Source: Acidobacteriota bacterium
GTDB taxonomy: Bacteria > Acidobacteriota > Terriglobia > Terriglobales > Acidobacteriaceae
Direction of reading: 5' to 3'
Length of the DNA stretch: 64,000 nucleotides
NCBI GenBank assembly: GCA_003225175.1
Contig: QIBA01000028.1
Location: 1 to 64,000 of the forward strand
Shown here: positions 1-64,000 of the stretch, in pieces
Layout of the letters: every line of letters begins with the position of its first letter
Numbering within the stretch: position 1 is the stretch's first letter
Made by a program: the position numbers and the translations under genes
The notes under the pieces: model-generated
The model's input: the letters and a program-made list of their open reading frames with translations, nothing else
The model's database searches: none
Told to the model about the DNA's origin: nothing

Positions 1-282
1 AGGCCCAGTACCATTTCGTCCACAGGACGAAAACCACAGCGAGGACTAGCCACACGCATCCTAGGATCAACATGCTCTGCGTATTCGTCAATTTGGCTTC
101 GTATCCGTACATATCTTTGCGTGTCCTGTACCGAAGATATCGAATAGTTGGTCAACTTCTGCAGTGACGAATCTCGGACAGCTACTTCCTTTCCACTTGC
201 ACTCCCTGGGAAGCCTATTGATCGAAAATGTGAGCTCTCCAGGGCCTGACTTCTCGCACTTGCATGCATAATGGCAGGCGTA
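1..282. other. Intergenic/edge region, no gene seen
   Basis: This stretch lies beyond the 3' end of the minus-strand dus gene. I see no open reading frame with family features, no convincing hairpin terminator and no RNA gene. It may hold the end of a gene outside the window, but nothing supports that directly. Confidence 0.4.
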
Positions 283-1590
283 TTAGAAAATCGCCTCGGC
301 CGCGAGGTGCTTCTCGAAAAATTCGTCCACCCGGTCTAGCACTTCGCTTGCTGACTTCGCCTCATACACGGCTTTGCGCAGGTGGCTGCCGTTGGTTACG
401 CCGTGCGTGAACCAGGACGCAAATTGCTTCATCTTGCCGACCGCCTCCGGTAGCTCTTCTTCAATCAGCATGGCGAAGTAGGTGTGAATCATCTGATAGC
501 GATCCTCTTCCGTGGGCTGTGTATAGGTGCCGACTCCCGTGGACTGCTTCGACGCGGTGTACTCGGCGATCTGGCGGAAGATCCAGGGATTGGACGGGGC
601 GGTGCGGCCGATCATGACGGCGTCGCATCCAGTTTGGGCGATCATGGTGGCCGCGTCTTCGGGGGTGCGGATGTCGCCGTTTCCTAATACGGGAATCTTG
701 ATTGCGTCCTTCACCGCGGCGATGTACTCCCAGCGGGCGTTGCCGCTGTAGCCTTGCTCGCGGGTTCGGGCGTGCAGGGCGACGCCGTTGAGTCCGCAGT
801 TCTCGGCTAGCCTGGCTAATTCGACGCAGACGATCTCGGCGTCGGACCATCCTATGCGGAACTTTACCGTAAAGGGAATCTTGACGGCGGCGCGGACCGC
901 TTCGAAGATGCGCTGAATTTGCGGCAGGTCGCGCAGCAGGCCAGATCCGCCGTTGCATTTCACGACGCGCTTGGCCGGGCATCCGAGGTTGAGGTCAACC
1001 AGATCGAAGCCGAGGTCTTCGACTACGCGCGCGGCGTCGGCGACGACGTTTGGATCGGAGCCGAAGAGTTGGGCGGAGATCGGATGCTCGTCCTCATAAA
1101 AGGTGAGATAGCGCTTGCGGCGGGATTCGCGGCAGCGGGCCAGTCCGTCGGCCGAGGTGAACTCGGTCATGATCAGTCCGCAGCCGGACTGAAAGTTGGA
1201 GATTTCTGCGGCGACTTGGGCCTCAAAATCGCGTTCTGAAGGCCCATTTTGTGCTCGGGAGGCGGCTTTTAGCGCCTCAAAATCGCGCTGGGAAGCCTCA
1301 ATTTGGGCTGTGGAACGGTGTTCTAACGCCCCAAAATCGCGCTCGTGTGCCTTGATTTGGGCGCTGGAGGCGGATTCAGGGGCCTTACTGCACCCCCCGC
1401 TACTGCAACGGGTTCTGCTAAACACGCTGGCATTGCGGATAAAGCGGCGAAAAACGGTGTCGGTAACGCCCGCCATGGGCGCTAGAACCGTCGCTGGAGC
1501 AACGCGAACACTGCCAATCTGCACCTGGGACGGGACAAAAACGTCCTCTGGCATAGCGTGCGGGAGCGGATTGTCCCAATTTTTCCGCAT
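283..1590 (-). CDS. dusB: tRNA-dihydrouridine synthase with internal repeat insertion
   Basis: A flavin-dependent enzyme that reduces uridine to dihydrouridine in the D-loop of tRNA. The TIM-barrel start carries the FMN-binding motif APMAGVTD (about residues 37-44). The catalytic cysteine motif NLGCPA (C204) follows, then the phosphate-binding segments GNGDI and MIGR near the C-terminus. At 435 residues it is about 80-90 longer than usual. The extra length lies in one block, residues ~54-135, between the end of barrel strand/helix 1 (RRFIRN) and the next conserved segment (GLIMTEF). That block contains three 18-residue repeats (75-92, 93-110, 111-128). The frame stays open throughout and both halves are well conserved, so the enzyme is probably functional with a surface loop. 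DusB is the most likely subtype, but assignment among Dus paralogues is not certain. Confidence 0.93.
   Translation of the reverse strand: MRKNWDNPLPHAMPEDVFVPSQVQIGSVRVAPATVLAPMAGVTDTVFRRFIRNASVFSRTRCSSGGCSKAPESASSAQIKAHERDFGALEHRSTAQIEASQRDFEALKAASRAQNGPSERDFEAQVAAEISNFQSGCGLIMTEFTSADGLARCRESRRKRYLTFYEDEHPISAQLFGSDPNVVADAARVVEDLGFDLVDLNLGCPAKRVVKCNGGSGLLRDLPQIQRIFEAVRAAVKIPFTVKFRIGWSDAEIVCVELARLAENCGLNGVALHARTREQGYSGNARWEYIAAVKDAIKIPVLGNGDIRTPEDAATMIAQTGCDAVMIGRTAPSNPWIFRQIAEYTASKQSTGVGTYTQPTEEDRYQMIHTYFAMLIEEELPEAVGKMKQFASWFTHGVTNGSHLRKAVYEAKSASEVLDRVDEFFEKHLAAEAIF
1207..1368 (-). repeat. Three tandem 54-bp repeats inside dus
   Basis: Three consecutive, imperfect 54-bp direct repeats encode 18-residue units of the form S-x-A-Q-(5-6 residues)-R-D-F-x-A. 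On the plus strand each unit carries a core close to AAAATCGCG. The unit length is a multiple of three, so the repeats keep the dus frame. They interrupt a domain that is continuous in other Dus proteins. Confidence 0.85.
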
Positions 1591-1629
1591 CGATAGACTC
1601 TAGATTTTAGCGCGGGAAGAGCGAACAGG

Positions 1630-1716
1630 AAGGTCACAAAGGGAACAAAGAAGGTCACGGAGCGGTGCTTTGGAAGCTCCGAAGTCGCCTCCGTGGCCTT
1701 CGTGTTCGCCTTTTTT
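1630..1716. repeat. Intergenic repeat, AAGGTCACAAAGG / CTCCGTGGCC family
   Basis: Between dus and rpmE the sequence contains AGGTCACAAAGGGAACAAAG followed by GGTCACGGAGC, then a facing CTCCGTGGCCTTCGTG. It therefore folds back on itself loosely. The wording resembles the inverted repeat at 44057-44207 and the tract at 48780-48816, which suggests a dispersed intergenic element. Confidence 0.45.
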
Positions 1717-1719
1717 CGG

Positions 1720-1950
1720 TTATTTCGTGCCCGTTTTGGCCGCTTCTCCGGCCTTCGCGTACTTGCGGCGGAAGCGTTCGACGCGTCCTGCAGTGTCTAC
1801 AAGCTTCTGTTTGCCGGTGAAAAACGGGTGGCAATTCGAGCAAATTTCCAGGTGGATATCGCCTTTATGGGTGGATCGGGTGGTAAATGAGTTCCCGCAA
1901 GCGCACATTACGCGGATTTCGTTGTACGCGGGATGGATCTTTTCCTTCAC
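1720..1950 (-). CDS. rpmE: 50S ribosomal protein L31
   Basis: Ribosomal protein bL31 of the large subunit, 76 residues. It begins [12 protein letters not shown] and has the zinc-binding pattern of the C+ form: CACG at residues 16-19 and CSNC at 37-40, followed by HPFFTGKQ. The C-terminus is Lys/Ala-rich. The zinc-binding form is normally replaced by a cysteine-less paralogue under zinc starvation; none is seen in this window. It is probably transcribed alone on the minus strand, with csp upstream separated by its own terminator. Confidence 0.97.
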
Positions 1951-2133
1951 TTAAAGCCTTCCTTTGGATCACCGGGGCACACGGAGCCTCTCCGCGAGTT
2001 TTCCGGGAACCTCTAGTTTAAGGGAATTTGCGGGATTTCAGCAAACTTGGGAGGGCGCGGAGGAGACGAACGGAGCGCCTTTAGGCTGCTGATTGCGTAT
2101 CGCTAAGCGCTTATTGCTGGGTTTTGCAAAACT

Positions 2134-2159
2134 AAAAGGCGGCCTTTCGGCCGCCTTTT
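2134..2159 (-). terminator. Rho-independent terminator of the cold-shock gene
   Basis: A near-perfect palindrome: a stem built from GGCGGCC and GGCCGCC around a TTTC/GAAA loop, flanked by A4 on one side and T4 on the other. It lies 20 bp beyond the stop of the cold-shock gene. The symmetric A/T tails mean it could also act on plus-strand transcripts. Confidence 0.85.
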
Positions 2160-2178
2160 CTCGTTCGGTATTTCAGGA

Positions 2179-2379
2179 TTAGAGCGGTTGGACGCTCTCT
2201 GCCTGCCAACCTTTGGGTCCCTTTACGACGGTAAATTGTACCGGCTGACCTTCCTTCAGGCTGCGGAAACCGTTGGCCTGAATTGCCGAAAAGTGCACGA
2301 AGACATCTTCCCCGTTTTGGCGGCTGATGAATCCATAGCCCTTCGCGTCGTTGAACCACTTCACTGTACCTTGTTCCAT
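2179..2379 (-). CDS. cspA: Cold-shock protein (CspA family)
   Basis: A 66-residue single cold-shock domain that binds single-stranded RNA/DNA and acts as an RNA chaperone. It has RNP1 (KGYGFI) and RNP2 (VFVHF), preceded by the typical start GTVKWFN. Length and motifs match the CspA family throughout. An unusually good promoter about 110 bp upstream gives a long untranslated leader, as is known for temperature-sensing csp mRNAs. A strong terminator follows, so it is a single-gene unit. Confidence 0.96.
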
Positions 2380-2498
2380 ACGTTGCTCTAATCCTTTAAT
2401 CTTGTGAATTACGCTGAGATGTCAATCGGAGGATACTGCAGGCAGGACCAGCTTTGAGGCGCGGACTGCTCACAACCAAGTGCATCTAACGCGCTTGC

Positions 2499-2507
2499 AT
2501 TATACCA
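2499..2507 (-). promoter_or_regulatory. Extended -10 promoter of csp
   Basis: Read on the minus strand the sequence is TGGTATAAT, a perfect TATAAT with the TG-n extension. No good -35 is present, as is usual for extended -10 promoters. Transcription would begin near 2492 and give a leader of about 113 nt before the csp ATG. Confidence 0.6.
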
Positions 2508-2747
2508 GAGAAGAGCATTTTGGGCGTGCTAACGCTCTGATGACGTGCCGGCGACGGTTCTCTGCATTTACCTGATCCCTATTTGAGGGCTTCATCCTAA
2601 TTTTCTAAGGCGTTTCCGCATGCGCAAAATGACCCTTCTCGGGTGCTCTTCGTAACCCTGCGGAAGCGTTCACCTGAGCCGGATTATCCCACTGGAAACA
2701 CAGGGGATTCCGGCGCGGTCACTTAACGTCTGACTACGCGCGCTTCG

Positions 2748-2777
2748 TTGCTTTTCCTTGTGGGCTGCTCCTATAAT
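2748..2777 (+). promoter_or_regulatory. Sigma-70-type promoter of ompH
   Basis: TTGCTT at 2748-2753 and TATAAT at 2772-2777 are separated by 18 bp. The predicted start of transcription is near 2784, about 147 nt before the ompH ATG at 2931. This placement supports the internal ATG rather than the upstream TTG. Confidence 0.6.
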
Positions 2778-2930
2778 GCTGACATCCGTACCCGCCAAGA
2801 AACCTCGCAAGAGGTCCGGCGAGCGTCAGCCGGAATGCCAGGAACATGGCATAATTCGCCCGTCCAGGGAAGCAAAAGGCGACACTGGGAAGTGATCCCG
2901 AACGGAATCAAGGAGTCTTCAAGCGCAACA

Positions 2931-3632
2931 ATGACACGCAAGATTGTTTCAACACTCTCGGTCGCGGCCCTGCTTTTAGCCGGAGCTGTGGCGCAAACCG
3001 CGGCAACTAACGCAGCCCCTTCCACCAGCACTAACTCGGTGATTGCCGGACCAAACAAACTGGCGATCATCAATATCCAGGCAGCCATTGCCAATAGCAA
3101 TGAAGGCCAGCGCGATCTGGACGCCCTCCAGAAAAAATTCGAGCCCAAGCAGATCGAGCTCAAGAGTCTGAGCGACGAAGTCGACAACCTGAAGAAGCAG
3201 CTCGCCGCGCAGGACACCAAGCTCAACGACGATGAGCGCAACAAGCGTGTGCAGTCTATTGAGACCAAGCAGAAGACGTTGCAGCGCAACCTCGAAGATG
3301 CGCAGAACGATTACCAAACCCAGTCGAATGAAATCGCGCAGCGCATCGGCAGCAAGCTCATGCAGTCGCTCGACAATTATGCGAAGCAGAATGGTTACGC
3401 GGTTGTGATCGACGTCTCGTCGCAGCAGAGCCCGGTGCTATGGGCAGCGCAGTCCGTCGACATAACTAAGCCGGTGATTGATGCCTACAACGTCGTTTCG
3501 GGTGTTGCAGCGCCCGCGGTGAAGCCGGCGACACCATCCGCGCCCAGCGCGAGCACGACCCTCCCACGCCGCACGACTCCGCCTGCCATCACACCAAAGC
3601 CGGCAGCTACAAGCGCGACGACACCAAAATAG
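2931..3632 (+). CDS. skp: OmpH/Skp-family periplasmic chaperone
   Basis: A periplasmic chaperone that holds unfolded outer-membrane proteins on their way to the Bam complex. The start was chosen at the ATG giving an N-terminal signal peptide (MTRKIVSTLSVAALLLAGAVAQ), with AAGGAG upstream and a promoter at 2748-2777. The body has the Skp pattern: a beta segment (KLAIINIQAAIANSNEG), two long charged helices forming the tentacle coiled coil (about residues 55-135), and a return strand (GYAVVIDVS). The last ~45 residues are a Pro/Ala/Thr/Ser tail not found in E. coli Skp. A strong terminator follows. The fold assignment is firm; the client range is inferred. Confidence 0.88.
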   Translation: MTRKIVSTLSVAALLLAGAVAQTAATNAAPSTSTNSVIAGPNKLAIINIQAAIANSNEGQRDLDALQKKFEPKQIELKSLSDEVDNLKKQLAAQDTKLNDDERNKRVQSIETKQKTLQRNLEDAQNDYQTQSNEIAQRIGSKLMQSLDNYAKQNGYAVVIDVSSQQSPVLWAAQSVDITKPVIDAYNVVSGVAAPAVKPATPSAPSASTTLPRRTTPPAITPKPAATSATTPK

Positions 3633-3659
3633 GAATTTTAGTTCCAGGTTTTTCAGTAA

Positions 3660-3686
3660 GGCCGCTCCGCACGAGCGGCCTTTTTT
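3660..3686 (+). terminator. Rho-independent terminator after ompH
   Basis: GGCCGCTC and GAGCGGCC form a perfect 8-bp stem with a 5-nt loop, followed by TTTTTT. It lies 27 bp after the ompH stop. Confidence 0.9.
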
Positions 3687-3760
3687 ATTTCTGCGTAACC
3701 AGCGCCAACAGCGCGTTTGCGGTGTCAATTTCCTCATCCCGTAATGGGAAGGAGGAAGTC

Positions 3761-4474
3761 ATGTTCGCTGACAGCCTGTTGGAATCGGCTCCCCATCCTG
3801 CACCTCGCGGCGCCTGGAGCAAACTCGCATCTGTGCTTCTGCAGAGTCTTGCCTTGGCAGTCGCGCTTGCTATTCCACTGTTTCACGTGGACCGTCTGCA
3901 GCTCGTTTCACCCCCACCAAGTATTCAGATGACGAGCGCGCAGCAGCCGCCAGCGATGCGACAAACGGCAATCAGCGGCACAAGCTCCGTTGTTCGTACC
4001 GAAATGGTCCAGCTCACCTTCAGAAGCCATCCTGCAAAAACACGAAACGAAGATCAAGGAGTTCCGCCCTCGACATGGACATTCGGTCCGCCCTGTGGCG
4101 CGAACTGCGGCACCGGACTATCCGTGCCATATGTTTCGAGTGCTGGATCATCGGTGATAACGCTCGCTCAGCCGAGTCCTCCTGCGCGTCCGCCTCGCGT
4201 GTCTGAGTGGCAGCTCGGTGGAGTCATTCACAAAGTTCTCCCGGAGTACCCGATCACCGCTAAACAACTGGGAATTCAAGGCACTGTGGTTCTGACGGCA
4301 ATTGTCGGGAAAGATGGCCGAGTGGAGCATGTGCAGCCGGTGAGCGGTCCGGCTCTCCTCGTCAGGACAGCCATGATTGCAGTTCAGCAATGGCAGTATC
4401 GCCCGTACCTGTTAAACAAGGAGCCGGTAGTCGTGCAGTCTACGATCACGGTGAACTTTGTGTTGAATCGATAG
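3761..4474 (+). CDS. tonB: Energy transducer TonB family protein
   Basis: It carries proton-motive-force energy from an ExbB/ExbD motor to outer-membrane TonB-dependent receptors. The start at 3761 is chosen because AAGGAGG lies just upstream. There is one N-terminal membrane segment (about residues 25-45), a Pro/Ser/Gln-rich periplasmic linker, and a C-terminal TonB domain. The domain runs from about 150: P-E-Y-P, GIQGTVVLTAIVGKDGRVE, then AVQQWQYRPY and a closing beta strand. The conserved Y-P and W-x-Y-x-P positions are present. exbB/exbD are not in the window. It could serve the large receptor at 25553, but many such receptors are expected in the genome. Confidence 0.85.
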   Translation: MFADSLLESAPHPAPRGAWSKLASVLLQSLALAVALAIPLFHVDRLQLVSPPPSIQMTSAQQPPAMRQTAISGTSSVVRTEMVQLTFRSHPAKTRNEDQGVPPSTWTFGPPCGANCGTGLSVPYVSSAGSSVITLAQPSPPARPPRVSEWQLGGVIHKVLPEYPITAKQLGIQGTVVLTAIVGKDGRVEHVQPVSGPALLVRTAMIAVQQWQYRPYLLNKEPVVVQSTITVNFVLNR

Positions 4475-4683
4475 AAATTCTTCGCCCACGATTCACGGAG
4501 CAGCCGCCTCTTGTCGAAAGGGTCGCGATTCGTGAAGGAATCTTCCTAACTCGAACGCGTGGAAATCTTGAACCTCGTACCGGCCGAGGGCGGGCAGAAC
4601 AACGCAATCGGGGCTTCTGAGAGGGCAAAAAGCTTCTTTGACGCTTCCGTGTTTCCGGGTAAAGACCCTGCTAAACTTCGACG

Positions 4684-5799
4684 ATGGTTCCCGGACACGC
4701 GTCGCATTCGGGCACTGCTCGATTGTGTGCGCGATTCCCTAAATTCTCCGCGGCGGGACACTTCCGTCAGCCGGAACATGTACCTCACCTAAGCCATCTC
4801 TGGCTCTCGTCGGTTGGAATCGGCACGTACCTCGGAGAGCCGGACACTGCGACTGATCAGCGGTACACGGACGCAGCACTAGACGCGATTGCAGGGGGCA
4901 TCAATGTTCTGGATTCCGCCATCAACTATCGGTTTCAGAGATCTGAGCGCAGTATTGGTGCCGTTATTAAGCAATTGCCGGGGCGACGCGAAGAACTGCT
5001 GATCTGCAGTAAAGCTGGATATCTGACTTACGACGGCACAGTACCGTCCGATCCTCGCCGTTATTTCATCGAGCAATACATCGAGCCGGGCATCGTTCCC
5101 CGCGAAGAGCTCGTCGGGGGAATTCATTGCATGGCGCCGAGCTATCTGAAGAATCAACTCGAGCGTTCGCGACACAACTTGCAGGTCGAGACCATTGATG
5201 TGTTCTACATCCACAACCCCGAACAACAATCAGGTGAGGTTTCGCGGGACATTTTTCATGATCGTCTGCGGCGGGCATTCGCCGCTCTGGAACAGGCGGT
5301 TGCCGGCAACAAGATTCGCGTCTATGGCACAGCAACATGGAGTGGATTCCGCCAGGACCGAGGCGCGAAAGATTATCTGGATCTAGGGGAAATAGCGGCA
5401 ATTGCGCGCCAAGTCGGTGGCGACGGCCATCACTTCCGCGCGATTCAGTTGCCTTTCAACCTCGGACTTCCCGAAGCTTTCGCAAAGGAAAATCAGAAGA
5501 TTGGAGCAAAACAGGTTTCACTGCTGACTGCCGCCCGGGAACTCGGCATTGCCGTCATTGCCAGCGCATCGTTGCTCCAGGGCAAGCTCGCTGGTCGTCT
5601 GCCGGAGTTCGTTCGCGAACGCATGAATTTTGAAACAGATGCGGCAGCCGCGATTCAATTCGCGCGCTCAGCACCAGGCGTGACCACGGCGCTAGTCGGA
5701 ATGAGTCGCAGAGAGCACGTGGAAGCGAACCTAAAAGTAGCAGCAAAGCCTATAGCGAAAACGGAAGATTGGGAGAGCTTGTTTCAAAAGCAGCAATGA
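4684..5799 (+). CDS. Aldo/keto reductase
   Basis: A predicted NADPH-dependent oxidoreductase with an (alpha/beta)8 barrel. The start of the family fold is clear (IGTYLGE), with the catalytic-tetrad segments D-S-A-I-N-Y (Asp/Tyr), ICSKAGY (Lys) and VFYIHNPE (His). The C-terminal segment GVTTALVGMSRREHVEANL matches the cofactor-binding end. The first ~35 residues are not part of the barrel, and the ATG at 4684 has no strong ribosome site, so the true start could be further in. It stands alone between tonB and a convergent TPR gene. The substrate is not predictable. Confidence 0.85.
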   Translation: MVPGHASHSGTARLCARFPKFSAAGHFRQPEHVPHLSHLWLSSVGIGTYLGEPDTATDQRYTDAALDAIAGGINVLDSAINYRFQRSERSIGAVIKQLPGRREELLICSKAGYLTYDGTVPSDPRRYFIEQYIEPGIVPREELVGGIHCMAPSYLKNQLERSRHNLQVETIDVFYIHNPEQQSGEVSRDIFHDRLRRAFAALEQAVAGNKIRVYGTATWSGFRQDRGAKDYLDLGEIAAIARQVGGDGHHFRAIQLPFNLGLPEAFAKENQKIGAKQVSLLTAARELGIAVIASASLLQGKLAGRLPEFVRERMNFETDAAAAIQFARSAPGVTTALVGMSRREHVEANLKVAAKPIAKTEDWESLFQKQQ

Positions 5800-5872
5800 G
5801 CGATTAGCGATAGACAAATCGAGCGCGTTGAACCGAAGTCGCTAATTACTAATCGTTGCTTTTATTGGTGCT

Positions 5873-6583
5873 TCACCGTTTTATCGCGCTCTGCCGCTGC
5901 TTTGCCATTTGCGCTACAGTCGGCGACTTATCCAGGGCAAGCTGATCGTAGATTCGCTTGGCCTGCGCTGGATCTTTGCGCTCGTAGAGATCCGCGAGGG
6001 CAAACTGCGCGTGCTGCGATGAGACCGACTGGGTAGGCTTCTTGATTAGCTCGTTGTAGATGTTAATCGCGTCTTGATCTCGATTCCTGGCCTCATAGAC
6101 CGACGCGAGTCCCAATTTGGCAAGGGCAGCGAGATCCTTGTTGCCAACATCGACAACCTTCTTGAACTTAGTTTCTGCGTTTGCGTACTGGCCGCCATCC
6201 AGCGCCGCCGCCGCGGCCATATACAGAGCGTTCTTTCCTGTCTCGGTGTGGGGATACTTGTCCGCAACCGCCTGGAACTGCTTCTCTGCCTCTTTGTCGC
6301 GCTCAGCCGTGCTGGCATAACTGGCAATGCTGGGATCTTGTATTGCCCCTGGTGCCCGGATAGGAGCGGCGTACGTACTCAATGCTTGGCCTAAGGCCGC
6401 ACTCGCCTGGTCGTCCTGATGGTTACGCCAGTAGCCGTAAGCTCCGCCCGCGAGTACCAATACAAGCACTACAATTCCGAGCAGCGTGAGCTGCTGGCGA
6501 TGCTGTTGCGCTTGCGCGATGGCGCCGCGCGTTACTTCCTGAAACTTGTCTTCCTTAAGTTGATGACGGGTGTAACTCTGCAC
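5873..6583 (-). CDS. YfgM-like membrane-anchored TPR protein
   Basis: A 236-residue inner-membrane protein with one N-terminal transmembrane helix (about residues 33-52, TLLGIVVLVLVLAGGAYGYW). The periplasmic domain is built of tetratricopeptide-like helices (EKQFQAVADKYPHTETGKNALYMAAAA and repeats after it). This layout matches the YfgM/DUF2133 family, which in E. coli binds SecYEG and periplasmic chaperones. The cytoplasmic N-terminus (TRHQLKEDKFQEV) is typical of this family in acidobacteria and deltaproteobacteria. The role in envelope protein traffic is inferred from the family. Confidence 0.8.
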   Translation of the reverse strand: MQSYTRHQLKEDKFQEVTRGAIAQAQQHRQQLTLLGIVVLVLVLAGGAYGYWRNHQDDQASAALGQALSTYAAPIRAPGAIQDPSIASYASTAERDKEAEKQFQAVADKYPHTETGKNALYMAAAAALDGGQYANAETKFKKVVDVGNKDLAALAKLGLASVYEARNRDQDAINIYNELIKKPTQSVSSQHAQFALADLYERKDPAQAKRIYDQLALDKSPTVAQMAKQRQSAIKR

Positions 6584-6709
6584 GAACGGTCCTTCAATGC
6601 TGGATTGTCAGCCAAGGCGGGAAAACCTTTGATGGCCAAGAATTTAGTTTAGCAATCCTGCAGAAAGAGCGTCAATTTTGCGGAAAAATCGGGCCGTCCT
6701 GGACCATTG

Positions 6710-7621
6710 CTAATTTGCGCGCGCCCGGCAATTTGCCACACACTTTACTGACGTCAATTCAATCTGAGCCTTAGCCTTTGCGGGAACACTGACGTTCGGC
6801 TCCGGAATGAGAATCAACGACTGTGCAGCGCCGTTCGGATTTAGTTCACATCCGAAGTTGACCGATTGCGCCGCGCGCTGCTGGCAAATTCCGCCTGCAA
6901 CCGCTGACTGTAGCATCTCGGGCTTGCTATAAAGCTGTTCCGCGAGCGCGGAGGGAACCACCGCAACCAGCATTGGCACCGGGGATTTGAGCTTCACGTC
7001 CACTTGTTCGCCCTCGTGCTCAGGTAGCGGAAGGCTATAAAGTTTGAGCACGCTGCTCAGCTGGTATTTTTCCTTTGCCAGACGAACGCCGCGGAATTGC
7101 GGTGGATAGCAGTTTTGCACGCAGCTCCATCGGTAGTACTGGAGATGGACTTCGTTTGTATTGCCAAATGCCTCGGCGACGTGACGGACGCCCAGCACGT
7201 TGCCTACTTCGGAAAGAACGGCGCGATCTAGCTCGCGTTCGTCATGCACAATCAGGACCATGGAATCATCTGAAGCGGGAAGATCGCAGCTATAAGTCGT
7301 GCTCACCACGTGCTCCTGTACGCAGCGATATTGCAAGCGGTCCATGACCGCGGGACGATAGATTGCCTGCGGATCCTGCGTAGCATCGTCCCAATCGCGA
7401 CGTTGGGCCACGGCAACGGTGACCGGCTTCTGCGCCGTGATGTCGAGCTTGATATTGCCGCCCTGGCCGGGATTGTACAGATGCGTCTTCTCCCGCAGTC
7501 CCGGAGTGAGCCGCACCATCTCGTCGGTGTCACGCACCCAGTCGAAAGCTTTCTGCTGGGCGGTGGCTGGTCCAGCCAGCAGACCGATAAACAATAGCGC
7601 GTGAATAGTGGGTTTCTTCAT
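6710..7621 (-). CDS. Secreted protein of unknown function
   Basis: 303 residues with a clear signal peptide (MKKPTIHALLFIGLLAGPATAQ) cleaved before QKAFDW. The mature part has several cysteines (Y-R-C-V, Y-S-C-D, W-S-C-V-Q-N-C, G-I-C-Q, F-G-C-E, C-V-A-N-C), which suggests disulfide bonds in the periplasm. Its beta-rich, charged sequence matches no family I recognise. It reads as an ordinary native gene in codon use. The region upstream (7622-7965) separates it from the divergent AsmA gene. Confidence 0.7.
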   Translation of the reverse strand: MKKPTIHALLFIGLLAGPATAQQKAFDWVRDTDEMVRLTPGLREKTHLYNPGQGGNIKLDITAQKPVTVAVAQRRDWDDATQDPQAIYRPAVMDRLQYRCVQEHVVSTTYSCDLPASDDSMVLIVHDERELDRAVLSEVGNVLGVRHVAEAFGNTNEVHLQYYRWSCVQNCYPPQFRGVRLAKEKYQLSSVLKLYSLPLPEHEGEQVDVKLKSPVPMLVAVVPSALAEQLYSKPEMLQSAVAGGICQQRAAQSVNFGCELNPNGAAQSLILIPEPNVSVPAKAKAQIELTSVKCVANCRARAN

Positions 7622-7965
7622 GGCTCGTCGGAGTTTAGGCAGTAAGAACGGTCGATCGGAAACATTTCTTCACAAGAGCCGTTACGCGAGTAACCGCGCT
7701 GCGCTGGTCGTACATGGACCTGGGTAGCGAGTCTGCGATGCCGCGCCGGAGCTTTTTTGAATGGCCTGCGGGAGCCGACACGAGGGGCACGAAGTCAGCT
7801 TAAAGCCGCCAAGATTGCGTTCGCCGCTTGTTTGTCGTGCAACCGTCTGCTCTTCTTACAGTTCCAATTAGATAGGCCTTCGTTTAGAGTACCGTGCAGC
7901 AGCTCTCGCGTTGTTCTTCCCACCCGATTGAGGAGTCCGCACGGAGTTCTGGAAAGGGGATTCTT
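7622..7965. other. Divergent intergenic region, nothing recognised
   Basis: It lies between the divergent secreted-protein and AsmA genes, so it should hold both promoters. No strong -35/-10 pair, RNA structure or small gene stood out. The AsmA ribosome site (GGAAAGGGG) is at its right end. Confidence 0.4.
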
Positions 7966-10683
7966 ATGCGTAAGCTAATCGGCGTCTTAGTTGCGCTTGT
8001 TCTGATTGTTGTTATCGCGGTCATTGCGCTGCCTTCGCTGGTCAATGTGAACCAGTATCACGACAAAATCCAGGCAGAGCTCCAGCAGAAGCTTCACCGG
8101 CAGATAAAGCTGGGGGACATGAGTTTGAAGCTGATCCCATTTTCAATTCGCGTTTCGAGCGTTGAAATTGGGGAAGACCCAAAATTCAATACGGAAAGAC
8201 CATTCGCTTCGACGCAACAATTAGCCGTTAGCGCAAAATTGCTGCCTCTCCTGCATCACGACATCCAGGTGAATTCCGTTGAGTTAATCGATCCCAAGAT
8301 CGAACTGATACGTAACGCACAGGGAGTTTGGAATTTTGCCAGTCTGCAGGAACAGCCGGCTCCGGCTCCAGCTCCGAGCCAGCCGAGCAACGCTCAGCCA
8401 AGCCCTGCGAAACCCAGCCCGACCCCGAATCAGTCCCAACCTGCCCAACAAAAGTCTGGTCAGGCTTTTTCGCTTTCGCAGCTGAAAATCACGAATGGTC
8501 AAGTCGCGATCACGGATCAGCAGAAGCACCAGAGCCGTGCTGTTTATGACCACATCGATCTTGCCCTTTCCAACTACGCAGCGGGCAAGCCGTTTGATTT
8601 GTCACTGGCTGCTCATTTACCGGGACAAGGCGATCAGTATGTGAAATTCGACGGAACCGCCGGCCCCATGAACGACAAGAACTCGCTGGCGACGCCGCTT
8701 GACGGGCGCCTCAAGCTCAACCAGGTCTCGCTCGCGGGCGTGCAGAAGTTCCTAAATTCGCCGCAATTGCAGCAATACGACGCGAGCGCCAGTGGCGATG
8801 CCAGCGTGCGTAACGATAATGGGAACATGAACTCAGTCGGCCAGCTTCAGCTCAACAACGTCCGCGTGCGCGGGATCGAGATCGGATATCCGATCAAGGC
8901 TGACTACAACATCGGCGATAATCTGAACACAGATATCATCACGATCTCCAAATTGAACCTTAACCTTGGTCCCACGCCAATCAGCATGAGCGGCACTGTG
9001 AACACGCGGCCTACTCCGGCACAACTCAACGTTCAGTTGAAAGCGAGTAATGCCTCCCTCAGCGAAATGGCAAGGCTTGCGGGAGCGTTCGGAGTGGCTT
9101 TTAATCCAGGAACGCAAGTTGCGGGAACCCTGAACACTGACGTTCGTGCACAAGGCGCCGCTAATAAGCCGGCACTCAATGGAAACCTCAATGCGCAGAA
9201 CCTGGTGATCAGCGGCAAGGATATCCCGCAGCCTGTAAAGGTTCCCGCAATTAATCTGGAACTCACTCCGAACACGGTGAAATCCAATAATTTCACGGCG
9301 CAGAGCGGTGGGACGTCACTCAACGGCAACTTTGCCTTAACGAACTACACCTCGCCTAACGGAATTATCGACGCTGCGATCCGCACCTCGGGCGCGAACC
9401 TCGGCGAGTTGATCAATATTGCTAAAGCATATGGGGTCTCTGCAGCCGAAGGCATGAGCGGAACGGGATCGCTTTCGCTCGATGCGCACGTTCAAGGCCC
9501 CATCAAGCAGACAGATCGGCTTGTGTACAGCGGCACTGGATCGCTGCAGAACGCGACCATCAACATGCCAAATCTGACAAAACCGCTGATGGTCAAAACG
9601 GCGAACCTGCGCTTCGCACAGAACTCAGCGGTGCTCGAGAATATGCAAGCCTCACTCGGGAGCACGACCGCGACTGGAACGGCGACAGTACGCAATTTCT
9701 CCGCTCCCCAACTTCAGTTTGCTCTCAACGCTGACAAGTTGAACATCACCGAATTGCAGCAAATTACTGGCGGCAACAAGAAACGCGCTGCGGCCGATAG
9801 CTTCTCCCTGGTGCCATCCGCCTATGCGCAGGAACGTCCGGGCGGATCTATCTCGCACCTCGGAGGAACCGGAACTCTGAGTGTCGGCACGATCTTGTTC
9901 GATCAACTTGTGCTGAGCAATTTCAAGTCGAATCTAACCTTCTCCGGCGATCCGGCCGGCAACTTGATGCGCACGTTGAATGGGGACATCAATTTCAATA
10001 CTGGAAATGGAAAGTTTCAGGGTATCGATTTGCTGCATGAACTGAGCTCCATCGCCAAGTTCTCCCAATCACAGCCATCACAGGGCTACACCAACATCGT
10101 GAAGCTTGGCGGTCTCGTAAACATCAAGAATGGTGTGGCCAGCACCAATAACCTTCAGGCTTTGATTGACGGCGGGACTCTCGGCGCCGAAGGGACCGTA
10201 GACTTGGTTACGGAAGCACTGAACATGCGTGCGAACGCAGTGCTGGCCAAACAACTCAGTCAGAAGGTCGGCGGCACTGGCATTGGCGGTTATCTGAATA
10301 CAGCGCTAGCTAATAAGAATGGAGAGTTGGTAATTCCTGTGATCGTCACTGGAAACCTCAACAAACCAATGATCGCTCCCGATGTGCAGAAGCTCGCCCA
10401 GATGAAGCTGAACAATCTTCTGCCAACAGCAGGGAATCCGGGCGCGCTCACTAGCGGCATTGCCGGTCTGATTGGGGGCAAAGGTGCACAGCAGCAGGGC
10501 GGCGGGGTTCAAGGACTTCTCGGTGCGCTGAGCGGTCAGCAGCAACAGCAACAACAGCCGCAGTCGGACCAGGCTCAGCAGGGGAATGCCCCGAAGGGGA
10601 ACGCTCAGCAGCAGCAACAACAGCCGCAGCAGAATCCAGTGAACGACATCATTGGATTGTTTGGAAAAAAGAAAAAGAAGTAG
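7966..10683 (+). CDS. asmA: AsmA family protein
   Basis: A large inner-membrane-anchored periplasmic protein of the AsmA family (VPS13-like bridge proteins linked to phospholipid transport and outer-membrane assembly). The start at 7966 follows GGAAAGGGG and gives an N-terminal membrane helix (LIGVLVALVLIVVIAVIALPSLV). The AsmA core follows, with the typical DMSLKLIPFSIRVSSVEIGE segment. A Pro/Ala/Gln/Ser linker sits near residues 120-155. The middle is long beta-rich repeats, with conserved LNMRANAVLAKQLS and LVIPVIVTGNLNKPMIAPD near the end. The last ~70 residues are Gln-rich tracts and a GLFGKKKKK tail. At 905 residues it is in the family range. Transport activity is inferred, not shown. 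Confidence 0.85.
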   Translation: MRKLIGVLVALVLIVVIAVIALPSLVNVNQYHDKIQAELQQKLHRQIKLGDMSLKLIPFSIRVSSVEIGEDPKFNTERPFASTQQLAVSAKLLPLLHHDIQVNSVELIDPKIELIRNAQGVWNFASLQEQPAPAPAPSQPSNAQPSPAKPSPTPNQSQPAQQKSGQAFSLSQLKITNGQVAITDQQKHQSRAVYDHIDLALSNYAAGKPFDLSLAAHLPGQGDQYVKFDGTAGPMNDKNSLATPLDGRLKLNQVSLAGVQKFLNSPQLQQYDASASGDASVRNDNGNMNSVGQLQLNNVRVRGIEIGYPIKADYNIGDNLNTDIITISKLNLNLGPTPISMSGTVNTRPTPAQLNVQLKASNASLSEMARLAGAFGVAFNPGTQVAGTLNTDVRAQGAANKPALNGNLNAQNLVISGKDIPQPVKVPAINLELTPNTVKSNNFTAQSGGTSLNGNFALTNYTSPNGIIDAAIRTSGANLGELINIAKAYGVSAAEGMSGTGSLSLDAHVQGPIKQTDRLVYSGTGSLQNATINMPNLTKPLMVKTANLRFAQNSAVLENMQASLGSTTATGTATVRNFSAPQLQFALNADKLNITELQQITGGNKKRAAADSFSLVPSAYAQERPGGSISHLGGTGTLSVGTILFDQLVLSNFKSNLTFSGDPAGNLMRTLNGDINFNTGNGKFQGIDLLHELSSIAKFSQSQPSQGYTNIVKLGGLVNIKNGVASTNNLQALIDGGTLGAEGTVDLVTEALNMRANAVLAKQLSQKVGGTGIGGYLNTALANKNGELVIPVIVTGNLNKPMIAPDVQKLAQMKLNNLLPTAGNPGALTSGIAGLIGGKGAQQQGGGVQGLLGALSGQQQQQQQPQSDQAQQGNAPKGNAQQQQQQPQQNPVNDIIGLFGKKKKK

Positions 10684-10698
10684 CTCTCGGATCAAGAC

Positions 10699-10751
10699 CT
10701 GTGGCACAGGGCGTTCAATCGTGCCTGCCCAACTCGGCGCCTGTGCCACAG
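10699..10751. repeat. 12-bp perfect inverted repeat after asmA
   Basis: CTGTGGCACAGG (10699-10710) and CCTGTGCCACAG (10740-10751) form a perfect 12-bp stem with a 29-nt loop. It starts 15 bp after the asmA stop and has no T tract, so it is probably an intergenic repeat or an RNA-stabilising hairpin rather than a classic terminator. Confidence 0.6.
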
Positions 10752-10862
10752 CGACAATCCTGTGCACATCCGACCAACTGGAATCAACGGTTCTTCACAT
10801 CTTCATTTGCAGGTCGTGCTCCCGAGTCGTATCGTTCTCTGCAGGTGTCTATTTAACTAGGC

Positions 10863-11327
10863 ATGACCCTTTTTGAGGCGAAGGAATACGATCCGAGTGT
10901 TGAGAAACGGCTTCGCCTGTATGCGATTGCCGGGCTAGTAGTGCTTGTGATTCTTGGCTTCCTTGTGTATCACTTCTGGGACTGGCGCGAGGAGCACGCA
11001 GTGAACAGGCTGCTCACCGCGATCGAGCACAAGGACTACGAGAAGGCCTACGCGATCTGGAATGCCGATCCGGACTGGAAGCAGCATCCGCAAAAATACG
11101 CCGGATACAACTTTGGTACTTTCGAGTTGGATTGGGGTCCGACCGGCGAATACGGAGAAATTCGTTCGCACACCATCCGCACGTCAATCACGCCGAAGAA
11201 TTCGAGTGGCGTGGTCGTGATCTCGATGATCAATGATCGCAAGGTACCACTGGCGCTGTGGGTAGAGAAGAAGGACAAGAGCATTACCTTTCTGCCGCCA
11301 ACCTTAAATATTAGGATTGAACCGTAG
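10863..11327 (+). CDS. Small single-span membrane protein, unknown function
   Basis: 154 residues. After a charged cytoplasmic N-terminus there is one transmembrane helix (about residues 20-40, YAIAGLVVLVILGFLVYHFW). The soluble domain, probably periplasmic, starts with a helix pair (AVNRLLTAIEHKDYEKAYAIW), then aromatic-rich strands. The helical part resembles the first TPR/DUF4878-like helices in small accessory proteins, but no family is recognised. No clear ribosome site is seen before the ATG. It stands alone after asmA. Confidence 0.65.
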   Translation: MTLFEAKEYDPSVEKRLRLYAIAGLVVLVILGFLVYHFWDWREEHAVNRLLTAIEHKDYEKAYAIWNADPDWKQHPQKYAGYNFGTFELDWGPTGEYGEIRSHTIRTSITPKNSSGVVVISMINDRKVPLALWVEKKDKSITFLPPTLNIRIEP

Positions 11328-11329
11328 CG

Positions 11330-11364
11330 TTCAGCACTCAGGGTTCAGCATTCAGCTTTCAGCT
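11330..11364. repeat. CAGCACTCAG/CAGCATTCAG repeat, left copy
   Basis: A short run of units related to TTCAGCACTCAG, TTCAGCATTCAG and CTTTCAGCT. A related tract in opposite orientation lies at 11826-11858. The two bracket the four-helix-bundle pseudogene. Confidence 0.55.
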
Positions 11365-11426
11365 AAGGCCACTCAGTGGATTGGTGGGCTGACAAGCTAC
11401 AATCGGCGACCTAACTCGGAGCCGCT

Positions 11427-11809
11427 ATGAAAAACTTCCGAGACCTTAACGTCTGGCGAAAGTCGCACGAGCTCACGCTGGCAGCATACAAGCAAACAAC
11501 AGTATTTCCGATTGAAGAGCGGTTTGGTCTCACATCACAGATACGGAGAAGCGCCGCGTCGATCGCGGTCAACATTGCGAAAGGATGTGGTCGACGGGGG
11601 AATTCAGAATTTCACCGTTTTTGACGATTGCAATGGGTTCAGCTAGTGAACTCGAATACCACCTCTTCCTTGCAAAGGATCTCGGATATCTGAGGGTCTG
11701 AGCTTATGCAGCGCTCAACGAAGGCGTTATTGAAGTCAAGCGAATGGTTGCTTCGTTGCTTCGAAGAGTTGATGAGGTACGCTCAAACAACAAGGCAGCT
11801 GGAATCTAA
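11427..11809 (+). pseudogene. Four-helix bundle protein (S23/IVP family), broken
   Basis: The N-terminal part (MKNFRDLNVWRKSHELTL, then IRRSAASIAVNIAKGCGRRG) is typical of the four-helix-bundle family first seen in 23S rRNA intervening sequences. Frame 1 ends at a TGA after EFHRF. The match continues in the next frame with LTIAMGSASELEYHLFLAKDLGYL, so one base is missing in the T5 run near 11619-11623. A second in-frame stop follows GYLRV, and the family-like end (VIEVKRMVASLLRRV) comes after it. With a frameshift and a stop, it is almost certainly inactive. The normal function of the family is unclear. Confidence 0.8.
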
Positions 11810-11825
11810 TGACACTGTCCTACGG

Positions 11826-11858
11826 CTGAGTGCTGAGTGCCCGAATGCTGAGTGCTAG
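11826..11858. repeat. CTGAGTGCTGAG repeat, right copy
   Basis: CTGAGTGCTGAGTGC followed by AATGCTGAGTGCTAGG is the reverse complement, with small changes, of the tract at 11330-11364. It runs into the 3' end of fabD (minus strand), whose stop is at 11855-11857. Confidence 0.55.
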
Positions 11859-12802
11859 GTGTGCAGCGCAGAGAGCGTCTTTTGCAGTGACTCCTCGTTC
11901 TCTACATTCAATCCCATTTTAGATCTATCAATCTGGCGTAGCAGACCGGTGAGCACTTTGCCCGGTCCGACTTCGATAAATGTCTGAACTCCTGCGCTGA
12001 TTAGCGCCTGAATAGAGCGCACCCACTGCACTGCGCCAGTGACTTGACGAATGAGAGCTTCGCGAGCTTCTGCCGCACCCTGAATTGGATTTGCGTCGAC
12101 ATTCGTGATCACGGGAACGCGCATTGCAGAAAATCGCAAACCGCGCAAATCAGCGGCGAGTCGATCCTGCGCGGGCTGCATGAGCGCACAGTGGAAGGGA
12201 GCGCTTACCGGCAGCATCACAGCGCGTTTGGCGCCTTTTTCCCTGGCCAGCTCCGCGGCTCGTTCCACAGTGGCCTTGTTGCCTGAGATCACGATCTGGT
12301 CAGGTGAGTTGATGTTGGCTGGGGATACCGTGCCAACGGTCTCTTGCGCAGCCCGGCGGCATACTGCTTCAAGCGGATCAAGAGCGAGGGCCAGAATCGC
12401 TGCCATAGCTCCTACTCCCACGGGCACAGCTTCCTGCATGTATTTGCCGCGCTTTGCCACGGTGCGCACCGCGTCAACGAAGCTGAGCGTACCGGCGGCA
12501 ACGTGGGCGGAGTACTCGCCAAGACTGTGTCCCGCGACGTATTGCGGCTGAATGCCCTGCTCTGCCAACACGCGCTGAGCGGCGACTGAAGCTGTGAGAA
12601 TCGCCGGCTGAGTAATCTCGGTGAGCTTCAGCTTTTCTTCTGGTCCTTCAAAGCAAACTTGGGAGAGCGAATAACCGAGGGCCGCGTCGGCCTCAACAAA
12701 GGCTTCGCGCGCGACTGAATATGTCTCGGCGAGTTCTTTGCCCATTCCGACTGCCTGTGATCCTTGTCCGGGAAAAAGGAAAGCGAGGGGAGATGTGCTC
12801 AT
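11855..12802 (-). CDS. fabD: Malonyl-CoA:ACP transacylase
   Basis: It transfers malonyl from CoA to acyl carrier protein, the entry step for fatty-acid chain extension. It has the family start FLFPGQGSQAVGMGKEL, the nucleophilic-serine motif GHSLGEY, the Q-rich oxyanion segment, and the histidine region PVSAPFHCALMQPA. GPGKVLTGLL follows near the end. 315-317 residues is the usual size. I use the ATG (MSTSPLAF) rather than the TTG two codons upstream. No other fab genes are adjacent, so it is outside the usual fab cluster. Confidence 0.96.
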   Translation of the reverse strand: MSTSPLAFLFPGQGSQAVGMGKELAETYSVAREAFVEADAALGYSLSQVCFEGPEEKLKLTEITQPAILTASVAAQRVLAEQGIQPQYVAGHSLGEYSAHVAAGTLSFVDAVRTVAKRGKYMQEAVPVGVGAMAAILALALDPLEAVCRRAAQETVGTVSPANINSPDQIVISGNKATVERAAELAREKGAKRAVMLPVSAPFHCALMQPAQDRLAADLRGLRFSAMRVPVITNVDANPIQGAAEAREALIRQVTGAVQWVRSIQALISAGVQTFIEVGPGKVLTGLLRQIDRSKMGLNVENEESLQKTLSALHT

Positions 12803-12899
12803 GGCCAAAGATGAGTTTAATCAGAATTTATGTTCACCGGGGCAAATGCCATCGCGATTTGGGCTGAGGCATCGGCGATCAGATGATTGGGAATCTGGC

Positions 12900-13616
12900 T
12901 TAGAACAATCTTGATCCAGCGCTCGCCAGATTGGGAGCTGTAATCTCCAGTTGCCGCGAGAGCCATGTCTCAAGATCGGATTTCGCAAGTGGGGCGATTG
13001 TCGTGAAACGGATGCCGACGCGACCGGTATTGTTCGTCCAGACGAATTCGCCTTTAGCTTCGAGTATGCGATTCAGCCCGGGTAGCTGCATTCTCAATTG
13101 CACGGGACCTGTCATATCGCTGGTTCGGTTTGTCCCAAGAGCAACTCCACCCTCGCTGATGTTGGTGAGCGGGACCGGCACATCGCGGACCGAACCATAG
13201 CTCATATGCACGGTCGCGTTCACCGCGTGACGGTGATAGCGGCGGCGTTCGCGCAGAATCAGCCCATGCGCAGCGCGCAGACTGCGGGCTGCACGATCGG
13301 ACGAAACTGGCTTGTCGAGCACAAAATTGGCGCCCAATTCAAAGGCGCCTTTCACGCTCGTTGTTCTGTTGGTGATGGCGAAAACGATCGACTTCGAATT
13401 GGACTTGCCCCGCCGCAGCTCCTTGATCACTTCGCAGCCGCTTTGGACGTCATCACAATCGACGAGGATCGCGTCGAACTTGCGGCTGCAAATGGTTTGC
13501 CTGGCGGCGTCGGTTGAGGTAACCGTCTCCATGTCAATGGTTACTGTTTCCAGCACGCGGCGGATAACGCGCAGTACCTCCTGGTCGCGTGTGAGGAGCA
13601 GCGCTTTCAGCATCAC
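12900..13616 (-). CDS. Receiver domain-PilZ fusion protein
   Basis: The N-terminal ~110 residues resemble a response-regulator receiver. They have the likely phospho-acceptor D53 (ILVDCDD), T82 (AITNRT) and K102 (VLDKPVS). The acidic pair near the N-terminus is reduced to one Asp (LLTRDQEV), so phosphorylation may be weak or lost. The C-terminal PilZ domain has the c-di-GMP signature: RRYHRH (RxxxR) around residue 125 and NISEGG (NxSxxG). An output that senses both a phosphorelay and c-di-GMP is inferred. It lies upstream of fabD on the same strand, with no partner kinase nearby. Confidence 0.85.
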   Translation of the reverse strand: MMLKALLLTRDQEVLRVIRRVLETVTIDMETVTSTDAARQTICSRKFDAILVDCDDVQSGCEVIKELRRGKSNSKSIVFAITNRTTSVKGAFELGANFVLDKPVSSDRAARSLRAAHGLILRERRRYHRHAVNATVHMSYGSVRDVPVPLTNISEGGVALGTNRTSDMTGPVQLRMQLPGLNRILEAKGEFVWTNNTGRVGIRFTTIAPLAKSDLETWLSRQLEITAPNLASAGSRLF

Positions 13617-13763
13617 CGTGAAAATGTACCTTCCTTATAACCCAAGGAACAAATAACGGACGTAACTGACCTCCCGCGTATGCACGTTAAATCATTGATT
13701 TAGCTTGGAAGTGGCTGATTGCAAAGCACGCCTCGGCACAGGCAGAAAGCGTGCCATGGGAAA

Positions 13764-14426
13764 TTAACGCAGTTGCTTTTTCGCGAGCCGGGAGGGCTTG
13801 GTAGCTTTTGCGGACTTCTCTGCCGTGCTCGTGGCAGATCCCGCTTGGGCCTTCATCTCGTCGATAATCGAATACAGCTTGGATCGATCGACTACCTCGA
13901 CGAAAGGCTTACCATAGGCTTTGTTCGAGACTACGTAGATGGTTGGCGTGTGCTCGATGCCAACGCGTTGTCCAACAGCAAAATCTGTCTTCACTTCGCC
14001 CGCAAACTTGCCATCAGGATCTACGACGAACGGAAGCGAAGTCTTGTTCTGCGCAGCAAACTTCTCGGCGTTACTGCGCAAATTCTCGGGCGTGATCGCC
14101 GGCTGATTCTCAAAGCAATAGTCACGCCAGGCGGCTCCCAGAGCCTTCGATTTGCTGTCAAAATATTTCGCGATTACCGCGGCGTCGAACGACCAGTTGT
14201 GCTTCGGTAGCGGGAAATCATAGCGAACAATAGGGATGTTGTACGTCTTTGCGGCTTCTTTCAGCAGGGGGTTAGCGTTTGCACAATCCGGACACTGCAA
14301 GTCGACGAACTCGACAATGGCAACGCTCTGTCCCGGCGGGGGTTTCAGCGCTGAGGTGTCGGCTGAGTAGCTGAAGTTAGCAAACATAAGTAGGGCGGCA
14401 ACGATGATAAGAACTCGTGAAAGCAT
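13764..14426 (-). CDS. DsbA-like thiol oxidoreductase
   Basis: A periplasmic thioredoxin-fold protein, 220 residues. It has a signal peptide (MLSRVLIIVAALLMFANFSYSA), the redox site CPDC (C45, C48) in VEFVDLQCPDC, and the cis-proline loop HTPTIYV. The long helical insertion between them matches the DsbA/thioredoxin_4 group. CPDC in place of CPHC suggests a redox potential unlike classical DsbA. A Lys/Ala-rich tail follows. It probably introduces or exchanges disulfides in exported proteins. The partner is unknown. Confidence 0.88.
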   Translation of the reverse strand: MLSRVLIIVAALLMFANFSYSADTSALKPPPGQSVAIVEFVDLQCPDCANANPLLKEAAKTYNIPIVRYDFPLPKHNWSFDAAVIAKYFDSKSKALGAAWRDYCFENQPAITPENLRSNAEKFAAQNKTSLPFVVDPDGKFAGEVKTDFAVGQRVGIEHTPTIYVVSNKAYGKPFVEVVDRSKLYSIIDEMKAQAGSATSTAEKSAKATKPSRLAKKQLR

Positions 14427-14579
14427 GGCTAGTTAGACTCGATGACCAAGGCTGATACTGAGAATATTTTATCGCGGAGGGATAGACTTGCGCTTGGGAC
14501 CGCGATTTCTGCCGTGCCCACATCGCTGATGCCGGTTCGTTCGGTGAACAGCTCGCTATGCCGATGCCTTGGATACAAC

Positions 14580-14831
14580 TCAGGAGCCGGATACTTGTCG
14601 TTTGGCGGCTGTTTGCCGGGCGAGATGGGCGAGACCAGATTGTGTGATTCTGACGATCGAGCGCCCAAAGGCGTTCTCCCGTTCTACGAAGCCCCGGTCG
14701 TTGGCTTCTTCCCAAACCGGAAGCTTGGGGCACGACGTGCGCCATGCTTCCATCGCTTCTTCGTAGCTTCGTTCGCCTCTTGCCAGCCAGGCGAGGAAGT
14801 CGACGATCAGTGCTTCGACGGTGTCACTCAC
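14580..14831 (-). CDS. Conserved small protein of unknown function
   Basis: 83 residues, soluble, no signal peptide. The sequence (MSDTVEALIVDFLAWLARG, YEEAMEAWRTSCPKLPVWE) followed by RITQSGLAHL looks like a small winged-helix-type fold, with a C-terminal strand-helix like the end of MarR-like domains. I recall similar short proteins in acidobacteria and proteobacteria, but no known function. The reading frame and composition look coding. Confidence 0.6.
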   Translation of the reverse strand: MSDTVEALIVDFLAWLARGERSYEEAMEAWRTSCPKLPVWEEANDRGFVERENAFGRSIVRITQSGLAHLARQTAAKRQVSGS

Positions 14832-14996
14832 ACGATATTTTTACCACTGGCCGCGTAAAGACGCAGCACGCTGCGTCTCTTCCAGAACGGCTGCTCTGGA
14901 CGACTCGTTCGACAGCTCCGACTTGACCCTCCTTTTGGGTAGCAGAAGCATCTAGCCAAATATCGCTGTTTTTTAGTGACATTTCAGGAGTGGTTT

Positions 14997-16793
14997 ATGA
15001 ACTTCAGAGTCCCAGCTCTATGTTTGCTGCTGTCCGGACTTGTTGCCGCGCAGGTTCCCAATCCCACGTCTCAGCCACCCGCGGAGCAGAATCCGAACGG
15101 CTACGCCCAAGGTACTAGCACAACCGAAACCGGTGAGACTGTACCGTTGTTCAAAGTCCAAGTTGTAAGCCGGACAATCGAAGCAGTGAATTACCGCCAT
15201 CTTGGAGGAGAAACCAAAGTAGGCATGATGGGCACAACGCTTATGCCGCAGGCCAAGGGCGATGCCCACGTGGACAGCCGCCATGGCCGCGTAGTCATCA
15301 GCGCCAAAGTTGACAAGATCGGTCCAGCCTCCCAATTTGGGCCTGAGTACCTGACGTATGTGATGTGGGCGATTACGCCAGAGGGCCGCGCACAGAACCT
15401 GGGCGAGCTGCCGCTCAAAGACGATCATGCGCAGCTCGACGTAACTACTGACCTGCAGACGTTCGGGTTGATTGTTACTGCTGAGCCATATTTCTCGGTG
15501 ACCCAGCCGAGCGATGTGGTTGTAATGGAAAACAGAGTCTTACCCGATACTAAGGGGCAAATCTCAGAGGTAACGGCTAAGTACGAACTGCTCCCTCGCG
15601 GACAATACGTCAAAACCGAGAGCGCGCGAGGTGTGCAGCCTCTCGCGGAAGATGTTGAGCACGATCACCACAAAGTTCCGCTGGGATTACTTGAAGCTCG
15701 CAATGCAGTGCGTCTAGCCCAGGCTGCCGAAGCCGATCAGTACGCCGCCGATTCGTTGGCCAAGGCACAGGCATCGCTCGATCGCGCTGAGGACTACTAC
15801 CGTCGCAAACAGTGGAAACCAGTCGAGACCGCGGCCCGCGACGCCGCCCAGAATGCCGAAGACGCACGCGTCATCGCATTGCGACGACGCGAGCAGAAGT
15901 CAATTGCCGAGGCGCAGGAACGTGAGCGGCAGCGAACGGACGAAGCTCGCGCGCGCGCCACCGCTGCTGAGGCCGAACAGCAGCGCGAGGCGGAACAACG
16001 TGCTCGCGCCGAGGAGGATCGCCGAGCTGCTGAAGCTGCGCGTCAACAGGCGGAGTCGGCACAGCAGCAGGCCGAGCAGGCACGTCAGGCAGCTCTGACG
16101 GCGCAGCAGCAAGCGGAGGCTCAGCGACTTGCCGCCGAGCAACAGGCTCAGCAAGCGCAGCAACAGACGCAACAAGCTCAACAGCAGGCACAACAGGCAG
16201 AGCAGGAGAAAGAGGCTTTGCGTCAGCGCCTGCAACAACAACTCAACACGATCCTGCAAACGCGGGACACAGCTCGTGGATTGATCGTGAACATGTCCGA
16301 CGTGCTTTTTGACACAAACCGCTACACGCTCAAACCAGGGGCAAGAGAGAAACTGGCGAAGGTCTCAGGAATTCTGCTCGCGTATCCAGGGCTGAAAGTG
16401 CAAGTGGAAGGCTACACCGACAGCACCGGCACTCCAGATTACAACCAGCATCTCTCAGAGCAGCGCGCTATGACAGTTCGTGATTATCTCGTTGGACAAG
16501 GCATAAACATGAACAGCGTCACGGCCCAGGGATTCGGCCCGAACGAGCCGGTGGCGAGCAATGCCACTGCCGCCGGTCGCCAGCAGAATCGCCGCGTGCA
16601 GATGGTCGTCTCCGGCGAGCCAATCGGCGAGGTCGCCTCGGCGCAAGGCATGCCTTCGAACGGTGCTGCCGATCAGCAATATCAAAATCAGCAGTACCAA
16701 AATCAGGCGCCTGTGTCACAGCCGTCTCATCAACAACTGCAGACCCAACCCTCGCAGATGCCGCAACAGCAACAGCCAACAGTTCCACGGTGA
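14997..16793 (+). CDS. OmpA-family protein with coiled-coil middle
   Basis: 598 residues. The start at 14997 has AGGAG six bases upstream and gives a signal peptide (MNFRVPALCLLLSGLVAAQ). Residues ~20-220 are a beta-rich domain with conserved histidines, shared with acidobacterial OmpA-like proteins. Then comes a helical DUF4398-like segment (AVRLAQAAEADQYAADSLAKA) and a long Ala/Gln/Arg/Glu coiled coil. The OmpA domain (LFDTNRYTLKPGAREKLAK, GYTDSTG, NQHLSEQRA, NRRVQMVV) keeps the Asp and Arg that bind peptidoglycan. The tail is Gln/Pro-rich. It likely ties the outer membrane to the cell wall. A terminator follows. Confidence 0.88.
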   Translation: MNFRVPALCLLLSGLVAAQVPNPTSQPPAEQNPNGYAQGTSTTETGETVPLFKVQVVSRTIEAVNYRHLGGETKVGMMGTTLMPQAKGDAHVDSRHGRVVISAKVDKIGPASQFGPEYLTYVMWAITPEGRAQNLGELPLKDDHAQLDVTTDLQTFGLIVTAEPYFSVTQPSDVVVMENRVLPDTKGQISEVTAKYELLPRGQYVKTESARGVQPLAEDVEHDHHKVPLGLLEARNAVRLAQAAEADQYAADSLAKAQASLDRAEDYYRRKQWKPVETAARDAAQNAEDARVIALRRREQKSIAEAQERERQRTDEARARATAAEAEQQREAEQRARAEEDRRAAEAARQQAESAQQQAEQARQAALTAQQQAEAQRLAAEQQAQQAQQQTQQAQQQAQQAEQEKEALRQRLQQQLNTILQTRDTARGLIVNMSDVLFDTNRYTLKPGAREKLAKVSGILLAYPGLKVQVEGYTDSTGTPDYNQHLSEQRAMTVRDYLVGQGINMNSVTAQGFGPNEPVASNATAAGRQQNRRVQMVVSGEPIGEVASAQGMPSNGAADQQYQNQQYQNQAPVSQPSHQQLQTQPSQMPQQQQPTVPR

Positions 16794-16810
16794 AGTGAAG
16801 CTAGTGAATG

Positions 16811-16836
16811 AAAGGCCGGCGCTTCCGCCGGCCTTT
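16811..16836 (+). terminator. Rho-independent terminator after the OmpA-family gene
   Basis: AAAGGCCGGCG and CGCCGGCCTTT form a perfect 11-bp stem with a CTTC loop and a short T-rich tail. It lies 18 bp after the stop codon. Confidence 0.85.
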
Positions 16837-16920
16837 GTTGTATTCGGATTTCGCCAGAGACGCATGCTCCGCCTTCGTCAAACCGTATGAGCAGGGACGC
16901 TCCTGTAAAATCGAGCGTTT

Positions 16921-18114
16921 ATGCTTCGCTTCTGCACTGCGGGAGAGTCCCACGGAGAGGCGCTGATCTCCGTCATTTCCGGCGTTCCTGCCGGCGTCGA
17001 GATTGATCAAGAGTTCGTCAATCGCGAGCTCTGGCGCCGCCAGCAGGGCTACGGCCGTGGTGGACGCATGCGCATCGAGCGCGACACTGCGCACTTCATC
17101 TCTGGTGTTCGCCACGGAAAAACAATTGGCTCGCCGATTTCCCTACGCATCGAAAATCGCGATTGGAAGAATTGGGAGGAGGCTCTGCCGGTGAATGCCG
17201 GAGACCCGGCAAAGCACAAGCGGGTAGCCTCTCCCCGCCCCGGACATGCCGATCTCGCCGGAGCATTGAAGTACAACCTGCCGGAAGCGCGCTACGTCCT
17301 CGAAAGAGCATCCGCCCGGGAGTCGGCGGCTCGCGTGGCGATTGGTGCCGTGGCCAAGCTGCTGCTGAGAACGATCGAAGTGGAAGTTCTCAGTCATGTC
17401 ATCGCGGTCGGCAAGGCTGCATGTGACGGCGCTCCGGAATGGGCACAGATGCGAGCCTTGCTGCAGAAGGAAGACGTCCTGCTAAGCTGCATCGATCCTG
17501 AAGTGGAACAGAGGATGAAGGCGGAAGTAGATCAGGCGCTGCGCACAGGTGATTCTGTCGGTGGGATCTTCGAAGTGATCGGACATCACGTGCCTCCCGG
17601 TCTGGGCACTTACGCCAATTGGGACGAACGCCTCGACGCGCAGCTTGCCGCAGCCGTGATGTCATTGCAGGCGGTCAAAGCGGTGGAGATCGGACGCGGA
17701 GTGCACGCGGCGGTCTCTTTCGGATCGCAGGTCCATGATGCCATTGGCTATTCGCCAGAGCAGAACGATAAAAACGGAGACGAGCACTTCACACGCTTCA
17801 CCCGCGCGCAGAACAACGCCGGAGGCATCGAAGGCGGCATCTCTAACGGCGAAGACATCGTGGTGCGAGGATACTTGAAGCCAATCTCAACCTTGCGCCG
17901 TCCATTGGAATCTGTTGATTTCGCTACGCGCGAGCCCGTAAAGGCCGCTTATGAGCGCTCCGACGTCTGCGTGGTGCCCGCCGCCGGCGTTGCCGGCGAA
18001 GCCATGGTCGCGCTCACCCTGGCGCGTTGTGCTCTGGAGAAGTTTGGCGGGGATTCCGTAATGGAACTTGAGAGGAATTACAAATCATATTGCAAACAGA
18101 TCGCGGAGTACTGA
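16921..18114 (+). CDS. aroC: Chorismate synthase
   Basis: It converts 5-enolpyruvylshikimate-3-phosphate to chorismate with reduced FMN, the last step of the shikimate pathway. It has the signature start FCTAGESHGEAL, the second motif around RPGHADLAG, the third RAQNNAGGIEGGISNGE, and a C-terminal segment RSDVCVVPAAGVAGEAM. 397 residues is normal. def begins 13 bp after the stop, so the two are probably co-transcribed. No other aro genes are near. Confidence 0.98.
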   Translation: MLRFCTAGESHGEALISVISGVPAGVEIDQEFVNRELWRRQQGYGRGGRMRIERDTAHFISGVRHGKTIGSPISLRIENRDWKNWEEALPVNAGDPAKHKRVASPRPGHADLAGALKYNLPEARYVLERASARESAARVAIGAVAKLLLRTIEVEVLSHVIAVGKAACDGAPEWAQMRALLQKEDVLLSCIDPEVEQRMKAEVDQALRTGDSVGGIFEVIGHHVPPGLGTYANWDERLDAQLAAAVMSLQAVKAVEIGRGVHAAVSFGSQVHDAIGYSPEQNDKNGDEHFTRFTRAQNNAGGIEGGISNGEDIVVRGYLKPISTLRRPLESVDFATREPVKAAYERSDVCVVPAAGVAGEAMVALTLARCALEKFGGDSVMELERNYKSYCKQIAEY

Positions 18115-18127
18115 GCCGACACGCAGA

Positions 18128-18637
18128 ATGATCTATCCCATCGTGAAGTATGGCGATCCCGTTTTGGACAAACCAGCTGCCATAGTCAGCGTTTTTGATG
18201 ATGAGCTGAAGAAGCTTGTCGAGGACATGTTCGAATCGATGTACGGCGCGCACGGCGTAGGCTTGGCGGCCCCGCAGATCGGTATTTCCAAACGAATTGC
18301 GGTCATCGACTGCTCTTTCAAAGAGGATCGAAACGCGAAGATGGTAATCATCAATCCCGAAATCCTGAAGAAGGAAGGCAAGCAGACGCACAGTGAGGGA
18401 TGCCTGAGCCTGCCTGACTTCCGCGAGAACGTCACACGCGCAATGAAGTGCACGGTTCGCGCGCAGGACGTGGAAGGAAAATGGTTCGAGTCCGAAGGAG
18501 AAGAGCTGCTCGCTCGGGCCATGCAGCACGAAACAGATCATCTCAATGGAAAGCTATTTATCTCGCATATCAGTGCATTAAAGCGGGATCTAATCAAGCG
18601 CAAGATAAAAAAGCTCCATAAGCTTGGCGAATGGTAG
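18128..18637 (+). CDS. def: Peptide deformylase
   Basis: It removes the N-formyl group from nascent proteins. The start at 18128 gives MIYPIVKYGDPVL, the usual N-terminus. The three motifs are intact: GVGLAAPQIG (43-52), EGCLSLP with metal ligand C92, and QHETDHLNG with ligands H134 and H138. At 169 residues it is a type I enzyme. No clear ribosome site precedes it, so translation may be coupled to aroC, whose stop is 13 bp upstream. Confidence 0.97.
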   Translation: MIYPIVKYGDPVLDKPAAIVSVFDDELKKLVEDMFESMYGAHGVGLAAPQIGISKRIAVIDCSFKEDRNAKMVIINPEILKKEGKQTHSEGCLSLPDFRENVTRAMKCTVRAQDVEGKWFESEGEELLARAMQHETDHLNGKLFISHISALKRDLIKRKIKKLHKLGEW

Positions 18638-18892
18638 TCCTTGAACGTAGGACCCGCAGTGTCTCTCCCGATTCAGATCTGCCGAATTTTTCTTGGAAAT
18701 GGCGCAACTTTTTGCCCGCTGGCATTGTGAGCATAGACGATGAGTAAAACCTTCCTCTAGCCTTGCTGAGCCAGCAGCCAACCATTATGTGGTGCTGCAA
18801 CTGGTTGAAAGCAGTCGAACTATCCCAAGCTGCTGCCACATGCTTTGGTAAGCGACTTGCCCTTTATCTGGGACGTGCATACGAGAGTCGCT

Positions 18893-19120
18893 ATGAACCC
18901 AGCAAGGAAGCTTGTAACTCAAAACCAGCGAAAACCGGGAGAAGCGGTTCCCGAATCAGGCATTTACGACGTGCTGCATAGCCACTGCACGTCGGATGTG
19001 CGTCAGGCTACGTTTGTCGCGGGTCAGCAGTTCCCACCTTGCCGCGTCTGCGGATCAAGGGTGCGTTTTCAGCTCAAGCAGGCGATTCCCCACATTTCTG
19101 AAGACCGAGATTTCAAGTAA
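18893..19120 (+). CDS. Small zinc-ribbon-like protein (YjzC-like module)
   Basis: 75 residues. The pattern PGEAVPESGIYDVLHSHC, then FVAGQQFPPCRVCGSRV, places H29/H31/C32 and the pair C50-x-x-C53 where a single zinc could bind. The same pattern makes up the first ~60 residues of the convergent gene at 19126-19710, so the two share a domain. It resembles the YjzC-like group of short proteins of unknown function. The upstream frame allows a longer start at 18845, but MNPARK is more likely. Function unknown. Confidence 0.65.
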   Translation: MNPARKLVTQNQRKPGEAVPESGIYDVLHSHCTSDVRQATFVAGQQFPPCRVCGSRVRFQLKQAIPHISEDRDFK

Positions 19121-19125
19121 CTAAC

Positions 19126-19710
19126 TTAGGCACCCATCTTGGTGCAGAGTTCCCGTACTGCACTTCGATCACTCGGCGAGAGGCGAAGAAACTCGAATCC
19201 ATGACGCATCCCGTTTCGGTACCGGAGGCGGGCGTTCACATTGATTTCCTCTCGGACCCGTGCGCCGGGAAAACGCAAGGTCACGCTCTTTCGCGGATAT
19301 CGGAGGCCCTTGTCGATCATGACGCCCAGTCCGCCTTCGCTCAAAGTCGTAGCATGCCCGCGTACTAAGATCGGATTTCTGGAGTGGCGCGCCTCGACGA
19401 GGATAATAGGAAGATTGACCTCAATCCTTCGAAACGCGCGTACGCTATCGAATTCTTTGAGTTTTGTTACGGGACCGAGGTCCAGCGGTCCGGCGAGATC
19501 CCAGTCGTGATGAACGTGCTCGGTTTCTCGCAGGAGCTCATATTGGACAGCTCCCTTGCAAGAGCGGCAAATTGGAAACTCTTCTCCTCGCACCACGATC
19601 GCTTCGTGCGGAAGACGGTGCCGGCCTGAATGCTTGACCAGGTAGACACCGCTTGCAGGCGCAAGCTCACCCGGACGGCAGATCACCTTTTGGGAAAAAT
19701 CGGCAGCCAC
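19126..19710 (-). CDS. Zinc-ribbon-like module fused to PilZ domain
   Basis: 194 residues. Residues 12-62 ([18 protein letters not shown], then [14 protein letters not shown]) repeat the module of the neighbouring 75-residue protein, with C48-x-x-C51 and nearby histidines. Residues ~90-190 look like a PilZ domain: FRRIEV, a beta core, [10 protein letters not shown], and the closing GFEFLRLS. The RxxxR motif is not intact and the DxSxxG position reads TLSEGG, so c-di-GMP binding is doubtful. It converges on the small gene with only 5 bp between the stops. Confidence 0.78.
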
Positions 19711-19953
19711 AAACCCTCAAATTTACAAGCCAGCCATCAGTCAAAGCGAACCAGGGAGAGACCTCGGCCAGAGGAAACTTCCAAGCATCAGCTTGTGCTG
19801 CCTTCTCACAATAATTACCACGAACTCTGTATAACGGCTATGTTAGTGAGAGCAGCAGGGGCGCGGGTCGCCTATGGGTGGCCAGGACCAAAACATCTGA
19901 GTTTCAGATGAGCGCATTCGTACTGAAATTTATTTTTGTGTCGACTTACGCCA

Positions 19954-20571
19954 TCAATAAAACAAATATTTCCGCCACTTGGAATCCGAACGCCCGATCA
20001 TTCTCATGATGTGTCGACTGGTGTGCAGGCTGAAGGCACGCGGCTCGCGCAGCAATCGCATGTTGATCTCACCAAGTAGATGATTGCCTTTGCGATGATT
20101 ACAGGGATGGCAACACGCGACGAGGTTTTCCCATGTGGAAACTCCACCGCGCGAGCGGGGGATAACGTGGTCCAGCGTCAACTCTGCGGATGAGAGAACA
20201 ACTCCGCAGTACTGGCAGGTATTGCGGTCGCGGAGAAGGATATTCTTTCGAGAAAGAGCTCGGGTTTGATGCGGAATGCGACGATACTCGAGCAGCCGGA
20301 TCACCGAAGGCAGGCGAATCGCCAGTCTCGCCGAGTGCAGATAGTGCCCGTTCTCTTCCTCGGTGATTGCAACTCCTTTCAGAACCAACACGAGCGCTCG
20401 CCGGGCGGCACAAATGTTGATCGGCTCATAAGAGGCGTTGAGCACAAGCACAGGGGAGTGCATCGGCAGACGTGCCGGTTCGTTCGGCTCGACCATCGTC
20501 GCCTGCGTTATCATCACGCGCGGCGCATGGTGCGAGCCTGAGTGACGATGCGATAGATTGTGTCTCGACAT
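19954..20571 (-). CDS. HNH endonuclease
   Basis: The nuclease core is [20 protein letters not shown], then the SRGG and [11 protein letters not shown] segments: two CxxC pairs bind structural zinc, with the catalytic DH in L-T-L-D-H-V. The N-terminal part ([26 protein letters not shown]) is the common extension of this widespread bacterial group. It is usually a chromosomal housekeeping gene of unknown role rather than a toxin. The frame is open further upstream into comF. I chose M at 20571, 11 bp past the comF stop, which suggests a comF-HNH operon. Confidence 0.85.
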
Positions 20572-20582
20572 GCCCTTTGTCT

Positions 20583-21449
20583 CTACCCAGCAGCCGCCTC
20601 TACCATAGTAGCTGCCTGTCTCTCCTGTTTTGAAACTCGTTGCAGAGCGATCTTCGCAATCTCTCGATAAACTCTGGCCACTGTTGCCACGGCGATCTGC
20701 CGCGCTCCGGCGGCGCGCAGCACGCGTGCACACTCATTCAAGGTTGTGCCCGTCGTATACACGTCATCAACGATCACGACGTTCTTGTCCTTCACTCTCG
20801 CCGGAGCGGCGACTGCAAACGCTCCACGCACGTTCTCGCGACGTTGATGACTGGTCAATCCCGTCTGCGAAGTCGTCGCCCGCATACGGCGTAGATTTCC
20901 GGTATGCAGCTCAAATCGAGAGCGATCCAAGTGCTTCAGCGCAGCGCGCGCGACCAGCTCTGCTTGATTAAATCCTCGCTGACGACCTTTGCTTTGATGC
21001 AGCGGCACAGGAATGACCAACACCGCGTGATCATCGACGAACTCATTTCGTCTCAACGCCTGCGCCAACTTCAAACCCAGCACAGTAGCTGCAGGACGGA
21101 GTTGCTCGTACTTAAGTAGATGCACGAGACGCCGTAGAGCGCCGTCATAGCTGCCAAATGAGATTGCGAAATCGAATCGGGGATGTGCGCGTTGGCACAT
21201 TCCACAAAGCAGCTCAGCTCCCGCCGGACGCGATCCGAGCGCCTCGCCACAAACGGAACAGGCGGTTACATCAGCGGGTGCCAGCGAATTCAGACAGTCA
21301 TGGCACACCGGAATTCTAGATACTTGGGTAAGAGGGTGATTGCAGATCCGGCAATCTGAAGGAATAAAGACGGCCGCAACCCCGTCCAGGGCGATACGCA
21401 GCTGCCGCCACGCCGCCTCAATCCACAAGCGAGCTCGCAGTTCGCTCAC
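20583..21449 (-). CDS. comF: ComF family phosphoribosyltransferase-like protein
   Basis: 288 residues. The N-terminal zinc finger has four CxxC pairs (C33/C36, C49/C52, C64/C67, C82/C85). The C-terminal part is a type I phosphoribosyltransferase fold with the PRPP loop [13 protein letters not shown]. Proteins of this family (ComF, GntX/YhgH) are needed for DNA uptake in naturally competent bacteria, but the substrate is unknown. It is transcribed with the HNH nuclease gene directly downstream. Confidence 0.93.
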
Positions 21450-21809
21450 GCGAATTGCAGTGCGCTCCGGAGCTAGGTCACCGCTACTGCTGAAGACGAC
21501 CCTCCAGGTCTCCAGTACGATCCGCAGAGGCGGATGTTACCGGCCTCGCAAATACAAGCTTGATCCCGCTGGACGGGATAGATAGCTGAGTACATGAACA
21601 GTATAACCGCACAAGCAAGAGGGCAGTATGAACATACTGACATGAACTAATGGGTTAATGGGAGGATCGGGTGATCAAGCAATCGGGTGATCGGGTCATC
21701 GGATGAAGTAAACAGCAGCTTTCGGCATTCGGCCGGAATCACGTAAGTAAAGAAGAAGGGCGCAACCGTTGGTCGCGCCCTTCTATGTGCTCGCAGCTTC
21801 GAAGCTTGC
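21450..21809. other. Intergenic region with GATCGGGT repeats
   Basis: It lies between comF and rpoD, both on the minus strand. Besides the rpoD terminator it holds a low-complexity tract at about 21655-21706 with repeated GATCGGGTGATC, AATCGGGTGATC and GGGTCATCGG units. No gene is seen. Confidence 0.5.
21755..21783 (-). terminator. Rho-independent terminator of rpoD
   Basis: GAAGGGCGCAACC and GGTCGCGCCCTTC form a 13-bp stem with one wobble/mismatch and a GTT loop. On the minus strand it is followed by a T-rich run (TTCTTTACTT). It lies 26 bp past the rpoD stop. Confidence 0.8.
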
Positions 21810-23507
21810 CTATTCCCTCACGCCATCCATAAACGCTCGCAACTTCCTCGAGCGGGAGGGATGACGCAGCTTCCTCAGCGCTTTGGCTTCGATTTGGCGG
21901 ATGCGTTCGCGCGTGACTGCGAATGACTGTCCGACTTCTTCGAGCGTATGCTCGGAGCCGTCTTCGAGCCCGAAACGCATCTTGATCACCTTCTCCTCGC
22001 GAGGAGTAAGCGTGCGCAGCACGTGCGCCGTTTGCTCCTTGAGGTTCACGTTGATCACGGCTTCCGCGGGTGAAACCACACCGCGATCTTCGATGAAGTC
22101 GCCAAGATGCGAATCTTCTTCCTCGCCGATTGGAGTCTCGAGCGAGATCGGCTCCTGCGCGATCTTCAACACTTTGCGGACCTTCGCGACAGGAATGTCC
22201 ATCCGCTTGGCGATCTCTTCCGAGGTTGGCTCGCGACCGAGTTCCTGCACGAGCTGACGCGAAGTTCGAATCAACTTATTGATGGTCTCGATCATGTGCA
22301 CCGGAATACGGATGGTGCGGGCCTGATCGGCAATCGCGCGCGTGATCGCCTGGCGAATCCACCAAGTCGCATAGGTCGAGAATTTGTAGCCGCGACGATA
22401 CTCGAACTTGTCCACCGCCTTCATCAGGCCGATGTTGCCTTCTTGAATCAGGTCGAGGAACTGTAGTCCGCGATTGGTGTACTTTTTCGCGATCGAAACC
22501 ACTAGTCGCAGGTTCGCCTCGATGAGTTCGCGCTTGGCGTACTCGGCATCAATATCGCCCTGCGTGATCTCGCGTTGCGTGCGCTTCAGCTCGATGAAAG
22601 TGAGGCCTGACTCCTGCTCCATCTTCTCGAGGTCGGCTTTGCAGTTGCGCTGTTGCCTGCGGTATTCCTTCTTGAGCTCTTCAGAGCGGGTGGAATCGAC
22701 CTTCTTTTCCAAGTTATGGAATTGGCGGTCGAGCGAACGCATCTGCTCGGAGATGTGTCCGACCCGATCAATCAACTTCTTGCGTTGCGAGTTCGTGTAA
22801 CGCAGTTCGCGAATAATCCGCGATACCATCACCTTCTCGCGCCCGAGTGACCAGCGCGTCCGGCGATACTCTCCAGGACGTTTCTTTTTATCCACGTTGG
22901 CGAGCTTCTCTTCGAGCTGCTCGGCCTTTTTGAAGTGCTTGTGTATCTCGTCGATGCGGTGCGTCGTCGCCTTTATGCGGGCTTCGACGATCTCGTCAGT
23001 GATCTCCTCTTCGTCGAAGATCACAACTTCCTTGATCGAGCGAACGCCGCGCTTGAGGTCTTCGCCGATAGCGAGCACTTCATTGATCACGATCGGAGAA
23101 CGCGAAATCGCCTTTAAAACGCGGAGTTGTCCGCGCTCAATGCGCTTTGCAATCTCAACTTCACCTTCACGGGTTAGCAGAGGAACGGTTCCCATCTCGC
23201 GCAGATACATGCGGACGGGATCATTGGTTTTTTCCAGAGTGCCGGGAGTCAGGTCGAGTTCTACATCCTCGCCGGCCTCCATGTCTTCGAACTTGTCCTT
23301 GAGATCGGAGCTTGGCATCTTTGATCCGTCAAGGACGTCGATACCTTGCGTTCCGATCGTGGTAAGCAGATCATCCAGATCATCAGGCGAATGGACATCG
23401 TGGGGAATGAGATCGTTGACCTCCCCGTAGGTGAGGTACCCCTTCTCCTTGCCTGCGTCGATCAGTTTTTGAATGTCGTCGAATTTGTCGTTAAGCGCCA
23501 AATGCAC
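21810..23507 (-). CDS. rpoD: Primary sigma factor RpoD (SigA)
   Basis: The housekeeping sigma-70 factor, 565 residues. It has region 1.1 ([25 protein letters not shown]), region 1.2 ([16 protein letters not shown]), a charged non-conserved helical section, and region 2 ([19 protein letters not shown]) with the -10 recognition segment [13 protein letters not shown]. Region 3 (IPVHMIE) and region 4 with the helix-turn-helix ([20 protein letters not shown]) complete the set. The -35/-10 promoters seen in this window fit this factor. It stands alone with its own terminator; a DnaG gene is not next to it. Confidence 0.98.
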
Positions 23508-23853
23508 TCATCTCCAGTTCAGCAAAACTTGGGTGGCCTATGCGACCAAAAGGGCCTAGGCACACCAAGTACAAAGCTCAGTTTTGTTCGGGCGAGCGCC
23601 TTTAAGTTCTTCAGAATGAATAGCTGGTAGGCACACCTATCCGGGAGAATTTAGGATATCACAGCCCGTTAAAAGGCATAAACCTTGACCAGTTGTCGTT
23701 TTAATGTGCGCTTTTCGCGCCTCGTAGACACTCCACCCTAGAAGCTTAGATGCCGCCCAACGCTACGGAGTTCCGGGGAATGTTGAGGAAAACCAGTCAT
23801 TCCGGGCTCCCGGTTGGACCAAGCCACAGTCTTGTTCTTCTCCGCTCGAGGCA
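23508..23853. other. rpoD leader/promoter region, nothing specific recognised
   Basis: It separates rpoD from the sulfatase gene upstream (both minus strand). A weak minus-strand -10-like TATCCT occurs near 23655, but no clear promoter or RNA structure could be assigned. No gene is seen. Confidence 0.35.
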
Positions 23854-25284
23854 TCAGGCAACAGTCCCGGTCGGCTCCTTGGGAGAGACACCGTCGGGAT
23901 TATTAATTTTGGCTCCGTGTGGAGCTGGCACCGGACCTCGTAGCAGCGGATCGTCAGTTACGGTCATCCAGCGGCTGAGCCGTTGACGCATCTCATCCAA
24001 GACGCTTCGGTAGGCCCGATCGGGTGCAAGGTTCTGATGCTCGGTTGGATCGAAAACGAGGTCGTAGAGTTCTTCTTGAGGCACAGTGCGCTTTCTCCAG
24101 CCATGATCCAGCCAAAAATCCTTGCTGAGGCCGTCATCGCAATTTGGCAGTACAGGCGTCTTGCGTTCGTCATAGTGCCGTATGTACTTCCATCGTGAGG
24201 TGCGTACTGCGCGTTTTGGCTCGTATGATGCGTGGTAGTTCACTTCGGCAAAGACTTCTTCGTTGATCTCCTTCCTTTGTCCGCGCAAGATCGGCAAAAA
24301 CGACCTCCCCTCGAGCCACGAAGGTTTTTCGATTCCAATGAAGTCACAAATCGTGGGAAAAATATCCAGATGCGAAATTAAGCTGTCGCAGACTACGCCC
24401 CCTTTGAACTCGCCGGGACCTCGCATGATCAGCGATACTCCCCAACCGTCGTCCGTCAGATTGCACTTCATGGAGGGAAAGGCGACGCCGTGATCGGTGG
24501 TGCTAATTACTAACGTATTCTCTAACAGACCCTTTCTTTCAAGCGCATCGATCACTTGCCCTGCTCCGTGATCCATGATGCGTGCGCTTGCGTGATGTCT
24601 TGCCATATCCATGCGCGTTTCGGGTGTGTCCGCTATGGGAACTGGAGGCAGGATGTAGTTGGGATTATCTCCAACGGTTGGGTTCGGATACTCGCGATGC
24701 GTTTCCTGGAAGCCGACGTCCAGAAAGAATGGAATATGCGGATTGGATTCGACAAATGCTGACGCAGCCGGCGCTACCGTCGCAGCACTCTGGCTCTCGG
24801 GAGCTAAAGTTGCAGGTGGAAGCATTTCGTCAAAGCCAATCATTTCAGGCTTCGCGGCGATATGTTGCAGCCCAGCCAGCACAGATTTGTAGCCCGCGCG
24901 CCTCAACGTATACAGAATGTGCTTCCGGTAGTCATTCAAGGCAAATCCGCGATGTGCCAGTCCCAACATGCCGTTCTTGTGAGCGCACTGTCCGGTAAGC
25001 AATGCGGCACGACTGGGAGAGCAAGTCGGAGCAACGCTGAAAGCTCGTCGGAACAGAATCCCTTCGCGTGCAAGACGCTGGAGATTCGGTGTAGGCACGG
25101 CGTATCCATAGGGCTGGAGATAGCGTCCCGAATCGTGAGAGTGGATGTAAACGATGCTGGGAAGCTTTCTCGGTTCAGAATCGCCGCTGTTCTGCAATGG
25201 CTGAAGCCCGGCTGCGAGCCCTACGCCTGCTATGCCTCGCAGAAATTCACGACGCGAAGTCGATGAAGCTTCCACCTCTTCCAT
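23854..25284 (-). CDS. Tat-exported sulfatase (arylsulfatase family)
   Basis: A type I sulfatase that hydrolyses sulfate esters. The start at 25284 follows GGAGG by a good spacing and gives a Tat-type signal (TSRREFLRGIAGVGLAAGL). The formylglycine motif is C-S-P-S-R with the convertible cysteine at residue 88 (CSPSRAALLTG). Metal and substrate segments follow (STTDHGVAFPSMK, GWGVSLIMRGPG). The C-terminal part has SRWKYIRHYDE and a closing LYDLVFDPTEHQNLA, typical of the family. It needs a formylglycine-generating enzyme encoded elsewhere. It is divergent from the TonB-dependent receptor, hinting at uptake and desulfation of a sulfated glycan or ester. Confidence 0.9.
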   Translation of the reverse strand: MEEVEASSTSRREFLRGIAGVGLAAGLQPLQNSGDSEPRKLPSIVYIHSHDSGRYLQPYGYAVPTPNLQRLAREGILFRRAFSVAPTCSPSRAALLTGQCAHKNGMLGLAHRGFALNDYRKHILYTLRRAGYKSVLAGLQHIAAKPEMIGFDEMLPPATLAPESQSAATVAPAASAFVESNPHIPFFLDVGFQETHREYPNPTVGDNPNYILPPVPIADTPETRMDMARHHASARIMDHGAGQVIDALERKGLLENTLVISTTDHGVAFPSMKCNLTDDGWGVSLIMRGPGEFKGGVVCDSLISHLDIFPTICDFIGIEKPSWLEGRSFLPILRGQRKEINEEVFAEVNYHASYEPKRAVRTSRWKYIRHYDERKTPVLPNCDDGLSKDFWLDHGWRKRTVPQEELYDLVFDPTEHQNLAPDRAYRSVLDEMRQRLSRWMTVTDDPLLRGPVPAPHGAKINNPDGVSPKEPTGTVA

Positions 25285-25394
25285 ATTCACACCCTCCAAC
25301 TTTAGATTCTCCACCCCGACAGCACAAAGTGGACAATCGAAGAAATCTAAACATCGCCGACCATTGGGAGGCCAGATTTTACTGTGAAAATCCG

Positions 25395-25423
25395 TTGACA
25401 ACTCCGCAATTCGCGAGCACTAT
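25395..25423 (+). promoter_or_regulatory. Possible promoter of the TonB-dependent receptor
   Basis: A perfect TTGACA at 25395-25400 is followed after 17 bp by CACTAT, a weak -10. Transcription would start near 25430, about 120 nt before the receptor ATG. Confidence 0.4.
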
Positions 25424-25552
25424 GCATGCGCCTTAGCACCCGGACAAGCAGTTGCTAAAACTTTTAGCCTGTCGAGAGACTGTCTGGCGGTGAGCTGATG
25501 TGCGTGCGGCCGGCTTTTCTCGCGGCGCTAAGAACATCGAGGGGGATTCCCG

Positions 25553-28500
25553 ATGAAAAGCTTACTTCACAAATTAATCCTGGGCGCAATGATGGCGATG
25601 TGTCCTCTAGCGAGTTTTGCGCAGGCGGTCTTTGGCGGCGTTGCTGGAACCGTAACTGATCCTTCTGGCGCTTCGATTCCTGGCGCGAAGGTCACCATCA
25701 GCGATACTGGCAAGGGGCTTAGCTACAGCACTCTCACCAACGACTCGGGAAACTATACACAGTCTCACCTCATTGTCGGGAACTACGACGTGCGCGTTGA
25801 GGCCCCCGGTTTCGAAACTTATGTTCGGCGAAATGTGCGCGTGAGCGTGGACGAGGTCGCGCCGGTGAACGCCCAACTTACCGTCGGTAAAGTCGGCGAG
25901 GTGGTCAGCGTCACTGCGGAAGATGCCTTGCTCAAGACTGAGAAGTCCGACGTCTCCGACACGATCGATCAGAAGACGGTTCAGGAGATCCCGATCTATG
26001 ATCGCGATGTCAGCCGCTTATATTTTCTCGTTCCGGGCATTCAGCCCGGCGGCCTTACTGCGGCCAGCGAGCAGCCTCAGGACGTCTATCGTCCCAAAGT
26101 GAATGGCTCTTATTGGGGTGGCATCTCATTCCAACTTGACGGTACAGACAACCGCGAGTCTGTCCTCGGTGAACCGGTGATTACACCCAAGCCGGATGCC
26201 CTCTCCGAGCTGAAGATCAGCACCACCTCCTACGACGCAGAGTTTGGTCAGGCTAGCCAGGCGGTGATCGTTGCCCAGACCAAGTCTGGAACCAACCAGC
26301 TGCACGGCGGAGTGTTTGACTATCGGCGCGACCAGCATGGCCAGGCGAAAGATCCCTTCACACAATCCAAGCCCCTGCCAAACACGACGGACCAATTCAT
26401 TCCTGCCACGCTGCGAAACGATTTTGGCGGCTCTATTGGCGGCCCCATTCAGAAAGACAAGATGTTCTTCTTCGCAGATTACGAAGGCACGCGCCAGAAG
26501 CTCGGCAACTCTCTGTTATTGACCGTTCCCACAGACGCGGAGCGCGCCGGCGATCTCAGCGATTTGGGCGCCAACATTTACGATCCCTGCCCTGCTGGCA
26601 ATCCGAATTGCGGCACTGCGGTCGTGGCGCCCGCCGCTCGTTCGCAATTTCCGGGAAACGTGATTCCCGCGTCGCGGCTTTCAACACAAGCTGTCGCGTT
26701 GCTGAAATTTATTCCCCCGGCGAACATCGCCGGAGCGGCGGGCGGAACCACGAACTATGTTGCTAATGGAACCGGAATTGTGAACACGAATTCCTTCGAT
26801 GCGCGTGTGGACCGGCACCAGGGACAGAAGCTGGACATGTTCGGGCGCTACAGCTTTCTGCAAGTGGCGCTAGGCGCGCCTGGAGCCTATGGAGCGCTGG
26901 CTGGAGGAGATCAATTCCCGAGTCCGAATTTCGCAGGAGCCTCGTCGCTGCGGAATCAGAGCTTGGCCTATGGAACAACGTACCTGATCAACAACAACTG
27001 GGTAGCTGATTTCCGCTTCGGATTCTTCCGCTACCGAGTATTCGTGAATCCCGACGGCCTTGGAACCTCTCCCGCCAAAGATGCCGGAATACCCGGATTG
27101 AACCTCGATAACTCTTATACCTCCGGGATGCCCGCTATCACCATCAATCAGTTGGGAAGCCCCACGTTCAAGTTCGGGTATTCTCTGCAAATTAACCAAT
27201 GCAACTGCCCGCTCAACGAGCAGGAAAACGAGTTCCAATGGGTTGGAAATGTAACGCACACATTTGGGAACCACTCCCTGAAGTTCGGAGCCGACGTGCG
27301 TCATGCCCTCAACTTGCGCGTGCCTAGCGACTTCCATCGTTCCGGCCAGATCAACTTTGATGCAGTCACGACTTCCGGTCCTACGGGTGGGGGTCTCGGG
27401 CTCGCGTCGTTCCTGCTCGGAGACGTAGGTGGCACCTCAGCCAACTCGGGAAATGCGTCATTCGCCCGTTACGTGAGCAACTCCACGGACGCTGCTGAGC
27501 GGCAAAACCGGTTGTTCTCCTACATTCAAGATACTTGGCGTCTCACGCCCAAGCTGACGGTGAATTATGGTGTGCGCTGGGACATCTACTTTCCGCAATA
27601 CGTGAATGCGGCGGGCAACGGCGGGTTTGTAAATGCCAACACCGGCGAGATCCTTATTGCCGGTCAAAATGGCGTTGGCTTGAACGGCAACGTTAATACC
27701 GACTATAAGCATTTCGCTCCTCGGCTTGGAGTTGCATACCAGTTCTCTCCCAAGACCGTAGTGCGGGCAGGATTCGGCCGCTCGTATGACGTAGGCGTGT
27801 TTGGCGTCTCCTTCGGCCATAATGTCACTCAAAATCTCCCAGTGCTGGCGAGCCAGTCGCTGAACCCTACGCAGCCGTACGCCCCGGTCTTCACATTGGC
27901 AACGGGGCCGCCGGCTGCGACCAGTCCTGGCGCCATCTTGGCTGCGGCACCACTAGGTCCTACGGGGAATCATTTGCTGCCGAATGGCATCTCGGCCAAG
28001 ATTCTCCCACTGAACTCCGATAATACGATGCGTATTCCCACCACCGATGCCTGGAACCTGACCATAGAACGGCAACTCACACCCACTCTGGTCGTATCTG
28101 CTGCATACGTCGGCAACAAAGAGGAGCATGTAACTCCTGGTGGGACCAACTACAACACTAATCAGCCGAAGTTGAACGCAGGCTTGCCACCCACAAACAC
28201 CAACCTGCGCAGGTTCTATTTCCAGAAGTTTGGCTGGTCACAGTCGGTCAATGCGTATACCGACGATGCCACAGTGAAGTACAGCGGACTGCAATTACGC
28301 GGAGAAAAGCGCTTCGCTAACGGGTTTAGCTTTCAGGGAAATTACACGTGGGCAAGCGCGTTTGAGTTCGCTAACGACTACTTCTTCTGGGATCGGAGCA
28401 TCGATTACGGCCGCGAGTCCGGCGTGCGCCGCCACGTGATTAATTTCAATCACGTGTATGAACTCCCATTTGGGCGCGGACGCACCTTCTTTAAAGATGC

Positions 28501-29086
28501 TTCCGGTCCGATGGACTATCTCGTAGGGGGATGGCAACTCTCCGGAGTGTGGTTGTGGGGCTCTGGCATGCCGTTTACTCCCTCGTACAACGAGTGCGGC
28601 AACGACATAGATACCGGTCCTTGTCGCCCTAATCTGGTTGGGACCGCGCACATCGACAATCCCGGAACGGGAACTTCGATCGGCGGAGGCCCCGTACAGA
28701 ACCCGTGGTTCGTGGTCACGCCTTCAGGCACTTCGGGCAACGGCTGCGCCACGACCACAAGCGCCACAAACGCCCTCAACCTCAATGGCTGTATGCGCGG
28801 CCCATGGCAGCGTCCGGCAGTTGGAACTTTTGGAAATGTAGGGTTCAATTCTTTCTGGGGTCCTCATTTCTTCAATGTTGATGCTGCACTCAGCAAACGA
28901 CTGCGAATTACCGAAAGAGTGAATGCTCAATTCCGCGCCGAGCTGTTCAACGCCTTGAACGACGTGAACCTCGGCCAACCCAACGGCAACGTCGATGCCA
29001 AAACCGCCGGACAGATCACCGGACTCGCAACCGGCAACCTCGCCCAGATGCGAAGATGGCAGTTCGGCTTGCGCGTTGACTTTTAG
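25553..29086 (+). CDS. Oar-like TonB-dependent receptor
   Basis: A 1177-residue outer-membrane receptor. It has a signal peptide (MKSLLHKLILGAMMAMCPLASFAQ) and an N-terminal carboxypeptidase-regulatory-like domain (about 28-115, GTVTDPSGASIPGAKVTI). A plug domain follows (about 125-240, with TVQEIPIYDRDVSRL and FQLDGTDN), then a long beta barrel ending in the aromatic sequence RWQFGLRVDF. No TonB box is obvious near the mature N-terminus. Such Oar-like receptors are greatly expanded in Acidobacteriota and are thought to import plant or microbial polymers; the ligand is unknown. GAGGGGG precedes the ATG. The divergent sulfatase suggests a sulfated substrate. Confidence 0.93.
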   Translation: MKSLLHKLILGAMMAMCPLASFAQAVFGGVAGTVTDPSGASIPGAKVTISDTGKGLSYSTLTNDSGNYTQSHLIVGNYDVRVEAPGFETYVRRNVRVSVDEVAPVNAQLTVGKVGEVVSVTAEDALLKTEKSDVSDTIDQKTVQEIPIYDRDVSRLYFLVPGIQPGGLTAASEQPQDVYRPKVNGSYWGGISFQLDGTDNRESVLGEPVITPKPDALSELKISTTSYDAEFGQASQAVIVAQTKSGTNQLHGGVFDYRRDQHGQAKDPFTQSKPLPNTTDQFIPATLRNDFGGSIGGPIQKDKMFFFADYEGTRQKLGNSLLLTVPTDAERAGDLSDLGANIYDPCPAGNPNCGTAVVAPAARSQFPGNVIPASRLSTQAVALLKFIPPANIAGAAGGTTNYVANGTGIVNTNSFDARVDRHQGQKLDMFGRYSFLQVALGAPGAYGALAGGDQFPSPNFAGASSLRNQSLAYGTTYLINNNWVADFRFGFFRYRVFVNPDGLGTSPAKDAGIPGLNLDNSYTSGMPAITINQLGSPTFKFGYSLQINQCNCPLNEQENEFQWVGNVTHTFGNHSLKFGADVRHALNLRVPSDFHRSGQINFDAVTTSGPTGGGLGLASFLLGDVGGTSANSGNASFARYVSNSTDAAERQNRLFSYIQDTWRLTPKLTVNYGVRWDIYFPQYVNAAGNGGFVNANTGEILIAGQNGVGLNGNVNTDYKHFAPRLGVAYQFSPKTVVRAGFGRSYDVGVFGVSFGHNVTQNLPVLASQSLNPTQPYAPVFTLATGPPAATSPGAILAAAPLGPTGNHLLPNGISAKILPLNSDNTMRIPTTDAWNLTIERQLTPTLVVSAAYVGNKEEHVTPGGTNYNTNQPKLNAGLPPTNTNLRRFYFQKFGWSQSVNAYTDDATVKYSGLQLRGEKRFANGFSFQGNYTWASAFEFANDYFFWDRSIDYGRESGVRRHVINFNHVYELPFGRGRTFFKDASGPMDYLVGGWQLSGVWLWGSGMPFTPSYNECGNDIDTGPCRPNLVGTAHIDNPGTGTSIGGGPVQNPWFVVTPSGTSGNGCATTTSATNALNLNGCMRGPWQRPAVGTFGNVGFNSFWGPHFFNVDAALSKRLRITERVNAQFRAELFNALNDVNLGQPNGNVDAKTAGQITGLATGNLAQMRRWQFGLRVDF

Positions 29087-29104
29087 GCAAGCTAATTAAA
29101 TGCA

Positions 29105-29137
29105 GGTGGAGCAGCCCGTCCCAGGGCTGCGTCCACC
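29105..29137 (+). repeat. Strong hairpin after the TonB-dependent receptor
   Basis: GGTGGA plus GCAGCCC pair with GGGCTGC plus TCCACC, giving 13 bp around a 6-nt loop with one bulged G. It lies 19 bp after the stop. No T tract follows, so it may block 3' exonucleases or be an intergenic repeat rather than an intrinsic terminator. Confidence 0.6.
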
Positions 29138-29274
29138 GACCGATACATTCTTATGAACTGTCAATCCTGAGGCGTGGTTTTTCGCCGAAGGATCTCCCGC
29201 GATGTGTCACACTCGGTTGCAACGTCCCGGCTCTTTGGCGAAGATTGTCGTGACAGAGCCAGGATGCACCAACG

Positions 29275-30579
29275 ATGTCTGATTCATTCCGGGAGCTCCT
29301 TCTGCCAAAATCGGGCCTCAGGATGACAGCTCGTAATATGGGGTCTTCTTGGCTGACGATCGCCCTTCTGCTCCTTCTTGTTTCCTTTCCAGCATTAACA
29401 CTCAGCGGTCAAACCCCAGTCAAGCAACTCGAATCCCACGCACTGGCGATCGAGAAACAAGGTAACGCCGAAGGCGCTCTCGCCGCATGGCAGCAAGCCG
29501 CCGCAGTCAAGCCCAAATCGGCCCTTATTCAGGACCATATTGGATTCCTTCTTGCCGTCTTAAACCGGCGCGAGGAGGCGATTCCACATTTTCTGCATGC
29601 TCTCAAATTCGATCAGCACTTCGCTCCCGCGCACTTCCATCTGGGGGTCGCGTATGTAATGCAGCAAGATCCAAACCGCGGAATCCCGGAACTGCAAGCG
29701 GCAGTCGCTGCCGTTCCTAAGAACTTCGATTACCGCTTCTACTTAGGACGCGCGCTCAACGATACCGCCCACTATCGCGAAGCCCTGGTTCATTTGCGCG
29801 CCGCAACCGCGCTGAACACTACGAATGCCGAAGTCTGGAATCAGCTTGGCGTTGCCCTGCAGAACACTGGAAGCGATGCCGGCGCGGTAGAAGCATATGG
29901 CCGCGCCGTGAAAGTCGATCCTGCGAATCTCGATGCCCGCAACAACTACGGTTTCATGCTGGTGAACACCGGACACGCCGAAGAGGGCGTCAAGCAGTTC
30001 GAGCAAATCCTGCGCGCCGATCCTGCCAACACAATGGCGCGAATCAATATCGGCTTTGCCCATCTGCAGAAGGGGGATCTCTCAGCAGCAGAGTCCCAAT
30101 TTCGGAATGTAATCGGCCGCAGTCCCGAATCCGCAATCGCACACTATGACCTCGGCGTGACATTAAAGCTAAAAGATCAACTCGCCGCCGCCAGCGCCGA
30201 GCTGAAGCGGGCGCTGGAGCTCGATCCAAATTTGGAAGAGGGCCACTACACACTCGGAGTCATCTACTGGCAGAGTGGAGACTTCGAACACGCAGCTCAA
30301 GAGATGAAAGCGGCGGTAGCAATCAATCGCAACGATCCCGATGCTTACTTGATGCTTGGCTCCGCATTGAATAAAAAGCGCGATCTCGACGGCGCACAAG
30401 ACGCTTTGCAGTCAGCGATTCGCCTGGATCCCTCCAGCCCGGGACCGTACAACATTCTCGGCAATGTTCTAAGTCACAAAGGCGATAGCGAAGGCAGCCG
30501 GAAGGCCTTCGCCGAGGGGGCGCGGCTTACGGAGCAAAAGCACAAACAATTGGGAAAAATGCTTCAGAAGGCACGTTGA
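29275..30579 (+). CDS. Secreted TPR-repeat protein
   Basis: 434 residues. A membrane/signal segment lies near residues 25-45 (WLTIALLLLLVSFPALTLSGQ), so the true start may be one of the internal ATGs at 29323 or 29338. The rest is about ten to eleven tetratricopeptide repeats with the usual 34-residue spacing (for example NAEVWNQLGVALQNTG and DPDAYLMLGSALNKKRD), ending in a basic tail. TPR stacks bind partner proteins, and the partner here is unknown. It follows the receptor on the same strand after 188 bp and may be separately transcribed. Confidence 0.82.
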   Translation: MSDSFRELLLPKSGLRMTARNMGSSWLTIALLLLLVSFPALTLSGQTPVKQLESHALAIEKQGNAEGALAAWQQAAAVKPKSALIQDHIGFLLAVLNRREEAIPHFLHALKFDQHFAPAHFHLGVAYVMQQDPNRGIPELQAAVAAVPKNFDYRFYLGRALNDTAHYREALVHLRAATALNTTNAEVWNQLGVALQNTGSDAGAVEAYGRAVKVDPANLDARNNYGFMLVNTGHAEEGVKQFEQILRADPANTMARINIGFAHLQKGDLSAAESQFRNVIGRSPESAIAHYDLGVTLKLKDQLAAASAELKRALELDPNLEEGHYTLGVIYWQSGDFEHAAQEMKAAVAINRNDPDAYLMLGSALNKKRDLDGAQDALQSAIRLDPSSPGPYNILGNVLSHKGDSEGSRKAFAEGARLTEQKHKQLGKMLQKAR

Positions 30580-31409
30580 TGTTCATGTTTGAGCTCCTGC
30601 TGCCAGTGGAGAGACAGTGAAGCATAGTCAGCGCGCTCGTCGCAGGAACGAGTTTCAAGTCTAGAGCACAGATTCGCAGTACTCAGGCCGACGTCTAGCC
30701 GGCTCAGAAGAGTCTCAGAGAAGCGCGAAGGAGGCAAAAACCCAGGGCAAGTCAACCCATTCTCCCCCGAGATTTCGGGTCAGACCTGCCCCTCGTTTTC
30801 TCCCGCTAAGGAGAGCTCGACGCGAGTGCGGAAGGCACACCCGCAAAGACGAATGGCGATAAACTTCTTATCGTGGACAACCCCAGCGTTGGGCTAAAAA
30901 CGCCAGCATCACACTGCAACAAGTTCTGCAATCAGGCAATCAAAAATTAGCGCGTCGAACTTAGGATGGCATTAACTCGCAGGGTGCGGTGCTGGACGCA
31001 CAAAGATACACGCGTGAAGACCGACGCGCGCCCCGGGCGGGAGTGTGTGTATCCAAAATGAAGACTCCGAAGTCCAGACAAGGACTTCTTTTTCCCAGGA
31101 ATTTGAAATGAGTTCCAACCGAGAAAACCCGTCTGAGGGGACGCGGCAGTCCTCTCGCAGGAGCATCGGCTTCTTGGGCCGCTAGTGTCCGCTTGCTTCG
31201 AACGTCGCAGCCCTTCGGGAACCAACTGCGGCGATATTCTCTCTTTAACAACGGGTATATACTTCTCAGCACATGCTAGCGGTGCGGGGGACTTCTCTCC
31301 TATTCGCTGGTCTCCCGATAGATCACTTTCTTAGAACGTTCATAGCTGCTCGTCGATAGATGGTTTTACCGGAGCGTGCCGGGAAGTTCACGCTAATTGG
31401 GAGGTCCTT
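30580..31409. other. 830-bp region without an intact gene
   Basis: No intact gene is seen. One short stretch (30852-30960) reads like a shattered response-regulator start. A possible 25-codon frame starts at 31108 without support. The ribosome site GGGAGG of the next gene lies at its right end. Confidence 0.5.
30852..30960 (+). pseudogene. Possible remnant of a receiver domain
   Basis: One frame gives GDKLLIVDNPSVGLK, close to the receiver start ILIVDDNPSVR with one Asp missing. A second frame then gives SITLQQVLQSGNQKLARRT, like the following helix of receivers. Both frames end quickly. If real, it is a small degraded fragment. Confidence 0.25.
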
Positions 31410-32528
31410 GTGGACCTTTTATTCATACGTTCTGTCTTCATTCTCGTTGTGGCGATCGCATGCTTCGTGTTGCGGCCGTTCTCCCTTGAGAGCTGGGAAG
31501 CCGCCGGAGCCGGAGCAGTCATCGGCTTTGGCGTAGTGCTTTTCGAGGCGCGCCTGCGGATTGTCAGCCTCAAGCGCCTCATCGGCGCCGTCATCGGTAG
31601 CATTCTGGGAATCTTCGGCGCCTACTTGTTCAGCCTGGTTCTGCGCGACGCTATCGAGCCCGGGCGCACCCAGCACTTCCTCCAGCTCTTCGTCATGCTA
31701 CTGATGTCCTATGTCGGGCTGATCGTTGGTGCCAACAAAGGCGATCTGCTCAACCTTGCTGCCCTTGGTGGAATCTTCGGGTCGGAAAAGACGGGCAAGC
31801 GTAGCTGCAAGATCCTCGATACCAGTGTGATCATAGATGGCCGCATCGCCGATATCGCGGAGACCGGTTTCCTCGACGGCATCGTCGTAATTCCGCAGTT
31901 TGTTTTGCGCGAACTCCAGCTCGTCGCTGACTCAGCCGACTCGCTGAAGCGCAATCGCGGGCGCCGTGGGCTGGACGTCCTGCAGCGAATTCAAAAAATG
32001 GCCACGATGAACGTGCAGATCGTCGAAGACGATTTTCCCTCGGTCCGCGAAGTAGACCTAAAACTCATCGAATTAGCCAAGCTCTACGAAGCCAAGATCA
32101 TCACCAACGACTTCAACCTCAATAAGGTCGCGCAGCTCCAGGGCGTGGAAGTGCTGAATATCAACGAGCTGGCGAACTCGCTTAAGCCGATCGTGTTGCC
32201 CGGCGAAGCCATGCGCGTGTTCATCCTGAAAGAGGGCAAGGAATACAACCAAGGTGTTGCCTATCTCGACGACGGAACTATGGTTGTGGTTGACAATGCG
32301 CGCAAGATGATCGGCAAGAATGTAGACATTGCGGTCACCTCAGTGCTCCAGACCACCGCCGGAAAAATGATCTTTGGCAAATTCGATGAACGCGCGGCCT
32401 ACCATCCGCGCCATGAGAATGGCCCGCCAGTACAGCAAGCGGCCAACGGCCCACGTGTCGACACGCGTACGCCAACCCGTCCCCAGCCCATAGTCCCCAG
32501 CGGTGCAACGGTCGAACCCCAGGAATAA
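31410..32528 (+). CDS. YacL-type PIN/TRAM membrane protein
   Basis: 372 residues, GTG start with GGGAGG six bases upstream. Four transmembrane helices fill residues ~1-115. A PIN nuclease domain follows, with acidic residues in [11 protein letters not shown] and [10 protein letters not shown], then a TRAM-like RNA-binding domain ([18 protein letters not shown]). The order matches B. subtilis YacL, a family thought to act as membrane-bound ribonucleases, though activity is not well established. A Pro-rich tail of ~45 residues is extra. It is often near ispD/ispF; neither is here. Confidence 0.88.
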
Positions 32529-32636
32529 CCTGGAACAGTAGAGACTTTGCTGTGCTCCATGCGGTTTCAGGTTAGGCGAGAATTCTGTTTTCTGGAGTGG
32601 AAGCTCGAAGCTGGTAGTGAATAATCAGCTGCGAAT

Positions 32637-33146
32637 ATGGATCGCTCCATTAACGTGCGACTTGCCACACTGGACGACTTGCCGCGCCTGACCGAAATTC
32701 AGAATCACTACATCGAAACCACGCACATCACCTTCGACCTCCGGAGGTTTACCCCCGAGCAGAGCATAGGGTGGTTTAACGAACACTCCGACGGGAAGCG
32801 CTATCGGATTCTGGTCGCTGAAGACAGAGACTTGCGCCTCCTCGGCTACGCTGCAACCGGACGCTTTCGTCCTAAGCAGGCCTATGAAACTACCGTAGAA
32901 ATCAGCGTCGCTTGTAGTCCCAATATGGTCGGAAAGGGTGTTGGCACAAAGCTTTACACTGAACTGCTCCTCCTCCTCAGGAAAGAGGATGTTCATCGCG
33001 TGGTGGCAGGAATCGCACAGCCAAATCCCGCGTCCATGGCATTGCACCAGCGTTTCGGTTTCCGTCAGATTGGAACCTTTACAGAAGTAGGACACAAACT
33101 CGGCCGCTTTTGGGATGTCACCTGGCTGGAAAAGTCGCTCAAATAG
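32637..33146 (+). CDS. GNAT N-acetyltransferase (phosphinothricin/methionine-sulfone type)
   Basis: 169 residues of the GNAT fold. It has the acetyl-CoA loop around NMVGKGVGTKLYTEL (Q/R-x-x-G-x-G/A), an early conserved segment IQNHYIETTHITFDL, and the C-terminal ALHQRFGFRQIGTFTEVGHKLGRFWDVTWLEK. These features are typical of the Pat/MnaT/YncA group that acetylates L-methionine sulfone and related compounds. The start at 32637 agrees with the fold. The specific substrate is not predictable. Confidence 0.88.
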   Translation: MDRSINVRLATLDDLPRLTEIQNHYIETTHITFDLRRFTPEQSIGWFNEHSDGKRYRILVAEDRDLRLLGYAATGRFRPKQAYETTVEISVACSPNMVGKGVGTKLYTELLLLLRKEDVHRVVAGIAQPNPASMALHQRFGFRQIGTFTEVGHKLGRFWDVTWLEKSLK

Positions 33147-33183
33147 GCAGCGATGATAAAGCCGTGCCTCTGCTCGATGGGTT

Positions 33184-34170
33184 TTAGTGAGCAGACTTTT
33201 TTGCGGCGGAGAAGTGTTCCCAGCCTCGCGGCATTAGGATTGCGCACTTCCCATTCTGCACCAAGTACATTTTCCTTTCGCGGAGAACCTCGCCTACTCT
33301 TGTGACCTTGACTCCAGCGATCCGTTCTGGGATGTGCTTTGACCTCGACGCGGTGAACAGGAGTTCGTAGTCTTCGCCGCCGTGTAGCGCGAGTTGCAGA
33401 GAAAGGCGGCTGGCCTGCTCACCTCCGCGCTCGTTTCGCGACAGCTTCCGGGCTTCCATATGGATCGGAATTTTGTCCGATTCGATTGCTGCCCCGACGC
33501 CACTCTCCTCGCAGAGATGACTCAGGTCGGTTGAGAAGCCATCGCTGATGTCGATAGCTGAGGTTCCAACTCCTCTTCGGACCAGCCATTCGCCTACCGC
33601 AACTCTTGGCTGAGAAAAGACATCGCGCTTCTTGATCCTACCCGAGCCAAGAAGGTGCAGCACGGCGGCGGATTCACCCAGATCTCCGGTTACGTAAATA
33701 AGATCGCGCGGCTTGGCGCCGCAGCGCAGGAGGGCCCGTCCGCGCCTTACCCTTCCGACAACTATGATGTCTGCCACCACTCCGCCAGGCGACTCCGCCG
33801 TGTCTCCGCCGGCAAGTTCGACTCGATGGGTGCGGGCCAAAGCGAGGAGTCCCTCAAGAAATCGATCAGGCCAAGCTGGGGAAAGTCTCGCCGGCAAAGC
33901 GAGCGATAGGAATGCGGCGGCAGGCGTGCCTCCCATGGCAGCGATGTCGCTCAGCCCGCGCGCCAGACAGCGATGCCCGATAGACTCGGGCGACTGCCAA
34001 TCGCGGCGAAAATGAATCCCTTCAATGCTGAAGTCGGTTGTGACCAGCGTTTCCTGCCCCGGAGGAAGGCTCAGTACAGCGCAGTCGTCACCAATTCCCA
34101 GCATCACTTCGGGATTCTTGGATTGCCTGAGGCTGCGGAACCACTTCAGAAGTTGGCGTTCAGGGATCAA
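33184..34170 (-). CDS. thiL: Thiamine-monophosphate kinase
   Basis: It phosphorylates thiamine monophosphate to the active cofactor thiamine diphosphate. At 328 residues it has the start ERQLLKWFR, the Mg/ATP segment GIGDDCAVLSLP, VTTDFSIEGIHF, the glycine-rich ARGLSDIAAMGG, the LAGGDT motif, and the C-terminal GGEDYELLFTA. All are in the family order. No thi biosynthesis genes adjoin. It converges on the GNAT gene. Confidence 0.95.
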   Translation of the reverse strand: MIPERQLLKWFRSLRQSKNPEVMLGIGDDCAVLSLPPGQETLVTTDFSIEGIHFRRDWQSPESIGHRCLARGLSDIAAMGGTPAAAFLSLALPARLSPAWPDRFLEGLLALARTHRVELAGGDTAESPGGVVADIIVVGRVRRGRALLRCGAKPRDLIYVTGDLGESAAVLHLLGSGRIKKRDVFSQPRVAVGEWLVRRGVGTSAIDISDGFSTDLSHLCEESGVGAAIESDKIPIHMEARKLSRNERGGEQASRLSLQLALHGGEDYELLFTASRSKHIPERIAGVKVTRVGEVLRERKMYLVQNGKCAILMPRGWEHFSAAKKSAH

Positions 34171-34676
34171 GGCGACGATGGCTGAGAGCCGAAATTACGA
34201 AGCACAAAGCTAAGCAATCCGACTAACCAGAATTCATCAGCATACTGCCAAACGCAAGCCATAGTGGGTCTGAGTTCCGTCGATTTTGCGCGCAGCTCCT
34301 ACCCTTAAAGTCTTAAGCAGTCCTTTCGCCAGTAATCCTGCAAAGTGTCGAGGCCTAGCATTTCGATCTCTTCCGAGTAAAGCCTTAATTTATAACTTGC
34401 TGAAAACAAATAAGGTTACTCAAGTAACCTCACTTTAGTGTTTGACACCAGAGAAGCTGCTTTGTTAACGTGCCGTTGCATTTAGAAATATCTCTGGCCG
34501 CAGGCCCGATGGTTGGTCTGGCACGTTGAGTTCGGGGAGGCATTAAACCCCCCGCAAACTAAAAGCTCACTATCGTCAAGACAACCGGCAGAGGCGCTTG
34601 ATCCCCAACCAGGGTGACTCCTCTGAGCAGTAAGAAAAAAGGGCAGCTCGAAGAAAATCCGGTCTTTGGAGTGGTA
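34171..34676. other. Divergent intergenic region thiL / M23 peptidase
   Basis: No gene is seen. It holds an inverted repeat (34414-34429) followed by a possible promoter with TTGACA at 34442-34447 and a weak GTTAAC -10 after 16 bp. A longer GTG-started version of the peptidase (from 34614) would use its right end, but the ATG at 34677 is preferred. Confidence 0.45.
34414..34429. repeat. Short inverted repeat, possible operator
   Basis: GGTTACT and AGTAACC are separated by CA, giving a 7-bp dyad, 12 bp before a TTGACA box. The size and position fit a regulator-binding site, but the regulator is unknown. Confidence 0.4.
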
Positions 34677-35597
34677 ATGCGGAAGCGCTACTACATCATG
34701 TTTGTCGCGCGAGACGCCGACGGCGAACTCGTGAAAATGCCTATCCCTCTGCATTACCTATACATGTTTATCGCCGGCGCGCTTATCGGCATGCTCACTA
34801 TCACCGGCATGGCCGGTTCTTACACCCGCATGCTGGTAAAGGTGGCGCGATTCAATCAGCTCAAGGTTGAGAAGGACGCCCTCAGCGCCAATTACAACAA
34901 GCTGGAGCAGGTGGCCAAGGAGAAGGACGTCCAGGTTGCGTCGCTCGGATCGCTCGCCAGCGAAGTTTCCGCCTTATATGGCCTGAAAACTGAGACCGAC
35001 TTCAAGACAGCCGTTCCTGAAGAGATCAAAACGCAACAGGTCAATTATTCGATCGATCAATTATCGATTTTGAAGAACACCGCAATGTCCGGAGTTGCCG
35101 GTGCAGGAATCTCGGCCAGCTACGGACACATTGGCACGCTAAGCACGAGTGACTGGGAGCGCCTGGCAGCAGCTCCGTCGTTGTGGCCGGTTGAAGGCAT
35201 TGTGACCGGATCGTTTGGCGAACGCATTGATCCGTTCAACGGTGAAGGCGCCTTCCATACCGGTGTAGATATTTCGACGCCGTTTGGAACGCCCATCATC
35301 GCACCAGCCGATGGCAGGGTCAGAGCCGCTACCTACATCACCGGCTATGGAAGAACGATCATCCTCGATCACGGCCACGGAATCACAACTCTCTTCGGAC
35401 ACATGTCTGGATACGCAGCCGCCGAAGGAGAAACAGTCCATCGCGGAGATGTGGTCGGCTATGTAGGATCCAGCGGACGCAGCACGGGCGCGCACCTTCA
35501 CTATGAAGTCCGCATCCAGGACACCCCGGTGAATCCCCATAAGTATTTGCGCACAGTATGGGCGCGCAGCGGGACCGGCGTGATGACCGGAATGTAA
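34677..35597 (+). CDS. M23 family metallopeptidase
   Basis: An envelope LytM/M23 domain protein, 306 residues from the ATG at 34677 (GGAG five bases upstream). The short N-terminal cytoplasmic piece is followed by one membrane helix (about residues 28-48). A coiled coil (RFNQLKVEKDALSANYNKLEQV) follows, then the peptidase domain with zinc ligands in HTGVD and HLHYEV. GTPIIAPADG and GYGRTIILDHG are also present. All ligands are present, so it may cut peptidoglycan peptide bonds; some relatives only activate amidases. Confidence 0.92.
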   Translation: MRKRYYIMFVARDADGELVKMPIPLHYLYMFIAGALIGMLTITGMAGSYTRMLVKVARFNQLKVEKDALSANYNKLEQVAKEKDVQVASLGSLASEVSALYGLKTETDFKTAVPEEIKTQQVNYSIDQLSILKNTAMSGVAGAGISASYGHIGTLSTSDWERLAAAPSLWPVEGIVTGSFGERIDPFNGEGAFHTGVDISTPFGTPIIAPADGRVRAATYITGYGRTIILDHGHGITTLFGHMSGYAAAEGETVHRGDVVGYVGSSGRSTGAHLHYEVRIQDTPVNPHKYLRTVWARSGTGVMTGM

Positions 35598-35995
35598 TTC
35601 AGAATTCGAGCCGTCAGCTTCACAGCGCTCAATCGCAACTCTTCTATTATTTTGAGAGATACCCCAGGATGGGGCGAACTGAAGGGTCCCCTCCGTCCTT
35701 TCACTCCATTCCCATCCCGAGAGGCTCCCCTTCCAGGTGCAGCCCATTCCGCTCCGATTTACTTCGTGGTATCACCCGCAAAAGACTCGCAGGAAACCTC
35801 TGGATGCCAATTCACGAACGCACCATTGGGATTCTCCTTCCACGTATCTTGACTTGAATTACCGCCCAGAGCACAAGCATCGTGTGGAACTAATCCGTTC
35901 TCTCTTAGGAATATCGAGAAATGCAAGGATAAAGATGACAAGCAGACTGAGGTTTGTGATCTTTCCTTGCCCTTGTAACCTGCTCTGTGTCTCCT
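35598..35995. other. Intergenic region, nothing recognised
   Basis: About 400 bp between the M23 peptidase and yjbQ, same strand. No promoter, terminator, RNA structure or small gene could be supported. The frames present here have no family features. Confidence 0.4.
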
Positions 35996-36412
35996 ATGAT
36001 TTCTCAACATCAACTCACTATCTCCACCTCCGGCCAGGGACACATGCACGATCTGACCGAGGATGTCGCCGCAGCAGTCGCGCATTCGAACATCAAAACG
36101 GGTGTCGTCAATATCTTCAATGTTGGCAGTACCGCCGCCGTAGGGACGATTGAATTTGAGCCGGGACTGGAGAAGGACTTGCCGGCGATTCTGAACAAGC
36201 TGATTCCGCCGAGTCGCAATTACGGACATGAACAGGCATGGCACGACGGTAACGGCCACTCGCATTTGCAAGCCACTCTGCTGGGTCCGTCGTTGACACT
36301 ACCCATAGCAGGCGGCAAGCTGATGCTCGGCACATGGCAACAGATCTTCCACCTTGAATGCGACGTGCGCGAAAGGAAGCGGACCCTTGTGGTTACCATT
36401 ATGGGCGAATAA
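35996..36412 (+). CDS. YjbQ/UPF0047 family protein
   Basis: 138 residues, a single-domain protein of the YjbQ family, some members of which have weak thiamine-phosphate synthase activity. The segment NVGSTAAVGTIEFEPGL is the variant form found in many archaea and deltaproteobacteria. The conserved end GHSHLQATLLGPSLTLP with GTWQQIFHLECD is intact, with the histidines that bind metal or phosphate. I chose the ATG over a GTG three codons upstream. The presence of thiL 2 kb away is suggestive only. Confidence 0.88.
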   Translation: MISQHQLTISTSGQGHMHDLTEDVAAAVAHSNIKTGVVNIFNVGSTAAVGTIEFEPGLEKDLPAILNKLIPPSRNYGHEQAWHDGNGHSHLQATLLGPSLTLPIAGGKLMLGTWQQIFHLECDVRERKRTLVVTIMGE

Positions 36413-36714
36413 TCGCGGAGAGCATCTATTCGGTTCCTGGAAAAACAAACGCAGAGTCACTACGAGAGGAAATGAAGGCCAGAAATGCACGCGATTTTTG
36501 GACCAATCCTGCTTTGGCGTCAATTCAGCCCGTGGAAAACGAAGACGCTGATTGTGCGGACCAGCTGGCTGCCTCTCAGACAGGCCGGACCTTCGTTTTT
36601 GCATGGTCTTGGAACGTGAGCCTACGGCCTGTACTTATCTCTTAGTTATTGGCGTTCACTTGCAGACGCCCCTATGCCTCGGGCAGATCCGGCGTGAGAC
36701 TACAGTGGAGTGCT
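36413..36714. other. Intergenic region, nothing recognised
   Basis: About 300 bp between yjbQ and the convergent DUF2934 gene. No terminator hairpin or gene is supported. Confidence 0.4.
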
Positions 36715-36954
36715 TTATGCGGCCAGCTTTTCTTTCCTGTTAAACATGATGGATTCCGCCTGGATCCAATCTTCTTCGGCTCTGCCGTCCTCACGACCCC
36801 GCTCCTCATACAGCCGATACGCCAGCTCCCGAATGTTCTGTTGCAAGTCAGGCGACGGTTGAGCCAATAGGGGAATCACTCCTTCAGCTTGCTTGGTTAC
36901 CCGCAGCAATGACTGACTTTCCGGCACAGCCGCATCGATTCGTTTCTTCGCCAT
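36715..36954 (-). CDS. DUF2934 domain protein
   Basis: 79 residues. The C-terminal half IRELAYRLYEERGREDGRAEEDWIQAE is the DUF2934 signature (helix with R-A-Y-x-L-Y-E-x-R-G-R-x-D-G, then D-W-x-x-A-E). Such short acidic-basic helical proteins are common in acidobacteria and proteobacteria, often several per genome, with unknown function. The N-terminal 35 residues are variable. It is divergent from the selenocysteine thioredoxin. Confidence 0.85.
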   Translation of the reverse strand: MAKKRIDAAVPESQSLLRVTKQAEGVIPLLAQPSPDLQQNIRELAYRLYEERGREDGRAEEDWIQAESIMFNRKEKLAA

Positions 36955-37390
36955 GTTACTTCTCTCCTGGATGAATATCTTTACAATCTACTTGCGAATT
37001 AGGATGCTCCCCTTCAAAAGCTTTCGATGACGCTTTCCACATGGCGTAACTTTTCGCAGGATCGTTCCCGGGCCGGTGACGCTTGGGTAACCGAGGATCC
37101 CAGGTTATTTCAGCGGTAGCTGCTTATACAGTCCGGCTTTACGCGAAGATTTAGGAAGAAGTCCAAGCCCCTTACACGCCCTTTAAATCTCTTCAGGGCG
37201 ACAGTCTCCAACGCAATCCGCCCTGCTACTCTCGTGCGAGTTGCCGCAAAATGCGGCACTCTTGGTGCCCTTTTTCCTCTTAACGAGCAAAGCAGAATGG
37301 CGATCGGTCCTTCTCCGTGACGATCACGGGTGCCATTCTGGTTTCGGAATAAAATATGAACCAAGATTCAGTGCAGAGCAGGAGGAGAAT
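36955..37390. other. Upstream region of the selenocysteine thioredoxin gene
   Basis: No gene is seen. A TAAAAT sequence at 37350-37355 could be a -10 box but lacks a -35. AGGAGG at 37380-37385 is the ribosome site of the following gene. Confidence 0.4.
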
Positions 37391-37981
37391 ATGAGTGTGA
37401 ATTGGAGTACAGATGTTGATCAGGCATTAGCTGCCGCCCATGAGAAGAACCGGTCCATTCTGATCGACTTTAGTGCGGCGCCAGCGTGAGGCGCCTGTAC
37501 TCGGCTGGATGCCGAGTCATATGATGAACAAAGGACCGCCGAGTTTATCCACCAGAACTTCATTCCTGTAAAGGCTCATATCAAGGAACATCCAGCATGG
37601 TTCCACCGTTTTGACGCGGTGTGGACCCCGAGTGTGCTGCTATTCGACCGCGAGGGCAAAGAACGAGTCCGTATAGAAGGCTATTTGCCGCATGACGACT
37701 TTCTTGCTGCTCTCGAGAGCGGTCTCGGCCGTATCGCGTTCGTGCACAAGCAATACGCCGATGCGGAACGCTGGTACAACGATGTGATCACGGGCTTGGG
37801 GGAAACCCATTCCGCTCCCGGGGCGATGTATTGGCGGGCAGTAGCGCATTACAAAGCGACCAATGACCACACCGTTCTCGGCAGAGTTGCAGAGGATCTT
37901 CGCGCGCAATACCCCTCAAGTGTGTGGGCGTCAAAGTCGATTCCGTGGCTGCCGACCGGAGCGCAAAAGGAAGTGGCGTGA
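37391..37981 (+). CDS. Selenocysteine-containing thioredoxin-fold protein (in-frame UGA)
   Basis: Read through one TGA at 37487-37489, this is a 196-residue protein. It starts MSVNWSTDVDQALAAAHEKN after AGGAGG. ILIDFSAAPA-U-GAC puts the UGA (residue 33) exactly at the first Cys of a thioredoxin CxxC site, with C36 kept. The cis-Pro region follows (VWTPSVLLFDREGKER), so the fold continues in the same frame past the stop. The last ~75 residues are a TPR-like helical extension (QYADAERWYNDVI, MYWRAVAHYKAT). The frame is clean apart from that single codon, and a SECIS-like hairpin follows. A redox enzyme with Sec as the attacking residue is inferred. The alternative is a nonsense mutation, made unlikely by the exact position. 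Confidence 0.88.
37499..37517 (+). promoter_or_regulatory. Bacterial SECIS element of the thioredoxin-like selenoprotein
   Basis: ACTCGGC and GCCGAGT form a perfect 7-bp stem around the loop TGGAT. The loop starts 16 nt after the UGA and has G in its second and third positions. Known bacterial SECIS hairpins lie in the coding sequence right after UGA, with a G among the first two loop bases and about 16-37 nt between UGA and loop; this one meets those rules. A bulged T and two further pairs may extend the stem. Confidence 0.8.
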
Positions 37982-38082
37982 AGAGTACCCGAGTCAAGCG
38001 GTAGAACCCTCGACTAAATATCAACGTGGAGCAACCCTGAAGTGAGAACCACAATCGCACGATACACACTCCTGAACTTTTT

Positions 38083-38184
38083 ATGAGAATGGCAAATCCT
38101 GTTTTACTGACTGGTGTGCTGTTGGTTGCTGGCTGGTTCTGGGGGACGTGGAGTTTGGAAAGGCGAAAGAAGCGGAAGCTGTAG
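38083..38184 (+). CDS. Possible 33-residue membrane peptide
   Basis: A short frame that encodes a single hydrophobic helix (NPVLLTGVLLVAGWFWGTW) followed by a strongly basic end (ERRKKRKL), the pattern of a small inner-membrane protein. No clear ribosome site is visible. It sits between the selenoprotein gene and the convergent PilZ gene. It could be chance. Confidence 0.3.
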   Translation: MRMANPVLLTGVLLVAGWFWGTWSLERRKKRKL

Positions 38185-38263
38185 ACTCAGTGAATTCCGC
38201 TCTGCTCTTGCTTCTTCTAAATCGCATGAATCCCGAAGGTGGCGCCCGGTGACTAACCGTGCA

Positions 38264-38599
38264 TTATCGCTCGCCTTCTTCTGTCCAGTCGGCCGGTGGC
38301 AGAGAGACGCCCCAAATATTCTGGGGGTGATCGAGTGCGATGCCGACCTCCAGAGCGCTCTGGCGGCTGGCAAAGACAACTCGCGCCGCTGCAGCCTTGC
38401 CCGTGAGTTGGACGTGTACGTTAATTCCGGCTCCAAGCTCCAGTTGGCTGGAGGTCTTCACCAGAGCTCCATGCAGGTTCACAACGATGGTTTCTCCATC
38501 GCAGGAGAGTCCCGTGGATTGAACCTCAATGCGCACGCGAATTGGTACTCGTGTGCTCCTGCGGAGGTCTTTGTAGGGTCTGGCACCCGTGCCGCTCAT
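38264..38599 (-). CDS. Single-domain PilZ protein
   Basis: 111 residues. It starts with a basic segment LRRSTRVPIRVRIEV, which contains an RxxxR-like motif, then a beta core (GETIVVNLHGALVKTS, VVFASRQSALEVGIAL) and a closing PQNIWGVSLPPADW. The second c-di-GMP motif (DxSxxG) is replaced by NLHGAL, so nucleotide binding is uncertain. It is a type common in acidobacteria, where the protein is often near no obvious partner. Confidence 0.75.
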   Translation of the reverse strand: MSGTGARPYKDLRRSTRVPIRVRIEVQSTGLSCDGETIVVNLHGALVKTSSQLELGAGINVHVQLTGKAAAARVVFASRQSALEVGIALDHPQNIWGVSLPPADWTEEGER

Positions 38600-38684
38600 G
38601 CAACCATGATAGGTGATGATTATCCTGTTTGCCCCAATTTGGGATCATTGACAACTTTCGAAACTCAAATAGAGGAGTCTCCGC

Positions 38685-38894
38685 TCATAAGCAGAAACGC
38701 TGAGCGAGCGACGCGATGCCAATGCAGATGGCCAGTAGCACCGCCAGGAAATTTGCCCAACTCGATTGAGGTTCCTGGCGAAGAATACCCGCAACAACTG
38801 CGTTCCTAAAGATCCGGCAGAACGGAAAGGTGCCGATCGCAAAAACGCAACCCACGGCAAAACTTAACCCGGGTTTGCCGTTGGAGCTCCTCAT
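38685..38894 (-). CDS. Possible small two-span membrane protein
   Basis: A 69-residue frame starting MRSSNGKPGLSFAVGCVFAIG with two hydrophobic segments (LSFAVGCVFAIGTFPFCRI and NFLAVLLAICIGIASLAQRF). The pattern suggests a membrane protein, but there is no clear ribosome site and no recognised family. Confidence 0.3.
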   Translation of the reverse strand: MRSSNGKPGLSFAVGCVFAIGTFPFCRIFRNAVVAGILRQEPQSSWANFLAVLLAICIGIASLAQRFCL

Positions 38895-39029
38895 CGTGGC
38901 GAACGTAAGATGAATTGGCTGCCTGATATAAGTGAATGAATTGTCGCAACTATCCGAGAAGATTGCTCTGGTAACGGGTTCTGCATCTTTCCTGTTCCCC
39001 ATCCCTCATCCCCTGTACCCTAATTCATA

Positions 39030-40250
39030 GTGAAACGCTCCGGAGTTGCCGATCTCCCTCTGCATGGCGGACGTGTGCCTCAGTGGCTTGCTGAGCGCAT
39101 GACTACGCTCGGAACGGCCATCGTCGAGAGTGTTCTTTACCATCATGGGACTGCCGAGCTGTTGTCGCGGTTGAGCGATCCGTTTTGGTTCCAGGCTCTC
39201 GGCTGCGTGATGGGAATGGACTGGCACTCGTCGGGGATCACGACCTCTGTGCTGGGCGCTTTGAAGCGAGGCATCAATCCGCGCTCGACGGAGTTGGGAA
39301 TCTACATTTGCGGTGGGCGCGGACGGCATTCGCGCAGGACTCCCGATGAGTTGCGGGCAATCGCCGATGACACTGGCTTGGACGGTGGCCGTCTCGTCCG
39401 CGCCAGCCGGCTCACGGCGCGGGTGGATAACAACGCCATCGCCGATGGTTTCCAGCTTTATCTTCACTCTTTCATCTTGAGCAATCGCGGTGAGTGGGCG
39501 GTTGTGCAGCAGGGCATGAACGACCGTACTGGTATGGCGCGGCGTTATCACTGGCATTCGGCTTCAGTGCGCGATTTTGTCTCCGAGCCACATACCGCAA
39601 TTATCGGCGAACATCAGGGCGTGATCATGAACTTGGTGGACGCGCAGGCGGCGCCGGCGCAATCCGCTCTGCTCTCAATCATACGGGAGCGTCCCGAGAC
39701 AACACTCGATACAGTGCGCAAGCTTTCGCTACCGCGCCACCATAATGTTCGGGCTTCTGATGTGGACTTGAGGCGTCTTGGCGCGGTGCTCGCTCTCGCT
39801 TATGAAAGAGAGTTCCAGGATTTCGCATCGCTGCTTTTGTTGGAGAAGCTCGGGCCGCGTACCTTGCAATCACTCGTGCTGGTAGGCGAGGTGGTGCACG
39901 GCGCTCCAAGCCGCTTCTCCGATCCTGCGCGCTTCTCCTTCGCGCACGGTGGCAAGGACGGGCATCCATTTCCGGTGCCACTCAAAACCTACGACGAGTC
40001 GATTGCGGTGCTCCGCCGCGGACTGCAGGCAGCCAAGCTGGGCGATCCTGACAAGATGGACGGTTTCAAGCGTCTGGATGCATTCGTGCGCCGAATTGAA
40101 TCTCAATTACAGCCTGAAGCAGATCTGCCCGAGGTCGTTGCTCACGAGAAGAGAATTTCAAAATCGATTGGCGGACGCACAGTCTTCGATGATCAAAGCC
40201 GCCAGGCCGAGGGCAGGCAAATGTCTTTGTTTCGGAAAAACGGCAGATAA
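39030..40250 (+). CDS. DUF763 domain protein
   Basis: 406 residues starting at GTG (MKRSGVADLPLHGGRVPQWL), which is the characteristic N-terminus of DUF763. Further conserved parts are GIYICGGRGRHSRRTP, DGFQLYLHSFILS, GEWAVVQQGMN, YHWHSASVRDFVSEPH, and the Lys/His-rich RKLSLPRHHNV. The family is found in archaea and scattered bacteria. Its function is unknown, though helical and basic parts suggest nucleic-acid contact. The frame is whole. It converges on the histidine kinase gene. Confidence 0.88.
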   Translation: MKRSGVADLPLHGGRVPQWLAERMTTLGTAIVESVLYHHGTAELLSRLSDPFWFQALGCVMGMDWHSSGITTSVLGALKRGINPRSTELGIYICGGRGRHSRRTPDELRAIADDTGLDGGRLVRASRLTARVDNNAIADGFQLYLHSFILSNRGEWAVVQQGMNDRTGMARRYHWHSASVRDFVSEPHTAIIGEHQGVIMNLVDAQAAPAQSALLSIIRERPETTLDTVRKLSLPRHHNVRASDVDLRRLGAVLALAYEREFQDFASLLLLEKLGPRTLQSLVLVGEVVHGAPSRFSDPARFSFAHGGKDGHPFPVPLKTYDESIAVLRRGLQAAKLGDPDKMDGFKRLDAFVRRIESQLQPEADLPEVVAHEKRISKSIGGRTVFDDQSRQAEGRQMSLFRKNGR

Positions 40251-40296
40251 GAACGGATTGGTATGCCGCGACGACTCCGACCGATGCCGACCGGTT

Positions 40297-42513
40297 CTAG
40301 CCTATTGCGGTCGCTTCCACGGCAAGCGGGAGTTCCAAAATGAAACGAGCTCCAACAGGCTGATTCTCTTCGATACGAATTGAGCCGTTGTGCTCCTGCA
40401 TGATGCGGCTGACGATAGAGAGTCCGAGGCCCGTGCCGCGTTTCTTCGTCGATACGTACGGCAGGAATAGGCGTTCCTTCATGTCGTCGGTGATTCCGTG
40501 GCCGGTATCGGCGATCACAATCTCTACCGAATCGCGACTTTCAACGAGCAATGTGGAGATATAAATCTCTCGCACCATGGACTCCTGCAGCGCCTCGGCG
40601 GCGTTGTCGATGAGATTCGCGATTGCTCGCTTCATCGCGTCAGGATCGGCGAGTACTACCGGCAGATCAGGCGCGAGGTGTGTCTGAATTGTGATTCCGT
40701 CGAGGCGTCCGCTGAACAGTTGCAAAGCGCTTTCAATAATCGCATTGATCTCGCTGGGTCGAGGTTGTGCAGTAGGAAAACGCGCGAGCGTGGAGAATTC
40801 ATCTACGAGCTGACGAACGGTTTCGACCGCATTCGCGATGGTTCCGGCGCAGCCGTGCATCACTGCGATCGAATTCTCATCCGGCGCAGTGCCGCGTTCC
40901 AAATGGCGACGAATGCGGTCGGCTGAGAGTGCGATTGGAGTGAGCGGGTTCTTAATTTCGTGTGCAACGCGGCGGGCGACCTCACGCCAGGCTGCCTGCT
41001 TTTGCGCGCGCAACAGTTCCGTGAAATCTTCAAAGACAAGAACATAGCCGAGCCTCTGTCGGTCGATGCGCATCGATGCCACTGTAATGGCGACATTGAG
41101 TACTCCCGCGCCCGATTTGAGCTCAAACTGGCTTGTGGTTGTACCCATGCGGTCGGCCTTGCGCATTAGATGAATCATCTGCGCGGAGATTTCGGGGCCG
41201 AAGATATCGCGCAGAGAAGCGCCTTCAAAATTTTCGGCGGAGGTCGTTGCTGTGGATTCGTCTCTGAATTTAAGGAGTCGAACGAACGCGGGATTCGCGT
41301 GGGCGACTCTTCCGGCTCCGTCCAAAGACAACACGCCTGTGGGAATATTCTCCAGGATGATTTCGGTCTGGCGTCGGCGATGTTCAATGTTGGCATTCGC
41401 ACGTTCCAGTTCGCGTGAGGAGTGCTCGATCTTTGTCCGGCTTTCTTCTAGGTCGGCAGCCATGCGATTGAATGAGGCCACCAATTCACCGAGCTCGTCT
41501 GCAGCAGCCACGGCCACACGATAGGAGAAGTGTCCCTGCGAGAGTTCTTGAGTAGCCTCAGCGAGCGCAGCCACCGGTCGCGTAACAAGTTTCGAAATGA
41601 ACAGCGACAGCCATGTAGCCGCAAAGAGTACAAGGGCGGTGATCAGGAGGAGCAGCAGAATATATGCCCGACGCACTGCCTTACCTGCGGTTGCGAGTTC
41701 CTGATAATTACGTTGGCTCTCGGCGATTCGCAGCATAGTGGCGTCAAAGTTCGTCGGCAGCGGAATAGCCACGATGATTAAGCCATTTCTTCCGACATCG
41801 CTTTCGCCAAGCGCATACGCAAGATTGCCCCAGCTGAAACGGCGGTGCGCACCGAGCGCTTCGATCATCGATCCGCCAATTTGCTGCCATCCTGCTGGCG
41901 AATTGATGGATGCCACTGGAGCGTGTCCACGCAACGCGAAGGCAAAACCGCCCTGCAACGCAGGCCGGTATTCGCTTAGCACAGCATTTGCCAGCGCAAA
42001 GTCTCCGGAATCGAACGATCGCTGTATTCGAGCGTTGTTGGCCAGCGTTTGTGCTTCTGCTTGAGCATTGTCCTTTGCATACCCGAGTAAGAGCGTCGCA
42101 ACCTGCTCCGAACCTTCACGGAGATTTTGGACCGGACGCGAGAACCAGCGATCGATAGATCGATTCGTCAGCAGGTACGTAAACAGGAACATAAAGAGCG
42201 CCGGCGTGAACGACATCAGCAGCGCGCCGAAGACCATCTTTGTGCGGAACTTCGAACCCAGCACGCCGATACGGCGCTCTGCCAGCAGCTTGAGCAAGTT
42301 TCGGAGCAGCACGAACGTGAGCGCAACGAAGAGCAGGAACACGAGCGCGGAGAGTGCTGTCAGGAGGACAGTTTGCTGTACGCCGCCCGGGCTGAGAAAA
42401 GTCAGATTAAAAGCCTGCTGCGAGACCAATACAAAAAAGAGAAGAACGATAGCGATGCCAAGACCGATGATGAGGGCCTTGCGCTCGACTGGCTTGGAGT
42501 TGCTTGCAGGCAC
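40297..42513 (-). CDS. NtrY-like sensor histidine kinase
   Basis: 738 residues. Three N-terminal membrane helices (about 13-33, 43-68, 90-112) are followed by an extracytoplasmic sensor region of ~165 residues and a fourth helix near 283-303. HAMP (VTRPVAALAEATQELSQG), a PAS domain (ILENIPTGVLSLDGAGRVAH), the dimerisation domain with phospho-acceptor H518 (VAHEIKNPLTPIALS), and an ATPase domain come next. The ATPase has N (NLIDNAAEAL), G1 (DTGHGI) and G2 (GTGLGLSI) boxes. The order is that of NtrY, the nitrogen/redox sensor. No NtrX/NtrC-type regulator is next to it. Confidence 0.92.
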   Translation of the reverse strand: MPASNSKPVERKALIIGLGIAIVLLFFVLVSQQAFNLTFLSPGGVQQTVLLTALSALVFLLFVALTFVLLRNLLKLLAERRIGVLGSKFRTKMVFGALLMSFTPALFMFLFTYLLTNRSIDRWFSRPVQNLREGSEQVATLLLGYAKDNAQAEAQTLANNARIQRSFDSGDFALANAVLSEYRPALQGGFAFALRGHAPVASINSPAGWQQIGGSMIEALGAHRRFSWGNLAYALGESDVGRNGLIIVAIPLPTNFDATMLRIAESQRNYQELATAGKAVRRAYILLLLLITALVLFAATWLSLFISKLVTRPVAALAEATQELSQGHFSYRVAVAAADELGELVASFNRMAADLEESRTKIEHSSRELERANANIEHRRRQTEIILENIPTGVLSLDGAGRVAHANPAFVRLLKFRDESTATTSAENFEGASLRDIFGPEISAQMIHLMRKADRMGTTTSQFELKSGAGVLNVAITVASMRIDRQRLGYVLVFEDFTELLRAQKQAAWREVARRVAHEIKNPLTPIALSADRIRRHLERGTAPDENSIAVMHGCAGTIANAVETVRQLVDEFSTLARFPTAQPRPSEINAIIESALQLFSGRLDGITIQTHLAPDLPVVLADPDAMKRAIANLIDNAAEALQESMVREIYISTLLVESRDSVEIVIADTGHGITDDMKERLFLPYVSTKKRGTGLGLSIVSRIMQEHNGSIRIEENQPVGARFILELPLAVEATAIG

Positions 42514-42918
42514 GGTGCTGAAGAAATTATAGGACGGCTGGGAAGGCGCGTACGACAGTCACTTCGACAGCATAGGAGGCGCATGCTGCGCTCTGTTTGG
42601 GTCGGAAAAACGCAGATTTGAATCACGAGTCATTAGCCCCAGATTCGCGGAGCGACGGTATGAGAAAGTGTTGGGTCGAAAAAAGGAAAGACCGAAGTGC
42701 CGGAGGTGACGGCATTGGCTTCGCCAACAAGAAGGATGCCGCCCTTCCAAGGCTCTCTGTTCACCAACGCACGTCTAGGACGGCATCCTAGTCTTCACCT
42801 TGGCGCCTCGGTAGAGACGCAACTTTGCTCCTGAGTCTGATGGGGAGCGGCCTGTCAGATTGGCGACGTGAAAAACCCTAATGTGGACAAGCCTGCAGCA
42901 TGCCGCGTCTCCACGAAT
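42514..42918. other. Intergenic region with a 9-bp inverted repeat
   Basis: About 400 bp between ald and the kinase, both on the minus strand. AGGATGCCG (42733-42741) and CGGCATCCT (42781-42789) form a dyad with a 39-nt gap. No gene is seen. Confidence 0.45.
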
Positions 42919-44034
42919 CTATGCAACCAAGTCTTTTACCGCCTTGAACGGCTTGCGCTGCGACTCCGCCACGGCCGAGTACGTGAGATATCCCTGGAAG
43001 GTGTTTACGCCTTCGCGGATTCCCGGATCAGTCTTGATTGCCGCTTGCGCGCCATGGTTCGCGAGCTTTAGCACGTAAGGGAAAGTTGCGTTCGTAAGCG
43101 CCAGCGTCGAAGTGTGTGGTACTGCGCCGGGCATGTTGGTTACGCAGTAGTGGACCACTCCATCCACTGTGTAGGCGGGATTACTGTGGGTTGTCGGTTT
43201 GGCTGTTTCGATACAGCCGCCCTGATCGATGGCGACGTCGACAATGACTGCCCCACGCTTCATGTGACTGACCATCTCCCGACTGACCAGCTTTGGAGCT
43301 GCGGCGCCGGGAATGAGCACGCCCCCTATTACGAGATCGGCTTCGGCGCAGGATTTCGCAATGGTGTAGGAGTTCGAAGCCAGTGTACGTACTTGTCCGT
43401 TGAAGATGTCGTCCAGCTCGCGCAGGCGGTTCAGATTGATGTCGATGATTGCGGTATCGGCGCCCATTCCGAGAGCGATCTTGGCTGCATTAATACCAAC
43501 GATGCCGCCGCCAATGATTGTGACCTTCGCCGGTGCCACTCCGGGAACGCCCCCGAGCAGAATGCCTCGTCCCCCCTTTTCATGCTCAAGATAGCTGGCG
43601 CCAACTTGGACCGACATGCGTCCAGCAACCTCGGACATTGGCGTGAGCAGGGGCAAGGTGCCGTTCCGATCCGTGACCGTCTCGTAGGCAATGCCCACCA
43701 CCTTCTTCTTAAGTAGATGATCGGTGAGATCCGGAATGGGAGCGAGGTGAAGATAAGTAAAGAGCACCAAACCATCGCGGAAGAATTGCACTTCCTGCTC
43801 GATCGGTTCTTTAACCTTAACCACCATTTCGGCGCGGTTCCACACTTCTGCCGCAGACCCGGCGATCTCAGCCCCGGCCTGTTTGTAGTCGCGGTCGGGC
43901 ATGGATGAAAGCTCGCCCGCTTTGGTTTCGACCAGAACTCGATGGCCTGCCTCGACAAGCGCTTTCACTCCGGAGGGCACAATCCCAACTCTTGCTTCGT
44001 GATCTTTTACTTCCTTCGGTACGCCAATAATCAT
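42919..44034 (-). CDS. ald: Alanine dehydrogenase
   Basis: Catalyses NAD-dependent reversible deamination of L-alanine to pyruvate and ammonia. At 371 residues it starts [18 protein letters not shown]. The pyruvate-binding lysine is in VVKVKEP and the catalytic histidine is in FTYLHLAP. The nucleotide loop is [15 protein letters not shown], and [19 protein letters not shown] follows. All key positions are in place. It may feed ammonia or redox balance. A 22-bp inverted repeat pair separates it from the aldehyde dehydrogenase gene upstream. Confidence 0.97.
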
Positions 44035-44056
44035 CGTATGCCTCGAAAATCGTTTT

Positions 44057-44207
44057 CACCACGGAGACACCGAGTCACGGAGAAGAGGAAAAGCTAAATA
44101 TGAAGGCCACGAAGGAAATAAGCCAAGCTGCCTTGCATCATCGTGTCCCTTAGTGTCCTTTGTGGTTTGATCTCTGATTTCGTCTGTGACTCGGTGTCTC
44201 CGTGGTG
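44057..44207. repeat. Intergenic element bounded by 22-bp perfect inverted repeats
   Basis: The 22 bases at 44057-44078 (core CACGGAGACACCGAG) recur as an exact reverse complement at 44186-44207. Between them lie looser copies of the same words (AAGGCCACGAAGG facing CCTTTGTGG). No gene lies inside. The same wording occurs at 1630-1716 and 48780-48816. It looks like a small non-coding dispersed repeat. Confidence 0.75.
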
Positions 44208-44214
44208 CATCAAA

Positions 44215-45708
44215 TCATTCCCCAGTATCGATCTGGGCGCGCTGCAGTCGGTCAGAGTAGTCCACGTAGATCGCCTTCCATTGTGTGTAGAAATCGATTG
44301 CGCCAATCCCACCCTCGCGATGTCCGTTGCCGGTAGCTTTCGTGCCTCCGAATGGCAGGTGCACCTCTGCGCCAATCGTTGGCGCGTTGATGTATGTAAT
44401 GCCAGTCTGCAGGTCACGGATGGCTTTGAATGCTCTGTTCACATCGCGTGTGTACACCGCGGATGAAAGGCCATAGGCAACTCCGTTCGAAATCTCGACC
44501 GCTTGCTCGAGACTGTCGGTTGGAATCAGCGAAACAACCGGACCGAAGATCTCTTCCTGCGCAACTTGCATTTTTCCGTGAGCATCTCCGAAGATCGTAG
44601 GTTCCCAGAAATATCCATCGCCGAGACCGCCCGAGGTGATGCGATTCCCACCAGCAAGCAGCTTTGCTCCTTCGTTCTTGCCAATCTCAATGTACTTTTG
44701 TGTAGTCTCGATTTGCTGCTGATTGATTTGCGGGCCCATGTCGTTTTGCTCGTCGATGCCGGCGCCGACTTTCATTGCTTTTGCGCGGCTTACGAACTTA
44801 TCGGTGAATTGGTTGTATACACCTTTTTGCACGATTACACGGCTGGCGGCGGTGCAGCGCTGACCGGTGGTACCAAATCCGCCCCAGAGCGCGCCATCGA
44901 TCGCGAGATCGACATTTGCATCATTCAGAATGATGATCGCATTCTTGCCCCCCATCTCCAGCGAGCACGGCTTGAAATGGCGGGCTGCGGTCTGGCCAAT
45001 AGTGCGGCCGACGTCGCTCGATCCAGTGAAGGAGATCGCACGTACGTCCGGATGCTCGAGCAGCGGCGCCCCCGCCTCGGGACCATGGCCGTTAACAATG
45101 TTCACGACGCCGGGCGGAAGTCCCGCATCCATGAGAGCGCGGACTAGATTCAAAGTAGAGAGCGGCGTGTCCTCTGCAGGTTTGATGACGCACGTGTTTC
45201 CCGAAATGATCGCAGGGAAGATCTTCCATGAAGGAATTGCCATTGGGAAATTCCACGGTGTGATCATGCCGACAACTCCGAGAGGAACACGCACTGCCAT
45301 CGCAAACTTGTTGGGGAGTTCGGAAGGAACCGTATGGCCGTCGAGGCGGCGGCCTTCCCCGGCCATGTAGAAAGCAGTATCAATCGCTTCTTGAACATCG
45401 CCGCGAGTCTCTTTGAGAACCTTTCCCATCTCGCGAGTCATGTCGCGCGCGCAGTCTTCCTTTCGCTCCTGGAGAATCTGGGCACAGCGATAGATGATCT
45501 CGCCACGGCGAGGAGCGGGAGTGAGTCGCCAACGCTCGAAAGCTTTCGCAGCGGCCGCAACCGCTTCGTTCACATCGTCTTTATTGGATCTTTGAAAAAT
45601 GCCGACAATATCTTTGACATTAGCAGGGTTTTGATTCTCGAATGTTTGTCCGGAGCGCGATTCAAGCCACTCGCCTCCGATCAGGTTCTTGTAGACTCTT
45701 GCGGCCAT
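44215..45708 (-). CDS. Aldehyde dehydrogenase (NAD(P)-dependent)
   Basis: 497 residues of the ALDH superfamily, oxidising an aldehyde to its acid. The NAD-binding segment is [18 protein letters not shown] and the catalytic Glu lies in LEMGGKNAI. The catalytic Cys lies in GQRCTAASR. The C-terminal [10 protein letters not shown] and [15 protein letters not shown] segments are also present. The closest subtypes are the alpha-aminoadipic semialdehyde / succinate-semialdehyde-like or lysine-catabolic ALDH7-type enzymes, but the substrate cannot be fixed. It lies upstream of ald on the same strand, separated by the repeat element. Confidence 0.92.
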
Positions 45709-46105
45709 CTAGCTGGAAGTCCTGGGAAGAAATGCAAAACTCTTAATCGTATCAGAAGCGGCTATCGGCGCTCGGCTGTTCGGCTTTCTCCCAATTGGCA
45801 TGATGCGAAACAAATCACGCGGCTGACGACCGACAGCGATTCCAAATCGACCAAGAGGAACGCAACCGAGAGTCTAGTCAGTGCTGGTTACACTGCTCAC
45901 GAACAGCTCGGAGTCATGCTGTTGGCTGGCCGAAAGCCCATTGCAGGATGCCGACAGCCATCTCCCATTACCTTCGTACATCTCCCTTCCGACTTAAGGT
46001 TTTGTGTTGAAACTTTGGTGACTATTAAGGGATTCGCCCCTTTTGAGGGCCTTTTTTCTTGTGGTACTCTCGCTTTGATCCGTCCCGAAAAGTCAAGCAA
46101 CAAAA
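45709..46105. other. Divergent intergenic region, nothing firm
   Basis: It separates the divergent aldehyde dehydrogenase and FecR-like genes. A weak hairpin GCCC/GGGC with a T6 run at 46036-46057 resembles a terminator but lies upstream of a gene start. No small gene is seen. Confidence 0.4.
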
Positions 46106-47368
46106 GTGTGCCCCAAACCCAAAGACGAGCGGAGTTACATCCGGTACATCACGATCACGTACCGCAGTGTGTTGCTGACGATTCTGCTTCTCGTTGCTCT
46201 GGTCAGCGCCGTCAGCTACTTCCTCTTTCCTCAGCAGACCAAGGCTCTCGTCGCTGACGTCGTGGACATGTTGCATCTGGATTCTCCGACTCGCGCGCTT
46301 GCTAAGGAAGCCGGCCAGCAGCAGGCTCACTTCACAAACATTGACGGCACTGTCCGCGTAAAGAGAAACAACAGCAGTTTTTGGGCAAACGCGAGCTACG
46401 ACATGCCTCTGAATAAGGGTGACGTGGTTCAGACCGGGCCGGAAGGAATTGCGAAGGTTGTCTTCGCCGACGGCACCAACTACACCATCCAGCAGGAATC
46501 ACTGATCGTCATCGAGGAAAACTCGACCAATGAAGCTCAGCAGACGCAAGTTGCCGTGCAGGTGACTACCGGAACGGTTGATCTCGCTACTGCTACTTAT
46601 TCACAGGGATCCACTTCTCGAGTGATTGTTGCCGGCGCCACTGCGAGCATCTCACCCGAAAGCTCGGCGCAAGTGCACAATGACAATCTTAAGAATGATC
46701 ACACGATCTTGCTGAAACAAGGTTCGGGTAATGTTCTGCGCAACGGCGAAGTTGTAAAGCTCGGCAGCTACGAACGGGTTTCGTTCAAGGCGGAAGATCC
46801 TAAGATGACACGGGTGAAGGAAGTAGGTCCTCCTACTTTGATTACTCCAGCGAACATGTTGCCGGTATTCGCGGCGAAGGACTCGAGCCAGGTTGATTTC
46901 ACGTGGACGCCAATGCAAAACACGCGCGCATATCACCTTCGGTTATCCAGAAACCCGTACTTTACACAGCTGGTCCAGGATAAGACAGTGAATGTGCCAC
47001 AGTTCAAGCTGAGCGGACTAGCGGAGGGCGCGTACTACTGGACTGTGCAATCCATGGATGCTCAAGGCAAGGAATCGGTCGAGAGCGAGCACAACAAGTT
47101 CACGATTATTGCTCAGTCAGGAAATACAGGGCTTGCTCTGGAATTAGATCCGCTGGTGCAGCACGGACACGTCATTGAGGTGCGCGGCAAGACCGATCCG
47201 AGCGCGCGGGTAATGGTGAATGGCGAAGAAGTTCCAGTCGTCGGCGGAGATGGAACGTTTCGGTATTACACACCTCCGCTCCCGGTGGGCGAGAGCGTGA
47301 TCACGGTAACGGCACAAAATACGAAGGGTGGCGTAAGCACGCAAACGAAGAAGATCGTAGTGCAGTAA
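46106..47368 (+). CDS. FecR-domain protein with Ig-like domains
   Basis: 420 residues, probable GTG start. One N-terminal membrane helix (SVLLTILLLVALVSAVSYFLF, about 20-40) anchors it. A FecR domain (about 75-230) follows: VRVKRNNSSFWANASYD, PLNKGDVVQTGPEGIAKVVFADG. A fibronectin-type segment (DFTWTPMQNTRAYHLRLSRN) and a C-terminal Ig-like domain (VIEVRGKTDPSARVMVNGEEV) complete it. Unlike E. coli FecR it is not next to a sigma factor, so it is more likely a structural or scaffolding envelope protein. It lies upstream of mreB on the same strand. Confidence 0.85.
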   Translation: MCPKPKDERSYIRYITITYRSVLLTILLLVALVSAVSYFLFPQQTKALVADVVDMLHLDSPTRALAKEAGQQQAHFTNIDGTVRVKRNNSSFWANASYDMPLNKGDVVQTGPEGIAKVVFADGTNYTIQQESLIVIEENSTNEAQQTQVAVQVTTGTVDLATATYSQGSTSRVIVAGATASISPESSAQVHNDNLKNDHTILLKQGSGNVLRNGEVVKLGSYERVSFKAEDPKMTRVKEVGPPTLITPANMLPVFAAKDSSQVDFTWTPMQNTRAYHLRLSRNPYFTQLVQDKTVNVPQFKLSGLAEGAYYWTVQSMDAQGKESVESEHNKFTIIAQSGNTGLALELDPLVQHGHVIEVRGKTDPSARVMVNGEEVPVVGGDGTFRYYTPPLPVGESVITVTAQNTKGGVSTQTKKIVVQ

Positions 47369-47528
47369 GGGCCAGGGCTCTCCGGTACAAACCTAACGTA
47401 AGCTGATTTTCAGTAGTCCGCTTAACCGATTCAGACGGCGAAATCTGATCCGGATCCAGCACCGCGTATGGATCCGGCAAAAAAACCAGACAGCGGCAAC
47501 AACCGAAAGTATAGAAAGAAGTTCATTC

Positions 47529-48593
47529 ATGTCGTCAAACGGTTTTGGCTCACAAAACTCGCGCGTGCATAACATGCGCTCGCTGTTCAGCATGTTCTCG
47601 AGCGACCTTGCCATCGATCTAGGCACGGCCAATACGTTGGTATATGCCAAAGGCAAAGGCATTGTCGTCAACGAGCCCTCGATTGTCGCCATCAACAAGA
47701 ACACCGGTGAGGTTGAGGCTGTCGGCAAGGAAGCCAAGGAGATGCTGGGCCGCACGCCCGGCAACATCGTGGCGATCAAGCCGATGAAAGACGGCGTAAT
47801 CGCCGACTTCAAGGTCACCGAGAAGATGCTGAACTACTTCATCCAGAAGGCGCACAACCGAAAGATGATGGTGCATCCGCGCATCGTCATCGGCGTTCCT
47901 TCTGAGATCACCCAGGTGGAAAAGCGCGCAGTCATGGATTCGGCATATCGCGCGAAGGCGAGTGAAGTTCACCTGGTGGAGCAGGCGATGGTCGCGGCGA
48001 TCGGAGCCGGCCTTCCCATTACGGAACCGAGCGGAAACATGGTGGTCGATATTGGCGGAGGCACTACCGATATCGCGGTGATTTCCCTTTCCGGCATCGT
48101 GTATTCGCGTTCGGTGCGCATGGCTGGTAATCAGATGGATGAAGCCATCATGAATTACCTGAAGCGAAAATATAACTTGCTGATCGGCGAGCGCACCGCC
48201 GAGCAGATCAAGATCGAAATCGGCTCGGCCTTCCCCCTGGATAAGCCGCTGACCATGGAGATCAAAGGCCGCAACCTGATCGAGGGTGTTCCCAAAACGG
48301 CAACAGTCGACGACAGCGAAATCCGCGAAGCTCTTAGCGAGTGCGTTTCGACGATCATGAACGCAATCCGCGTTGCCCTGGAACGTACGCCGCCAGAACT
48401 GAGCGCTGATATCAGCGACCGCGGCATCGTTCTCACTGGGGGCGGCGCGTTGCTCAAGAACCTGGATAAGCGTATTCGCGAGGAAACCGGGTTGCCGGTT
48501 TCGATTGCGGATGATCCGCTCGCCAGCGTTGTGCTGGGAACCGGCAAGATGCTCAGCGACTTCAAGCTGCTGCGCAAGATTTCGATCGAGTAG
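47529..48593 (+). CDS. mreB: Rod-shape-determining protein MreB
   Basis: An actin-like filament that directs lateral wall synthesis. At 354 residues it has the ATP-binding segments [20 protein letters not shown] (phosphate 1), [17 protein letters not shown] (phosphate 2), and [15 protein letters not shown] (adenosine). The first ~15 residues ([14 protein letters not shown]) are extra, and the internal ATG at 47574 is an alternative start, but AGAAAGAAG before 47529 favours the longer one. It heads the mreBCD-mrdA-rodA cluster. Confidence 0.97.
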
Positions 48594-48779
48594 TTAAAGC
48601 CGATTTCAGCGACACGCAGGCACTGGGAAACGGGTTCAGGATCGAGCGACAGGGAATAACGGCGTTTCGGTTTCAGTTTCGTGGTTCGGCAAAGCCAGAT
48701 GGTTGCGCAAGGTGGTTTGCCATAGCTTGCTGTCTGCTTGGCCGAAACCTGAGATTGGGGAGGCGAAGCGCCTTTTTTG

Positions 48780-48816
48780 TTGTTCTCCCGTCTCTCTGTG
48801 TCTCCTTGGTGAAATA
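48780..48816. repeat. CTCTGTGTCTCCTTGGTG repeat fragment
   Basis: The tract TCTCTCTGTGTCTCCTTGGTG between mreB and mreC resembles one arm of the inverted repeat at 44186-44207 (TCGGTGTCTCCGTGGTG). It appears to be a single-arm copy of the same dispersed element, here inside the mre operon just upstream of mreC. Confidence 0.5.
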
Positions 48817-48826
48817 ATTCCTTTAC

Positions 48827-50059
48827 ATGGAAAACTTTTTTACCAGATACCGGAACGTCACTGTGCTGCTGTTTCTGCTCATGGCGCAGGTGATCGTCCT
48901 GGCGACTCAGGTTCGCCGTCCTGAAACCGCTACTGGGGAGTCGATGTCGCTGGTACGCGTCTGGATCGTACATATCTTCGTGCCCGGCGAGAAGGCAATC
49001 TCCTCCATTGGCAGTGGGATGCACAATTTGTGGCAGAACTACGTTGACCTTCGCGGAGTGCGGCAGCAAAACGAAGACCTGCAGGCGCAGCTTGACCGCT
49101 TGCGACTGGAACAAGTGAGCCTTATCGAAGATGCCGGACAGGCGCGGCGCTTGCAAGCACTGCTTGGATTCAAGACAAAGTTTATTTCGCAGACGGTGGC
49201 GGCTCAGGTAATCGGCACAAGTGGCACAGACCGCTCGCGGGTGCTCTACATCAATAAAGGTTCCGAAGACGGCATTGGCGTCGATATGGCTGTCATCACG
49301 CCTAAGGGAGTCGTGGGTAAAGTGACGCGGGTCTCCAACCACTCAGCGCAGGTGCTTCAGATTAATGATGCGACCGCTGGGGCGGGTGTAATGCTGGAGC
49401 GCTCTCGGCTGCGGGGCGTCCTGCGCGGTTCTTCCTCCGGCATTCCAGAGATCATGCATGTCATGGCCGACGAAAAGATTGAGCCGGGTGAGCCAGTTAT
49501 AACTTCTGGTGGTGATCAGATTTATCCTCGTGGACTGCCTATCGGTACAGTCCTTAGCACGGGTCCAGATCCGGACGGCGGTCCCTTCCTCGAAGTAAAG
49601 GTAAAGCCTTCGGCGAACCTGGATAAGGTCGAAGAACTTCTGGTAATTACAAAAATCCTTGACAAGGGACAGCCGCAGCAACAGGCTCCACCGGGTCTCC
49701 GAGCAGCAGACATTCTGGCCCAACGACTCCCAACAATTACTCCCAAGCCGCCTGACAAAACTGGGGGTGAGCCGCCTACAACAAGCGTTCTCTTCGCAAA
49801 GAAACCCGTGTCGCCGGGCACGGAAGTTCCCTCGACACCCACTACACCGAAGAAGAAGCAACCTGCTGCGAATCTTGGTTCCGAACCTGCAACAACTCCG
49901 ACGAGCGGTCCTGTTGCCCAGTCTGGAGAGACCGCCGCAGAAGCAAAGCAAAACGCCTCCCCAGCCGCAAATGGAACTGATACGGCAGCTTCGGAGCCGA
50001 AGAAACCTAAACCAGCATCTGCAACTGATCCAACGCAGCCGCAGGAGAACCCTCATTAG
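48827..50059 (+). CDS. mreC: Rod-shape-determining protein MreC
   Basis: A bitopic membrane protein that links MreB to the periplasmic wall-synthesis enzymes. It has an N-terminal membrane helix (VTVLLFLLMAQVIVLATQV), a coiled coil (LRGVRQQNEDLQAQLDRLRLEQ), and the MreC beta domain (AAQVIGTSGTDRSRVLYINKGSEDGIGVDMAVI, then VITSGGDQIYPRGLPIGTV). The last ~120 residues (after LLVITKIL) are Pro/Ala/Lys/Ser-rich and disordered, longer than usual. Its stop overlaps the mreD start by one base. Confidence 0.96.
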   Translation: MENFFTRYRNVTVLLFLLMAQVIVLATQVRRPETATGESMSLVRVWIVHIFVPGEKAISSIGSGMHNLWQNYVDLRGVRQQNEDLQAQLDRLRLEQVSLIEDAGQARRLQALLGFKTKFISQTVAAQVIGTSGTDRSRVLYINKGSEDGIGVDMAVITPKGVVGKVTRVSNHSAQVLQINDATAGAGVMLERSRLRGVLRGSSSGIPEIMHVMADEKIEPGEPVITSGGDQIYPRGLPIGTVLSTGPDPDGGPFLEVKVKPSANLDKVEELLVITKILDKGQPQQQAPPGLRAADILAQRLPTITPKPPDKTGGEPPTTSVLFAKKPVSPGTEVPSTPTTPKKKQPAANLGSEPATTPTSGPVAQSGETAAEAKQNASPAANGTDTAASEPKKPKPASATDPTQPQENPH

Positions 50060-50577
50060 TGGCTACGCTCACGTACACATCGCGCGAACAGATCGAGGTA
50101 CACCGATTTAGCGCCCTCGCGACGATTGGGATTCCCCTGCTCGCGATCTTTTTTCAAGCGTACGTTTCGTCCCGAGTTTCCTTCCTAAAGCTATTCGATC
50201 TTCCCCTACTCGTGACCATCTTCTTCGCGGTTTCGCGGCGTAATCAACTGGCGGGGATGCTGACCGGTTGTTCGATCGGCTTGGTGCAGGACGCACTTAC
50301 GCATCTGCCTATTGGCATCTACGGAATCTCGAAAACGATCGCCGGCTACGCCGCCTCCTCGATCGGCGTGAAGGTGGATGTTGATAATCCCGGTTCGCGC
50401 TTCCTGATGATGTTCTGTTTTACCTTGCTGCATGATGGCATCTACTTCATTGTTAGTCGGCACCTGCTGGGCATACCGGCCGATTGGCGCATGCTGCACG
50501 AACTGGGTTCCGCGCTCGCAAATGCCATCGTCGCCGTGCCGCTGTTTGCGCTCATGGACCGCGCCAAGCAGCGTTAA
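50059..50577 (+). CDS. mreD: Rod-shape-determining protein MreD
   Basis: 172 residues, hydrophobic, with about five to six membrane helices (LATIGIPLLAIFFQAYVS, LPLLVTIFFAV, FLMMFCFTLLHDGIYFIV and others) and the family pattern GCSIGLVQDALTHLPIGIYGISKTI. The GTG start shares a base with the mreC stop, a sign of translational coupling. Confidence 0.93.
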   Translation: MATLTYTSREQIEVHRFSALATIGIPLLAIFFQAYVSSRVSFLKLFDLPLLVTIFFAVSRRNQLAGMLTGCSIGLVQDALTHLPIGIYGISKTIAGYAASSIGVKVDVDNPGSRFLMMFCFTLLHDGIYFIVSRHLLGIPADWRMLHELGSALANAIVAVPLFALMDRAKQR

Positions 50578-50714
50578 TCTCGGGCCATCGTATTAGTCCG
50601 TTCGTAACGTATTAGGTAGGGATTTGTGTCATTCGCGCGGCTCGTAAACCGAGTAGTTGGATAAAATAGATTGAACTCGCTCTGCGGCTTCCCACCCGAC
50701 TGAAGTTGAAGTGA

Positions 50715-52721
50715 ATGTACGATCGCGAAGACAAGATTCCGCAAATCAAACTGGCTTCTGTCCAGTATGTGATTCTGCTCGTGGTCGCGATTCTCGTAGT
50801 TCGTCTCTGGAACCTGCAAGTACGGGGCAGCGAGAGATACAGCAGCCTTGCAGAGCAGAATCGTACCCGCAAGGTTCCCATTCTGGCCCCTCGAGGCAAG
50901 ATTTATGATCGCGAAGGCCGGATCCTTGTCGACAATTATCCCTCCGTTTCCGCGCTGCTGATTCGCGAGCAATTGCCCAAAGATCCTTCTGCGAATCTCG
51001 CCAAGATCGCCACCGGCCTGCACATGACGCCAGAAGAGATTCGCGAACGCATGCGACGGACAGCAAGCCCGCAAAACACTCCGCTGCTATTGAAGGACGA
51101 CATCACGCCGGACGAGCAAGCCTTCATCGAAGCACATCGAGATGAGCTGCCCGAGCTGGACACGATCATGATGCAGCGCCGTCTTTATCCAAAAAACGGT
51201 TTCCTGGCACACCTGATCGGGTATGTGGGCGAAGTGAGCGATGAGGATTTGAATTCGCCCCAATTTGAGACTTATCAACCCGGAGCTGTAGTCGGTAAGA
51301 GCGGTGTTGAGCAGTTTTATAACGAGATCCTCATCGGCAAGGATGGATCACGCCGTACGCTGGTAAACAGCCATGGTAAGGAACTTGGTCCGCTCACTAC
51401 GGAGCCCGCGACCCCCGGCCAGCCACTCAAATTGACAATCGACCTCGACATTCAGATGGCCGCTGAGCAGGCTCTCGATGGGCATAATGGCGCTGTGGTC
51501 GCCATGGATCCGCATACCGGCGAAATACTGGCGATGGTGAGCCGGCCAACATTCGATCCGAACGCGTTTTCGGTTCGCATCAGCAGCAAAGAATGGAACG
51601 CGTTAGTAAGTGATCCCGCCAAGCCGCTCTTCAACAAAGCCATTCAGGCTCAGCTGGCGCCGGGATCGGTGTTCAAGATCATCATGTCGGTGGCTGGATC
51701 TCAGGAAGGCATCGCCCAGAATATGACCGTGCACTGTAGTGGCGGAGCGGTCTTCTACGGTCACCGCTACGGGTGTTGGGTAACAACTGGACACGGTGCT
51801 GTCGATTTTACCAAGGCGATTTATCAATCCTGCGACGTCTTCTTCTACACACTGGCGCAAAAGCTCGGGATTGAAAAGATCGCGAAATATGCTCACGAAT
51901 TTGGCCTAGGTCAGAAAACGGGTGTTGATTTAACCCAGGAAGCAAGCGGCATTGTGCCTTCCGAAGAGTGGAAGGCGAAAGTCTTCAAACAGAAATGGTT
52001 TGCAGGGGAAGTGATTTCGGTTGGTATCGGCCAGGGTGCTCTCACCACTACTCCGATTCAGCTGGCACGCGCGCTCGGAGCCATCACCAGCGGAGGCCGC
52101 TTGGTTCGTCCTCATGTGGCATTTCCGGATGAGCTCCCAAAACAGTACCTTGAAGTTGCAAATCGCGGTCGCGAAGTAAAGAAGATCGATTTCGATCCGC
52201 AGAACTGGATGACAATCACCAACGCCATGGCCCGTGTAGTCGATGTAGGCGGATCGGCGCCTAGCGCGCACCTTCCCGGTATCGATTTTGCTGGAAAGAC
52301 GGGCAGCGCGCAAGTGATCAGCCTGGCCAAAAGGAAAGCACTTGGCCTCAAAGCAGATCAGTTCAAACAGAACGGCTGGTTCGTTGGCGTGACTCCGCGG
52401 CGCAATCCTGACGTCGTGGTGGCAATTTTGTTTGAAGGCGGAGAGCACGGTAGATTAGCCGCGCGCCTTGTGGCTCCGATCATTAAAGCATTTGTGGATA
52501 AACAGCGTCGCGTGCGGCATGACAATAATTACGCTGCAGTTGATAAGGATGGCCATCCCATCGAGCTTACGGGTATCTGGAGCGACGGCGCCAAGGGAGA
52601 GACTGAAGGATTGCAGGCAGGCACGATGGAATTGCCGACGGTGACCTCTTCTTTCCAATCCGAAAAAAAAGCGGTGTGCTGCGCCTCTACTCGCGCGGAG
52701 CTTGCGACTGGTATTCACTAA
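50715..52721 (+). CDS. mrdA: Penicillin-binding protein 2 (elongation transpeptidase)
   Basis: The transpeptidase of the rod complex, 668 residues. It has one membrane helix (VQYVILLVVAILVVRLW), the pedestal/dimerisation domain with APRGKIYDREGRILVDN, and the transpeptidase domain. The latter has S318-x-x-K (APGSVFKIIMSVAG), a Y-Q-S-C-D motif in the SxN position as in many PBP2s, and the K-T-G box (FAGKTGSAQ). Its stop overlaps the rodA ATG (TAATG). Beta-lactams such as mecillinam act on this class. Confidence 0.97.
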   Translation: MYDREDKIPQIKLASVQYVILLVVAILVVRLWNLQVRGSERYSSLAEQNRTRKVPILAPRGKIYDREGRILVDNYPSVSALLIREQLPKDPSANLAKIATGLHMTPEEIRERMRRTASPQNTPLLLKDDITPDEQAFIEAHRDELPELDTIMMQRRLYPKNGFLAHLIGYVGEVSDEDLNSPQFETYQPGAVVGKSGVEQFYNEILIGKDGSRRTLVNSHGKELGPLTTEPATPGQPLKLTIDLDIQMAAEQALDGHNGAVVAMDPHTGEILAMVSRPTFDPNAFSVRISSKEWNALVSDPAKPLFNKAIQAQLAPGSVFKIIMSVAGSQEGIAQNMTVHCSGGAVFYGHRYGCWVTTGHGAVDFTKAIYQSCDVFFYTLAQKLGIEKIAKYAHEFGLGQKTGVDLTQEASGIVPSEEWKAKVFKQKWFAGEVISVGIGQGALTTTPIQLARALGAITSGGRLVRPHVAFPDELPKQYLEVANRGREVKKIDFDPQNWMTITNAMARVVDVGGSAPSAHLPGIDFAGKTGSAQVISLAKRKALGLKADQFKQNGWFVGVTPRRNPDVVVAILFEGGEHGRLAARLVAPIIKAFVDKQRRVRHDNNYAAVDKDGHPIELTGIWSDGAKGETEGLQAGTMELPTVTSSFQSEKKAVCCASTRAELATGIH

Positions 52722-53815
52722 TGCGTCGCTTTATCTCTTTTCGCGATTTTGATTGGGTGCTGCTCGGCTTTGTGCTGATCATCTGCGGCATTGGTGTACT
52801 GGAAATCTATAGCGCCACCCGGCAGACCAAATTCATTGGTTTCCAACAAAAGCAGATCTACTGGATCATCGCCGGACTAGTGCTCATGTTCCTGGTGAGC
52901 GTGGTGAACTATCAGGCGCTGCTCGAGAACGTTCAGTGGTTCTACATTGCCTCAATTCTGTCCCTCGTGACCGTAGCGGTGGTGGGTACTCGCGTACTCG
53001 GAGCCAAGCGTTGGATTAAGCTGCCCGGAGGTCAGCACTTCCAGCCCTCGGAATGGATCAAGATTGTGCTCATTTTGGCGCTAGCCAAGTACTTTTCGGA
53101 TCTTGAAGGACGCGACGTCACGCTACGCGACATCATCAAGTCTTTCCTGATCGCCGGAATTCCCATGGCGTTGGTGCTCAAGCAGCCGGACCTCGGCACC
53201 GCGCTAACCTACGTGCCGGTCCTGATCTGCGCACTGTTTCTTGGAGGCATCAAGCTCAAGCACGCGGTGGGTATCCTGTTGCTCGGTTCGGTAATGATCT
53301 ATCCCGTGTGGCGTTGGGGGCTTAAACCGTACCAGAAAGCTCGGTTAACCAGTTTCAGTGAGCCTGCCGCTGACCCTCTCGGCTCCGGATATCAGATTCA
53401 GCAGTCGCTGATTGCCGTCGGTTCCGGCGGATTAACAGGTAAAGGCGCGCTCAAAGGTACTCAAACGCAAGGCGCGTTTATTCCCATTCCCTATACCGAC
53501 TTCATTTTTGCGGCTTTTGCCGAGGAGCATGGCTTTGTAGGCGCTTTGATCGTCCTGCTGCTATACTTCATCGTGTTGATGCGTTTGATTCAAAACGCAC
53601 AAACCGCACCTGACCGGGCCGGAACTCTGATAATTATGGGTGTAGTAGCGGTTCTGGTCTTTCATATCCTTGTCAACGTGGGCATGGTGGTTGGCTTTAT
53701 GCCTGTTACGGGCATTCCATTACCGTTGATGAGCTATGGCGGATCGTCAGTCTTGTTCACGTTTTTGGCCCTGGGCATCGTGAATAACATTCGAATGCGC
53801 AGGTTCGTGAACTAG
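52721..53815 (+). CDS. rodA: Peptidoglycan glycosyltransferase RodA
   Basis: The SEDS-family glycan polymerase paired with PBP2. From the ATG at 52721 it has 364 residues, about ten membrane helices, and the conserved segments GVLEIYSATR, FQPSEWIKI, LKQPDLGTAL, IPYTDFIFAAFAEEHGFVG and LPLMSYGGSSVLF. The catalytic Asp is the one in QPDLGTA. The start was chosen because it overlaps the mrdA stop (TAATG), giving coupling; a longer frame begins 45 bp upstream inside mrdA. Confidence 0.97.
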   Translation: MRRFISFRDFDWVLLGFVLIICGIGVLEIYSATRQTKFIGFQQKQIYWIIAGLVLMFLVSVVNYQALLENVQWFYIASILSLVTVAVVGTRVLGAKRWIKLPGGQHFQPSEWIKIVLILALAKYFSDLEGRDVTLRDIIKSFLIAGIPMALVLKQPDLGTALTYVPVLICALFLGGIKLKHAVGILLLGSVMIYPVWRWGLKPYQKARLTSFSEPAADPLGSGYQIQQSLIAVGSGGLTGKGALKGTQTQGAFIPIPYTDFIFAAFAEEHGFVGALIVLLLYFIVLMRLIQNAQTAPDRAGTLIIMGVVAVLVFHILVNVGMVVGFMPVTGIPLPLMSYGGSSVLFTFLALGIVNNIRMRRFVN

Positions 53816-54284
53816 ACGGATAGGCAATGAAGTTCAGCATCCGGGTAAGCCCTCGAGCAACGTCCGCTGCTGCGGACCATCAAGTTTTCTGATTTACCCG
53901 GACAGCCGGAGCTGTCTGGGGTTAGCGTCCAGCGGGACGTCAACGATATTACGTTCAGCCCTCCACAAAGCTGAGGGCACCGGCAATCGAGAAACAAGCC
54001 GGAGAGGATTCAAGAGCTTCACTGCTGTAGAAGGACAGGGTAACGGCCCGGCCAGATTCGCAAATGCGGATTCGGTACAGTGGCCACAAGTCCTTGCAGC
54101 TAGGCCGCGAGCATGATCGCGATAGGTTCCAGAATTCGAAGAATCGAAAGTCTGCAGGACTTCGAATCCCGCGCCTACCTCGTTATTCCACAAGATCTTC
54201 AATGCATCGCAGCGCTCATACTCCTCCCCGCAGAGGCCTTGTGACCTCCTAGCTAGTTGCTCGCTTGCCTCCATCGGAGCAAGC
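53816..54284. other. Intergenic region with hairpin repeats
   Basis: It lies between rodA and the RNase gene. The hairpin-containing repeat at 53898-53978 is described separately. The rest holds several short dyads but no gene. A TTCGAATCC near 54163 recalls a tRNA T-arm, but no cloverleaf can be drawn. Confidence 0.5.
53898..53978. repeat. Two-hairpin intergenic repeat
   Basis: CCGGACAGC (53898-53906) pairs with GCTGTCTGG (53911-53919) with one G-U. GCCCTC (53958-53963) pairs with GAGGGC (53973-53978). GGGGTTAGCGTCCAGCGGGA lies between them. The layout recalls palindromic intergenic repeats I associate with acidobacterial genomes; I could not compare copies. Confidence 0.5.
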
Positions 54285-57248
54285 ATGGCAAAAGAGCTTT
54301 TCATTTCAACCACCCCGCACGAAACCAAAGTTGCGGTGGTGGAAGACGAGCAACTTAACGAAATCTATTTTGAGCGTGAAAACGAATACACGCTCGCAGG
54401 TTCTATCTACAAAGGCCGCGTCACACGAGTGCTGCCCGGAATGCAGTCTGCATTCGTCGATATCGGACTGGAGCGCGACGCTTTCCTTTACGTTACTGAC
54501 TTCCTCGAGGAACAGGAAGATCAGGAAGAGTTTGAGCAGGTCGTAAATCGCGCGCATTCAGAGGCGCAGCCGGAGTCAGCGCGTCCTCAAGGCCAACAAT
54601 CGGAGTCGGTCGAGGGCAACACTGCCGAGCCCGCGCAATCGCATACAAACGGGGCCGATCACACAGCAGGAGATGCTGAGCAGTTCGAACCCGGTCCGCG
54701 GCGGTGGCGGGGACGCCGCGGCCGCCGTCGTGGCCGGGGTGGATATCAGGAGCACCCTGCGTCGCAAACCACGGCTCAGCAAACTCTTTCGGGCGAGGAA
54801 GCTCAAGTAGCATCCAAAGGCGCGGAGCAGGAAGCGACTGTTCTGCCAGGCGAATCGCTGTCCAAGTATCGCCAAGTCGAAAGAGCCGAAGAGACGGAAC
54901 AAATTCCTGCTTCCGGCGAACGGCAAAGCAGTGAATCTCCAGAACCTGCCGCACAAAGCCAGACGCCCATGGAGAAAAATCTTGCTGCACCTGCTCAGAA
55001 CATGGCGTCGTTACAGGTCTTGCCGGGGGAATCGATTTCCAAATATCGCAATCGGGTGTCGGAGCCGGAAGGGGCACGTGAGCAGAGTCCTCGAGAGTCA
55101 TATCCCAGCCGGGAAGGCTCTTACGCCAAGGGTCAATCTCGCTGGGAACGTCCGAACCGCAGGTTCGAACGGGAATCCTCCACACCACAACCAGCGCCGT
55201 CAGGACCCCCAGTGTTGGCCCTTCCCGGTGAATCGCTGGCCAAGTATCGCAGCAAAGATGAAGTAACAGCGAACACATCATCACAGGCACCATCTGAAAT
55301 AGCATCCGCGGCCATAGGGACCGATCCTGAAAAAACCGAAGTTTCATATAGGGAACAATCCGGTGGGAACGTTTCTTACTCCTCTGCCGAACAAAGCGAT
55401 GTTGAGGAACGAATTGAGCACGTCTTCGGCAACTTGGAGCCACAGGAGCACACGACTTCCGTTGTCGAGCCTGAGGCGCAGGCAGAAGGAGCGGGTGGCC
55501 ACGCACAGGAAACTACGCAGGTTGCCCATGAGTTTGGTGCTGGCGTGCTCGAGGAAGAAGTAATCGACGAAGAGGAGAGTGACCCAACACCATTCGGCGA
55601 GCACCTGGATGAAGAAATCTACGAGGATCTCGAAGAGGAGACGCTCGACGCTGAGAACGCCGAACAACTCGTCGAAGCGGTGCGCGAGGCGCACGCAAAT
55701 CAGCGCCTCGGGCTCGGCGAAGGTGAGCCAGCAGATGCGGAAGATCATCCTGGGGGAGAAGAGGTCGCAAGCTTCACGCCGGAAGACCAAGGTCACGATC
55801 TTTCTGAGCAGGCAGAAGTTGCCGACTCGGAAGATGCGAATTACCAGTCTGCTGATGAGCAAGCAAGCGAGGACAGCGAAAGCGAGGATCCGACAGCAGA
55901 AGGCCGCGCCGAACTGAGAGCGCCGGCGAATACTGCCTCGTTTCAACAGCGAGTTGAGCGCCCCGAGCGCAGCCAGCAGGATCGTTTCCGTCGTGGACGC
56001 CGTGGACGCCCGATGCGTGGTCGTCGCAATATCCAGCGCGAGTCTCAGCCGACCATCAGCGATCTGCTTAAGGAAGGCCAGGAGATTCTGGTCCAGATCG
56101 CAAAAGAGCCCATGGCAAAAAAAGGCGCGCGCATTACCAGCCACATCGCCCTGCCGGGGCGATTCCTGGTCTACATGCCGACTGTGAATCACGTCGGCGT
56201 CTCGCGGAAGATCGGGTCAGACGACGAGCGCCAGCGGCTGAAGCGCATTCTTATCAGCGAAAAAGGAAGCGCACACGGCGGCTTCATTGTCCGTACTGCC
56301 GCAGCCGGAGCAAACGAAGAGGATCTCCGTTCCGATCTGCGTTTTCTGATCAACCTGTGGAACGACATTAAATCACGATCGGAGAACAGCAAGGCTCCAG
56401 CTCTCATCTATCACGATCTCAATCTCGTCGAGCGCATTCTTCGTGATCAGGTCACAAGCAACTTCACGAGTATTTGGGCAGACAGCGAGCAGGAGTACGA
56501 GCGCATCGTGCGCTTCCTCGGTCGCTTCCAGCCAGCGATGGTGCGACGCGCCAAGCTCTATACCAAGGACACACCGCTGTTCGAGCAATTCGGGATTCAG
56601 GACGAGATCAACAATGCCCTGAAATCAAAAGTCTGGTTGAAGAGTGGTGGATACATAGTGATCAATCAAACCGAAGCGCTCGTGGCCATCGATATCAATA
56701 CCGGTAAGTACGTCGGGAAGACGATGCGTCTTGAGGACACGATCGTAAAGACGAACATCGATGCCATCAAAGAGATCGTCCGGCAAATACGCCTGCGCGA
56801 CCTTGGCGGCATCATCGTCATTGACTTCATCGATATGGACGAGCGCAAGAACCGCCAAAAAGTCATGCAGGCTCTGGAGGAAGCATTGAAGAGCGATCGC
56901 GCGCCTTCGAAGGTGTTGCAGTTCAACGACTTCGGACTCGTCGCAATTACCCGCAAGCGCGTAAAGCAATCTCTGGAGCGTACGCTGTCAACAGCATGCT
57001 CTTATTGCAGCGGCACCGGCATGATCAAGAGCGTGCAGACGGTCTGCAATGAGATCTACGTCGAGATGCGCAAGATGGCGCACCAGATGGAGCGGCACGA
57101 CGTAATGTTGCGCGTCAATCCGGAGGTCGTGAAGGCTCTCAAAGCTAACAACGCGCGCTGGCTGCAGGAGATGGAAGAGCTGGCCGGCAAGACGATCATC
57201 GTAAAGAGCGATCCTCTGCTGCACCAGGAACAGTTTGATATCAACTAG
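54285..57248 (+). CDS. rng: Ribonuclease E/G with ~500-residue insertion in the S1 domain
   Basis: An endoribonuclease for rRNA and mRNA processing, 987 residues. The start MAKELFISTTPHETKVAVVE and S1 beginning GSIYKGRVTRVLPGMQSAFVDIG are canonical. The S1 domain stops at about residue 86 and resumes at about 588 (LLKEGQEILVQIAKEP). The insertion is acidic, disordered, with two Arg/Gly-rich patches and three LPGES-KYR motifs. The catalytic core follows with metal-binding Asp residues in VAIDINTGKYVG and IVIDFIDMD. The zinc-link motif CSYCSGTG is near the C-terminus. There is no long C-terminal scaffold as in E. coli RNase E; the insertion may replace it. Confidence 0.93.
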   Translation: MAKELFISTTPHETKVAVVEDEQLNEIYFERENEYTLAGSIYKGRVTRVLPGMQSAFVDIGLERDAFLYVTDFLEEQEDQEEFEQVVNRAHSEAQPESARPQGQQSESVEGNTAEPAQSHTNGADHTAGDAEQFEPGPRRWRGRRGRRRGRGGYQEHPASQTTAQQTLSGEEAQVASKGAEQEATVLPGESLSKYRQVERAEETEQIPASGERQSSESPEPAAQSQTPMEKNLAAPAQNMASLQVLPGESISKYRNRVSEPEGAREQSPRESYPSREGSYAKGQSRWERPNRRFERESSTPQPAPSGPPVLALPGESLAKYRSKDEVTANTSSQAPSEIASAAIGTDPEKTEVSYREQSGGNVSYSSAEQSDVEERIEHVFGNLEPQEHTTSVVEPEAQAEGAGGHAQETTQVAHEFGAGVLEEEVIDEEESDPTPFGEHLDEEIYEDLEEETLDAENAEQLVEAVREAHANQRLGLGEGEPADAEDHPGGEEVASFTPEDQGHDLSEQAEVADSEDANYQSADEQASEDSESEDPTAEGRAELRAPANTASFQQRVERPERSQQDRFRRGRRGRPMRGRRNIQRESQPTISDLLKEGQEILVQIAKEPMAKKGARITSHIALPGRFLVYMPTVNHVGVSRKIGSDDERQRLKRILISEKGSAHGGFIVRTAAAGANEEDLRSDLRFLINLWNDIKSRSENSKAPALIYHDLNLVERILRDQVTSNFTSIWADSEQEYERIVRFLGRFQPAMVRRAKLYTKDTPLFEQFGIQDEINNALKSKVWLKSGGYIVINQTEALVAIDINTGKYVGKTMRLEDTIVKTNIDAIKEIVRQIRLRDLGGIIVIDFIDMDERKNRQKVMQALEEALKSDRAPSKVLQFNDFGLVAITRKRVKQSLERTLSTACSYCSGTGMIKSVQTVCNEIYVEMRKMAHQMERHDVMLRVNPEVVKALKANNARWLQEMEELAGKTIIVKSDPLLHQEQFDIN
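54843..55250 (+). repeat. Three LPGES(L/I)-x-KYR motif copies inside RNase E/G
   Basis: Ten-residue motifs LPGESLSKYR (residue 187), LPGESISKYR (246) and LPGESLAKYR (313) lie 59 and 67 residues apart in an otherwise divergent disordered region. Conservation of exactly this motif suggests a docking peptide. Confidence 0.8.
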
Positions 57249-57359
57249 GGCTTCGTTCCAGTTCAGCGACCACGGACAGAAGCTTGGATTTCTGCAATCA
57301 TCCTTATTCCTCGCGCGAGTCGCGCAGGAATAAGATCTTCGAATTACCCCACGATGGGT

Positions 57360-58838
57360 CTAGAAAGGAACCACTTTCTTCAACCCAGTCTTCTTTTTTT
57401 TCTTGCTCGAAGAACTTCCCTGATCCTTGGAACCCGAGCTTGAGGCCGCCTCACTCGACGATCCATTCTGAATTTCGTTCACTTGAGCTGGTGCCTGGGG
57501 CGGTGTAGCTCCGTTTGCAGCATTCGAATTGGAAGCCGAAGCGCCCTCGCTTGTCTTGCTTGAAGAAGGATCCTCACCAGCCTGGGCTCCTCCGGCTGCG
57601 TTTGGCGTCAGTTCGCCAATTCCCGTATCGGAGCCACTCCCACTGTTTGTCGAAGGTGCTGGAGCCGTAGATTCCTGGTTGGCGCTGGGAGCTGCCTGTG
57701 AACGCGGGATCGGATCGCTCTTTGTGGCATCGGAACCTGTTGTCTTCTCTAGAGTAAGTGTGCCATTGCGACTAGAGTCATTAATGCCAAGAGCGGCATT
57801 GTTAGCCTCATGAATGAGTTGCGGCGCACTCGTTTGCTGGGGTTCGATGAGTGTTGGTTCACCAACTTTGGCAGCGCGGGCAAGGTCATCGGGAGCCTTG
57901 TGAAAGGTCGACATCATAGTGCGGAAGCGTCCCAGTTCGGACCGGCTCTGTTCCTCCGCCTTGTATTGGGCAATGGCTTCGGGCGTTGGAGTAGGAACGG
58001 GCAGTCCTAATTCCTTCAAGCGCGACTTGGCCTCATCGGCCCGATCGCTCGTAGGGTATCGTTCAATAATCCGGGAGTACGCTTTCGCCGCATCCGCGTC
58101 GTATTGCTTGATTAAGCGTACTTTCGGAGCTTCGGGCAGCTTACTCGCTCTTAGCATTGCCGCCTCCGCCTCGTACGAGCGGCCGAGCATCATGAGAGCA
58201 TCGTCAGCCTCGCTGTACAGCGGGTAAGTGTCCGCCAGGCTTTTCAGCCGCGCAACCGCCGCCGGATAAGATTCGCGCAGGAAGTAAAACCGTCCGATAC
58301 GATATTGCCTTTCTGCCAGCACCTCCTGCACCTCGCGCAAACGTTGCTTGGCCTCGGCCACCAGTTTGCTGTCGGGAAACTGCTGCATAAGCTGGCGGTA
58401 TTCGTCCTCCGCGCGCATCGCGTGCGTGTAATCGCGGTCGGGCTTCTCCATCTGCTTGTAGTGCATGTTGGCGATCTTCAGCTGCGCCTCAGCAGCTTCC
58501 GGCAGTTGCGGGAAGAAGGTGATGAAGTCCTTGTATTCGACCTCCGCCTGCTGATACGAGGCGGTCGTGCCCTCGGCATACCATGAGTCGCCAACCGCAA
58601 GCTTTGCGCGGGCAATGAATTCCGAATCGGGATAGGTATTGATCAGCGTTTGCAGGGTGATGCGGGCGACATCGTACTTACCCTTTTTCATCGCGTCCAT
58701 CGCACGATCGAACAACACTTTGTCCGGCTGTTTGGAGTCGACATTCGCGATTGGGTTGTTGACCTTATTGTGGTGGCAGCCTGCTACCAGTACTACAAAA
58801 ATCAAACCGACGATGAATTTCGTTATGCGACGAATCAT
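57360..58838 (-). CDS. bamD: BamD-like outer-membrane assembly lipoprotein
   Basis: An outer-membrane lipoprotein of the BAM complex. The signal peptide ends in a lipobox V-A-G-C with C21 as lipidation site. Residues ~35-260 are BamD-type TPRs (FDRAMDAMKKGKYDVARITLQTLINTYPDSEF and the following repeats with Y-P-x-S pairs). At 492 residues it is twice the E. coli length. The extra C-terminal part (~330-492) is Ser/Ala/Pro/Gln-rich, disordered, ending SSSKKKKKTGLKKVVPF. It is the first gene downstream of rpe on the minus strand, 23 bp away. Confidence 0.87.
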   Translation of the reverse strand: MIRRITKFIVGLIFVVLVAGCHHNKVNNPIANVDSKQPDKVLFDRAMDAMKKGKYDVARITLQTLINTYPDSEFIARAKLAVGDSWYAEGTTASYQQAEVEYKDFITFFPQLPEAAEAQLKIANMHYKQMEKPDRDYTHAMRAEDEYRQLMQQFPDSKLVAEAKQRLREVQEVLAERQYRIGRFYFLRESYPAAVARLKSLADTYPLYSEADDALMMLGRSYEAEAAMLRASKLPEAPKVRLIKQYDADAAKAYSRIIERYPTSDRADEAKSRLKELGLPVPTPTPEAIAQYKAEEQSRSELGRFRTMMSTFHKAPDDLARAAKVGEPTLIEPQQTSAPQLIHEANNAALGINDSSRNGTLTLEKTTGSDATKSDPIPRSQAAPSANQESTAPAPSTNSGSGSDTGIGELTPNAAGGAQAGEDPSSSKTSEGASASNSNAANGATPPQAPAQVNEIQNGSSSEAASSSGSKDQGSSSSKKKKKTGLKKVVPF

Positions 58839-58861
58839 GAATTCCTTGTCCAGACAGCTTT

Positions 58862-59557
58862 CTAAGCTCTTATTACTTCAGGTTGTTTCTTTTCCTGCAC
58901 TGCGGTCTGCGCTGCTTTTAATAGATTGCGCGCATTGGCAGCGATGTCGTGCCCATCAAAGACGGCGCTGCCGGCAACCAGCAGTTCCGCACCGGCTCTC
59001 ACTACATCACCCACTGTTTCCAGACTTACGCCACCGTCAACCTCGATGCGGAAATTCAGTCCGCGCTCCCGCCGAATTCTCGCCAGTTTTGCGATCTTGT
59101 GCAGCGCGCCGGGAATGAACTTCTGTCCTCCGAATCCGGGATTTACCGACATCACCAGAACGAGGTTCACCATATCGAGCACTTCCGAGAGTGTCTCGAC
59201 CGGAGTCGCAGGATTAATCACAACACCAGGTTTGCACCCGTGCTGACGAATCAAATCCAAGGTCCGGTTCAGGTGAACGCAGGCCTCCTGGTGAACAGAT
59301 ATCCAGTTCGCGCCAGCCTCGGCAAACTCGGGAATAAAATTGTCCGCGTTCTCGATCATCAGGTGAACGTCAAAGACCACATCGGTCACCGGTCGCAGCC
59401 ACTTCAAAATGGGAGGACCGATGGTGAGGTTGGGCACAAAATGCCCATCCATCACATCGAGATGAACGATAGTCGCGCCGCCCTTGATGGAGGCCAAAAC
59501 GTTGTCGGCCAAATGGGCAAAATCGGCCGACAAAATCGAAGGTGCGAGTTCGATCAG
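58862..59557 (-). CDS. rpe: Ribulose-phosphate 3-epimerase, probable CTG start
   Basis: Interconverts ribulose-5-phosphate and xylulose-5-phosphate (pentose phosphate pathway). It is a TIM barrel with metal/active-site segments HLDVMDGHFVPN, VHLMIENAD, VMSVNPGFGGQKFIP, and EVDGGVS. The first usual start codon (TTG at 59533) would delete part of the conserved N-terminus. Upstream codons in the same frame read IELAPSIL before SADF, as in most Rpe proteins. Between the in-frame TGA at 59576-59578 and that TTG there is no ATG, GTG or TTG. CTG at 59555-59557 gives MIELAPSILSADF, with GGGAAG eight bases upstream. The enzyme call is firm; the start is inferred (ATT at 59558-59560 is an alternative). 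Confidence 0.93.
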   Translation of the reverse strand: MIELAPSILSADFAHLADNVLASIKGGATIVHLDVMDGHFVPNLTIGPPILKWLRPVTDVVFDVHLMIENADNFIPEFAEAGANWISVHQEACVHLNRTLDLIRQHGCKPGVVINPATPVETLSEVLDMVNLVLVMSVNPGFGGQKFIPGALHKIAKLARIRRERGLNFRIEVDGGVSLETVGDVVRAGAELLVAGSAVFDGHDIAANARNLLKAAQTAVQEKKQPEVIRA

Positions 59558-60075
59558 AATAGGCGCTTCCCAATGTCACGAGACTCTCACAATTTTAGCA
59601 AGATAGGCAGACAAAACCCGGGGAAATTCGGGTCGCTTAAAGGAAGTCGCGGAATTAGGGTTTCAACCTTATGCCGCAGCGAGGTTTGCGACTCAATTAC
59701 CGATATCGAGCTAGCCTTGCCTTTCCTGGGAGCAGGCTATCTGCTGCGGCTTCGACTTTTCGACGGTAAGACAGGCGGCGAAGGTCGCTTGAATCTTTAA
59801 TGCCATGCAGAACCAGACGAATTTCGGGAAATGAAATGATTCCGTACCGCAGCTCCTTGGTACGAAATGCCGATTTTTAGGACTAAGCCGTATTAGCCGG
59901 GGATATCGCGCAAAACCAGGCGCATGTCCTCTGGGGTAACGTGGTCAGCTGGTCCTTGAGGCCATAGACTGCTGCGCATGGTCGCTTGGGGATCACTCTA
60001 ATTCGAGGGTCGCTAGTCATTTCCCTCAAAACTAGCCGAGTTGCTGTATGCCAGCAGTCTTGAGGTTTGCACGAC
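59558..60075. other. Intergenic region, little recognised
   Basis: About 520 bp between rpe and the phosphodiesterase gene, both on the minus strand. It has a small dyad CGTACC/GGTACG near 59845-59865. No gene or promoter could be supported. Confidence 0.4.
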
Positions 60076-61077
60076 TTATGGTTCCGACGGTGTTTTCAGC
60101 AATCTCTGGAGCGCTTCATATTGGTCGCTGGCGATGAAATCCACTCCCGCCTTCTTCGCCGCTCGCCAACGCTCTTGCGCCGCTGACAAGGAACCGAAAT
60201 TGTAGCTGCGGAACCAGCCGTGGCAGCTTAGTTCCTCGTTGCTGGCTCCATCGAGTGTGTAAAAACGAATCCAGAGTCCGCTCGCATGCGCGTGTTCGAC
60301 CAAACTGCGCAAGCGCAGTTCATCCTCGCGCGTCCAGTCTCCCGCCTGTGCTTGCCCTCCGCGCTCCACGACCGCCCAACTATTGTTCCACCATCGGCGA
60401 TAGTTCGATGCGGCTCCAGGCTCCAGGATCTCAGGCGCAGCCATCGGATCACTAGTATTTGTGTGAACCGCGCCGAAGACCAGCAATCGCTGACCAACGG
60501 GCACGTCGCGGTAGAAAACCGTCGCCTGCTTGTCGGACTCGCCTGTGAGCACCAGCAGTGGTTTCACATCGAGCGATTCAACTTTTCGTTCGTCAGAGGA
60601 CTTCGTCGCCGTAGTCAGCCAATTCCGATATTTGTCCAGTAGATTCCAGACTGCTCTCAGATGCTCTGGCTCCTCAGTTTTGAAATCGAGATTGAGTGTG
60701 ATCACCGGCCAGTCACCCTGATTACCATGGCGAAGGACATCTTCGATCACAGGGCGAATGCGTTCGAAGAAGTACTGCTCCAATGTGGGCTCGTGGCCTG
60801 AGACTGGAGGGCCATGAGCAACGACTGACCACGAGCGACCAGTCCGCCGATCGGTGTACCAGAGCGGATCTTGCTCGATGGCAAGCGGTACCCCCGCCGA
60901 TAGTGCACGATCGATGCGATCGGTCCACCACTCGAAATATGGATAGCAGTTGTGGGCGTCCACGAGGGTGCGAGCGCCAGGTTCAAATGGGGAATGTTGG
61001 GCAAAGGCTGAGAGGGCGCAGGTTACAGAGAAACAGAGGGCGAGCGCTGGCTTCAGGCCAGGGACAGTTTTGTGCAT
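60076..61077 (-). CDS. Exported PLC-like phosphodiesterase
   Basis: 333 residues with a signal peptide (MHKTVPGLKPALALCFSVTCALSAFAQ). The mature part is a TIM-barrel of the PLC-like phosphodiesterase superfamily. DAHNCYPY has the first histidine/asparagine, GVPLAIEQDPLWY has the metal-binding Glu/Asp, VVAHGPP has the second histidine, and GLWIRFYTLDG and GVDFIASDQYEAL close the barrel. The pattern is like the AIM6/GDPD-related group that is fused to no other domain. It probably acts on a phosphodiester in the periplasm; the substrate is unknown. Confidence 0.8.
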   Translation of the reverse strand: MHKTVPGLKPALALCFSVTCALSAFAQHSPFEPGARTLVDAHNCYPYFEWWTDRIDRALSAGVPLAIEQDPLWYTDRRTGRSWSVVAHGPPVSGHEPTLEQYFFERIRPVIEDVLRHGNQGDWPVITLNLDFKTEEPEHLRAVWNLLDKYRNWLTTATKSSDERKVESLDVKPLLVLTGESDKQATVFYRDVPVGQRLLVFGAVHTNTSDPMAAPEILEPGAASNYRRWWNNSWAVVERGGQAQAGDWTREDELRLRSLVEHAHASGLWIRFYTLDGASNEELSCHGWFRSYNFGSLSAAQERWRAAKKAGVDFIASDQYEALQRLLKTPSEP

Positions 61078-61193
61078 GGGTCACAAGACTACACGTGGAC
61101 TCATAAGAAGTAAGTAATTGGGCTCAATTGCAAGCGCCGAATATTGAGTAACCAGTTTAGAGCGACTGTTTATGGAACTGCAGCCTGAGGGAA

Positions 61194-62411
61194 CTACCGT
61201 TCGCTCTGCGCAGAGGCGCTGTCGAAGAGTAATTCCAGGCTGTCCGGACCAGGATGGTAGAGGACGAATCGGTTTCCCTGATCGCCGAACGCGCGAAATA
61301 AAAGTTCGCCACGGCCGTTTCCCCGAGCATCGATGGCGTCGATGATTTCGAGTCGGGGATAGACGTCGAGATGGTGATCATCAGTGACTTGCGTGAATAT
61401 CTTGCGCAGGCTCTCATCAATTTCCTCCCATGCGGCAACCGTGATGTACTTCTTTATCCCGTCAACCATTGCCGCTGCAGAGTAAGCAAGAATGGGAGCA
61501 TTGTTGCCATTGATGTCGAAGACACCGAACTTCGCGTCTTGTAACGCCAGAGGTGGCGACGAAGCTTGGGGCGCGGACCGCGGCCTCCTGCCAGTCGCCA
61601 CTTTAGTCTCGGGAGATTTGGAAGCTTTCCGTTGTTTGTCGAGCTCAGCTCTGGCCAACTTTTCCATGGCAGCCCGCAATTGATCCGTTTCTCCAGGCTT
61701 GGCTCGAAAAACGAATGGACGCGCTTCAGGTCCTCCAGCATCAGAGACCGCCACGGCCATATGCATTGCTGGGGGAACAAATTCTTTCGCAGGCGTTGCT
61801 GCTGACTTCGCTTTTCTCTCTTCCGCTGTCTGACGTCGCAGAGTTGGTCTTTCCGGATCGCGATCTATGTTGTTCAGAACCGCGTCTGTTTGCTCTTTCG
61901 GCGCAGGTGGAGGCGCCGGACCACGGCGCAATTTTGGTCGATCATCGTCCGTTTCCGTCGTAGCTGAAGGAGCCAGCGGGGCGCTCTTCGCGACCTGAGT
62001 TTGCTTCTCTTTTTTGGCATCGAAATGACCAAGTCCGTACCAAATTCCTTTATCCTGTCGTGCTCCGCCGACAGTGAAGGTGCCGACCGGATCTCCATTC
62101 TTGAGGATGTCGTAGATCACACCCGCATCAACTGCCAACGGCTCGGGTTGGGCCTGATAGAGTTCGGCATCGTAGAATCGGCCTTCCACGAGAATTGCAA
62201 CCGGCGTAAGTACAGAGGTGCTGGACTCCGGAGTCGAACTATCTCCGTTCCAGGTCACGACTGCAAGTGCTCGTGGCCCGCTGTTCTTTTTGCGCTGGGC
62301 GCGTATCGAGAGCGGATTGATCGCCAGCGCGGCGACGAGTGCGGCTCCCACCATGAATCGTCGGCTGCTATATAAATGAGCAAATAAACTTTGCGAGGAA
62401 AAATCCTTCAT
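61194..62411 (-). CDS. Secreted protein of unknown function
   Basis: From the ATG at 62409-62411 it has 405 residues, with a signal-like N-terminus (SSRRFMVGAALVAALAINPLS). The middle (about 130-250) is Pro/Ala/Lys/Arg-rich. The C-terminal ~130 residues form a folded domain (FGVFDINGNNAPILAYSAAAM, YPRLEIIDAIDARGNGRGELLFRAFG, FVLYHPGPDSLELLF). I recall similar acidobacterial proteins but no function. A shorter start at 62354 is possible. Its start codon overlaps that of the divergent peroxiredoxin gene by two bases. Confidence 0.72.
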   Translation of the reverse strand: MKDFSSQSLFAHLYSSRRFMVGAALVAALAINPLSIRAQRKKNSGPRALAVVTWNGDSSTPESSTSVLTPVAILVEGRFYDAELYQAQPEPLAVDAGVIYDILKNGDPVGTFTVGGARQDKGIWYGLGHFDAKKEKQTQVAKSAPLAPSATTETDDDRPKLRRGPAPPPAPKEQTDAVLNNIDRDPERPTLRRQTAEERKAKSAATPAKEFVPPAMHMAVAVSDAGGPEARPFVFRAKPGETDQLRAAMEKLARAELDKQRKASKSPETKVATGRRPRSAPQASSPPLALQDAKFGVFDINGNNAPILAYSAAAMVDGIKKYITVAAWEEIDESLRKIFTQVTDDHHLDVYPRLEIIDAIDARGNGRGELLFRAFGDQGNRFVLYHPGPDSLELLFDSASAQSER

Positions 62412-62877
62412 GGAAATTGGCGATAAGGTACCTGACATCAGTGGCCCAAATGAAAATGGCGAGCCGGTGAGCCTGAAAAATCTTCGCGGCAAGCCGGTTG
62501 TCCTCTTTTTCTTTCCAAAAGCTGACACACCGGGCTGAACCATTGAGGCCTGTGGCTTCCGCGATCAATTCGAGAAGCTGCAACGCGCCGGCGCGGTCGT
62601 GCTGGGCATCTCCAAAGACTCACCCAAAGCCCTCAAGAAGTTCAAAGACAAATATAGCCTTCCCTACTCCATGTTGGGCGACGAAGACAAGAAGCTCTGC
62701 GAAGCATTCGGAGTCCTCAAAGAAAAAAATATGTATGGCAGGACGACGACCGGAATCGAACGCACCTCGTTTCTGATCGACAAAGAGGGTCGAGTGGCAA
62801 AAATCTTCCCTAAGGTCAAGCCTGAGGGACACGCGGAAGAGGTGCTGGCCGCGATGAAGGAGCACTCGAAGTTGTAG
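62410..62877 (+). CDS. bcp: Selenocysteine-containing peroxiredoxin (Bcp/PrxQ type, in-frame UGA)
   Basis: Read through one TGA at 62536-62538, this is a 155-residue peroxiredoxin that reduces peroxides. It starts MEIGDKVPDISGPNENGE. VVLFFFPKADTPG-U-TIEACGF puts UGA (residue 43) exactly at the peroxidatic Cys of the P-G-C-T-x-E-A-C motif, with resolving C48 kept. It then continues cleanly through GISKDSPKALKKFKDKY, FGVLKEKNMYGRTTTGIERTSFLID and a normal end. GAGGA lies 10 bases upstream of the ATG. Nothing else disturbs the frame. Standard-code annotation would give only the fragment starting at 62599. Sec in place of the peroxidatic Cys is known in some bacterial peroxiredoxins of this group. 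A sequencing error is unlikely because TGC/TGT to TGA is a precise one-base change at the key codon. Confidence 0.9.
62551..62582 (+). promoter_or_regulatory. Candidate bacterial SECIS of the peroxiredoxin
   Basis: TGTGGCTTC (62551-62559) pairs with GAAGCTGCA (62574-62582), nine pairs including two G-U, around a 14-nt loop starting CG. The loop starts 21 nt after the UGA, in the known range for bacterial SECIS. A smaller alternative hairpin, GAGGCC/GGCTTC with loop TGT (62545-62559), has its loop only 12 nt from the UGA. Which one forms cannot be settled by eye. Confidence 0.55.
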
Positions 62878-62945
62878 ATCCGAGAAGCAGCATGGTAGAG
62901 CAGCAGCATGCTGCATCTCTACCAGTACAATGGAGACACGCCTCC

Positions 62946-63725
62946 ATGTCCCAGGCCCTGCTCCAGCGGCTCACGCACAAGCACCAGAGTCTAGGCAACT
63001 TTCGGTATTACGACATACTGGTACACATCTTCGTCGTAGTGCTGCTGATCTCCAACCTCGTCGGGTCGAAGATCTGCGCGATTGGACCGTTCCGGATCTC
63101 TGGCGCACAGCTGCTTTTCCCAATCACTTACATCTTTGGGGATGTCTTCACCGAAGTCTATGGATACTCGGGTTCGAGGCGCGCAATCTGGATCGGCTTT
63201 TTTGCTTCTGGACTCATGGCTTTCATGGGCTTCGTTACTGTTCACATCCCGCCAGCGCCGGATTGGCCAAACCAGCATGCCTTCGAAATCATCTTCAACT
63301 TCGTTCCGCGGATGGTGGCAGCAAGCCTAATCGCTTTCTGGTGCGGTGAGTTCGCGAACTCCTACACGCTGGCACGAATGAAGCTGCTCACAGAAGGACG
63401 CTGGCTGTGGACGCGAACTGTGGGATCTACGGTGGTGGGGCAAGCTGTGGACACCACTATCGTCATGTTTCTCGCATTCGGCGGCACTCTGAATCCGAAA
63501 TTGATCTTGAACCTGATCGGCTCAGGATATCTTGGCAAAGTGCTCTATGAGGTTCTGGCGACACCGTTGACGTACTTGGTTGTTAACTTTCTTAAGCGGA
63601 CTGAAGGTGTGGACGTGTACGACACACACACGGACTTTAATCCTTTCTCAAAGGAAAAGCCGGGAGAGACGGAGATCGCCACGCCATTAAAAGCCGAGTC
63701 AGTGGCGGCTGTGGGAAGCAAGTAG
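62946..63725 (+). CDS. yhhQ: Queuosine precursor transporter (YhhQ/VUT family)
   Basis: 259 residues from the ATG at 62946, with about six membrane helices (ILVHIFVVVLLISNLVGSK, GAQLLFPITYIFGDVFTEVYGYSGSRRAIW, GFFASGLMAFMGFVTVHIP and others). The family patterns GDVFTEVYG and TVGSTVVGQAVDTTIVMFLAF are intact. E. coli YhhQ imports preQ0/preQ1 for the tRNA base queuosine. A Lys/Glu-rich tail is extra. It follows the peroxiredoxin gene on the same strand after 68 bp. Confidence 0.92.
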   Translation: MSQALLQRLTHKHQSLGNFRYYDILVHIFVVVLLISNLVGSKICAIGPFRISGAQLLFPITYIFGDVFTEVYGYSGSRRAIWIGFFASGLMAFMGFVTVHIPPAPDWPNQHAFEIIFNFVPRMVAASLIAFWCGEFANSYTLARMKLLTEGRWLWTRTVGSTVVGQAVDTTIVMFLAFGGTLNPKLILNLIGSGYLGKVLYEVLATPLTYLVVNFLKRTEGVDVYDTHTDFNPFSKEKPGETEIATPLKAESVAAVGSK

Positions 63726-63737
63726 CAGTAAGGCCAG

Positions 63738-64000
63738 TTATCTCAGTTCGGGTTTGGGAAGCGGACTGTCGCTGCGAGTGATGGTTCCATCGCTGTTGAC
63801 CTTCATCACCATCAGCACTTTGTCGTCAGCCTGGATGCCGTGGCACCACTGATTTACTTCCGTCAGCACGGCCTCGACGATTCCCTGAGCAGTGTTACCG
63901 CGATTCTTTAACACAGAAGCGGCCAGCTTCTCCGATCCGAACTCTTCGTCATTCTGGTTGCAAGCCTCCAGAATCCCATCTGTGCAGCAGACTAGGATGT
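63738..64000 (-). CDS. SpoIIE/PP2C-type serine phosphatase, 3' part (cut by window end)
   Basis: The minus-strand frame ends at TAA 63738-63740 and runs off the window. The visible ~87 residues read LVCCTDGILEACNQNDEEFG, then IQADDKVLMVMKV near the end. The T-D-G-I-x-E-A and D-D-x-x-x-M-V-M-K-V patterns are the last two motifs of the SpoIIE/RsbU phosphatase domain, with metal-binding Asp residues. It probably dephosphorylates an anti-anti-sigma-type partner. The input domain lies outside the window. Confidence 0.8.
   Translation of the reverse strand, partial: ILVCCTDGILEACNQNDEEFGSEKLAASVLKNRGNTAQGIVEAVLTEVNQWCHGIQADDKVLMVMKVNSDGTITRSDSPLPKPELR

Follow-up and report, generated by a model that had tools for sequence, protein, structure and literature searches.

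The window, by which we mean the whole stretch of 64,000 nucleotides of acidobacterial DNA that was analysed, has on its forward strand at 37391-37981 a frame that is 197 codons long when its final TGA is counted and that contains, with TGA translated as U, just one internal TGA, at codon 33. An earlier note on this DNA had pointed to one TGA (37487-37489) in an otherwise intact frame and had placed it at the first position of a CxxC-type site. Our translation agrees on both counts: the redox motif around codon 33 reads S-A-A-P-A-U33-G-A-C36, an APA-U-GAC site on a thioredoxin fold. A mechanical listing of ORFs cuts the gene into two pieces, one of 82 aa whose end is at 37489 and one of 120 aa whose start is at 37619. 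The locus comprises the following features:

37380-37387, + strand: strong Shine-Dalgarno-like sequence AGGAGGAG, 3 nt 5' of the ATG (read from the sequence)
37391-37981, + strand: predicted selenoprotein gene, 196 residues (with Sec33) and the final TGA (frame translation, homologue searches)
37391-37714, + strand: thioredoxin-fold domain, residues 1-108 (Thioredoxin_2 / Thioredoxin_7, DsbD-gamma-like)
37487-37489, + strand: in-frame TGA, read as Sec33 (frame translation, alignments)
37496-37498, + strand: TGT, Cys36, predicted resolving residue of the UxxC site and the sole Cys in the window protein
37499-37517, + strand: predicted SECIS hairpin ACTCGGC-TGGAT-GCCGAGT, a 7-bp stem (37499-37505 with 37511-37517) and the loop TGGAT (37506-37510)
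37628-37630, + strand: Pro80, invariant in alignment A1, at the cis-Pro position of the thioredoxin fold and presumably in the cis state
37715-37948, + strand: TPR-like helical tail, residues 109-186 (helices 101-118, 122-135, 142-157, 161-173 and 178-182)
37979-37981, + strand: final stop, also a TGA, with homologues ending nearby (frame translation, homologue reading)

From these features and the comparisons below, the in-frame stop codon of the window gene very probably encodes selenocysteine (Sec). Against L051, substitutions fall 7/3/16 on codon positions 1/2/3 over 32 codons 5' of the TGA, and 30/12/68 over 155 codons 3' of it. This pattern is coding-like on both sides, so protein-like substitution continues downstream of the TGA. 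We also scanned the window for other TGA frames with a UxxC or CxxU site, at least 25 codons before the TGA and at least 100 after it. Only two were found, at 45229 and 41171; they lie antisense to genes that by eye appear aldehyde dehydrogenase-like and histidine kinase-like, and as selenoproteins they look like chance.

Homologues were surveyed with a profile built from alignment A1 (34 rows, 185 positions), which leaves out the frameshifted L060 and L061, the partial L062 and the thioredoxin-only L043-L045, L047 and L048. We ran it over 396 genomes of the phylum and 399 of the class, overlapping draws in which G000 and G321 are repeats; at most eight first-look candidates were scored per genome, so further copies may be missed. 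In the phylum sample, 26 genomes held a full-length match (E <= 9.6e-48), followed by a clean break: the next matches start at 2.9e-25 and cover mostly the thioredoxin part. Twenty-five of these homologues have one in-frame TGA, which in each, read one by one, stands at the CxxC position; the remaining one (G321) has Cys. The class sample gave 16 full-length matches, 14 with TGA and two with Cys (G321 and G567). Taken together, a full-length homologue was found in 40 genomes, 38 distinct ones with TGA and two with Cys. The Cys forms have the motif CKGC at the same position, and distant thioredoxins have CxxC there. The search for Cys homologues that the earlier note had proposed thus came out in favour of its reading, as the full-length homologues that were read carry UGA or Cys at the exact site and continue past it. 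Homology past the TGA, which it had also claimed, is borne out by the alignments and the substitution pattern.

Close relatives gave a uniform picture. Among 35 aligned close members (a codon set without L108 and without L099, the same protein as L055), codon 33 is TGA in 35/35 and codon 36 encodes Cys in 35/35; in 25 of them, protein identity to the window protein is 42-74%. This set and a smaller one of 26 sequences exclude the distant L038-L042, L046, L049, L050, L087 and L110-L112. Similarly, a contig scan of 84,980 species, whose patterns came from one protein and which therefore reaches only close relatives, returned 12 loci, all under Acidobacteriota names. The site is covered in 11 of them, and every one of the 11 carries TGA there. 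Some of these loci belong to the same genomes as the sampled ones, and L055 and G672 give the same protein. On plasmids, we found two weak thioredoxin matches by protein and none by DNA.

The gene is patchily distributed. Within the taxonomic family of the window's genome, full-length matches were limited to G000 and G321 in the phylum sample and G567 and G627 in the class sample. The genus-mate G715 gave no match at E <= 1e-35, although it has selB. DNA similarity to G715 is 85% over 34378-35596, and nothing on that G715 contig matches the stretch that holds the selenoprotein gene; because the similarity ends abruptly at 35596, no clean empty site could be shown. That such scattered relatives keep both the codon and the RNA signal described below gives the group the look of a real protein family.

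A tree of 53 rows, made without L060-L062 and L108 (at a contig edge) but with five thioredoxin-only rows, placed 36 rows, all U, in one close clade (support 100/95). Outside it stand five rows with the motif PGULGC and two with NPxUIGC. The Cys pair joins the PGULGC group on a long branch with weak support (93/39), and its exact place is loose; since its two rows form one clade, the switch between Sec and Cys was likely one event, not two. The distant full-length relatives L041, L046, L049, L050 and L087 (PGULGC) and L038 and L040 (NPxUIGC) carry UGA at this position too, with their own predicted hairpins. The motifs seen across Sec lineages are thus SAAPxUGxC, PGULGC and NPxUIGC, and given these distant UGA relatives there seem to be several thioredoxin-TPR subfamilies with Sec.

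Two observations concern gene copies. L059 and L061, on two contigs of the assembly QIAR01, are near-identical copies of the gene; the frame is intact in one, and the other leaves it after about residue 74. Separately, G296:C31:214677-218273, G146:C101 and G336:C124 each hold two or three adjacent frames of about 500-600 aa with a thioredoxin-like match and one in-frame TGA per frame, possibly tandem selenoprotein copies.

The AlphaFold2 model of the window protein (pLDDT 95.9, pTM 0.91) shows a thioredoxin fold to about residue 108, followed by helices. Its best solved folds were DsbD-gamma, DsbH and thioredoxins, with many rows tied; examples are 2ju5 (Z 13.6, 1.9 A over 114 residues) and 1vrs (Z 13.5, 1.6 A over 106). 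The tail resembles the BamD fold in 5efr (Z 12.6, 2.9 A over 93 residues) and 5waq (Z 12.1, 2.1 A over 85), where a Z below about 13 may reflect no more than a shared arrangement of helices, since helical repeats reach such scores easily. By profile, residues 110-182 matched YbgF (2xev, 3.9e-9) and CpoB (6g5s, 1.1e-7). In Pfam at E <= 0.01, the members of A1 matched Thioredoxin_2 in 34/34 cases, TPR_16 in 14 and TPR_6 in 13; the window protein itself matches TPR families only weakly (E 0.05 and 0.22), which counts against a TPR assignment. Overall, the TPR-like C-terminal extension that the earlier note had described is supported by the family's Pfam matches, the profile matches and the fold comparison. 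The positions invariant in A1 are 33 (U, shown as C), 36, Pro80, Gly97 and Ala125, and Asp26 is nearly so. No signal peptide is visible by eye in the window protein.

These domains bear on what kind of protein this is. It could be merely the Sec form of the "thiol:disulfide interchange protein" (PF13098 / cd02953, UxxC) with an incidental tail, a possibility that we take seriously while favouring another reading. PF13098 is indeed the best Pfam match of the window protein (40.3 bits, gathering cut-off 27), and the family is listed as UxxC in the excerpts consulted of PMC13188914 and PMC2398784. Against this stand the 26 full-length rows, whose alignment spans almost all 185 positions of the profile and takes in the tail. 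Most of the next matches listed run no further than about position 115, with a few extending to 120-168, and most are stop-free. With the tail aligned in 26 rows and the next matches mostly thioredoxin only, thioredoxin and tail seem to form one evolving family.

We consider it rather unlikely that the protein is a Sec chaperedoxin, in which the TPR tail would serve as a holdase and the U-x-x-C domain would guard client thiols, as proposed for CnoX. The domain order is the same as in CnoX, and the CnoX structure 3qou appears among the Foldseek matches (rank 13, E 1.2e-5). However, the whole-chain superposition on 3qou is poor (rmsd 16.6), the window family has no significant profile match to E. 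coli CnoX (hhalign probability 7.0), and TPR_19 plus TPR_20 span about 160 residues in CnoX against a tail of about 80 here. Among the A1 members at E <= 0.01, TPR_20 is not one of the 14 matched families and TPR_19 occurs in 3/34. By sequence, the profile probability and the lack of the TPR_19/TPR_20 pair speak against CnoX membership.

The earlier note had called for a look-up of the Sec machinery and had named its complete absence as refuting; the machinery is present. The window's assembly (5.73 Mb, 268 contigs, 98.9% complete, 0.5% contaminated) encodes selA (554 bits), selB (377 bits) and selD (371 bits), all over their cut-offs, as well as a tRNA-Sec (64.4 bits against a gathering score of 47; called tRNA-SeC with anticodon tca by ARAGORN). 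Two further genes have in-frame TGAs: selD, at the N-terminal site KAAG-U-ASKLSP, and formate dehydrogenase alpha, at I-U-HSSTV, both of which we take to be classic Sec sites. With selA, selB, tRNA-Sec and selD and these UGA-bearing genes, the genome, as far as its gene content tells, decodes Sec. Folds of -16 to -17 kcal/mol lie just 3' of the TGA in these two genes (L018 and L094), computed without a shuffle control. Within the window, a thiamine-monophosphate-kinase-like gene (named by eye) at 33184-34170 on the minus strand reaches 62.7 of 125 bits with the selD model and is not a second selD.

Across the sampled genomes, the gene goes with the Sec trait. The trait is common: selB was found in 256/396 sampled Acidobacteriota genomes at E <= 1e-60 and over the curated cut-off in 254/396. 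All 25 TGA genomes of the phylum sample are among the 256; their weakest selB is that of G242 (1.9e-61), whose selA scores 549 bits. Of the other 13 TGA genomes, 12 have a selB that exceeds the cut-off. In the thirteenth, G459 (84% complete, 810 contigs), selB is below it (190 bits) and selA over it (551 bits). Each of the 38 UGA genomes thus has selA or selB. The two Cys genomes, G321 and G567, gave no selA at E <= 1e-20, and G321 gave no selB match at E <= 1e-30. The selB match of G567 (186.5 bits, in a 403-aa frame) is below the cut-off and most likely an EF-Tu. With Sec almost always present in the genomes sampled, and Cys only where Sec machinery was not found, the family offers a clean test case for the benefit of Sec over Cys.

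The perfect 7-bp hairpin with loop TGGAT that the earlier note had placed nine bases after the UGA is present at 37499-37517, with 16 nt from UGA to loop. The bacterial SECIS model, as excerpted from PMC13188914, has a loop of 3-9 nt, a stem of 4-16 bp, a G in the first two loop positions, a distance of 16-37 nt from the UGA and an MFE <= -7.5; the hairpin falls within it (5-nt loop, 7 bp, 16 nt, -13.2 kcal/mol). Calling the element "near-ideal" was generous: it fits the published model and is conserved, but 16 nt is the minimum of the published spacing. Its loop G, too, is within the allowed first two positions but at loop position 2, not 1. As a single sequence, the fold is unexceptional (z = -1.62; 15/200 shuffles fold as well), so the case for a SECIS element is a comparative one.

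In alignment A3 (28 sequences, 27 of them distinct, with L060 and L039 and without L061 and the other distant rows), 88.4% of the stem cells of the 27 distinct rows are paired. Both sides change in 3/7 stem pairs, a result as high in 2/500 shuffles. Counting against the element, the outermost stem pair is non-standard in 13/27 distinct sequences and L025 has lost the 3' arm of the stem. A control slide of +1 gave a covariation score of 0.118 against 0.083, but only 46% of its cells were paired. The close-clade hairpins fold at -11.9 kcal/mol or lower and the distant U forms L039 and L041 at -8.9 and -9.8; in the two Cys forms, the corresponding stretch gives only weak folds of -7.8 and -5.9 kcal/mol. 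A search of 37300-38000 against Rfam returned no family at gathering score and two sub-threshold matches, neither on the hairpin.

Codon choice supports the same element. In 26 aligned coding sequences, synonymous excess over the family's codon usage is greatest at codons 38, 39, 41, 37 and 42 (CGG 25, CTG 25, GCC 24, GCT 20 and GAG 25 of 26, respectively), against a median near zero over the 85 codons scored. With 35 sequences, the top four codons are unchanged, and codon 177, outside the hairpin, ties codon 42 for fifth. None of 200,000 random draws of five codons from 90 scored fell within six codons; the five codons ranked highest lie within such a span with 26 sequences and not quite with 35. 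Nowhere in the gene is synonymous constraint stronger than across the hairpin codons 37-42, in support of a SECIS that overlaps the coding frame.

This conservation weighs on two readings without Sec. In one, which we regard as highly improbable, the TGA is read as another residue, such as Trp in a changed code or by near-cognate readthrough, since the inserted residue cannot be read off an open frame alone. Yet TGA also serves as a terminator, being the stop met first beyond the conserved end in 19/26 close members read by eye (the automatic tally of 17 is lower because some frames were read past the first stop; the stop of L036 is TAA). Moreover, Cys is the one other residue seen at this position among full-length relatives, and it occurs in the two genomes that gave no selA and no selB over the cut-off; the conservation of the hairpin and the complete set of Sec genes would go unexplained. 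Trp in particular is rejected, because TGA also terminates and Trp is absent at the site in the rows read. Still less credible is a plain stop or pseudogene, a former thioredoxin gene disabled by mutation or assembly error: the split frame in the ORF listing and the frameshifts in the database relatives L060 and L061 would fit it, but the TGA sits at the same codon in 35/35 close members and 38/40 sampled genomes with a full-length homologue, protein-like substitution continues 3' of it, and this conservation refutes the idea; a changed genetic code is likewise rejected on conservation.

We are therefore left with Sec insertion and hold with high confidence, on comparative grounds, that the selenoprotein gene is real, that SelB and tRNA-Sec would insert Sec at UGA 37487 under the direction of the hairpin, and that the product would be a thioredoxin-fold UxxC oxidoreductase with a TPR-like tail. 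The family itself, as judged from its sequences, is real, computationally secure and chemically of a familiar type, the UxxC thioredoxin-like one. In the proposed mechanism, SelB and tRNA-Sec would act in vivo through the hairpin, which lies within the coding sequence 3' of the UGA, to yield a 196-residue and probably cytosolic protein whose only redox centre would be Sec33-x-x-Cys36. In thioredoxins, the N-terminal Sec of UxxC attacks and the second Cys resolves. Here, the Sec33 selenolate would attack a disulfide in the target, or another oxidised form of sulfur, and the mixed selenide-sulfide would then be resolved by Cys36; Asp26 and Pro80 occupy the positions they usually have in thioredoxins. 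The enzyme would presumably run in the reductase rather than the oxidase direction, and the TPR-like tail would probably dock a protein substrate or partner. In short, this is probably a cytosolic Sec/Cys oxidoreductase with a docking module as its tail.

No conserved gene neighbour or operon was found in the flanks examined, mostly 1.5-3 kb. In one subclade (L027, L029 and L030), the divergent upstream neighbour reads by eye like vitamin K epoxide reductase, a possible redox partner.

More speculatively, and we would not favour it over a simpler account, these proteins might form a thioredoxin-TPR superfamily with scattered members across Acidobacteriota, built on Sec in almost all lineages seen and on Cys only in genomes without the Sec trait, that acts as a docked, substrate-selective, chaperedoxin-like "selenoredoxin". 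If true, the superfamily would be an unrecognised reason why Acidobacteriota keep selenocysteine. With the present finding, the selenoproteins gain a family in which a thioredoxin domain is followed by a TPR-like tail. Simple gene finding breaks such genes in two, which suggests that Acidobacteriota annotation truncates them.

For Acidobacteria, three families with four selenoproteins had already been counted (PMC1794560, in excerpt), and three known and no new selenoprotein genes were reported for one Acidobacteriota genome (PMC12013277, in excerpt). In the consulted part of a 2026 review, a table of 119 families and subfamilies includes no thioredoxin-TPR selenoprotein, the nearest entry being "Thiol:disulfide interchange protein, PF13098, UxxC" (PMC13188914); an excerpt of an older source lists "Trx-like 2, cd02953, UxxC" (PMC2398784). 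Among the open-access literature matches listed (titles and starts of abstracts), no description of the family was found, which is no proof of absence; the combination of a UxxC thioredoxin with a TPR tail was thus not found described in the open-access literature searched.

Several known systems resemble the window protein in part. The PF13098 / cd02953 selenoprotein (thiol:disulfide interchange or Trx-like 2, UxxC) shares Thioredoxin_2 and Sec as the first residue of CxxC; by the description in the review table (PMC13188914, in excerpt), with which alone it was compared, it has no TPR tail. The folds of DsbD gamma (PRK00293) and the TsoB rhodanese/DsbD selenoprotein (NF045694) are among the best matches, but the family scores are weak (32.5 of 330 and 38.9 of 805 bits) and confined to the last ~110 profile positions, and the window protein has 196 aa against 572-574. 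The full-length PRK00293 model, matched at positions 460-570 only, speaks against a DsbD identity. The VPGUxxT families (NF041382, NF041383) and Trx7/PDZ (NF041199) match the N-terminal ~60 residues weakly (22.9 of 350, 29.9 of 275 and 18.5 of 300 bits); the window protein has UxxC rather than their UxxT or CxxU, and its scores below the NF041383 and NF041382 cut-offs place it outside VPGUxxT. Overall, neither the window protein nor six other family members scanned singly scored over any cut-off in NCBIfam 20.0, and none of L041, L046, L050 and L040 came near one.

The tail matches the TPR domains of YbgF/CpoB and BamD by profile and fold. These are envelope proteins, unlike the window protein, which shows no signal peptide by eye. 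Finally, the earlier note had been unable to name the domain order. That order is in fact known from CnoX (YbbN) of E. coli, which combines thioredoxin and TPR in that order (PMC8129009, in excerpt), although by sequence the window protein is no CnoX: CnoX has SxxC where the window protein has UxxC, and the thioredoxin domain of the latter is DsbD-gamma-like.
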